From NCBI GenBank assembly GCA_024228115.1, contig JAAETT010000413.1:1-34894 (forward strand): 34,894 nt of DNA, written 5' to 3'. Below are positions 1 through 34,894 of this stretch, in pieces. This DNA comes from a bacterium. GTDB lineage: Bacteria > Myxococcota_A > UBA9160 > UBA6930. The notes below the pieces were generated by a model. That model was not told where the DNA came from. It ran no database searches and saw only the letters and a program-made list of their open reading frames with translations. The position numbers were made by a program, and so were the translations under genes. How positions within the stretch are numbered: the first letter of the stretch is position 1; every line of letters starts with the position of its first letter.

Positions 1-154
1 AAGCACACTCCGCATTCGCGCCACGGAATGGGCATCGACCACCCAAAACGAGATCCGTCAGCGTCAATCGCCGCGCGGCACGCTGAAACATTGGAAAGCC
101 AGCTTCTCAGCCAACTTTCGTGCATAGTTCAGGCTAGGCGCGACGGCCGGAGGT
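1..154. other. Window edge, no gene recognised
   Basis: This is the stretch between the left edge and the murQ stop codon. I see no coding signature, convincing hairpin or promoter here. The short open frames that cross it have no recognisable protein features and overlap murQ on the other strand. Confidence 0.4.
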
Positions 155-988
155 TCAGGCCTTCGTCCGGCGAACGGCCTCTTGGATGCTTCCGGAAGCC
201 GCAGCGAGGGAGGTGCGGGCGGTGGGTTCGTCGACGCTCGCGAGGCTCATGACGATGCGCACGGCCCGGTGTTGGAGCTTGCGAGATCCGGGGTTGAGGT
301 TGGCCATCAGGTTGCCCTCGACGCGGCCCAGGCGAACCATGACGGTGGTGGACAGCAAGTGGAGGACCATCTTCTGGGCCAGGCCGCCCTTCATGCGGGT
401 CGAACCTGCGATGACCTCGGGGCCGACGACGGGAACGATCGGCACCTCCGCTGCCTGAGCCAGAGGGGAAGCCGGATCGCAGGTGATGGCGATACGGCGT
501 GCCCCACATTGCTTCGCGGCTTCCAGGCCACCGAGCGCGAACGGCGTGCGCCCGCTTGCGGAGAGTGCCACGACGGCATCTCCCGGCATCAGTTCCAGAT
601 CCGCGAGGGCGCACATCGCATCTTCGGCGACGTCTTCGGCACCCTCGATGGCCCGCACGAGCGCGGACTCGCCGCCGGCCATCACTCCCTGGACGCGCTC
701 CGCCGGGTAGCCGAATGTCGGGGGAATCTCGGAGGCATCGAGCACTCCGATTCGCCCGCTGGTCCCGGCGCCGATGTTGAACCAACGTCCGCCGCCGGTC
801 AGCACGAGCACCAGGACGTCCACGGCGCGCTCGATTGCGGGAAGCACGCGGCCCACCGCCGCCACCGCATGCACATCCTGGCCATGGATCGCCTCCAGGA
901 CTTGCCGGGTCGTGCGCCGGTCGAGATCGCGAGTCTCTTCGAGGATCGCCTCGGTCAACAGCTCATCTTTGGGCTGGGATCCGGCCAT
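155..988 (-). CDS. murQ: N-acetylmuramic acid 6-phosphate etherase MurQ
   Basis: This cytoplasmic enzyme cleaves the D-lactyl ether of MurNAc-6-phosphate to give GlcNAc-6-phosphate in peptidoglycan recycling. The 277-residue product carries the MurQ/GckR signature of the SIS fold (NIGAGTSGRIGVLDASEIPP, about residues 60-80). It also has a phosphosugar-binding segment (ALSASGRTPFALGG) and the late conserved block STRMKGGLAQKMVLHLLST followed by MVRLGRVEGNLM. Length is slightly below the usual 295-305. The ATG at 988 was chosen because homology begins just after it; the frame stays open upstream but that part is not MurQ-like and overlaps divergent mutS2. Only 53 bases separate the two divergent starts. 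No AnmK or NagZ gene lies nearby, so its recycling partners must be elsewhere. The family call is secure from the motifs. Confidence 0.93.
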   Translation of the reverse strand: MAGSQPKDELLTEAILEETRDLDRRTTRQVLEAIHGQDVHAVAAVGRVLPAIERAVDVLVLVLTGGGRWFNIGAGTSGRIGVLDASEIPPTFGYPAERVQGVMAGGESALVRAIEGAEDVAEDAMCALADLELMPGDAVVALSASGRTPFALGGLEAAKQCGARRIAITCDPASPLAQAAEVPIVPVVGPEVIAGSTRMKGGLAQKMVLHLLSTTVMVRLGRVEGNLMANLNPGSRKLQHRAVRIVMSLASVDEPTARTSLAAASGSIQEAVRRTKA

Positions 989-1041
989 GGCACCCTTTCG
1001 GCAGGAACACAGCCCCGGCTGAGTCGCGTAGACTCGCACCG

Positions 1042-3420
1042 GTGAGCTTCCGCGTCGCCGCGAAAACCCTGGAACGCCTCGAATGGGCCGAGTTGCTGGA
1101 GCGACTTGCGCGTCACTTGCGCACGCCCCAAAGCCGCGAACAGCTCGAGGAGACGCCCGAATCGCTCTTCGAGGCCACGGCAGCGGGTGCCGCGGCACGC
1201 CTTCGTGAAACCGGCCAGGCCCTGGGCATCCTTCAGGAGGGCGACGCGCCTCCCTTGGCCGGCGTGGGCGAGCTCGACCCACTGCTCCAGCGGCTCACCC
1301 GCGGCGGCGTCCTGCAGGGCGAGGAACTGATCGCGCTGCGCTCGACCCTCGATGCCACCCACCAGACGGCACGCTTCCTCCAGCAGCGCGCGCAGAGCGC
1401 TCCCGCGTTGGCCGAAATCGGCGAGCTGCTGGTCGCGTGGGAGGCGCTCGCAGAAGAGATCGATCGCGCGCTCGAGAGCGACGGCCAGGTGCGAGATTCC
1501 GCATCTTCCGAACTCGCCACGGCTCGCCGTGAGGTCCGCTCGATCTCCGGGACGGCGCAGGAGAAGATCGAAAGCATGCTTCGGCGGCCCGAGCTGCGCG
1601 CCGAGCTTCAAGACAACTACTTCACCGTGCGCAGCGATCGCTTCGTACTGCCGGTCAAGGCGGAGGCGCGCTCGCGAGTCCCGGGCATCGTGCACGACGC
1701 CTCGGCCACCGGAACGACCGTCTTCATCGAGCCCCAGGCCCTGGTCGATCTGAACAACCGGCTGAAGCAAGCCGAACTCACCGTCCTTCGCGAAACCCAC
1801 CGCGTCTTGCAGCAGCTCTCGAGCTCCGCGGCGGCAGCTTGCGACGACGTCGCTTCCAACCTCCAACTGCTCGCGCAGATCGATCTCGCCTTCGCGCGTG
1901 CGTACCTGGCCCGGGAGCACGATGCCGTAGAGCCGATCCTCGACGAGAATGGAAACTTCGATCTACCCCTCCTGCGGCATCCCTTGCTTCCAGCAGACGA
2001 AGCGATCCCGAATGATGTGCGCCTTGGCGGCGACCAGCACGTGCTGGTGATCTCGGGTGCGAATGCCGGCGGCAAGACGGTGACGATGAAAGCCATCGCG
2101 CTGGCCGCGCTCCTTGCCCGGGCCGGTCTGTTCATTCCTGCAGGCCCAGGTGCGCGCATCGGCGCGGTGGATGAGGTGCTCGCAGATATCGGCGACGAGC
2201 AGGACATCCGTCAGAGCCTCTCCACATTCTCGGCCCATATGGCCAATCTCTCGCGAATCGTCGAGGAGGCGGGCTCTCGAAGCCTCGTCGTGCTGGACGA
2301 GATCGGCGTCGGCACGGATCCGAGCGAAGGCGCAGCGCTGGCCCAGGCGGTACTCGAGCAACTCGCCGAGGCGGGCGCCCGAGTCGTCACCACCACCCAC
2401 TACAACCTGCTCAAGGAGATGGCGAACGTCGACGACCGCTTCGAGAACGCCTGCGTCGAATTCGATGAACAGACGCTTGCACCCACCTACCGCCTCAAAC
2501 TCGGCACCCCAGGTAGCTCGTCGGCCACCGCGGTCGCATCGCGAATGGGGATGCCAAACGAAGTTCTCGAACGGGCCAACCATCTCCTCGACCGGGAAGA
2601 TCGGCGTCTGGACAAGATGCTCGCCGAACTCTCGAACCACCGCGCCTCCCTGGAGCGCGAGCGCGCCGAGGCTACCCGCCTGCGCGCGGAGGGCGAGAGC
2701 GAACGTGCCCGCTACCAGGAGAAGCTCGAGCGGCTTCAGGAGCGGCGGGATCAGCTCTTCGACTCGATGCGAAGCGAACTCGACGAAGCCTTCCGACAGG
2801 CCCACGGAGAGGTCGCGGGGGTGATCCGCGATCTGCAGCGAGGCGGTTCATCCCAGGAAGCAGCGCGGGCCAGACAGCGACTTCTCGAACTGGAGGAGAA
2901 AGCGCGCGCGCATGAAGCCGACCAGCGCGAGCGAGCGCCGGAAGCGCCGCGGCGCCACGTCGATTGGAACAGGGCCCGCCCGGGCGATCCGGTCCGGATG
3001 CCGGGCGGCCGGGCGGGAACACTCCAGACCCTGCCCGACCGGCGCGGCCGGGTGACGGTGCAGGCCGGCAGTGCTCGTCTCACCTTGCGTGCCGACCAGG
3101 TCGAGCCCGCCACGGCCGATGCGCTGCCGAAGAAGCAAGCGCCCCGCATTCACGCCGATCCCCCGGCCCCCGGCAGCGTGTCACGCCTCGACGTGCGCGG
3201 CCTGCGCGTGGATGAAGCCCTCAGCCGGGTCGAAGAAGGCCTCGACCACGCCGCTCGCCGAGGTGCCCCCAATCTCGACATCCTGCATGGAATCGGGAGC
3301 GGAGCGCTGCGCGGTGCGATCCGTGAACATCTTGCACGGCTCGGTCATGTTGCGCATTTCCATGCGGCCGATCCGGAAGAAGGCGGCGAGGGCGTCACCC
3401 GGGCGCATCTGGATGGCTAG
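1042..3420 (+). CDS. mutS2: Endonuclease MutS2
   Basis: MutS2 is a MutS-family ATPase with a C-terminal Smr nuclease domain. In other bacteria it suppresses homologous recombination or rescues collided ribosomes. The product is 792 residues, the usual length. Visible parts are an N-terminal MutS2-type core, the Walker A motif GANAGGKTVT near residue 340, Walker B LVVLDEIGVGTDPSEG near 415, and the following TTTHY switch. A long charged coiled coil (about 510-630) comes next, then an Smr domain from about 714 with LDVRGLRVDEA and HGIGSGALRGAIREHL. The GTG at 1042 is preferred because the protein resembles the family from its first residues (SFRVAAKTLERLEW); the frame stays open further upstream but lies antisense to murQ. 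A small exported-protein gene follows after 19 bases and is probably cotranscribed. Confidence 0.95.
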   Translation: MSFRVAAKTLERLEWAELLERLARHLRTPQSREQLEETPESLFEATAAGAAARLRETGQALGILQEGDAPPLAGVGELDPLLQRLTRGGVLQGEELIALRSTLDATHQTARFLQQRAQSAPALAEIGELLVAWEALAEEIDRALESDGQVRDSASSELATARREVRSISGTAQEKIESMLRRPELRAELQDNYFTVRSDRFVLPVKAEARSRVPGIVHDASATGTTVFIEPQALVDLNNRLKQAELTVLRETHRVLQQLSSSAAAACDDVASNLQLLAQIDLAFARAYLAREHDAVEPILDENGNFDLPLLRHPLLPADEAIPNDVRLGGDQHVLVISGANAGGKTVTMKAIALAALLARAGLFIPAGPGARIGAVDEVLADIGDEQDIRQSLSTFSAHMANLSRIVEEAGSRSLVVLDEIGVGTDPSEGAALAQAVLEQLAEAGARVVTTTHYNLLKEMANVDDRFENACVEFDEQTLAPTYRLKLGTPGSSSATAVASRMGMPNEVLERANHLLDREDRRLDKMLAELSNHRASLERERAEATRLRAEGESERARYQEKLERLQERRDQLFDSMRSELDEAFRQAHGEVAGVIRDLQRGGSSQEAARARQRLLELEEKARAHEADQRERAPEAPRRHVDWNRARPGDPVRMPGGRAGTLQTLPDRRGRVTVQAGSARLTLRADQVEPATADALPKKQAPRIHADPPAPGSVSRLDVRGLRVDEALSRVEEGLDHAARRGAPNLDILHGIGSGALRGAIREHLARLGHVAHFHAADPEEGGEGVTRAHLDG

Positions 3421-3439
3421 GCCTCAACCCCTTGGAAAG

Positions 3440-3895
3440 ATGAACATGCCGGTGTTCGCTCGTGTCGTCCGCGGAATCGTCGCCGTATTGTTTGCGCTCA
3501 GCTGCGATGCCAGCCAGAGCGCTGATGCCCGCCAGAAACTTGGGGACCGCCGCTACAGCGTCGTCATCGATGCGCCCGTCGGGCTTTCGACCGGAAACCC
3601 AGGAGCGCTGGTTCTCGAAGCGCGACCGGAAGCCGGGCACAAGCTCAGCATCGATTTCCCGTCCCGCCTCGAGCTCTCCTCGTCTTCCGGTCTCGACCTG
3701 CCCGCGAAGCTCGACCGTGAAGCCGCGAGTGACCTCCGCGAGCAGGGCATTCGCTACTCCGCGCCGATCCAGGCGACGCAACCGGGCAAGCAGACGATCG
3801 AGGGAAGGCTCCGAGTCGGCGTCTGTACCGGCGATCTCTGCGAACCCGTCGAAGTGCCTTTCGAAGTGGAGCTTCTCGTCACCGCCGGATCATGA
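3440..3895 (+). CDS. Exported DsbD-alpha-like small protein with CX4C pair
   Basis: The 151-residue product has an N-terminal signal (basic start, then IVAVLFALSC) ending near a Cys. That Cys fits a lipobox poorly, so secretion is clearer than lipidation. The mature part is a predicted beta-rich domain with KLSIDFPSRLEL and, near the end, VGVCTGDLCEP, a CX4C pair. This pattern resembles the N-terminal domain of DsbD-type thiol:disulfide interchange proteins (Pfam DsbC/nDsbD-like), where the Cys pair passes electrons to periplasmic partners. A paralogue with the same layout lies at 13375-13860. The gene follows mutS2 by 19 bases. Its stop abuts the stop of the convergent FG-GAP gene in a shared TCATGA. 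The family assignment is from pattern only and the function is inferred. Confidence 0.72.
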   Translation: MNMPVFARVVRGIVAVLFALSCDASQSADARQKLGDRRYSVVIDAPVGLSTGNPGALVLEARPEAGHKLSIDFPSRLELSSSSGLDLPAKLDREAASDLREQGIRYSAPIQATQPGKQTIEGRLRVGVCTGDLCEPVEVPFEVELLVTAGS

Positions 3896-5593
3896 ACGTC
3901 GGCGACGGCGCGCGGCCCAGAGGACGACCGGCAACACTTCGAGTCCGAGCAGACCGCAGGTCCGATGTGGGGAAACCGTGAACTCGAGCGTCAGGTTCGG
4001 CGGACTACGACTCCAGGTCGCGACCGAGCCGTCCGGGTAATCCACGCGAACCATCCGGACACTGCTGACACCGGTTCCCAGACCGAAATGCAACACGCGT
4101 TCACTCTGGGCGAGAAAATGTGCGTCGGCTCCGACGACGCGGATCTGCGGTGTCTCCGCGAGATCATGCGTCCACACGTAGACCCGCGTGCCGTGGATCG
4201 CGATCCCAGGCCGGCCCCGAACGTCGACCCGCAGCCACGAATTCCCTACGGCCGGGGTGTCATTCCGATAGAGCGATGGCGTGCCAGCGTTGTTCACGAC
4301 GAACAGATCCAGATCCCCGTCTCCATCGTAGTCGAAGGTGAGCAGCCCCTTTCCGGAGCCGGTGTCGCTGATCCCCGAGATGGCCGACACCTCGGACATC
4401 CCGCCGCTGCCATCGTTCTCCCACAGGCGCATCGGGTCGGAAACCCACGCGTCATCGACATGGGTTCCGGGGAAATCCACGCCATTCGTCATCACCAGGT
4501 CGAGATCGCCATCCAGATCCGCGTCGAAAAAGGCCGTTCCCCAGCCCCAGAAGCCAGCTCGGACGCCTGCCGCATCGGTGGCATCCGAAAAACTCCGCGA
4601 GCCGTCGTAGCGATAGAGCCGGTTGCCCGAGTAGCCCCAGTTGCAGTTCTGGGTCTCACAGGTCTGGGCCGGATCGTGAATCGACGTGACGAACCAGTCG
4701 AGGTCACCATCTCCATCGTAGTCGCCAAAAGCAGAGCCCATGCCGTTCTCATCGCCGCCGACCCCGGCGGCTCCCGTCCCATCCGTGAAGGTGCCGTCCC
4801 CGTCGTTCCAATACAGGCGACTCGTTCCGAAATCCCCCGCGATCACCAGATCCTGCCGGCGGTCGTTATCGAGATCGACGAAGGTAGAGGCAAAGCCGCG
4901 GATCAATGAATCGTCGACACCGGCTGCCGCAGTGACATCGTCGAAATAGCCGGGCTGAGCGGCTCCGCGATTCAAGAAGAGCCCCTGATGAGGCGCGCCG
5001 ACCAACCAGTCCGTGACGTGCACGTCGAGATAGCCGTCGTGGTCGTAGTCGCCGAGGGCCACGCTTTGTCCGGCGCGCTCGTTGGTGGCGAGATCTGCGA
5101 GACCCCGCAGCACGGCCTCTTCGCTGAACACGCCCTGGCCGTCGTTCACGAAGAGGTAGTTCCGGTTGTTGGCGGGATCCGATGCCTCTCCGACGACCGT
5201 GAGGATCAAGTCCTCGTCCCCATCGCCGTCGACGTCGCCAAAGGCCGCACCGTTGGTTTGGGCGACGAAGCCCGAGAATCCAGCGCTCATACTGCCATCC
5301 GTGAAGGTGCCGTCGCCCTGGTTCACGAACAGGATGTCCGACGCATCGAGCCGGGTGACGAAGAGATCGACGTCACCGTCACCATCCACGTCGGCGGCCG
5401 CAGCACCGCCTGTCATCCGCTCGATGCCGCAGAGTATCGTGAAGAAACAGTTTGGCTCAGGAACGGGAACGTGCTGGGTGTAGACGACGCCGGCGTCGAA
5501 GCTCACTTCCGTGAAGGCCATCTGGCTCCATGCAGCATGAGCCGGGAACAGGGCGGCGAGCCACAGGAAGGGCAGATGGCGGAGCGAAGGCAT
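3890..5593 (-). CDS. Exported FG-GAP/VCBS repeat protein with ASPIC/UnbV domain (CRTAC1 family)
   Basis: The 567-residue product begins with a signal peptide (hydrophobic LPFLWLAALFPAHAAWSQ). It then has a series of FG-GAP/VCBS blades carrying Ca-binding DxDxDGxxD loops, such as DVDGDGDVDLFV, DYDGDGDLDWFV and DFDYDGDGDLDLFVV. Near the C terminus is an ASPIC/UnbV-type domain (VRVDYPDGSVATW is its typical ending). The last about 20 residues are a Cys, a hydrophobic run and an Arg cluster (WAARRRRRS), which looks like a C-terminal sorting or anchoring signal. The ATG at 5593 was chosen for the signal peptide; the frame continues 88 codons upstream without protein-like sequence. Such proteins are predicted beta-propellers outside the cytoplasm; substrate unknown. 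It is the first of three members of this family in the window. Confidence 0.88.
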   Translation of the reverse strand: MPSLRHLPFLWLAALFPAHAAWSQMAFTEVSFDAGVVYTQHVPVPEPNCFFTILCGIERMTGGAAAADVDGDGDVDLFVTRLDASDILFVNQGDGTFTDGSMSAGFSGFVAQTNGAAFGDVDGDGDEDLILTVVGEASDPANNRNYLFVNDGQGVFSEEAVLRGLADLATNERAGQSVALGDYDHDGYLDVHVTDWLVGAPHQGLFLNRGAAQPGYFDDVTAAAGVDDSLIRGFASTFVDLDNDRRQDLVIAGDFGTSRLYWNDGDGTFTDGTGAAGVGGDENGMGSAFGDYDGDGDLDWFVTSIHDPAQTCETQNCNWGYSGNRLYRYDGSRSFSDATDAAGVRAGFWGWGTAFFDADLDGDLDLVMTNGVDFPGTHVDDAWVSDPMRLWENDGSGGMSEVSAISGISDTGSGKGLLTFDYDGDGDLDLFVVNNAGTPSLYRNDTPAVGNSWLRVDVRGRPGIAIHGTRVYVWTHDLAETPQIRVVGADAHFLAQSERVLHFGLGTGVSSVRMVRVDYPDGSVATWSRSPPNLTLEFTVSPHRTCGLLGLEVLPVVLWAARRRRRS

Positions 5594-5840
5594 GTTCAAC
5601 AGGAACCCCGGATTCAGCTTCCTCGTAGAACCCGCTGGGCCTACGAATACGCCATCATTCAACGCCGGCTTGCCCAACGTCAAGCCTCCAATCGACCCCC
5701 GGCTGAATCGTTGAAAAGAGAGGCCTCCCGGAGAATCCAAGTGCGTCCGGCTTGGAGAACGCTCTTGCCCCTGGAGCCGGGAGTTCTCGTTTTCCCTTGT
5801 AGGCTTGGGCGGGTTGTTGCCGCCTTGGGAAACGGACCGT

Positions 5841-7184
5841 CTAACGAGCAAGCCCAAACGCGCCCGCCAATTCGTCTGCCGCCCGACCGCCGCTCACGAC
5901 CGCGCCTTCTGCCGTGGGTGCGATCTGGTAATCCCCGGCAAACACCAGGCGCCGACCCTGCGCGAGACGATCGGCCGAAACATCTCGAAGCCGGGCCAGT
6001 TCCCTGTAGCGACCTACATCGAATCGGGGAAACGCGCGTTCATGACGCAACACGCGGCTGAAATGCATGGCGGCCGGCGCACCGGGCAACAGCCTGCCGA
6101 GCGAGCCTGCAAGCGTCTTGGTCACGACATCGTCCGGAGCATCGAAGTGGGCAGCACTCCACTCGGCACTCGCCATGAGGACGGCCCGTTCGCAACCCTC
6201 GGGAGCGGCGCTGCTCCGCCCTCCGCCCGGCTCGACGGCCATGCTCACGACCGGGCGTTGCTCGTCCTGACGGAAACGATAGCGAGAAGCCTTCCCTGCG
6301 AAGCTGCCCTCGAGCCCCGCCACCAATACGAGGGCGGGCAGGGATCGAGAGGCCTCGAAGATGCGTCGCTCGGCGTCGACTAGCAAGGAGCCAGCCAGGG
6401 AAACGACGGTTTCGCCTGGCGTTGCCAGCACGACGCCATCCGACTCCATGCTGTGCTCCACGCCGTCGTGCTCGAACTCGACTCTAAAGCCCCTGCCTGC
6501 GGCTTCGATGCTACGCACCCGGGCGGCGAAACGATCCGATTCCTGCGTCAAGCGGTTCGCCAACTCCCTGAACGAGCCGCGAAGGACACCCACGGGAGCC
6601 TCGTTTCGCGAAAGATGGTGAAGGATGAAGAGGAGCCGGCTCGTCTCGTTCGGATCTGCCAGGGTGTCACCAAGCATCAGGGGCGCGGCCCAATGCTCGA
6701 GTGCGCTGGAACCGAAATACAGACGCACGAAATCGGCCACGCTGCGGTCATCGAGGCGAGCCGCCCGCAGCGGATCAGAGGGATCCAGCAACGTCTCGAA
6801 CTTCTTCAACAGCCGCGGCAGACGGCGCAGGCGCAGGGCGTCCCGCCAACGCACGCCGGGAGTGCGAGCGATGCCGAGCGTGCGCGCCGGATCGATCGCG
6901 ACGGCCTGGTTGCCACTCACCTGGAGAAGACGCTCCGGGCGCAAGGGCAGCATCTCGCCGCTCAGGCCCGCCTCCGCCACCAGGGCCGCGAGGCACGCGT
7001 CGCGGGCGGAAACCGCGTGGGCGCCGGCGTCCCAGCGGTAGCCCGCGTGCTCGCCGCCAGCAGCCCGGCCTCCGGGCCCTGGGGCCGCCTCAAGTAGCGT
7101 GACCTCACAACCGCGCGCGCGAAGGCTGCTGGCCGCCATCAGACCGGCCAGGCCTCCTCCAACTACGACGACGCTGGGGCGCAC
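5841..7184 (-). CDS. FAD-dependent oxidoreductase, protoporphyrinogen oxidase/amine oxidase family
   Basis: This 447-residue flavoenzyme has an N-terminal dinucleotide-binding motif (VVVVGGGLAGLMAASSLRARG) followed by TLLEAAPGPGGRA, the standard FAD ADP-binding segment. A conserved C-terminal FAD contact reads LVFAGDYQIAPTAEGAVVSG. Overall layout fits the HemY/phytoene-desaturase/amine-oxidase superfamily, and the length fits HemY (about 450-470). The GTG at 7184 is supported by a strong Shine-Dalgarno GGGAGGAG two bases before it, and by homology starting immediately. Substrate could be protoporphyrinogen IX, a carotenoid or another amine or polyene. No haem or carotenoid genes lie nearby, so I leave the symbol blank. 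It diverges from the sigma factor operon. Confidence 0.85.
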   Translation of the reverse strand: MRPSVVVVGGGLAGLMAASSLRARGCEVTLLEAAPGPGGRAAGGEHAGYRWDAGAHAVSARDACLAALVAEAGLSGEMLPLRPERLLQVSGNQAVAIDPARTLGIARTPGVRWRDALRLRRLPRLLKKFETLLDPSDPLRAARLDDRSVADFVRLYFGSSALEHWAAPLMLGDTLADPNETSRLLFILHHLSRNEAPVGVLRGSFRELANRLTQESDRFAARVRSIEAAGRGFRVEFEHDGVEHSMESDGVVLATPGETVVSLAGSLLVDAERRIFEASRSLPALVLVAGLEGSFAGKASRYRFRQDEQRPVVSMAVEPGGGRSSAAPEGCERAVLMASAEWSAAHFDAPDDVVTKTLAGSLGRLLPGAPAAMHFSRVLRHERAFPRFDVGRYRELARLRDVSADRLAQGRRLVFAGDYQIAPTAEGAVVSGGRAADELAGAFGLAR

Positions 7185-7233
7185 GGCTCCTCCCTGCGGC
7201 CCCCCGGGGGCACAGCCCGAGAAGCAAGCGCGG

Positions 7234-7242
7234 GTTATAGCA
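7234..7242 (-). promoter_or_regulatory. Possible extended -10 promoter for the flavoenzyme gene
   Basis: On the minus strand the bases read TGCTATAAC, an extended -10 element (TGn plus a five-of-six match to TATAAT). It lies about 50 bases upstream of the GTG at 7184. No clear -35 is visible, as is common for extended -10 promoters. It is a single short match in GC-rich DNA and is unproven. Confidence 0.33.
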
Positions 7243-7381
7243 GGCCCCGCGAACCGGGTCCGGGGCCGGGCCGTACTAGCCCGAGACTGTGGAAGCCATT
7301 GCTCCCTGGATCGCGAACGGCGGCCAGGGGTTCTCGCAAATTCAACGAACACGGCCCCCGGCTTTGATACCGTCGGCCGCG

Positions 7382-7960
7382 GTGAGGTCAGACGAAGACC
7401 TGATGGTACGGGTCCAAGCAGGCGACGAGGCTGCCCTCGAGACACTGATGGGCCGTTTCAAGGGGCCGCTATTCGGCTTCCTGAACCGGCGCGTCGGGGC
7501 CTCGGCGGCAGATGACCTCTTCCAGGAGTCCTGGATCCGGGTCGTGAAGGCGCGGGACCGCTTCGACCCCCGGCGCCGCTTCTCGACCTGGCTCTTCCAG
7601 ATCGCCAACAACCTTTGCCGGGATCGCGGGCGCCACCTGCTGGTGGAAGCTCGTCACCGTGATCGGGTCCTCGGCGAGGCGTCGGCCGCGCCCGCCCCGC
7701 GGCCGGCCACCCCCGCACTGACCGATCGCATGGACATGGCCCGGCATCTGGCGGCACTCCCCGATCCCCTGCGCGAGGTCCTCGTGCTTCGCTACTACCA
7801 GGATCTCTCCGAGCGCGAGATCGCAGAGGTCCTGGGGATCCCGCGAGGAACGGTGAAGAGCCGAGCCCATGCGGCCGTGAAGGCCTTGCGCCAGCAGGTC
7901 GAGCGGATCGAGCAACTCGACCAGGTCGATGGAACGGCCGAGGAGACCGGGGATGCATGA
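7382..7960 (+). CDS. ECF-type RNA polymerase sigma factor
   Basis: This extracytoplasmic-function sigma-70 protein would direct RNA polymerase to a stress regulon. Region 2 is seen in SDEDLMVRVQAGDEAALE, DDLFQESWIRVVKARDRFD and FSTWLFQIANNLCRDRGR. Region 4 is seen in LPDPLREVLVLRYYQDLSEREIAEVLGIPRGTVKSRAHAA, including the helix-turn-helix. The GTG at 7382 gives 192 residues and the usual short N terminus; a GTG at 7289 is an alternative that adds 31 residues not typical of the family. The stop overlaps the next start by eight bases (ATGCATGA), so the following membrane protein is probably translationally coupled and may be its anti-sigma factor. No ECF-type autoregulatory promoter is convincing upstream. 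Confidence 0.9.
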   Translation: MRSDEDLMVRVQAGDEAALETLMGRFKGPLFGFLNRRVGASAADDLFQESWIRVVKARDRFDPRRRFSTWLFQIANNLCRDRGRHLLVEARHRDRVLGEASAAPAPRPATPALTDRMDMARHLAALPDPLREVLVLRYYQDLSEREIAEVLGIPRGTVKSRAHAAVKALRQQVERIEQLDQVDGTAEETGDA

Positions 7961-8375
7961 ACCGCCGAACGAGTTGGAAGCTGCCCTGGGAGATCTCGCT
8001 CCGATCCTTGCGCGCGACACCTTGCCCGAGCCCAGCGATGCGCTGGTCGCTGCGACCCTCGAACGAGCCTCGGCACTGCTGCGCACGCCCGTCCAGGCGC
8101 CATCCCACACCGAGATTCAAGTGGGCTTCAAGCGGGAGCTGGCGAAGTTGCTCGCCGCAGCCGCCGTGCCCCTCGCGCTCGTACTCGCCTGGAACGCCTT
8201 CGTACTTCTTCGACTTCCGGAGTTTCTCGGTACGTGGCTTCCCGAATCCCTGGCCTGGGCACTCCCGGCCGCCTACGTACTCAGCGCAGCCGGCTGGCTC
8301 GCGCTCGTCTTTGGCAGCCTTCCGGTGGTCGCTCATCGGCGCGCATGGCTGCGTCACCAAGAGGCCCTGTCATGA
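7953..8375 (+). CDS. Small membrane protein, candidate anti-sigma factor
   Basis: The 140-residue product has a soluble N-terminal half of about 65 residues. Two hydrophobic segments follow: about 70-90 (LLAAAAVPLALVLAWNAFVLL) and about 100-130 (LAWALPAAYVLSAAGWLALVFG). It ends in a basic tail. It has no zinc-finger HxxxCxxC motif of the common ZAS anti-sigma factors and I do not recognise the family. Position decides the guess: it starts inside the sigma factor gene with an eight-base overlap and its stop overlaps the next start in ATGA. A membrane protein coupled to an ECF sigma is usually its anti-sigma factor. The ATG at 7953 was chosen over a nearby ATG at 7957 in another frame, whose product is Arg/Ser/Pro-rich and not protein-like. 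Confidence 0.75.
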   Translation: MHEPPNELEAALGDLAPILARDTLPEPSDALVAATLERASALLRTPVQAPSHTEIQVGFKRELAKLLAAAAVPLALVLAWNAFVLLRLPEFLGTWLPESLAWALPAAYVLSAAGWLALVFGSLPVVAHRRAWLRHQEALS

Positions 8376-8707
8376 ATAGCAACAAGCTGTGTCCCTACTG
8401 CGCCGAAGAGGTGCGCTCCGAAGCCATCAAGTGCAAGCATTGCGGCTCGTTCCTGCGGGCCCGGAGTTCCACGTCCGAGTGGTTTCGCACCGCCGATGAT
8501 CGCATGGTCGCCGGCGTCTGTAGCGGCCTGGCCATCCAGTTCGGCTTGCCGACCGCCATCGTGCGCCTGGCGTTCGTGCTGATGAGCCTCTTCATGGGCG
8601 GCGTCGGCATCGTGATCTACGCGGTCCTGTGGTTCGTGATGCCGCTCGACGATTGGGCCGACGACGTCGAACTCGCCCGCAGCCAACGGTTCAGCGATCC
8701 GCCGTAG
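8372..8707 (+). CDS. PspC-domain membrane protein with N-terminal zinc ribbon
   Basis: The 111-residue protein starts with a zinc ribbon (CPYCAEEVRSEAIKCKHCGS, two CxxC knuckles). It is followed by a PspC domain of about 60 residues with RMVAGVCSGLA, then a hydrophobic helix (FVLMSLFMGGVGIVIYAVLWFVMPL). PspC proteins act at the inner membrane in phage-shock-type envelope stress responses; the zinc ribbon may be a regulatory or partner-binding module. It overlaps the previous gene by ATGA and closes the sigma/membrane protein/PspC operon, so the three probably work together in sensing envelope damage. Partner function is inferred. Confidence 0.88.
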   Translation: MNSNKLCPYCAEEVRSEAIKCKHCGSFLRARSSTSEWFRTADDRMVAGVCSGLAIQFGLPTAIVRLAFVLMSLFMGGVGIVIYAVLWFVMPLDDWADDVELARSQRFSDPP

Positions 8708-8942
8708 GCAGAAACGCCCCTACGAATGCGACCCTCCGGCTCTATGCTGTGGGTTCGCTCCGTGCGCGTGATATTAGTTCCGATCATCTTGCAAGCCCAA
8801 TGAATTGACGCCAGCTGTTGGGTTACGGATCGTACCTGGCCATCAGGCTGCTATCCGCCCAGATCGGGATCGAGCGCGTGGCGTGCCAGGTTCCCGCGGA
8901 GCGAGTTGGGGATAGATTTCACCGAGGCATGGCTTCCCCGCG
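8708..8942. other. Intergenic region, no gene recognised
   Basis: Between the pspC-like gene and the decayed lipoprotein remnant I find no open frame with protein-like sequence. The sequence around 8768-8815 is locally more AT-rich and may hold a promoter for the former gene downstream, but no pair of boxes is convincing. Confidence 0.4.
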
Positions 8943-9480
8943 ATCCCGCAGACAATCGCCCCGTTCCCGTCTCCTGTTTCCCTCCTCGCTGCATTCGCGT
9001 GGCCCTTGCTTGGCTGCGACAGAGGGACAGAAGAGCGATCGCCGCCGCCAAGCGGGTCCGCTCCGATGGCCTCCGTGCCTCCAGGTCAGGGCCACGCGCG
9101 AATGGTCGAACGCCTCGCCGCCATCGCGTCTCGCGCGTCGGACGAGAGCCCGATCGTCGGCAACCGCCGTCTCCGCGAGACCCGGGCGAGAGTCGCGGCT
9201 CTTGCCCCGGACACGCCCGCCACGCAGCGCCTCGCGGTGAACCTAGAGCCGGCCCACCTGAAGATGTGGGAGGGGAATCCGGAAGCTTCGATTGCGCGAA
9301 TCAAAGACGCGCTCGCCTCGGCTCGGCGGCTCCCGCCGAACGAAGGACGGCTCCGGCGCACCGAACTGCTCTTTTGGCTCGGGGAGGCCCACCTCCTCCT
9401 CGGTGAGCAGCGCAACTGCCTGGCGGATCATACGGCCGAGAGCTGTATCCTCCCCGTGCGAGGCTCGGGTGCCTTGGAGC
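8943..9480 (+). pseudogene. Remnant N terminus of a CRTAC1-type TPR lipoprotein
   Basis: Read in the frame of 8943, the sequence gives a hydrophobic stretch ending in a lipobox (SLLAAFAWPLLGC, about 8979-9017). A helical region of about 120 residues follows (ERLAAIASRASDE through EGRLRRTELLFWLGEAHL). It then has LLLGEQRNCLADHTAESCILPVRG, split here as GEQRNCLADH and TAESCILPVRG. From memory, the NC-N6-C-LP block is typical of the TPR-like N-terminal region of large FG-GAP/ASPIC (CRTAC1) proteins. There is no ATG, GTG or TTG before the signal region in this frame, and similarity ends shortly after LPVRG, where the convergent sulfatase gene begins. The propeller and ASPIC parts are absent. I read it as a truncated, decaying gene, perhaps cut by deletion. 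The right edge is approximate. Confidence 0.6.
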
Positions 9481-9537
9481 AATTTCGAGCTACTCAACCC
9501 GGAAACGTGCCGCCCTGCTGCGTCTCAAAGCGCGCCG

Positions 9538-10953
9538 CTATTTCACGTACCCGAGTGCGCGGAGAGCACGCGCTGCCTCCGGGTCGAGTGCTGGCGCATC
9601 GCCGCTCCGCGGCGACAGCAGCCCGGACTCTGCAGCGATTCGTTCGGCCTCCTCCTCGAGGCGTCGCAGGACGTCTTTCTCCACAGAAGCGAGATTCGAG
9701 TGTTCGAACGGGTCCCAACTCAGGTCGTAGAGTTCGTTCGGGTAGCGCTCGAACCAGATCAGTTTGTAGGGAAAGCGAATGAGCGACAACATGTCGCCGA
9801 ACGTGCGGTCGGTAGGCCCGCAGCCTGCACGCATCTCGTCGGGTATCTGCCCGAATCGTGCATCCGCCGCCGCGGGCCAGTCGATGCGATCCCTGTCGCT
9901 GTAGCCGGCCAGGAGGGCACGCTCCGGAACGGGCGTATCTGGCCGGGTGGGGAGCGCTCGGCCCGAAAGTTCCGGCGGAACCGGTGCCCCCGCCCACTCG
10001 AGGATGGAAGGCGCCACGTCGGTTAGGTCCACCGGTTGAGGAATCTCGGCGGGTGCTAGGTCCGGCAGGCCATGCACCACCAGCGGAATGTGCAGCAGGA
10101 GGTGCCCCACGCTGAACTGATGAACCAGTAGACGTTTTTCACCGAAATGCTCGCCGTGGTCGGAGACGACCACGGTGACGAGCCGCTCTGTGAGTCTTGC
10201 CCTGCGCAGCACGTCGAGCACGGCGCCAAGCTTGGCATCAGCGGCTCGGACGTCACCGCGGTAGAGACCCTCCATGATGGCGAGCTCCCGGGGCGATGGC
10301 AGCCGATCACAGATGCGGAAGGGCGATTGCCGCACCGCTCGTGCCTCCGCGATGGTTGCTCCTGGAGGCAAGTGCGGGTTCTCGCCCCTGATCCGGTAGG
10401 GAAGATGGGCGTCGAACACGTTCACGAAGAGGAAGAAGGGACGGTCGACATCCCGTGAGCGAGTCCAGGATGCGACGGTACGCACCAGATCGAGCGCGGC
10501 GGCTCCCGCATCATTGCCCGCGCGCGCCGCCGAAAAACGCTCGAAGCCCTGGCTCATATTGAAGAGGTCACTGATCAGGGGGTTCTCCGAGAGACCCACG
10601 GTTTGGTAGCCGACGTCTCGAAGTCGCTCAGCCAACGTCACAAGCGAGGCGTCAGCAGTCACACGCCCGCGAATGCCGACGCCGTGCTGGTCGAGCCGCA
10701 GACCCGTAAAGAGGCTCGCGTGGGATGGGAGCGTCCACGGCGCCGAAGCGAAGGCATTGCTGTAGAGCAGGCCCTCCCGTGCCAGGGTGTCCAGATGCGG
10801 CGTCGCGCCGGCGGGTCCGCCAAGGCTCGAGACCGCATCGCTGCGTACCGTGTCGAGTACCACGAGCAAGATGTCGGGACGGAGATCCTCACGCGGCGCA
10901 TTGCACCCCAAGAGGAACAGGAGCGTCCCGACCAGCCACGCGCGCCGACTCAA
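9538..10953 (-). CDS. Sulfatase-fold lipoprotein with Thr at the formylglycine position
   Basis: The 471-residue protein has a lipoprotein signal (VGTLLFLLGC) and a full alkaline-phosphatase/sulfatase fold. This shows metal-binding PDILLVVLDTVRSD near the N terminus, the nucleophile region APWTLPSHASLFTG, and VVVSDHGEHFGEK in the middle. In true sulfatases the nucleophile region is C/S-x-P-x-R; here T-L-P-S-H puts Thr at the formylglycine position and His at the Arg. It may therefore be a phosphodiesterase or transferase of this superfamily rather than a sulfate esterase. The TTG start at 10953 overlaps the TGA of the upstream sulfatase gene in TTGA, and the lipoprotein signal begins right there. 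The substrate is probably a surface polysaccharide or lipid headgroup, judging from neighbouring glycan genes. Confidence 0.87.
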   Translation of the reverse strand: MSRRAWLVGTLLFLLGCNAPREDLRPDILLVVLDTVRSDAVSSLGGPAGATPHLDTLAREGLLYSNAFASAPWTLPSHASLFTGLRLDQHGVGIRGRVTADASLVTLAERLRDVGYQTVGLSENPLISDLFNMSQGFERFSAARAGNDAGAAALDLVRTVASWTRSRDVDRPFFLFVNVFDAHLPYRIRGENPHLPPGATIAEARAVRQSPFRICDRLPSPRELAIMEGLYRGDVRAADAKLGAVLDVLRRARLTERLVTVVVSDHGEHFGEKRLLVHQFSVGHLLLHIPLVVHGLPDLAPAEIPQPVDLTDVAPSILEWAGAPVPPELSGRALPTRPDTPVPERALLAGYSDRDRIDWPAAADARFGQIPDEMRAGCGPTDRTFGDMLSLIRFPYKLIWFERYPNELYDLSWDPFEHSNLASVEKDVLRRLEEEAERIAAESGLLSPRSGDAPALDPEAARALRALGYVK

Positions 10954-13220
10954 TCGAGGTAGCCCAGTGCCCGCAGGCGCATCTCGAGGCCCGGGCTGAT
11001 CGGTTTCAGTTCGCCCGTACCCGGCGCCTGCGCTCGTTCCCTCTCCAGATACGCGTCTGCGATGGCCTCGAACTCGTGCAGAAGCCGTGGATCGACATCG
11101 GCTAGTGGCTGTGATTCCGTCGGATCGTCGAGAAGCGAGTAGACGCGTACACCCTCAGCGCTGCGGATCCACTTGTGGGTGCGCGTCCGGATGGCGATAC
11201 CTGGGCCATCGCTCTGTTCGGAGATGGCGACAGCGGAACCCGAGTCCGGGTCAGCACTGAGCAGCGGAAGCAGGCTCTCGCCGTCCAGCCGATCCCCACC
11301 CTCGAGATTCAGATAGTCCAATATGGTCGGCACCACGTCGATCATCTCCACCTGCCGCGTTACGCGGCGTGGCGCGATGGTGCCACGCGGGAACTTCATG
11401 ATCAGCGGAACGCGGATCATCTCGTCGAAGAAGGTCTGCCCATGCTGCCAGCCCCCGTGATCGAAGAACTCCTCCCCGTGGTCGCTCACCAGGATCACCA
11501 GCGCCTCGTCGTAGACCCCGCGGGTGCGGAGCATCTGGAAAATGCGGCCCAGCGTTTCGTCGACGTAGCGGATCTCGCCATCGTATCGGGCGGTCAAGTG
11601 CTCGCGTTCGCGAGATGATGCCTGGAAGCCGTCGGTTGCACGGTGCACGAACGCGCGATTGAAGCGTTCGCCGACCGTTCCCCGGTAGCCTGCGTCGAAG
11701 AGCCGTACGGCAGGATCAGGTGGCGCGTAGGGCGCGTGGGTTTCGAAGCTGTGGATCAAGAGGAAGTTGTTTCGGGGGACCCAGAGGTCGAACCACTGGC
11801 GGAATCTCCGCATGAGATCGGCCACCAGTGAATAAGAGTGAGCGCGCTGCCCGCGATGCTCCGAGTAACTGTCGAAACCGTGATGGAAACCGAAACGATG
11901 GGACATGAAGGCACCGTCCGTGATCGCCTTTGTGAAGTACCCGCTGCCACGCAACAGGGTTGCAAGCGTCGGAATGCTCCGATCGAGCTGGTGTCCGGGT
12001 CCACGGACGCCATGGGACACGGGGTAGCGACCGGTGAGGATCGACATCTGTGAGGGCAGCGTCCAGGGTGCCTGGGCGATGGCAGTCTCGAATACCACGC
12101 TTTCCTCCGCAAAGGCCCGGATCACGGGCGAAGTCGGGCGGTCGTAGCCGTAGGCCTCGAGGTGATCGGCGCGGAGTGTATCGATGTCCACCAGAACGAC
12201 CGGCGTACGCTCGATCTTTGCGGAGTAGAGAATGGGGGCAGCGAACGCACCGAGGTCGAAGCCTGGCTCAGGGTCGCTGGTCGAGAGGATCAGCTCGACA
12301 GTCTTCCCAGACAGCGCCGCAAGATCGACGTCGAGGTCATGCCAGCGGCGGGAGGTTGCCCCATCCCTCGGTGAGAGCCGTTGCGAGTGAAGCACCAGTG
12401 CCTCGCCGTCCGGCAGGCCCGCGGAGATCGTGAATGTCACGCCATCCGACTCGAACCAGCCTTCTTCCAGGACACCGATGCCTACGTTCAGACGGCCGTC
12501 CGGCGGGACGACCAGGGTGAAGGTGTAGGCTGCCGGCGCTGGTGCGAACAGCGCCGGGCGGACGTCACCATCGATTTCGATTTCGCGCAGCGCAAAACCC
12601 ATCGGATCGAGCCCGGATTCGGCAAACTCCAGGCTTGCGAGATAGTCACGCGCGACCGGGTAGCGCACGCGGTAGGTGACCTCCGGTGGGGCGTCGAGGC
12701 CCGCCGGCCGGCGGAACAATACAAATCCTTCGCGAACCGGGATCCATGTATCGATCGCATCCGGCCGATCCGGGTCGCGGCGTGGGAGAGCCTCAGCCGC
12801 GACCTCGTCATAGACCCCGATCTCTCGGCTTCGCGCACCCGCCTTCCCGCCCATCACGATCAGGTTGAGATCTGTCTCGTGCTGGACATCGAGAGGAAAA
12901 CGCGTCCGGCAGAGCCACGAATCGAACGGTGAGCCCCGATAGCCTGCGAAATGCGTGCAGCCGCGATCTAGCAGCTCGCCTTCGATTCGAAAGTCCGCGG
13001 CCTGCAGCTCCTGGCGAATCTCCGCGGGAAGGCTCCGCGCCGGAATCTCCCAGCCGATCGAATCGACCGCATCGAGCAAGTGGACGGTGGTACCGGCAAG
13101 TGGCTCACGGGCCGGCGGGCGGGAAGCGCCGGAGGGATCGCCAGCGCCGCAAGCGATCACGGCCGCACAGGCAAGCGCCACCTGTACCGCCCGCGAGGCA
13201 GCCCTTGCTGTCCGGTGCAT
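10950..13220 (-). CDS. Large sulfatase-fold lipoprotein with N-terminal accessory domain
   Basis: The 756-residue product begins with a lipoprotein signal (VALACAAVIACGAG). About 300 residues of beta-rich sequence follow, with no motif I can name but jelly-roll-like in composition. A sulfatase-fold domain runs from about residue 340: TPVVLVDIDTLRADHLEAYG, APWTLPSQMSILTGRYPVSHG and LVSDHGEEFFDHGGW. Like its downstream neighbour it has Thr, not Cys or Ser, at the formylglycine position (T-L-P-S-Q). The ATG at 13220 gives a clean signal peptide; a GTG at 13244 would add eight residues. The accessory domain may bind the glycan substrate. The gene overlaps the next sulfatase by four bases and lies 154 bases downstream of the DsbD-alpha-like lipoprotein gene, likely in one transcript. 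Confidence 0.87.
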   Translation of the reverse strand: MHRTARAASRAVQVALACAAVIACGAGDPSGASRPPAREPLAGTTVHLLDAVDSIGWEIPARSLPAEIRQELQAADFRIEGELLDRGCTHFAGYRGSPFDSWLCRTRFPLDVQHETDLNLIVMGGKAGARSREIGVYDEVAAEALPRRDPDRPDAIDTWIPVREGFVLFRRPAGLDAPPEVTYRVRYPVARDYLASLEFAESGLDPMGFALREIEIDGDVRPALFAPAPAAYTFTLVVPPDGRLNVGIGVLEEGWFESDGVTFTISAGLPDGEALVLHSQRLSPRDGATSRRWHDLDVDLAALSGKTVELILSTSDPEPGFDLGAFAAPILYSAKIERTPVVLVDIDTLRADHLEAYGYDRPTSPVIRAFAEESVVFETAIAQAPWTLPSQMSILTGRYPVSHGVRGPGHQLDRSIPTLATLLRGSGYFTKAITDGAFMSHRFGFHHGFDSYSEHRGQRAHSYSLVADLMRRFRQWFDLWVPRNNFLLIHSFETHAPYAPPDPAVRLFDAGYRGTVGERFNRAFVHRATDGFQASSREREHLTARYDGEIRYVDETLGRIFQMLRTRGVYDEALVILVSDHGEEFFDHGGWQHGQTFFDEMIRVPLIMKFPRGTIAPRRVTRQVEMIDVVPTILDYLNLEGGDRLDGESLLPLLSADPDSGSAVAISEQSDGPGIAIRTRTHKWIRSAEGVRVYSLLDDPTESQPLADVDPRLLHEFEAIADAYLERERAQAPGTGELKPISPGLEMRLRALGYLD

Positions 13221-13374
13221 CCTTCGAGTTCCGAACGGTTCCACGGTAGCCTCGCCGGAAGACCGTTACCCCACTGCCTGAACTGCTGCAAATGCAGGCT
13301 TTCATTGTCCAGCAGAGGTACTCGATGTGTTGCGGAGCTTCTTCTTTCTACTGGCTTCTCCGCCAGTGCGTCAA

Positions 13375-13860
13375 TCATCGTTCGAGGGGTACCGCAAGCG
13401 GACCTTGCACTCCCGCCACGCCCTCGAAGGGATGCTCGATGCGCTGACAGATCTCCCCGCGGCAGATCCCGAAGACGATCTTCCCCGAGACACGCCCTGG
13501 GCGATCTGCTGCGCGGTCCAGAGGCGCCTCGAAGCGCACGAGATGCTCGTCGATTCCCTCGGGCGTCCACGAGGAAGACTCCCTCTCTTCGAACCTCAGG
13601 TCGAGCCGGTACGGAAAGTCCAAGCTCAGCTTCCACGGCTCCGTTGAACGAACCCGGGCCTCCAACACTCCCTGCTCGCCGTCTCCGCCCGCCGGAGTGG
13701 CGCGGACATTCACCCGGTAGCGCCGCTCCGAGTGGCTGTAGAGCGATGAGAAGGCCGTGACTGAATCATCAGCCGGGGGCGATGGTTCGGCTCCGCAGGC
13801 AACCAGGACGCCCGCGACCGAGGCCCGAACAAGGGCCAGGAAGCGAGACCCGTCCCTCAC
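13375..13860 (-). CDS. DsbD-alpha-like lipoprotein with CX4C pair
   Basis: The 161-residue lipoprotein has the signal ASVAGVLVACGAE. Its mature domain contains RRYRVNVRATP, WKLSLDFPYRLDLRF and, near the end, KIVFGICRGEICQR with a CX4C pair. Each of these blocks has a counterpart in the protein at 3440-3895 (RRYSVVIDAP, HKLSIDFPSRLEL, VGVCTGDLC), so the two are paralogues. The layout resembles the periplasmic alpha domain of DsbD, whose Cys pair shuttles electrons; activity here is inferred. The GTG start at 13860 overlaps the TGA of the upstream acyltransferase gene in GTGA, implying translational coupling. Confidence 0.78.
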   Translation of the reverse strand: MRDGSRFLALVRASVAGVLVACGAEPSPPADDSVTAFSSLYSHSERRYRVNVRATPAGGDGEQGVLEARVRSTEPWKLSLDFPYRLDLRFEERESSSWTPEGIDEHLVRFEAPLDRAADRPGRVSGKIVFGICRGEICQRIEHPFEGVAGVQGPLAVPLER

Positions 13861-14507
13861 CTCGCCAGCTTCTTTGCGGGCACACCCGCCACCGTGATGT
13901 CTGGCTCCAGGATGTCCTTCACCACGCAGCTCGAAGCCCCCGTCACCACCCCCCGTGCGATCGTCACCCCGTTGCGGATGACCGTACCCGCGCCGAGCAG
14001 GACGTCTTCTCCCAGCCTCACGTCGCCGGAGACGCGACAGCCCGGGAAACAGGTCGTGTAGTCGCCCACCACGTCGTGGTGGCCGATCGTGGTGTCGAGG
14101 ACCGCCACGTAGTCGCCGATGGTGGCGTGTGTGGTGAGCTGTGAATGGGCGACGATCTGCCCACCCCGGCCGATGTGGCAGTCTCCGCGCACGATGGCGC
14201 GGGGATGGATGAGGGTTGGCGCGGGCTCGAGGCCGCTGGCCAGTGCCTTCTTCACCATGATGCGTTTGGCGGGAGGCTCTGCCACCGCGACGATGAATTG
14301 TCGAAATCCATTCTGCTCGCCACCGGCGTCGAGGTGAGAGAAGTTCCAGTCCTTCACCACCGGCACCACGTCGTCGGCGATCCGGACCTCGGTCGCCTCA
14401 CCGACGTCGTCGACGAAGCACAAGGCCACATCCGGGAAGGTGTCCTTGACGAACCAGTAGGTCTCCCGTGCGGAGCCGCCGGCACCCAGGATCACGAGAC
14501 TCTTCAT
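13857..14507 (-). CDS. NeuD/PglD-like sugar O- or N-acyltransferase
   Basis: The 216-residue protein has the NeuD/PglD layout. An N-terminal Rossmann-like part carries the motif VILGAGGSARETYW. A left-handed beta-helix of hexapeptide repeats follows from about residue 95 (HPRAIVRGDCHIGRGGQIVAHSQ, here split over several rungs). It ends in the typical VVKDILEPDITVAGVPAKKL. PglD and VioB relatives acetylate the 4-amino group of UDP- or dTDP-4-amino-4,6-dideoxy sugars. The nearby DegT-type aminotransferase would supply such a substrate. A GAGGAGGAAG ribosome-binding site precedes the ATG. It sits ten bases after the glycosyltransferase gene and overlaps the following lipoprotein gene. Confidence 0.88.
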   Translation of the reverse strand: MKSLVILGAGGSARETYWFVKDTFPDVALCFVDDVGEATEVRIADDVVPVVKDWNFSHLDAGGEQNGFRQFIVAVAEPPAKRIMVKKALASGLEPAPTLIHPRAIVRGDCHIGRGGQIVAHSQLTTHATIGDYVAVLDTTIGHHDVVGDYTTCFPGCRVSGDVRLGEDVLLGAGTVIRNGVTIARGVVTGASSCVVKDILEPDITVAGVPAKKLAR

Positions 14508-14517
14508 GGCTTCCTCC

Positions 14518-15456
14518 TCATCGGGTGCGAACTTCGCGGATGATGTAGGCCGGGTGGCCCTGGAGAATGAGATACCCGCGGATCACGTACTCGCCCACTG
14601 CGCACAGGACGCCGACGATGATCAGCAGGCAGAACACCAGCACGTTCAGAATGAGCCCGTTGGTCACGGTCGAGAGCACGGGAGTCGATACCACCAGGCT
14701 GGCCAGCACACGCAGCACCAACAGCAACCCCACCAGGAAGCAAGCTGCGCTCAGGATCTGGAAGGGCCGCTGGGAGAGGTTCACGAGGTTCTCCATGTTG
14801 TAGGCGAAGAGACGGGAGAAGCTCCAGCCCGATCTGCCGTAGGGCCGTGGATGGTGGGAGACGGGGACCTCCGTGATTCGTCCCGCGGCAGCGACCACGT
14901 GGGGCGGCTTGAGCGGCCGGCTGGGACCAGGCTGGAAGGCGCGGATGAGCCGGCCGTCGAGGATCTTGAAGGTGCAGCCAAAGTCGCGCAGGTCGGTCTT
15001 CGACATCGCGCGCATGATCACGTTGGCCAGCCGTGAAGGGATGGTGCGGAGGCGTGAATCCTGGCGCGCCACCCGGTAGCCCGTCACGAGGTCGAAGCCC
15101 TTGTCGAACTCCGCAATGAGTCCGGGTAGATCCTCGGGATCGAGCTGCAGGTCGCTGTCCAGCAGGATGATGCTGTGGCCCCGGGCATGGGCGCAGCCAG
15201 CCGTGATCGCCACGGCCTGGCCCACGTTCTTCATCAGGTCGATCACCATGTGGACATGCTCGTCCTGCTCGAAGATCGCTTCCAGGCAATCGAGGGTCCC
15301 GTCCCCGCTGCCATCGTTGACGAAGACGATCTCGTAGCTGCGGCCGAGCTCCTGGAGTGTCGCGCTGAGCCGCGCGTGGAACTCCCGGATGCTCCGTTCC
15401 TCCCAATAGCAGGTGGTGACGACGGTGAACTCGGGGGCAGCGGTGGGAGCATCCAT
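14518..15456 (-). CDS. Family 2 glycosyltransferase, polyprenyl-phosphate sugar transferase type
   Basis: The 312-residue protein has a GT2 (GtrB/DPM1/ArnC-like) catalytic domain: FTVVTTCYWEE, IVFVNDGSGDGTLD, LLDSDLQLDPEDLP and the FGCTFKILDGRLI segment. Two C-terminal membrane helices follow (about 230-255 and 265-295). This architecture makes undecaprenyl-phosphate-linked sugars on the cytoplasmic face of the membrane, used to decorate O-antigen, lipid A or other glycans. It is the first gene of the minus-strand glycan run and diverges from the aminotransferase gene over a region with a 10-bp inverted repeat. The ATG at 15456 fits the family start. Confidence 0.9.
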   Translation of the reverse strand: MDAPTAAPEFTVVTTCYWEERSIREFHARLSATLQELGRSYEIVFVNDGSGDGTLDCLEAIFEQDEHVHMVIDLMKNVGQAVAITAGCAHARGHSIILLDSDLQLDPEDLPGLIAEFDKGFDLVTGYRVARQDSRLRTIPSRLANVIMRAMSKTDLRDFGCTFKILDGRLIRAFQPGPSRPLKPPHVVAAAGRITEVPVSHHPRPYGRSGWSFSRLFAYNMENLVNLSQRPFQILSAACFLVGLLLVLRVLASLVVSTPVLSTVTNGLILNVLVFCLLIIVGVLCAVGEYVIRGYLILQGHPAYIIREVRTR

Positions 15457-15500
15457 GGCAGGTGTTCTACTCTACACCGACCCCCGTGGGGCACTCAAGC

Positions 15501-15524
15501 GGTTCCACCCACCGGGGTGGAACC
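15501..15524. repeat. Perfect 10-bp inverted repeat in a divergent intergenic region
   Basis: The arms GGTTCCACCC and GGGTGGAACC are separated by ACCG. It lies 45 bases from the glycosyltransferase start and 110 bases from the aminotransferase start. No T-tract follows on either strand, so an operator or an RNA hairpin in a leader is more likely than a terminator. No known binding site is recognised. Confidence 0.55.
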
Positions 15525-15634
15525 AAGCTCCCCGAACCCGTGACGGGCTCCCTGCCCTCGCGAGCAACCGGATGAACCCTCCTTCCTAGATGTAAGATGA
15601 CTTCTTCCCCCCGGGTTCCGAGGAGCCTCGAGCC

Positions 15635-16720
15635 ATGAGCGTCCACGTCACACGCAGTCTGGTACCCCCGCTGGATGCCTTTCTCGAGCGCCTCAAACCC
15701 ATCTGGGAGGAGGCGCGTTTCACCAACGACGGCCCTCAGGTACGGGAGCTGGAGCAGCTCGTTGCGCGGGAGCTGGAGAGTCCCCACGGCATCGCCGTAG
15801 CCAACGGCACTCTCGCCCTGCAGCTCGCGAGCGCCGCGCTCGGCCTCGAGGGCGAGGTGATCACCACACCCCTGTCCTTCGTGGCCACGGCGTCGAGCCT
15901 GGTATGGATGGGGCTCACCCCCGTCTTCGCGGACGTGCATCCGACCACATGGACACTCGACCCGGAGCGTTGTGCCGAGAAGATCACGCCGCGTACCCGC
16001 GCCATCCTCGCCACACACGTGTATGGCTTCCCCTGCGATGTGGATTCTCTCGCAGCCCTGGCGCGCGAGAAGAACCTGAAGCTGATCTTCGATGCCTCCC
16101 ACACCTTTGGTTGCCGCTATCGGGGGCGCCCCCTGGCCAGCTATGGGGACATCGCGACCCTGAGCCTCCACGCCACCAAGATCTTCCACAGCGCCGAAGG
16201 AGGATTCGTCTGCACGGCAGATCCGGACACCGCCCACCGGGTTCGCGTGCAGCGCAATTTTGGCTTCGATGGTCTCGAATCCTTCGCCGTGCCGGGAATC
16301 AACGCCAAGTTGTCCGAGCTGCACGCAGCCCTGGCACTCTGCATCCTGCCGTACGTGGAGGCTGCCATCGGGGAGCGCCGGATACGATTCGAGGCCTACC
16401 TGGAAGCCCTGCATGCGGTCGCCGATCGCGTGGAGCTGCCGCACATTCCCGACGACCTGGAGTACAACTACGCCTACTTCCCGCTCCTTTTCGAGAACGA
16501 GGAGGCGCTGCGCCGCGCCTGGCTCGCCCTGGTGGCAATGGACGTGTACCCACGGCGCTACTTCAATCCTCCCCTGAACAGCATCCCCTACATGGGTCGA
16601 GACCAGGCGCCGGTGGCCGAGGCGTTGAGTCCGCGACTCCTGTGCCTGCCTCTCCACGACGGCCTGCCGCTCGACGACGTGGAGCGAATCGCCGCAGCGC
16701 TGGTGGAGAGCCTGACCTAG
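15635..16720 (+). CDS. DegT/DnrJ/EryC1/StrS-family sugar aminotransferase
   Basis: This 361-residue PLP enzyme converts a nucleotide 4-keto-6-deoxy sugar to the 4-amino sugar. Conserved features are the ANGTLALQLA segment, TTPLSFVATASSLVWMG, FADVHPTTWTLDP, ATHVYGFPCDVDSL, the DASHTFGCRY Asp that contacts the PLP nitrogen, and the Schiff-base Lys in SLHATKIFHSAEGG. The SLHATK variant is, from memory, typical of VioA-like enzymes that act on dTDP-4-keto-6-deoxyglucose. With the NeuD-like acyltransferase it could make a 4-acylamido-4,6-dideoxy sugar. A GAGGAG ribosome-binding site lies nine bases before the ATG. It ends 14 bases from the convergent isomerase gene. Confidence 0.92.
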   Translation: MSVHVTRSLVPPLDAFLERLKPIWEEARFTNDGPQVRELEQLVARELESPHGIAVANGTLALQLASAALGLEGEVITTPLSFVATASSLVWMGLTPVFADVHPTTWTLDPERCAEKITPRTRAILATHVYGFPCDVDSLAALAREKNLKLIFDASHTFGCRYRGRPLASYGDIATLSLHATKIFHSAEGGFVCTADPDTAHRVRVQRNFGFDGLESFAVPGINAKLSELHAALALCILPYVEAAIGERRIRFEAYLEALHAVADRVELPHIPDDLEYNYAYFPLLFENEEALRRAWLALVAMDVYPRRYFNPPLNSIPYMGRDQAPVAEALSPRLLCLPLHDGLPLDDVERIAAALVESLT

Positions 16721-16734
16721 AAGACTGCAACGAC

Positions 16735-18447
16735 TCAGTCATCCAACCGGTCGCTGATATGGCCCATCACGGCAGAGTTGGCCACGACCCGCGGCGAGGC
16801 GAGATAGACCTGCCCGCTCGGATCACCGCTGCGCCCGCGGAAGTTCCGACTCGTGGCATAGACGCCGTTCTCGTTCGCCGGGAGAGTGCCGCGACCGGCA
16901 TTGATGCAGGCACCGCACCCCGGTTTGAGAAGCGTCGCCCCCGCCTCTTCGAATACCCGCAGGTAGCCACATCGTTCGGCTTCCCGGCGCACCTCCTGGG
17001 AGGCGGGGACCACGAACAGGTTCACACCGGACGCGACGCGACGACCCTCGAGCACCGCGGCAGCTTCGGCGAGATCGTGGAGCTTGCCGCCGGTGCAGGA
17101 TCCAATGAAGGCCCGCGTGATGGGAACGTGTCCGAGCTGAGTCACGCTCGTAACCTGATCCGGGCTTGGAGGACATGCCACCTGGGGCTCGAGAATCCGG
17201 AGATCGATTTCGATGCTGTCCTCCGACTCGGCATCCGGATCGCCCTCCAGTGCCGGCCAGCCCTGTGGAGCGCGCGCCTGGAGCCAGCTGCGGGTCACCG
17301 CATCGGGCTCCATCAGACCGCAAACGGCACCGCACTCGACCGCCATGTTTGCCAGCGTCATGCGCTCTTCCATCGGCAGCGAATCGAGGCCCGGCCCACG
17401 GAACTCGAGCACCTTGCCGGAAGCACCGTCACAGCCCAGCTGCCCTAACAGGAAGAGGGCCAGGTCCTTGGCGCCGCAGCCCTCGGGCAGCTGCCCCCGG
17501 AGCTCGACGCGCAGCGTCGGAGGCACGCGCACCCAGACGTCCCCCATGGCCAGCAGGTTCGCCATGTCCGTTGTGCCGACGCCAAAGGAAAAGCAACCGA
17601 ACGCGCCGTAGGTGCAGGTGTGCGAGTCCGTGCCGGCGATCACCATGCCGGGAGCAACGAGGCCCTGCTCGGGAAGGAGCACATGACAGATTCCGGCAGC
17701 CTCGCCCTCTGCGACCACGTCGAAGAGCTGGCAGCCCTGCTCCCGCGCGAAGTCGACCATTTCCCGGTGGAGCTTCAGCGCCGCTTCATCTTTGCGAACG
17801 TCGTTCACCTGGATGAAATGGTCCGCCACGAACACCACCTGGGACGGGCTCCGGACCCGTGCTTCCGGGCCGAAGGCAGCGTGGAATTGCCGTGCCACGG
17901 GACCCGCCACGGCATCGTGGGACATGGCCAGATCGACGCCCACGAAGACCGTTTCGCCCGGTGCGACGAAGCAGTTTCCCGAGGCACGAGCCAGAATCTT
18001 CTCGGCCAGCGTCATGGGACGGGGTCCGGTTCCGTTGGCAGCCAGGAACTCGCCACCGGTGCGCCGGCTCTGGTTGAAGGCCGTCAGTCCACCCGCCCCG
18101 ACGATCGCGGCCACGAGTGGTGTGGCCTCCCCCTGTTCTGTGGTCTTCAGAGGCAAGCCGATGTTCACGCTGTTGCGAAAGAAGATCTCGGCGAACGATC
18201 GGGCTCGCACGCGCTCGATCCCCGCGCTCTTCAACGCAAGGGGCGCGTGCTCGCGGCTCGAGCCGCAGCCGAAGTTACGACCTGCCTCGATCTCGTCGTA
18301 GCCTGCCGCCAGGGCGCCTTCCCCCAGCAGGTGCTCGAACGCGAAACGGGCGAGATGCTCAGGGTCCGCGCTCGTGCAGCGACGGGCAGGAATGATGTCG
18401 TCGGTGTTGACGTCGTCCCCCAACTCGAGGACGCGTCCCTTAGACAT
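16735..18447 (-). CDS. Fused LeuD-LeuC type 3-isopropylmalate dehydratase (swivel domain first)
   Basis: This aconitase-family hydro-lyase isomerises an isopropylmalate- or homocitrate-like intermediate. The 570-residue protein joins both subunits. Residues 1 to about 165 are the small swivel part ([32 protein letters not shown]). The remainder is the large iron-sulfur part: [55 protein letters not shown], and the end [10 protein letters not shown]. Three Cys for a [4Fe-4S] cluster are visible (GSCTG and GCGAC). Fungal Leu1 has the opposite order, and most bacteria keep two genes. The start at 18447 overlaps the stop of the LeuB-like gene by eight bases (ATGTCTAA). Substrate specificity cannot be read from sequence. 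Confidence 0.9.
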
Positions 18448-19495
18448 GGCTGGCACCGCCGCTCGCCAGGGCCGCGATGACCCGATCCGCCATCCCTTCG
18501 CAGGACACGCGTTTCCCACTGGAAGCGGGCCCCAGGTCCGGCGTGCGATAGCCCTGCTCGAGCACTCGACGCCAAGCCTGCTCGATACGGGCCGCGAGGG
18601 GATCTTCTTCCCACTGACGCAGCATCAACACCAGCGAGCCCAGGGCGCCCAGCGGGTTGGCAATGCCCTGCCCGGCGATCTCCGGCGCCGTTCCATGAAT
18701 CGGCTCGTAGAGGCCAAGCCCCTGTTCGTTCAGGCTCGCCGAGGCGAGCAGGCCGATGGAGCCCACCAGCGCACCACCGATGCTGCTCAGCCAATCTCCC
18801 ATCATGTTGCCCGCAAGAATCACGTCGAACTGCCCGGGATCCACGACGAGCTGCATGGCGAGGTTGTCCACCAGCAGGTTCTCGACCTCCACTCCGGGAA
18901 AGCCAGCCGCCTCCTCGCTCACCAGAGCGCACCAGGGGATGTGCGGCAGCGCATTCTCCTTGTGGGCCACCGTGAGCCTTCCGCTGCGGCGCGACGCGTG
19001 CTCGAGAGCCACCCGCGCGATGCGCCGGATCTGCGCGTCGTAGTAGAGCATGGTGTGGTAGCCGTAGCTCCCTCGTTCGTCCTCGCCGCGCGATCCCGGG
19101 CCGAAATGAATTCCGCTCGTGAGCTCCCGAACGAAGAGAATGTCCAATCCGTGGGTCTTTTCGGGCTTCAGGCTCGAGGCATCGAGTAGACAGTCGATCG
19201 AGCGCACGGGCCGCAGGTTGGCAAAGAAGTCGAAGTGACTGCGCAGCTCCAACAAGCCCCCGCGCTCCACCGCTCCGAGCAGGATGCCGTCCGAAGCGCT
19301 GCACACACGGGCCGTCTGGGCGGGGAAGTAGCTGCCGTGGCGTTCCCGAGCAGGGATGCCGAAATCGGCCTCCGCCACGCTGATCTCGACGCCTTCGGCA
19401 CGGGCCGCATGCTCGAGGACACGCCGGGCCGCCGAGGTCACCTCGGGACCGATTCCTTCGCCGGGCAGGACAACGAGTCGGTAGGGCCCGCCCAT
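18440..19495 (-). CDS. LeuB-like 3-isopropylmalate/homoisocitrate-type dehydrogenase
   Basis: The 351-residue beta-decarboxylating dehydrogenase has the family landmarks. They are [13 protein letters not shown] at the N terminus (GEGIG where GDGIG is usual), [30 protein letters not shown], the catalytic Tyr/Lys regions ([17 protein letters not shown]), [17 protein letters not shown], the metal-binding [12 protein letters not shown], and [22 protein letters not shown] for NAD binding. It oxidises and decarboxylates the product of the LeuDC-type isomerase. The start at 19495 shares a base with the stop of the synthase gene (TGATG) and the stop overlaps the isomerase start, so the three are coupled. 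The departures from canonical LeuB ([14 protein letters not shown]) suggest a different substrate side chain. Confidence 0.9.
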
Positions 19496-20688
19496 CAGGT
19501 CACCTCGTCGATCAGCGACCCCTCCTCGACGAGGGCCAGCACCTCCGCGGGCGAGAAGCAACGTGCCTCCGCCACCGCACGGCTCTTCAGCGCCGCTGCC
19601 ATTCGCTCGTACTCCGCCCGGGGGCGCGGCTGTCCGAGGATCTTCTCGAAGAGGTACTCGAAGTTGCTGGTGCCACTCATCTTTCCGAACCAGATTTCGG
19701 GCTCGACGCCCTCGAAGATGCAATAGCTGCGCGGATCACGGAGCAGAGAATGAACGTGGATTCCCGATTCGTGGCGCTGGGCTGCTGCAGAAAAGGGAGG
19801 GGCTGGCCGCAGGCCGAGCTGATCCAGTTGGGCGATGACATCCGGGATGGCGTCGTAGTCGATTCCTTCAACCTCGATTCCGTGACGGACCCGGAGGGCA
19901 TCGAGCACCTGTTCCAGGGCCACGTTTCCGGCACGCTCACCGATCCCGCCGAAGGTACCCGACACCATGGTGGCCCCGGCCAGCACCGCCTGGAGTGTGT
20001 TCTCCAGCGCCAGACCCTGATCGTTGTGGAAATGAACCGCCAGGGGGCCGGCGCCTCTAGAGGAGAGCAGCTCGCGGATCCAGGAGCCCGCGCGCTCCGG
20101 TCGCAAGGTGCCCACCGTGTCGCAGAGCATGAAGTGTCCCAGGTACGGACCGAAGGCGCGAGTACACTGGCGCAGGAACCCCGGGTCCGCACGGCTCGCG
20201 TCCTCTGCCGCGAAGTCGACACGAAGATCGATTCCCTTGCTAGTCGCGTAGCGCAGGCTCTCCAGCACCCGGGCGATCACTCCCTCCCGCAAACGCTCGA
20301 TCACCACGTCCGGAACACCGTCATCGATGGTCCTGCCCGCGAAGGCCGGGTCGTCTCTCAACTCCGCGTCGCGCAGGAACATGAGCCGGTCCGAGAGCGC
20401 ATAGAAGAGGATGATTCGCCCCGCGCCGCTGGCCTTGGCCTGGTCGACGCTAGGCTTGCCGAGCATGGTGGCCGGGGTGAGGCGGTCGCCCAGTCCCTCC
20501 TTCACCAGTGTGGCGGCCAGGGCCGCCTCGCTCGCATCCACCGCGGGCATCACGTCGATCTGGTGCACGCCGGTCCGCGCGATCCCGCGCGCCAACTGGA
20601 GCTTGGCCCCGGGCGGGAAGGAGATGCCCGCCTGTTGCTCACCGTCGCGCAGCGTCTCGTCGAAGATCTTCAGGCGCCGGACTTCCAT
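19495..20688 (-). CDS. LeuA/NifV-like 2-isopropylmalate or homocitrate synthase
   Basis: This 397-residue DRE-TIM metallolyase would condense acetyl-CoA with a 2-oxoacid. Seen are the signature FDETLRDGEQQAGISF, DVMPAVDASE, LCDTVGTLRPE, the metal-binding AVHFHNDQGLALENTLQAVLAGA, SGTFGGIGERAGN, and RHESGIHVHSLLRDP. A helical C-terminal part ends EVLALVEEGSLIDEV. It lacks the C-terminal leucine-feedback domain of LeuA (usually 500+ residues), so it is closer in form to homocitrate or citramalate synthases and probably not leucine-regulated. It is the first gene of the coupled synthase/dehydrogenase/isomerase set. An extra charged segment at about 108-135 (RDAELRDDPAFAGR and following) is unusual. 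Confidence 0.88.
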   Translation of the reverse strand: MEVRRLKIFDETLRDGEQQAGISFPPGAKLQLARGIARTGVHQIDVMPAVDASEAALAATLVKEGLGDRLTPATMLGKPSVDQAKASGAGRIILFYALSDRLMFLRDAELRDDPAFAGRTIDDGVPDVVIERLREGVIARVLESLRYATSKGIDLRVDFAAEDASRADPGFLRQCTRAFGPYLGHFMLCDTVGTLRPERAGSWIRELLSSRGAGPLAVHFHNDQGLALENTLQAVLAGATMVSGTFGGIGERAGNVALEQVLDALRVRHGIEVEGIDYDAIPDVIAQLDQLGLRPAPPFSAAAQRHESGIHVHSLLRDPRSYCIFEGVEPEIWFGKMSGTSNFEYLFEKILGQPRPRAEYERMAAALKSRAVAEARCFSPAEVLALVEEGSLIDEVT

Positions 20689-20973
20689 ACCTCTCGTCGG
20701 GCCTTCCCGTGGCGAATTTTCCCTGCGAATTCAGGGCCCTGCAGAATACCCGGGAAGGGGCACGCAAGGCAAACAGCGTGTCATGGCAGGTGCGAGGGTC
20801 AGAGCGTCTCCCCCCGCCCGGTCCCCGATCCGACCGCAACGAATCCCGGCGCACCGCTGCCCATCCAACTCGATGTGGTCTCCCGTATCGTTTCCCGGCG
20901 CTCCGTCGTTCTATATCATCGAGTCCCGTGGACGAGGGCCAGAGGTGTTCTTGCTCAACACAACAGGAACGCG

Positions 20974-23900
20974 ATGAACCTCTTCGGACTCCTCGTGCTG
21001 GCCTTCGTATCCTTCCTGATCGGATGTGGGCCGGAGCAGCGCGACGATGCGACGCCTGTCCAACCGGCTCGCCCCGCCGTCCCCGAGGCGAAGTGGCAGG
21101 AGATGCTCGACTCTGAGGCGCTGCTCGATGCCCTGGGACCGAGCTTCCGTTCCTTGGCGCGCTCCGTCGAGAACCTCCGCGTCCCGGATGCGCAGAGCGT
21201 CGGGCTCTTCGATCTGCTGGTCGAGACCGCGGACCTTCCAGCCGATTCCCTGCAGACGGGGACCCCGCGCTCCGAAACTCTTCCACGAGAAGTGCTCGAG
21301 GGCAAAGCCGGAGCTTTGACACCGCCCCGGGCTCCTTCGGACCTCGACCTGTTGAGACCCCTGCTCGACCGGGTCACCAGGTTCGAGCGCGTGGGTCTTG
21401 GTACGAAGCGGGGTCGCTTCGTCGACCCGGAACGCCGGATCTTCGAGACGGACCTGCAGCTGAAGGGGTTTGCCCACCTCCATTCACAGACCGTGGCCTC
21501 TGTCTCCGGCCGTATTCAGCTGCGCTGGAAGAGACGAAACGATGCGGAGCTTCTCGATGCCAACTCGTGGCGCATCGCGTCCTGGCGCACGAAGAAGCTG
21601 AAGCTCCATCGAGCGCCCCGACGACTGTTCCAGGAGGTTCTCGCGCACGCACTTCCCGAAGAGGACACACTGCGCCGAGCCCGACACTCGGAGCACGAGA
21701 GGTTGGTCGCCCGCTACCTGAAGGACCCTGAGGGCTTCCAGGCCCCGACTCCCCACTTTCACCTTGCCTCCCACGATCGTCATCCAGGAATCGCCGTGAT
21801 CGACATCGATGGTGATGGGGACGACGACATCTATGTGATGGTGCGCTGGGGACCGAACCAGCTGCTGGTAAACGACGGGAACGGCCACTTCGAAGAGCGG
21901 GCGGCCGAGGTCGGCCTCGACATCGAAGACCACTCTGCCGCCGCCGTCTTCGCCGACTTCGACAACGACGGCGACCCCGACGTCTTCGTGGGCCGCACCC
22001 TGGCGCCGAGCGTCTACCTGGAGAACGTCGAGGGGCGCTTCGTGGAGCGCGCTGATGGCATGAGCGGCGGCCCCATGCCGAATCTGGTCGCCTCGCTCTC
22101 AGCCGTCGACTACAACGGCGACGGCCTGCTCGACATCTACGCCTCCACCTATGCCGCCAACATCATCGTCAAGCAGTACAAGACGAGACGAATCAGGGCC
22201 TCCCGTGGAGCGGGGGCGGCACCGGATTTACTCCTCGAGGAGTTCCTGCCCGAAAGAGATGCAAAGCGTCTGCTGGAGCTGTCCGCCTCCGCCGGTTCCC
22301 ACGAGTACCTCCTCCTTCCCGGCCCGCCCAACCTCCTGCTCACGAACCAGGGTGGAGGTCGCTTCTCCCACGATCCCCAGAACGCTCCGCTCCGCCTGTT
22401 CTCCAACACCTATCAGGCCACCTGGTCCGACTTCGACCGGGACGGTGATCCGGACGTCTATCTGGCCCATGATTTCTCGCCCAACCAGTTCTTTCGCAAC
22501 GAACTCGCCGGGAAGTTCACGGACATCACCGAGGAGACGGGAACCGCCGATATCGGCTTCGGCATGGGTGTCGGCTGGGGCGACTACGACAACGACGGCA
22601 GGCAGGATCTCTACGTCACCAACATGTACAGCAAGGCTGGAAACCGCATCACCGAGTTCTTCGGCGAGGCCGATCCACGCTTCCGAAAGATGGCCCACGG
22701 GAACAGCCTGTTCCGCAACACCGGGGAACGCTTCGAGCTCGTCTCGGGGAAGGGCGGGCTCGAAGTCGAGATCGCGGGCTGGTCCTGGGGCGGACAGTTC
22801 GCCGACTTCGACAACGACGGTTTCCTCGACCTGTACGCACTGAGCGGCTACTACACGACCCCGCCCGAGGTGGAGTCGGTCGCGGACATCTGAAGCGACT
22901 ACTGGCGCACGGTCGTGCGCTCGGATCAATCCGTGGATTTCGGCCAGGGCGTGCCCGTTGTTGGACTGGGAACACCAGGACGGACTTTCGAGGACGGTGT
23001 CTCGTTCAGCGGCAAGGAGCGCAACCACCTCTTCCTGAACGTGGGGGGGACGGAGTTCGACGACGTCGGAGCCATCTCGGGCCTCGACGACCCTGCGGAT
23101 GGGCGGGCCTTCGCGCTGCTCGACTTCGACCGGGATGGCTGGCTCGACCTCGCCGTCGTGAATGCCAACACCCCACTCCTGCAGCTCTTCCGCAACGAGA
23201 TCCCGGCTGCGGACATGGCGCCGGGGGCAGGTGCCGCCATCGCGCTCCGTTTCGTGGGCAGCAACACGAATGCAGAGCCCTCACCCGCCGCGAGCAGCCG
23301 CGACGGTTTTGGTGCCCTGGTCGAGGTAGACCTGGGCTCGACGACGTTGCTGCGCGAGCACCGCGCCGGGGAGGGCTTTGCCGCCCAGAACAGCGCAACA
23401 TTGCTGATCGGTATCGGCACGCGCGAGGCTGCCGATTCGGTTCGTGTGCGCTGGCCCTCTGGAGCCATTCAGTTGATCGAGGAGATTCCGGCTGGCACCC
23501 TGCTCACGCTGTACGAGGACCCAGCCCAGAGCCCCGATGGCCTCGCCGTCGTCCGCACGGCCTACGCCGTGGCCGAGGCCACGCCCTGGCCGGCGCCACG
23601 TCGCACGCCCCGGCAGGCGCCCCAGCTCGTGACGAGCCTGGTGGCCGAAAGCCCGCCGGGTGCGCTGAACGTGTTCACCACCATGGCTACCTGGTGCGAG
23701 GCGTGCCGGAAGGAGCTGGCCCAGGTTCAGCTGCTGCGAGATCGCTTCGAGGAAGGAGAGCTGCGCCTGGTCGGGATTCCCGTCGATCGGGATGACAGTC
23801 GGGAGAAGCTGCAGCGCTGGCTTCGCCAGGAGCGGCCAGCCTACGAGCTTCAGCTCGAGGCCTCCTCCTCGGAGGTTGCTGAGTTCGAACGCTGGCTGAT

Positions 23901-24045
23901 CGAAGCGCTGCACCGAGAAGGTCTGCCCGCGAGTGTGGTCACCGACCACCAGGGCCGGGTCCTGAGCACCCGATTCGGAGTGCCCACGGTCTCCGAGATC
24001 CTCGGCCTCCTCCCTCTGGAGCCAGCTCCCGCCGCGGGTGGCTGA
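20974..24045 (+). CDS. Candidate selenoprotein: FG-GAP/ASPIC-UnbV lipoprotein with thioredoxin domain (TGA at codon 640)
   Basis: Read through one in-frame TGA (22891-22893), this gives 1023 residues. It begins with a lipoprotein signal (LVLAFVSFLIGC), then a helical region of about 250 residues. FG-GAP/VCBS blades from about 275 carry Ca loops DIDGDGDDD, DFDNDGDPD, DYNGDGLLD, DFDRDGDPD, DYDNDGRQD and DFDNDGFLD. The TGA falls between SVADI and SDYWRTVV. The frame then continues with another blade (DFDRDGWLD) and an ASPIC/UnbV domain (DGFGALVEVDLG, REHRAGEGFAAQNS, VRVRWPSGAIQ). It ends in a TlpA/thioredoxin-like domain with WCEAC (Cys 908 and 911). The stop cuts the propeller, so residues 1-639 alone would be incomplete. 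A SECIS-like hairpin follows the TGA. If there is no recoding, this is a gene split by a nonsense mutation. It heads a three-gene operon. Confidence 0.8.
22891..22920 (+). promoter_or_regulatory. Candidate bacterial SECIS element with its UGA codon
   Basis: The TGA at 22891-22893 is followed 17 bases later by the loop of a perfect hairpin: stem GCGCAC (22905-22910), loop GGTC (22911-22914), stem GTGCGC (22915-22920). The E. coli fdhF SECIS has the same GGUC loop about 18 bases after UGA. As I recall the bacterial SECIS consensus, it asks for a G in the first two loop bases and 16-37 bases between UGA and loop; both hold. Unlike fdhF there is no bulged U in the stem. The same bases encode WRTVVR, so some of the pairing could be chance codon use. 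Confidence 0.68.
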
Positions 24046-24071
24046 CCGATGGTCGGCACCGCACGACGAGC

Positions 24072-26087
24072 GTGGAGCAGGAGTTCGGGTTGAGCCTCGC
24101 CGAGTTGTTGGCCCTCACCTGGGCCGTTGGCGGCGGGATGCTTGCGCCCGGCCTGGCGCTGGTGCGCTGGCTCCGCCTGGGAAGCGGTCCCCTCGAACGT
24201 CTGGTGCTGGCCCTGGCCTTCGGGCGCATCCTGCTGGGGCTCGTCACACTGGCCGCGACGTCCGCGGGGGCAAGCGCTCTGTTGCTCGGCTGGGCTCCGT
24301 TCGCCGTGGCTCTGCTGGCTCTGGTCATCTGGCGGGTTCCCCTTGCGACGGGCCGTTCTGGTGACGGGTTCCGCGAACTCGGCTGGATGGCCCCGGCCCT
24401 CGGCCTCGGCTTCCTGGCGTCGGCGCTGCTGGTCCACGCCACGGTGGGTCACAGCGGGATCGTGGATGGCGCAGGACGACTGATCTTCTTCGGGCGGGAC
24501 ACGACCTTCGATCCCCTGAGCCACGTGGCGGCCACGCTTCAGCTCATCGACACCGGCCTGCCCATGAACCTGATGCACGTGGCCGGGACCGAGTTCACCA
24601 ATAGCTATCTCCCTTTCGCGGAGCGCGCCGGAATCCGACTCCTCAGCGGTCTCTCCCTGTTGGACCTGACCTTCCGCTTCCTGCCACTCCTCGAAGTGTT
24701 CGGCCTCTCCGCGACCGCTGCGTTGCTGGTCCGGGCACTTGGCGGGAGCCGGATAGCCGCCACGGGAGCGGCAGTGCTCACCGTCTCGGGGAGTGGGGCC
24801 CCTTTCTTGCTGCGGGTCGTGGGGTGGATCTTCGGCTTCGAGCCCGCGGGCCTCGACAGCTGGACTTTCTTCGGCCCCTACGTTCTCCCCTTCAACTCCA
24901 TCACCCCAGCCCTGCAGACAGCCTTTGCGGCCTCTCTGCTGTTGTTGCGCCTCCAGCCAGGGCAGACGCGGGTCCCGGCCGCCGCAGGGCTGATGGTGGC
25001 CGCTCTCTTCGAACTCAAGCTCTTCCTCTGGGCCACCGTGTTCGGGGCCCTGCTCGTTGTCACCCTCTTCGCGGCTCCGACCATCCTGCGCCGCGGCCTC
25101 CGGCTCACCGCTGGCTGGGCCAGCCTGCTGGTACTTCCCTCACTGGTCGAGAAGCTCTATTGGGCTTGGCGTCTCTCTGCCGACGGGGGCCGCCAGGGCT
25201 TCGGAGTCTGCCTCGGCTGCATCCCCCGCTACTTCGCAGAGGGGGCCCTGGGCCGGGATCTGTTGCCCTTCAGCAGCTTCGACCGCTTCCACAACACGGC
25301 GTTGCTCCACGAGCCAGGTCTGGCCGCAACCACCGTTGCGGCCGCGGTGGGAATGTTCGCAATCGCCCTGGGGGCTCGGCTCTTTGCACTTCCGGAGCTG
25401 TGGCGTCGGAGCAAGGCGACCGGGGCCAGCATCGAGGAAGGCACCCGGGTGGCCCTGCACCGCACGGTCGCCATCGCGGCGGGGTTCGGGTTTGCAGCCA
25501 CCTGCATCCTGAAGAACTCCCCCCACCATCTCAACGTGACCCAGTTCACCTGGATCGCCAGCTTCGGACTCTGGCCCTTCGTGGCGCTGGTGCTAGGTCG
25601 CTGGGTCGTGGAACAGCGCTGGCTCGCCATCTCGCTGCTCCTGCTGCTGGCTCTGCTCTCCACCGGACGGGTACTGGGCCCGTTGGGTTACGGTGCGAAG
25701 GTCAAGACGGTCGTAGGCCAGGATGAGCGCGATCTTCTGGAGCGGCTGCGGGTACTCTCCCAGCCTGACGACGTGGTGCTCGAGCCTTCGATCCTGCTGC
25801 AACGGGACGTCCCCTCGCCGGTGACCTGGGTCTCCGGCCGCACCGTCTACCTGACGGGCCGGTCGTCGACCGCGGCGCTCACGCGGGAGGAGGCCCGTGC
25901 CCGGGTTTCCCGGATCGCGGCGGTCTACACCGGCTCGGATCGGAATGCCGCCCTGACCGCAATTGCCGAGAGCGGCGCAGAGTGGGTCTACGCGCCAGTT
26001 CGGGCCCCGTTGCCGTTTCCGGCAGGGGAGCCCCTGGAGGTGGCGCTCCAGAATGCAGCCGGCATCGTGTACCGCGTAGGACCGTAG
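24072..26087 (+). CDS. Polytopic membrane protein, possibly GT-C-like
   Basis: The 671-residue product has roughly twelve hydrophobic segments spread over residues 1-540, then a soluble C-terminal domain of about 130 residues (GQDERDLLERLRVLSQPDDVVLEP and onward, with WVSGRTVYLTG). The layout resembles GT-C-fold glycosyltransferases and related integral membrane proteins that end in a small periplasmic domain. The first large loop has GRDTTFDPLSHVAATLQL, where acidic residues could serve as the GT-C catalytic or metal site. I do not recognise the exact family. The GTG at 24072 lies 26 bases after the stop of the upstream lipoprotein gene, and the next gene follows after 39 bases, so it is in the same operon. 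Role in glycan or lipid transfer is inferred. Confidence 0.75.
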   Translation: MEQEFGLSLAELLALTWAVGGGMLAPGLALVRWLRLGSGPLERLVLALAFGRILLGLVTLAATSAGASALLLGWAPFAVALLALVIWRVPLATGRSGDGFRELGWMAPALGLGFLASALLVHATVGHSGIVDGAGRLIFFGRDTTFDPLSHVAATLQLIDTGLPMNLMHVAGTEFTNSYLPFAERAGIRLLSGLSLLDLTFRFLPLLEVFGLSATAALLVRALGGSRIAATGAAVLTVSGSGAPFLLRVVGWIFGFEPAGLDSWTFFGPYVLPFNSITPALQTAFAASLLLLRLQPGQTRVPAAAGLMVAALFELKLFLWATVFGALLVVTLFAAPTILRRGLRLTAGWASLLVLPSLVEKLYWAWRLSADGGRQGFGVCLGCIPRYFAEGALGRDLLPFSSFDRFHNTALLHEPGLAATTVAAAVGMFAIALGARLFALPELWRRSKATGASIEEGTRVALHRTVAIAAGFGFAATCILKNSPHHLNVTQFTWIASFGLWPFVALVLGRWVVEQRWLAISLLLLLALLSTGRVLGPLGYGAKVKTVVGQDERDLLERLRVLSQPDDVVLEPSILLQRDVPSPVTWVSGRTVYLTGRSSTAALTREEARARVSRIAAVYTGSDRNAALTAIAESGAEWVYAPVRAPLPFPAGEPLEVALQNAAGIVYRVGP

Positions 26088-26126
26088 CGATCTCCTCGAG
26101 CGCCGAAGCAGGTGGAACCCTCGCCC

Positions 26127-26957
26127 ATGACCAACCCCCAAGGCTCCAGAGGACGAGATTGGTTGCTCCGAGCGGCCATTGGCCTCACGACCGTGGCTCT
26201 CGTGGCCGGCTGCGGTGGCTCCGGGCCGGAGCAGGCACGGGACCGGGCGCTCACCTACTTCTCGACCCAGGTCCACGAGATCGACCACGGCTGGTCGTCC
26301 GTCTTCGACTACCTGCACCGGCGCTTCGGACTCGAGCTCACCCTGGCGTCCGGCCGCACGCCCTACGGAGCCCAGAAGGAACTCGAGCGTCCGGAGCTCT
26401 TCGCGGTCTACCGGCGGCTCGTCGACCCCGCGGCCCGGGTGAGCAAACGACAGATCGCCGAGCTCCCCACGGCCATCGATCGGATGACTGCAAGCGCGCT
26501 GCACTGCGACCAGATTGCGCTTCCCGACGGCTGGGTCGACGTGCTGCGCACCGCGTCTGGCATGGGGGCCTACGCGCTGACTCATGCGGTGGTCGCGGCA
26601 CGCTGGACGCTGGAGAACGGGTGCCTCTCCGAGATGGAGCTGATCCCACTCCACTTCGAGCAGGTCGAGCTGCTCGAAGCGCTGATCGAGGAACGCGAGG
26701 TCTTGAACTCGCGTCACCAGTTCGCCACCGATATCTGGATCGAGGCCATGGCCATGCTCTACTACCTGGGGGAGGGTGACCGCGTCCGCCCCGAATGGAT
26801 CGAAGCATTGTTGGCGGCCCAGCGCGAGGATGGGGGCTGGCCAAATCACCCCCGAGCACCGACCTCCCACCCGCACCCGAGCGCGCTGGCACTCTGGGTC
26901 CTGCTCGGGGGACTCCACCCCGACGCCCCGGCGACCGCCTGGATTCCATCCGGCTGA
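26127..26957 (+). CDS. Lipoprotein with a cyclase-like QW repeat unit
   Basis: The 276-residue product has a lipoprotein signal (LTTVALVAGCGG) and an all-helical mature part. Its C-terminal 75-residue unit (26724-26948) contains LLAAQREDGGWP, a QW-type motif like those in squalene cyclases and prenyltransferase beta subunits, followed by HPSALALWVLL. An earlier segment (VDVLRTASGMGAYALTHAVVAARW) may be a diverged unit. The frame ends WIPSG, but a second copy of the unit lies just downstream in another frame, so this CDS is probably cut short by a one-base slip. The ATG at 26127 directly precedes the signal peptide; a GTG at 26112 is possible. The substrate and role are unknown; third gene of the operon. 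Confidence 0.72.
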   Translation: MTNPQGSRGRDWLLRAAIGLTTVALVAGCGGSGPEQARDRALTYFSTQVHEIDHGWSSVFDYLHRRFGLELTLASGRTPYGAQKELERPELFAVYRRLVDPAARVSKRQIAELPTAIDRMTASALHCDQIALPDGWVDVLRTASGMGAYALTHAVVAARWTLENGCLSEMELIPLHFEQVELLEALIEEREVLNSRHQFATDIWIEAMAMLYYLGEGDRVRPEWIEALLAAQREDGGWPNHPRAPTSHPHPSALALWVLLGGLHPDAPATAWIPSG

Positions 26958-27225
26958 GGTCGTCGCCGAGCGCGAGAGCCTGTCAGAGAGTTCCAGGACG
27001 GCCACGGATCTCTGGATCGAGGCCTTGGTGATGCTCTACTACCTTGGCGCCGGCGCGGAGGTCGAGGCCGCCTGGATCGATGCGCTGCTGGATGCGCAAC
27101 GGGCAGATGGTGGATGGCCCACCAGAAAAAGCGAAGCGCGCTCGGATCCACATCCGAGCGCGCTTGCTCTTTGGGTCTTGCTTGAGAATCTGGAGCCCGA
27201 AGCGCCCCGGATTCGCTGGATTCCC
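26724..27225 (+). repeat. Tandem 75-residue repeat units in two frames
   Basis: Unit 1 is 26724-26948 and unit 2 is 27001-27225. Both are exactly 225 bases and both run from ATD to WIP. By hand I count 48 of 75 identical residues, including WIEA, MLYYLG, DGGWP and HPSALALWVLL. The 12 residues before each unit also align (EEREVLNSRHQF with AERESLSESSRT). The unit starts are 277 bases apart, one more than a multiple of three. Confidence 0.85.
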
Positions 27226-27228
27226 TGA
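26958..27228 (+). pseudogene. Frame-shifted C-terminal repeat unit of the preceding lipoprotein
   Basis: This segment encodes a full second copy of the 75-residue unit (ATDLWIEALVMLYYLG to LEPEAPRIRWIP) with no start codon or ribosome-binding site that would make it a separate gene. Alignment places the slip within 26949-26964: removing one base there would join WIP to AEVVAERESL and extend the upstream lipoprotein by about 90 residues. It may be a real mutation or an assembly error. The last part also carries the terminator hairpin of the convergent PEP-CTERM gene. Confidence 0.65.
27126..27165 (-). terminator. Intrinsic terminator of the PEP-CTERM gene
   Basis: Perfect 14-bp arms AAGCGCGCTCGGAT and ATCCGAGCGCGCTT flank a 4-base loop (27134-27165). 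On the minus strand the stem is followed three bases later by five T (27130-27126). It lies about 70 bases downstream of the PEP-CTERM stop at 27235 and inside the last repeat unit of the opposing operon. On the plus strand the following bases are less T-rich (GCTCTTTGGG). Confidence 0.8.
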
Positions 27229-27234
27229 CGGTGC

Positions 27235-28140
27235 CTAGCGGCGGCGTCCGGCAGCCACGAGGCCAGCCATGCCGACGACCAACAGGCCGAGCATGCCAGG
27301 CTCCGGGATCGCCAACACATTCAGGGTGAACGTGCCGGTGTAGCCGTCGGGCCCGATGGAGCGGCTCCAGTAGGAGTAGTTGTCTACGTCCTGGTCCATG
27401 ACGTCCTGGAGGCCGAACAACACGGCAGCTTCCTCGCCGCCGGAAGCGCTCGAGCAGACGGTGCCCGAGCAGCCGTCGTTCGAAAGCGCAGTCAGGTTGA
27501 GATCGATGTTGACGCTGAAGGTCGCGTCACCGATTCCCCCGACGACGCCCAGGTCGCCGCGGCTCCCCGAGAACGCCTGGCTTTGGCTCGAGCCATTCGA
27601 CGGGTTGCCCGAAAGGGCGCCCGGCGTGGCCGAGAAGTTGTAGTTGCTGCCATCCACGACCGTCGTGATCGAGGAAAGCGCTGCATTGCCGTTGTCCTGG
27701 TTCCCGACCGCGGACAGAGTCCCATCACCGTTCAACCCGTAAAGGCCGAGAACGCTCTGGGCCAGGTCGACGGTCCAGGTGTCCCCTGCGTTGTCCACAT
27801 CGACCGTGAGGGTGATGTCGAAGTTCAGGTTGGCGAACGTACTCCGGTCGTTACTCTGACCAACGTCAGCACCGCCATCGTCAACCGCCGTAACGGCGTC
27901 GATGCCGAAGCTCGCCGACGTGGAGCCCACACCAGTGAGGACGGCGGAGGCTCCATTGGTCGTGGACCATGCCGACCCGAAGTCGTCGTACGTGCCGCTG
28001 CCATTCTGACTACACGCGCCGTTGATGTTGTTGCCGCAGACGCTGTTGTCAGAGCTGAGAACAACGCTGACGGTGGCCGCCTGGGCCTGCGCTCCGACCC
28101 ACAATAGGGCCACAGCAACAATTGCGAGTTGCTTGATCAC
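27235..28140 (-). CDS. PEP-CTERM sorting-domain exported protein
   Basis: The 301-residue protein has a signal peptide (QLAIVAVALLWVGAQAQA) and a mature region rich in Gly, Ser, Asn and Asp with little else recognisable. The C terminus is a textbook PEP-CTERM signal: IPEPGMLGLLVVGMAGLVAAG followed by RRR. Such proteins are cleaved and handled by exosortase (EpsH/XrtA) and are usually secreted or surface-bound with exopolysaccharide. Two Cys pairs (SVCGNNINGAC, DGCSGTVC) may form disulfides. The GTG at 28140 has AGGGGA six bases upstream and begins the signal peptide; the open frame upstream crosses the promoter and is not coding. Transcription probably starts from the sigma-54 promoter at 28203-28218. 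No exosortase gene is in the window. Confidence 0.9.
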   Translation of the reverse strand: MIKQLAIVAVALLWVGAQAQAATVSVVLSSDNSVCGNNINGACSQNGSGTYDDFGSAWSTTNGASAVLTGVGSTSASFGIDAVTAVDDGGADVGQSNDRSTFANLNFDITLTVDVDNAGDTWTVDLAQSVLGLYGLNGDGTLSAVGNQDNGNAALSSITTVVDGSNYNFSATPGALSGNPSNGSSQSQAFSGSRGDLGVVGGIGDATFSVNIDLNLTALSNDGCSGTVCSSASGGEEAAVLFGLQDVMDQDVDNYSYWSRSIGPDGYTGTFTLNVLAIPEPGMLGLLVVGMAGLVAAGRRR

Positions 28141-28202
28141 AAAATTCCCCTTTCCCAGAGAGCCCGAGTACCGGACGCTCCATTCTTCCCGTCGGTAAGC
28201 AG

Positions 28203-28218
28203 AGCAACTACCGTGCCA
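28203..28218 (-). promoter_or_regulatory. Sigma-54 (RpoN) promoter of the PEP-CTERM gene
   Basis: On the minus strand the bases are TGGCACGGTAGTTGCT, a full match to the -24/-12 consensus TGGCACRNNNNTTGCW. It lies 63 bases upstream of the GTG start at 28140, leaving a leader of about 50 bases. PEP-CTERM genes in exosortase systems are known to be controlled by RpoN with the PrsK/PrsR two-component pair, so the match has the right context. Confidence 0.85.
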
Positions 28219-28310
28219 GTTCCGGGAAATGCGAAACCCCTTGTTTTTCAAGCGTTTTTTTAAACGTGAATGATCGAGGGGCCGATCGGACAGGAAATCA
28301 ATTCCCGTGT

Positions 28311-28328
28311 AAGGAAAAAGTTTTCCTT
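28311..28328. promoter_or_regulatory. Palindrome upstream of the sigma-54 promoter, possible activator site
   Basis: AAGGAAAA and TTTTCCTT flank AG, giving a perfect 8-bp inverted repeat 93 bases upstream of the -24 end of the sigma-54 promoter. That is the usual distance for an enhancer-binding protein such as PrsR. A 2-base loop makes an RNA terminator unlikely. It stands out as AT-rich in a GC-rich region. The role is inferred. Confidence 0.45.
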
Positions 28329-28413
28329 GTGGCTTGGAACGGAGTCCGGCGATCCAGAATCGGATGGGCCGGCGGGTGGCCTCTTCTGGCCCACTGCGGC
28401 ATCCCGTTGAGGG

Positions 28414-31038
28414 CTACGAAGTCTGGAGCCGGACCAGGACACGCTCCAGGCCCCGGGTGACCTGATGGAGATCGTCGAAGGGCTCGAAGGAGATGGATCG
28501 CGTGTCGAGTTCTTCGGCGAGGGTGTCCTTGGCGAAGACGACGTCGGCCGCCTCACTTGCGCACAGGTCGGAGACACGGCCGTTCCCGATGTGCACGACT
28601 GTCGCGCCGGGGTGGTGGCGGCGGAAGAGAGCGATCCGGCCGCGTTTGCATACGCCGGTTCCGCAACCGCAGCTCGCGTCCGGCGCTCCCGGCGCCAACC
28701 GCCATCGCCCCGCGTCGTACCAGAGGTGATTCGCGTCGTAGGCGAAGCGCACACCGTGAAGCTCCTGCAAGCGATCCAGATTGCGGTCGAAGCCGTCCGA
28801 GAGTACGCGGAACGGAACACCGCGCTCCTCGCACCAGGCCACGAGTTCATGGGCCCCGGGCATCGGCTCGACCGTCTTGAGGAAACGATCCAGCTTCTCC
28901 TCGGATAGCTCCAGGCCATCGAGGAGTTCCATGTTGTACTCCCACGCGCTCAGCTCACCACGCGAGAGTCGCTCCCAGAGCGCGGCCCGGCCTTCGCTCG
29001 CGTAGGTCTTCGCGAGGGTCGAGCCCACATCCTGCACGGCGAAGGTTCCGTCGTAGTCGCAGAACACACCCAGCGCAACTTCGCGAGAGAACCGCAGCAG
29101 GGAGGATTCGTGGCGACCGAGCCGAAGCGACGCGGCTCCTGGCGCTGCACCCGAGAGAACGGTCGGCTCGGTGGGGCCCCCGCGCTCTTCGAGCGTTGCG
29201 AGAGAACGCTCCGTTGCATGCTCCGTCGAATTCAAGGCGTAGACCCAGGTGGCCTCGGCGGCTCTTGCGACGGCGCCGCTGGGAGCCTCCTCGGCCACGA
29301 GGTCCGTCGCGCGGGCGGCACCCTGGGCACCCGCGGCGTCGATCTCCCTGGCCAGCGCCACGGTGCGGCGCACCCGTTCGAGATCGGCCTCGCCCAGCGC
29401 CGGCAGATCATCCGAGACGACGGTCATGCCGCCGGTCACGGCGATCGCACCTGCCAGGGCATCGACCTCGGCCTCGTCGAGTTCGGTGTCTTCCGTACGG
29501 GCCATCAGACAATCCGGATCGTTGATCCACAGCCGCCGATGCATCCAGGCGCGGGCCAGGATGCTGCGCAGGGCGCCCCCCGTATTGGGCGCGGCGTGTT
29601 CGATCCCCGGCCAGGCGTCGGACGGCGGCCCCCAATGGGGGGCCACATCCGGACCGATGCGCATGGCATCGACCACTCCGACCGCCGGGCCGAGAGGGCA
29701 ACCGCAGCCCAACAGGAAGGCCTCGTCCCCAGCACCGCGGCGGATCGCATCGAGACCTCGTCGCAGGCGGGCTGCCCGTGTCTGCGTGGGATCGAACGCC
29801 TCGGCCTGCATCGCCGCCACGTAGAGGAAATCGAGCTTCAGGTAGCTGAAGCCCATCCCGACCAGGCCGGCGAAGGTCCGCAGCAGGTGGTCCACCACCT
29901 CTTCGCGGGTCGGGTCGAGGGCATAGACCCAACCCGCCTTCGTCCAGGACGGATGCATGAGCCCGCGGTGGGGTTCACCCTTCGCCACGTGGCTCCCGAG
30001 CAGCCACTCCGGATGCGCATCGTAAAGGCGGCTCTCGGCGACGACGCAGAAGGGTGCGGTCCAGATTCCGGGACGAAACCCGGCAGCCCGGATTTCCGCA
30101 GCCAGCGGTGCCAGACCGCGCGGAAACTTCTCGTTCGTTTCCAGCCAGTCTCCAATGGCGTGCTGGAAACCGTCATCGAGCTGCACGACATCGACCGCGA
30201 ATTGCGAGCGCAACCCGGTCAGGGCGTCGAGATTGCGGAGCAGATCCTGTTCGGTGACGTCGTGAAAGAACTGGTACCAGCTGCACCAACCCGTGGGCAA
30301 CGGCGCTCCGGTCCGCGCGCTACCTCTGCGCCCCAGCTCTTCGGCGAAGGTCTCGAGCAAGCGGTTCTCGTCCGTGCCGAGCGCAACTCGGACGGGCTCG
30401 AGCTCCAGGCTGCCACCCGCCGGAACCGGTACTTCCAGCTGGATCTCCAACTCGACCCGCACACCGTGATCGTCGCGACGCCAATACACGAGCCCGCTAC
30501 CAAGGCCGCCTTCCAACAGCCCGACCAGGCAGGCACGCCCTTCCGTATCGCAGGCCACGGAGACGAGCGCCGATTCGTGCCAGCCCTCCCGATCCGCGGG
30601 CGGCGCACCCAGCACATGGTAGAGGCCGCGCATCCACGGCCCGGACGGGAACGGCGCCTCGCCCTCCCGGTCGAGCGCACCACCTCCGGTATACGACCAG
30701 GATTGCCAGCCGTTCTTCAAGAAGCGCACGGCGTGCGCATCCACGCCCGCCCAGCGAAAACCGAGTACGACGGATTCGAGATGGAGTTCCGTCTCGGCAT
30801 AGTTGCGCACGGTGACCTGGAATTCCGCCTCTTCCCCAGCGAGATCGGCGGAGACACCCAATTCGAAAGGCCCAAGGCGTTGAACGCCGGCGCTGAGGCG
30901 ACCCTCCGCCCACTCCATCGCACCCGCAACGCCATGGTCGCTACGATCGGGAGACGTGGCGGCATAGCGTACGCCGAGACGCAGGGGCTCGAGCCGGCCG
31001 GCGTGCTCGTCCCTGGCAACGGAGACGGTGCGGGGCAT
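28414..31038 (-). CDS. GH36-type alpha-galactosidase fused to an MtnX-like HAD phosphatase
   Basis: The 874-residue protein has two enzymes. Residues 1 to about 650 form a GH36/melibiase-type glycosidase. The beta-domain has NGWQSWSYTGGG, the barrel starts PTGWCSWYQFF, the likely nucleophile is Asp403 in YLKLDFLYVAAM and the likely acid/base is Asp464 in MRIGPDVAPHW. From about 657 a HAD phosphatase follows: FCDYDGTFAVQDVGSTL (Asp661 and the preceding DxD pattern), VLSDGFDRNLDRL, CGCGTGVCKRGRI and VHIGNGRVSDLCASEAADVVFAKDTL. These match the MtnX/PhoX-like subgroup of HAD enzymes. There is no signal peptide, so it is cytoplasmic and might act on phosphorylated sugars. The ATG at 31038 overlaps the divergent methyltransferase start; a later in-frame ATG at 30918 is an alternative. 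Confidence 0.85.
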   Translation of the reverse strand: MPRTVSVARDEHAGRLEPLRLGVRYAATSPDRSDHGVAGAMEWAEGRLSAGVQRLGPFELGVSADLAGEEAEFQVTVRNYAETELHLESVVLGFRWAGVDAHAVRFLKNGWQSWSYTGGGALDREGEAPFPSGPWMRGLYHVLGAPPADREGWHESALVSVACDTEGRACLVGLLEGGLGSGLVYWRRDDHGVRVELEIQLEVPVPAGGSLELEPVRVALGTDENRLLETFAEELGRRGSARTGAPLPTGWCSWYQFFHDVTEQDLLRNLDALTGLRSQFAVDVVQLDDGFQHAIGDWLETNEKFPRGLAPLAAEIRAAGFRPGIWTAPFCVVAESRLYDAHPEWLLGSHVAKGEPHRGLMHPSWTKAGWVYALDPTREEVVDHLLRTFAGLVGMGFSYLKLDFLYVAAMQAEAFDPTQTRAARLRRGLDAIRRGAGDEAFLLGCGCPLGPAVGVVDAMRIGPDVAPHWGPPSDAWPGIEHAAPNTGGALRSILARAWMHRRLWINDPDCLMARTEDTELDEAEVDALAGAIAVTGGMTVVSDDLPALGEADLERVRRTVALAREIDAAGAQGAARATDLVAEEAPSGAVARAAEATWVYALNSTEHATERSLATLEERGGPTEPTVLSGAAPGAASLRLGRHESSLLRFSREVALGVFCDYDGTFAVQDVGSTLAKTYASEGRAALWERLSRGELSAWEYNMELLDGLELSEEKLDRFLKTVEPMPGAHELVAWCEERGVPFRVLSDGFDRNLDRLQELHGVRFAYDANHLWYDAGRWRLAPGAPDASCGCGTGVCKRGRIALFRRHHPGATVVHIGNGRVSDLCASEAADVVFAKDTLAEELDTRSISFEPFDDLHQVTRGLERVLVRLQTS

Positions 31039-31903
31039 GGCGGACGAAGATAACAGGAACGTTTCCCAGGCCTTGGCGGCCGGGCGGATGCTCGTTCTAG
31101 ACGGTGCCACGGGCACGGAGCTGGAGCGGAGGGGCGCCCCGTGCGACCTGCCACTGTGGTCGAGCGGTGGCCTGCTCCACACGCCGGAACTCGTGGGGGA
31201 AATCCACGCAGCCTATGCGCGTGCCGGCTGCGATCTGTTGACCGCCGCCAGCTTCCGAACCCAGCGCAGGGTCCTGGCCCGTTGCGGCCTGGGCCAGCGT
31301 GCGGAGGAGTTGACCCGGCTCGCGGTGCGTCTCGCACGCCGGTCCCATCGCGGCGCGGTGCTCGGCTCCGCACCTCCGCTGGAGGACTGCTACCAGCCGG
31401 ACCGGGTTCCCGACGACGGCGCGTTGGAGCAGGAGCATCGCGAGCATGCAGAACAGCTCGCCCGGGCTGGAGCGGACGCCATCCTGGCCGAGACCCACAA
31501 TACGGCCCGCGAAGCGAAGGCCGCCGCCCTGGCGGCCCAGGCCGTGGACCTTCCCCTCCTGGTGAGCTTCGTATGCGACGCGCAAGGCCGGCTTCTTTCC
31601 GGCGAACCCCTCGAGGCGGGGATCGACGCCGTGCTTCCTGCCCGCCCTCTCGCCGTGGGCGTGAACTGCCTGCCGATCTCGGCACTGGAAGCGTGCATTC
31701 CCATCCTGCAGGGCTGCGGCCTGCCCTTCCTTCTCTCCCCCAACCTGGGCGCACCATCGGAACGCGTCGAACTCCTGGAGCCAGATCGGTTTGCAGGGCT
31801 GACACGTACGTGGAGAGAGGCCGGCGCCGCCATCGTCGGCGGATGTTGCGGAACGACCCCCGAGCACCTCGCCGCGGCGGTGAGCCTGCTGCGCAGTACC
31901 TAG
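31037..31903 (+). CDS. Homocysteine S-methyltransferase family protein
   Basis: The 288-residue protein matches the Hcy-binding domain of MetH, MmuM and betaine-homocysteine methyltransferases. It has LVLDGATGTELERRG near the start, TAASFRTQ, ADAILAETHNTAREA, the zinc-ligand VGVNCLP, and IVGGCCGTTPEHLAA at the C terminus with the two adjacent Cys ligands. It would transfer a methyl group to homocysteine from S-methylmethionine or a similar donor. The ATG at 31037 lies within the CATG that also holds the start of the divergent glycosidase gene; an ATG at 31088 just before LVLDGATG is an alternative that would shorten it by 17 residues. A truncated exonuclease III gene follows three bases later. 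Confidence 0.9.
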   Translation: MADEDNRNVSQALAAGRMLVLDGATGTELERRGAPCDLPLWSSGGLLHTPELVGEIHAAYARAGCDLLTAASFRTQRRVLARCGLGQRAEELTRLAVRLARRSHRGAVLGSAPPLEDCYQPDRVPDDGALEQEHREHAEQLARAGADAILAETHNTAREAKAAALAAQAVDLPLLVSFVCDAQGRLLSGEPLEAGIDAVLPARPLAVGVNCLPISALEACIPILQGCGLPFLLSPNLGAPSERVELLEPDRFAGLTRTWREAGAAIVGGCCGTTPEHLAAAVSLLRST

Positions 31904-31905
31904 CA

Positions 31906-32364
31906 ATGCGACCCGAGAACGGGCCTCACTCCCTCCCCAACGATTTCCCGCGCAAGCTCGTATGGTTCGACGCGCTCGCCGAGCATCTCGGCACACCTGC
32001 CGGGCCATCCGTCGCATGCGGCGATTTCAACATTTGCCCGACCGCACTCGATATCTGGAGCGAGGAGAAGTTCGCCGGTGTGATCTTTCATACCGACGCT
32101 GAGCGAGCGTGTATGGGCCGTCTCGCGGAAAAGGGCTGGACGGATCTCTACCGGGCGCTGTATCCCGAAGAGAAGGCCTACTCATGGTGGGACTACCGGG
32201 GCGGCTCCTTTCACCGAGGCCACGGTCTGAGGATCGATTTCGTACTGGGGACATCGGGCCTCCGCGAGCGGACCCGCGAGGTGACGATCGACCGGGACGA
32301 TCGCAAGAAACAGAACGGCTTGACCGCCTCGGACCACGCCCCGGTCCTCGCAGAGATCTCCTAG
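31906..32364 (+). pseudogene. xthA: Exonuclease III C-terminal fragment
   Basis: The 152-residue frame matches only the C-terminal half of exonuclease III. It has FPRKLVWFDALAEHL, VACGDFNICPTALD with the catalytic Asp and Asn, DLYRALYPEEKAYSWWDYRGG, LRIDFVLGT and TASDHAPVLAEI with the final Asp-His pair. The N-terminal about 110 residues, with the metal-binding Glu and other active-site residues, are absent, and there is no room for them before the methyltransferase stop three bases upstream. Similarity resumes right at NGPHSLPN, close to the conserved PNG of the family. Full-length proteins have about 255-270 residues, so this is an inactive remnant left by a deletion or recombination. Confidence 0.82.
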
Positions 32365-32497
32365 ACAGGGAGCCCAAAGGGAAACAGACAAGTTCCGGGA
32401 ACCGCCGCCCGGGGCGCCTTGTTTCTCCCACAATCGGCAGAAGCACCTCACGGCAACACGCCGCTCGGCCCATCGCGCGCATCGTCCGGGGTGATGA
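32365..32497. other. Convergent intergenic region with a weak hairpin
   Basis: Between the exonuclease fragment and the end of the fic gene lies an imperfect hairpin at about 32387-32424 (ACAAG with CTTGT outside, CCGGG with CCCGG inside), followed by TTTCTCCC on the plus strand. It could be a poor terminator. Nothing else is seen. Confidence 0.3.
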
Positions 32498-33781
32498 TCA
32501 GTCCCGGCCTCGTGGTCGATCGGGTACGGGCCGCACTGGGCGGCCGCTTCTCGTGTCGCCGGTTGGGCTGGCAAGCGCTCGCTCGAGTCCGGTGAACAAA
32601 TCGAGCACCTCGGTTGCCTCGAAGACCCGGTAGCGCCGCCGGCCGACATTGCGTTGACGCAGAACCCCTGCCTCCGCCAGAGCATTGACTGCGTCGGTGG
32701 TCCGAGCCTTGGATCGGCTGATCAGCTTGCGGGCCGATTCGATGGTGACGATTGGCGCGCCTGGAAGGACACGAAGCAGCAGATCGGTGCTGGAGTTGGC
32801 TCGGACGCGGCCGAGCCTGGCTCGCCATGCTGCCGTGATCTCGTCGATTTCGGTGCTGTAGCGCTCGGCATCTCGGCAGGCTCGGCTCGTGGCGATCGCA
32901 ACCAACCGGAGCCATTCGGCTGCGGCTCGGGATCGCTGCGCGCCATCAGGTTCGCCGACGTGGCGGAACGTCATCAACCCGTCGATGTAGTCGTCGGACC
33001 AGGTTGCGAGCACGAGGCTGATCGGGGGGACGAAGGTTGGTACGAGGCCGCGTCGCCGCAGCACGACGTGAATGAGCGTTCGGCCGGTTCGCCCGTTGCC
33101 GTCTGCGAAGGGGTGGAGGGTCTCGAACTGGGCATGGGCGATGGCGGCCTGGACGAGTGGGGAGTGTTCATCGCCGTTGACATAGTCGAGCAAGTCAGAG
33201 AGGAGCTTGTCGAGGTGCTCGGGTGGCGGAGGGACGAAGGCGGCGCTGCACGGGTTGAATGAGCTTCCGCCGATCCAGTTCTGTTCCTGGCGAACGACGC
33301 CACCGAGCTCGGGGGTCGGGGAGTCGTCCATCAACGTGCGGTGAACCGAGAGCAGCTCGGCGAGTTCGAACCGTTCGGTGCGGGCGGCCAGCTCGATCGC
33401 TGCCTCCATCGCCGCGATGTTGCCGATGACCTCGACCGCGACCCTGTCCTTCGCATCCCCACCGAGCGCGATCGCAGCTTCGGCCCGCGCAAGCCGCCGG
33501 GATGCTACTGCGAGGCCCTCGATCTTCGATGAACCGACCGATTCGGCGCGGAGCAGGAATCGGGCGAGACCCTCGAGGCTCACATGCGCGGTACCAGCCG
33601 CATTCAGCGCTCGAACGGCCGCCTCGGCATCGGCGATATCGGCGGCCACATCGGCCGGGATCGACAGATCCCAGCCAACCAGCGGGTCGGCGAGGTAGGC
33701 GTCATAGAAGCCGCCGCGTCGATCTCGTCGACTCATCCCCTGGATCTGCGCGTCCCAATGTTTCCGCAGGTGAGATGCCAT
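32498..33781 (-). CDS. Fic-family AMP transferase with N-terminal inhibitory helix
   Basis: The 427-residue protein contains the Fic motif HPFADGNGRTGR (from about residue 222). It transfers AMP, or another nucleotide part, to hydroxyl side chains of target proteins. The inhibitory helix motif S/T-xxx-E-G/N is present as SSKIEG (Ser84, Glu88, Gly89), which places it in class II of self-inhibited Fic proteins. The C-terminal part has a winged-helix-like segment (IVTIESARKLISRSKARTTDAVNALAEAG), common in Fic proteins that bind DNA. The ATG at 33781 follows an AT-rich promoter region with a 7-bp inverted repeat. It is a lone gene next to an IS91-type transposase, which suggests mobile DNA. Target unknown. 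Confidence 0.92.
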   Translation of the reverse strand: MASHLRKHWDAQIQGMSRRDRRGGFYDAYLADPLVGWDLSIPADVAADIADAEAAVRALNAAGTAHVSLEGLARFLLRAESVGSSKIEGLAVASRRLARAEAAIALGGDAKDRVAVEVIGNIAAMEAAIELAARTERFELAELLSVHRTLMDDSPTPELGGVVRQEQNWIGGSSFNPCSAAFVPPPPEHLDKLLSDLLDYVNGDEHSPLVQAAIAHAQFETLHPFADGNGRTGRTLIHVVLRRRGLVPTFVPPISLVLATWSDDYIDGLMTFRHVGEPDGAQRSRAAAEWLRLVAIATSRACRDAERYSTEIDEITAAWRARLGRVRANSSTDLLLRVLPGAPIVTIESARKLISRSKARTTDAVNALAEAGVLRQRNVGRRRYRVFEATEVLDLFTGLERALASPTGDTRSGRPVRPVPDRPRGRD

Positions 33782-33796
33782 GCATCCTCTAAGTAT

Positions 33797-33813
33797 CGGT
33801 TATAGAATAACCG
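33797..33813. promoter_or_regulatory. Inverted repeat in the fic promoter region
   Basis: CGGTTAT and ATAACCG flank AGA, a perfect 7-bp inverted repeat 16 bases upstream of the fic ATG. The surrounding bases are clearly more AT-rich than the rest of the window. It could be an operator bound by the winged-helix part of the Fic protein itself or by another regulator. Confidence 0.45.
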
Positions 33814-34051
33814 CAACTTAAACCTAAGCAAGATCAACGGTTCTTGACTTCAGCGGTGAACGCGCCTCCTCCCGTTCGTGCGTGGACCCGCGCGAATCGT
33901 GCGGCTCCTGGGCCTCGTGCGCGTACCCGCCCCAACCCATCGAGGCCTGGGATAAGTGGCTCCGCCTGGTTGCGGCTCGAACCAGCCCCCCATGCGCCAG
34001 GTGCCAATGAGGCGATTCCCCCGTAGTCTCTCCAGCGGCGCTCCCCACGCC

Positions 34052-34069
34052 GGTCCCGAGGGCGGGACC
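34052..34069 (+). repeat. Hairpin just before the transposase start
   Basis: GGTCCCG and CGGGACC flank AGGG, a perfect 7-bp stem whose end is two bases before the GTG of the transposase. It covers the place where a ribosome-binding site would lie, so it could keep transposase translation low. Confidence 0.45.
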
Positions 34070-34071
34070 CC

Positions 34072-34894
34072 GTGGCCGAGTACGAACGCCACCGGCCAGA
34101 GAAGACCCTCCTTCACCGGGTCATTCGCGAGCAGCTCGGGACGTTTCTTTCCGGCGCCCGCGAGCAGGGCTCGCCCGTGGCCCGGTTCGTCGAACGCGAG
34201 ATCCGCGCCTACCTCGATTGCGGCGTGCTGGCGAACGGCTTCCTGCGTGTCCACTGCGACAGCTGTGGACACGATCGCCTGGTGGCTTTTTCCTGCAAGG
34301 GTCGCGGGTTCTGCCCTTCCTGCGGTGGGCGACGCATGGCCGATACCGCCACTCATCTCGTGGATCGCGTCCTTCCCGTTGTCCCCATTCGGCAGTGGGT
34401 CCTCACACTGCCCTATCCACTACGCCATCCATGCGCCTGGGACGCGAAGCTGACGAGCGCCGTGCTTCGCGCCTTCCTCCGCGCGCTTTTCGCCCACCAG
34501 CGGTGTCGGGCCCGGAGCCTTCACGGCGTGCGCGGCGGCCAATGCGCCGCGGTGACCTTTCTCCAGCGCTTCGGCTCCGCGCTGAACCTCACCCCTCACT
34601 TCCACAGCCTGGTTCTCGACGGCATCTACCCGGGCCCCGCCCACGCACCCGGCCCGTTCCTGCCGCTACCTCCTCCCGAGACCGAGGACGTGGCCCGGGT
34701 GATGGCGGGCACGGCACGCCGCATCATCCGGTTGCTCGAGCACCGCAACCTCGAGTACGGCAACCCAGGCCCGGCCGAGGACGACCCCCTGCTCGCAACC
34801 CTGATGGCGGCCTCCATTCACTCACGCATCGCAACGGGCCCAGAGGCCGGCCAACCGTGGCGACGGCAGGGCGACCGTGTCGAGCCCACCGACG
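34072..34894 (+). CDS. IS91-family transposase, C-terminus beyond the window
   Basis: The frame opens after a TAG at 34024 and the first start is the GTG at 34072; it runs to the right edge without a stop. The N-terminal zinc-binding domain shows HCDSCGHDRL and SCKGRGFCPSCGGRRMAD, followed by VLPVVPIRQWVLTLPYPLR and NLTPHFHSLVLDG. HFH is the HUH metal site of rolling-circle (Y2-type) transposases. The catalytic Tyr pair would lie beyond the edge. This fits IS91-like elements, which move by rolling-circle copying and can carry adjacent DNA. It lies near the fic gene and the broken exonuclease gene. Element ends were not identified. Confidence 0.88.
   Translation, partial: MAEYERHRPEKTLLHRVIREQLGTFLSGAREQGSPVARFVEREIRAYLDCGVLANGFLRVHCDSCGHDRLVAFSCKGRGFCPSCGGRRMADTATHLVDRVLPVVPIRQWVLTLPYPLRHPCAWDAKLTSAVLRAFLRALFAHQRCRARSLHGVRGGQCAAVTFLQRFGSALNLTPHFHSLVLDGIYPGPAHAPGPFLPLPPPETEDVARVMAGTARRIIRLLEHRNLEYGNPGPAEDDPLLATLMAASIHSRIATGPEAGQPWRRQGDRVEPTD

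Follow-up and report, generated by a model that had tools for sequence, protein, structure and literature searches.

An in-frame TGA codon in a gene for a predicted FG-GAP/ASPIC/thioredoxin lipoprotein very probably encodes selenocysteine (Sec), and the gene belongs to a family that appears to comprise at least four Sec subfamilies (Table 1). The gene lies within a bacterial contig of 34,894 nucleotides, the whole of which is referred to here as the window. Direct reading of the sequence finds one internal TGA in the gene, at codon 640, after which the frame stays open for 383 sense codons to a terminating TGA (24043-24045), exactly as an earlier, sequence-only reading of the window had claimed. 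Its predicted product is an exported lipoprotein that combines a CRTAC1-like FG-GAP propeller with an ASPIC/UnbV domain and, at the C-terminus, a thioredoxin domain of TlpA/ResA-like type. Relative to a close homologue (L053, 94-95% identity), Ka/Ks is 0.275 upstream of the TGA and 0.301 downstream of it; purifying selection appears equally strong on both sides. Sec would be inserted at codon 640 by SelB and Sec-tRNA(Sec), directed by a GGUC hairpin just downstream.

Table 1 Features of the candidate selenoprotein gene (window coordinates) and motifs of the Sec subfamilies (U, Sec)
Feature	Position	Strand	Motif	Evidence or remark
Candidate selenoprotein ORF	20974..24045	+		1023 aa with TGA640 as Sec; second TGA closes
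Probable lipoprotein signal peptide	20974..21027	+	FLIGC lipobox	Lipid-bearing Cys18; from translation
FG-GAP/VCBS-type beta-propeller, residues about 272-745	21787..23208	+	Dx[DN]xDG loops	Pfam FG-GAP_3 5e-43, FG-GAP 5e-23
Predicted Sec codon TGA, codon 640	22891..22893	+	DIU-SDYWRTVVRSD	Sequence, homologue alignment
Predicted bacterial SECIS hairpin, 6-bp stem	22905..22920	+	GCGCAC (22905-22910)/GTGCGC (22915-22920)	Sequence, hairpin counts, covariation
Apical loop, predicted SelB contact	22911..22914	+	GGUC	17 nt after TGA
ASPIC/UnbV domain, residues 778-845	23305..23508	+		Pfam PF07593 1e-15
TlpA/ResA/DsbE-like thioredoxin domain, residues 900-996	23671..23961	+		Pfam AhpC-TSA, NCBIfam TlpA, Foldseek
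Redox motif, Cys908 and Cys911	23695..23706	+	CEAC	Orthologue comparison
Sec subfamily 1 (window type)			YYTxPxxxxxDxU-SDYWRTVVRSD	Thioredoxin domain present
Sec subfamily 2			NGFITTEDTGDLU-SFFWRQVVSQSP	Thioredoxin domain, longer C-termini
Sec subfamily 3			NGFITGPLEDDLU-LDMMEGVGRR	Without thioredoxin domain
Sec subfamily 4			AGFIS...KPDGU-SCVWQAVVSQP	Without thioredoxin domain

The TGA is a conserved feature of this gene. A protein search for orthologues in 192 related genomes recovered sequences at 44-95% identity, each with an internal TGA, and in all orthologues found in this study (42-95% identity) that TGA aligns with codon 640; where a sense codon might have been seen, independent related genomes carry TGA too. 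A scan of genome contigs added three records, JAAELW010000107 ('bacterium isolate Bpl_16'), JANQFK010000040 ('Myxococcota bacterium') and JAGQPC010000323 ('Planctomycetales bacterium HKST-UBA30', genome G192). The order to which G192 belongs contributed about 20 more genomes; many of these hold more than one paralogue, and almost every gene has one internal TGA. A tblastn search of plasmids returned distant CRTAC1 proteins alone. When 224 loci were placed in an HMM alignment over a region of about 200 residues, all 95 in-frame TGAs of that region fell in one column. This column holds TGA in 91 distinct sequences and Cys in 15 homologues (motif DYC-STFWRHDI and variants), and the stop found there is always TGA, never TAA or TAG. 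Three divergent homologues (L049:2025, L056:2368 and L217:1369) have Ala at this position and are possibly inactive or have a different function; two of the three carry a GxxxYWYDLASW-type motif. Sec (89) and Cys (15) sequences are separated by a single change, with a support of 100, in a tree of 104 sequences, and close Cys homologues are missing because the two groups split only once in this sample. Additional stops in some search rows, considered as further Sec codons, were rejected, since each is either the normal terminator of its gene or located past the gene end.

The sequence-only reading had also described a perfect 6-bp hairpin with a GGTC loop 17 nt past the TGA, which is confirmed by reading the sequence, and had proposed it as the SECIS element. 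No other perfect 6-bp stem enclosing GGTC occurs in the window, whichever strand is read, and the hairpin agrees with the geometry of the published bacterial SECIS model, in which a G occupies one of the first two loop bases, the loop lies 16-37 nt past the UGA, and stem and loop measure 4-16 bp and 3-9 nt (PMC13188914). Single-sequence folding energy in this region is ordinary (z = -0.22), so the significance of the hairpin rests on comparison; no Rfam model matched at E<=5. Hairpins were counted if gap-free, with at least 5 bp, a G as first or second loop base and a loop 16-37 nt away, and the expected number was obtained by re-encoding each unchanged protein stretch according to the codon usage of its gene. 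By this count a SECIS-type hairpin follows 87 of the 91 distinct TGAs (22.3 expected under synonymous recoding) and one of the 15 Cys codons in Cys homologues (1.4 expected). The stem also covaries, and together with the counts this upholds the proposal that the hairpin is a SECIS. In subfamily 1, 96.7% of stem cells are paired and the covariation score is 0.189 against 0.108 in shuffles (2/500); the corresponding values for subfamily 2 are 96.5% and 0.200 against 0.127 (0/500), with shuffles that leave sequence relatedness in, and controls slid away from the real position score far below it. Stem variants include GCGGGC/GCCCGC in L032 and GCGTGC/GTACGC in L028, and the GGUC loop is invariant across 15 distinct rows of the window's subfamily. 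Codon heterozygosity at conserved residues of the SECIS averages 0.11 compared to 0.44 elsewhere (p about 0.001). Orthologues L030 and L031 have one U-U mismatch adjoining the loop-closing pair together with a longer outer stem, and the hairpins of L180, L203 and L135 are irregular as well.

All parts of the Sec machinery are encoded in the same genome as the window (G000; 97% complete, 700 contigs): SelA (455 bits), SelB (285 bits, above cut-off), tRNA-Sec (71.3 bits, with the next match at 43) with a TCA (UCA) anticodon read from its sequence, and two SelD genes, one of which has Sec at its canonical site (LARTCGUAAKIG). Because these components are found, and because SelD itself contains Sec, the Sec system is considered to be present and in use in this organism. 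The second SelD (L141, G000:C99:7300-10200, minus strand) has no internal stop and follows a pyridine-nucleotide-disulfide-oxidoreductase-like (Ndh-type) domain in a fusion protein, while the Sec-containing SelD is a separate gene on C360. tRNA-Sec is common in the window organism's own order. Among 98 genomes sampled around G192, a strong tRNA-Sec match (62 bits or more) occurs in 17 of the 21 genomes that have the family and in 17 of the 77 that do not (Fisher p = 1.2e-6). Six family genomes are without a clear tRNA-Sec (G002, G048, G197, G222, G252 and G268); SelB is above cut-off in five of them, and G252 has neither component above cut-off. G192 has tRNA-Sec with no SelB above cut-off. 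Incomplete metagenome-assembled genomes could explain the absent machinery in G252 and G192.

The earlier inference that this TGA is read as Sec is thus borne out by the encoded machinery, by TGA or Cys at the aligned column, and by SECIS hairpins whose stems covary. Other explanations of the internal stop were weighed against it. A lone nonsense mutation, which the sequence-only reading had named as the main alternative, or a pseudogene or assembly error, would be the simplest reading of one internal stop, and the assembly is fragmented, but the same TGA recurs in every orthologue found, at identities as low as 42%, as well as in tens of paralogues, and Ka/Ks is 0.30 downstream of it; the homologues refute this explanation, which keeps a negligible probability. 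Organism-wide reassignment of UGA would account for an in-frame UGA within a conserved gene. It is refuted by the TGA codons that terminate 32 of 76 closed family members, this gene among them; internal TGAs occur one per gene, and its probability is smaller still, close to nil. Two cistrons are suggested by the ORF listing, which offers GTG 22915 as a start, so that a 639-aa propeller would be followed by a 376-aa protein; this arrangement is extremely improbable, given that S, W and R between the TGA and GTG 22915 are conserved, that the split would cut the propeller, and that TGA is conserved where TAA or TAG would serve. Insertion of an ordinary amino acid by regulated or leaky stop-codon readthrough fits a conserved internal stop with a downstream hairpin in principle. 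It is very improbable nonetheless, because TGA is the sole stop codon at this column, sister homologues have Cys, the hairpin has the geometry of the published SECIS model and the family co-occurs with tRNA-Sec.

Domain searches agree with the FG-GAP, ASPIC/UnbV and thioredoxin-like regions that the sequence-only reading had named. Pfam matches above cut-off are PF13517, PF01839 and PF07593; AhpC-TSA (25.7 bits) is marginally under its cut-off of 26.0, and the thioredoxin assignment comes through Foldseek matches to StoA/TlpA/ResA and NCBIfam TlpA (2.8e-5), with WCEAC at residues 907-911 within the thioredoxin fold. The AlphaFold model has a mean pLDDT of 70.6, and its best Foldseek match is mouse CRTAC1 (9etn, E 8e-26, TMt 0.68), with aldos-2-ulose dehydratase, a metal-dependent propeller enzyme, as the second family of matches. 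The Sec loop (residues 627-680) is modelled at very low confidence (pLDDT about 30), and the original placement of Sec 'inside a propeller' therefore holds only if it is taken to mean a long loop that follows a propeller blade. Among orthologues long enough to compare, no Cys/Sec column is invariant apart from Sec640 and Cys911 (the second Cys in WCEAC); the first Cys of the CxxC is lost in L033 alone, where the thioredoxin motif is degenerate.

Subfamilies 1 and 2 are the two largest. One subfamily-1 paralogue has no thioredoxin domain, and L035 (subfamily 2) has TPR in its C-terminus. Members of subfamily 4 (L163, L164, L212, L213 and L214) are divergent, with a larger hairpin loop and G in its second position. 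Some genomes carry up to about eight copies of the gene, where copy numbers counted from retrieved loci are lower bounds. Gene neighbourhood is informative to a small degree: genes flanking the selenoprotein gene are kept in the near relative L053, and the downstream gene at 26112-26954 also adjoins the selenoprotein gene in L034. Consecutive genes for an HMGL-like aldolase/lyase, an isocitrate/isopropylmalate dehydrogenase and an aconitase family protein adjoin the selenoprotein gene in the window (15467-20688, minus strand) and probably represent a leucine- or homocitrate-type pathway. A sulfatase with a C-terminal segment of N-sulphoglucosamine-sulphohydrolase type is encoded at 10950-13244 (minus strand). 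In another genome, several Sec-type and non-Sec FG-GAP/ASPIC genes are clustered (L225-L227, G275:C105:28000-88000) and interspersed with TPR-sulfotransferase, phosphodiesterase-TPR, PQQ-propeller, cytochrome c7-like and Cu-monooxygenase-like/TPR genes; this cluster could hint at the function of the family.

Sec on the long loop after the propeller blade may be a redox-active residue that acts on a substrate held by the propeller. As no further conserved Cys is available in the propeller, a thioredoxin is proposed as the reductant of oxidised Sec: in subfamilies 1 and 2 this would be the fused domain, acting through its CxxC, and in subfamilies 3 and 4 a separate thioredoxin. We consider the chances of this mechanism evenly balanced. 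It is favoured by Sec640 and Cys911 as the sole invariant Cys/Sec columns of the longer orthologues compared, and by the fact that subfamilies 1 and 2 carry propeller and thioredoxin domain on one chain. Counting against it are the unplaced Sec loop in the model, the degenerate motif of L033, and the absence of the thioredoxin domain from subfamilies 3 and 4 and from one subfamily-1 paralogue; if the redox idea holds, subfamilies without this domain must have another partner. The main functional rival concerns chemistry only: Sec would be inserted but would bind a metal or soft ligand, or serve as an attachment point, without being a redox catalyst, and the thioredoxin domain would merely keep Sec reduced or have a separate job. 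Many conserved Asp/Asn residues in the Dx[DN]xDG motifs of the CRTAC1-like propeller, two Sec subfamilies without a thioredoxin domain and the metal-dependent aldos-2-ulose dehydratase matches speak for ligand binding. Against it speak the fusion to a thioredoxin domain with CxxC in both of the largest subfamilies and the redox function of most selenoproteins known to date (PMC13188914), and we regard it as rather unlikely. In its widest form, the redox proposal would see in these proteins a widespread class of exported redox enzymes that are built on a propeller and depend on Sec, with a catalytic Sec on a propeller loop, a built-in thioredoxin reductant and several copies per genome that would make the class a main selenium user in some uncultured bacteria; this is put forward tentatively, as a prospect just short of even.

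The family was not found in published selenoprotein lists, and its novelty is to be read as 'not found' and not as proven. A full-text literature search, with subscription journals and preprints outside its scope, for selenoproteins or selenocysteine in connection with FG-GAP, ASPIC, CRTAC1, UnbV or VCBS returned nothing relevant, and no selenoprotein model of NCBIfam (June 2026) matched above its cut-off, in agreement with the view of the sequence-only reading that the family has no known selenoprotein member. A May 2026 review counts 119 prokaryotic selenoprotein families, with no FG-GAP, ASPIC or CRTAC1 entry in its Table 1 (PMC13188914). The 2025 deep-Sep paper has no selenoprotein of FG-GAP/ASPIC kind, and its authors state that selenoproteins lacking Cys homologues may escape their method (PMC12013277). 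Selenoproteins are reported in two planctomycetes (PMC4807772). What is new to the catalogue is the Sec-carrying protein family, with 91 distinct Sec members sampled and a fold class that the published list does not contain, and a Sec position outside any thioredoxin motif; decoding would follow the known bacterial SelB/SECIS mechanism. The selenoproteomes of some genomes are probably underestimated because they have up to about eight family copies each, and standard annotation is expected to split every such gene at the UGA. A blind spot also becomes apparent, in that families with a fixed Sec are missed by methods dependent on close Cys homologues. The CRTAC1/ASPIC family is poorly understood and has animal members. 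A definable residue that ties it to redox or selenium chemistry could provide a handle on propeller function.

The protein compares most closely with three known groups. With selenoproteins of the E. coli fdhF type, which depend on SelB and a SECIS within the coding region, it shares an in-frame UGA, an apical GGUC loop 17 nt downstream, SelA, SelB, SelD and tRNA-Sec in the genome, and Cys-containing homologues; the host protein differs, being predicted here to be an FG-GAP/ASPIC propeller lipoprotein. CRTAC1/ASPIC-UnbV proteins (PF07593, PF13517) share the order of FG-GAP repeats followed by ASPIC/UnbV, and mouse CRTAC1 (9etn) is the nearest solved structure, although its 551 residues span only part of the 1023-residue model. 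In addition to this architecture, the present protein has a Sec loop after a blade ending in DxDNDGxxDLYxxxG, a C-terminal thioredoxin domain and a lipoprotein signal. Exported thioredoxins of the TlpA/ResA/StoA/DsbE kind have the fold of the C-terminal domain and its WCxxC motif, whereas here the domain is fused behind a Sec-bearing propeller, and Sec lies outside the thioredoxin motif, unlike in most UxxC/CxxU selenoproteins.
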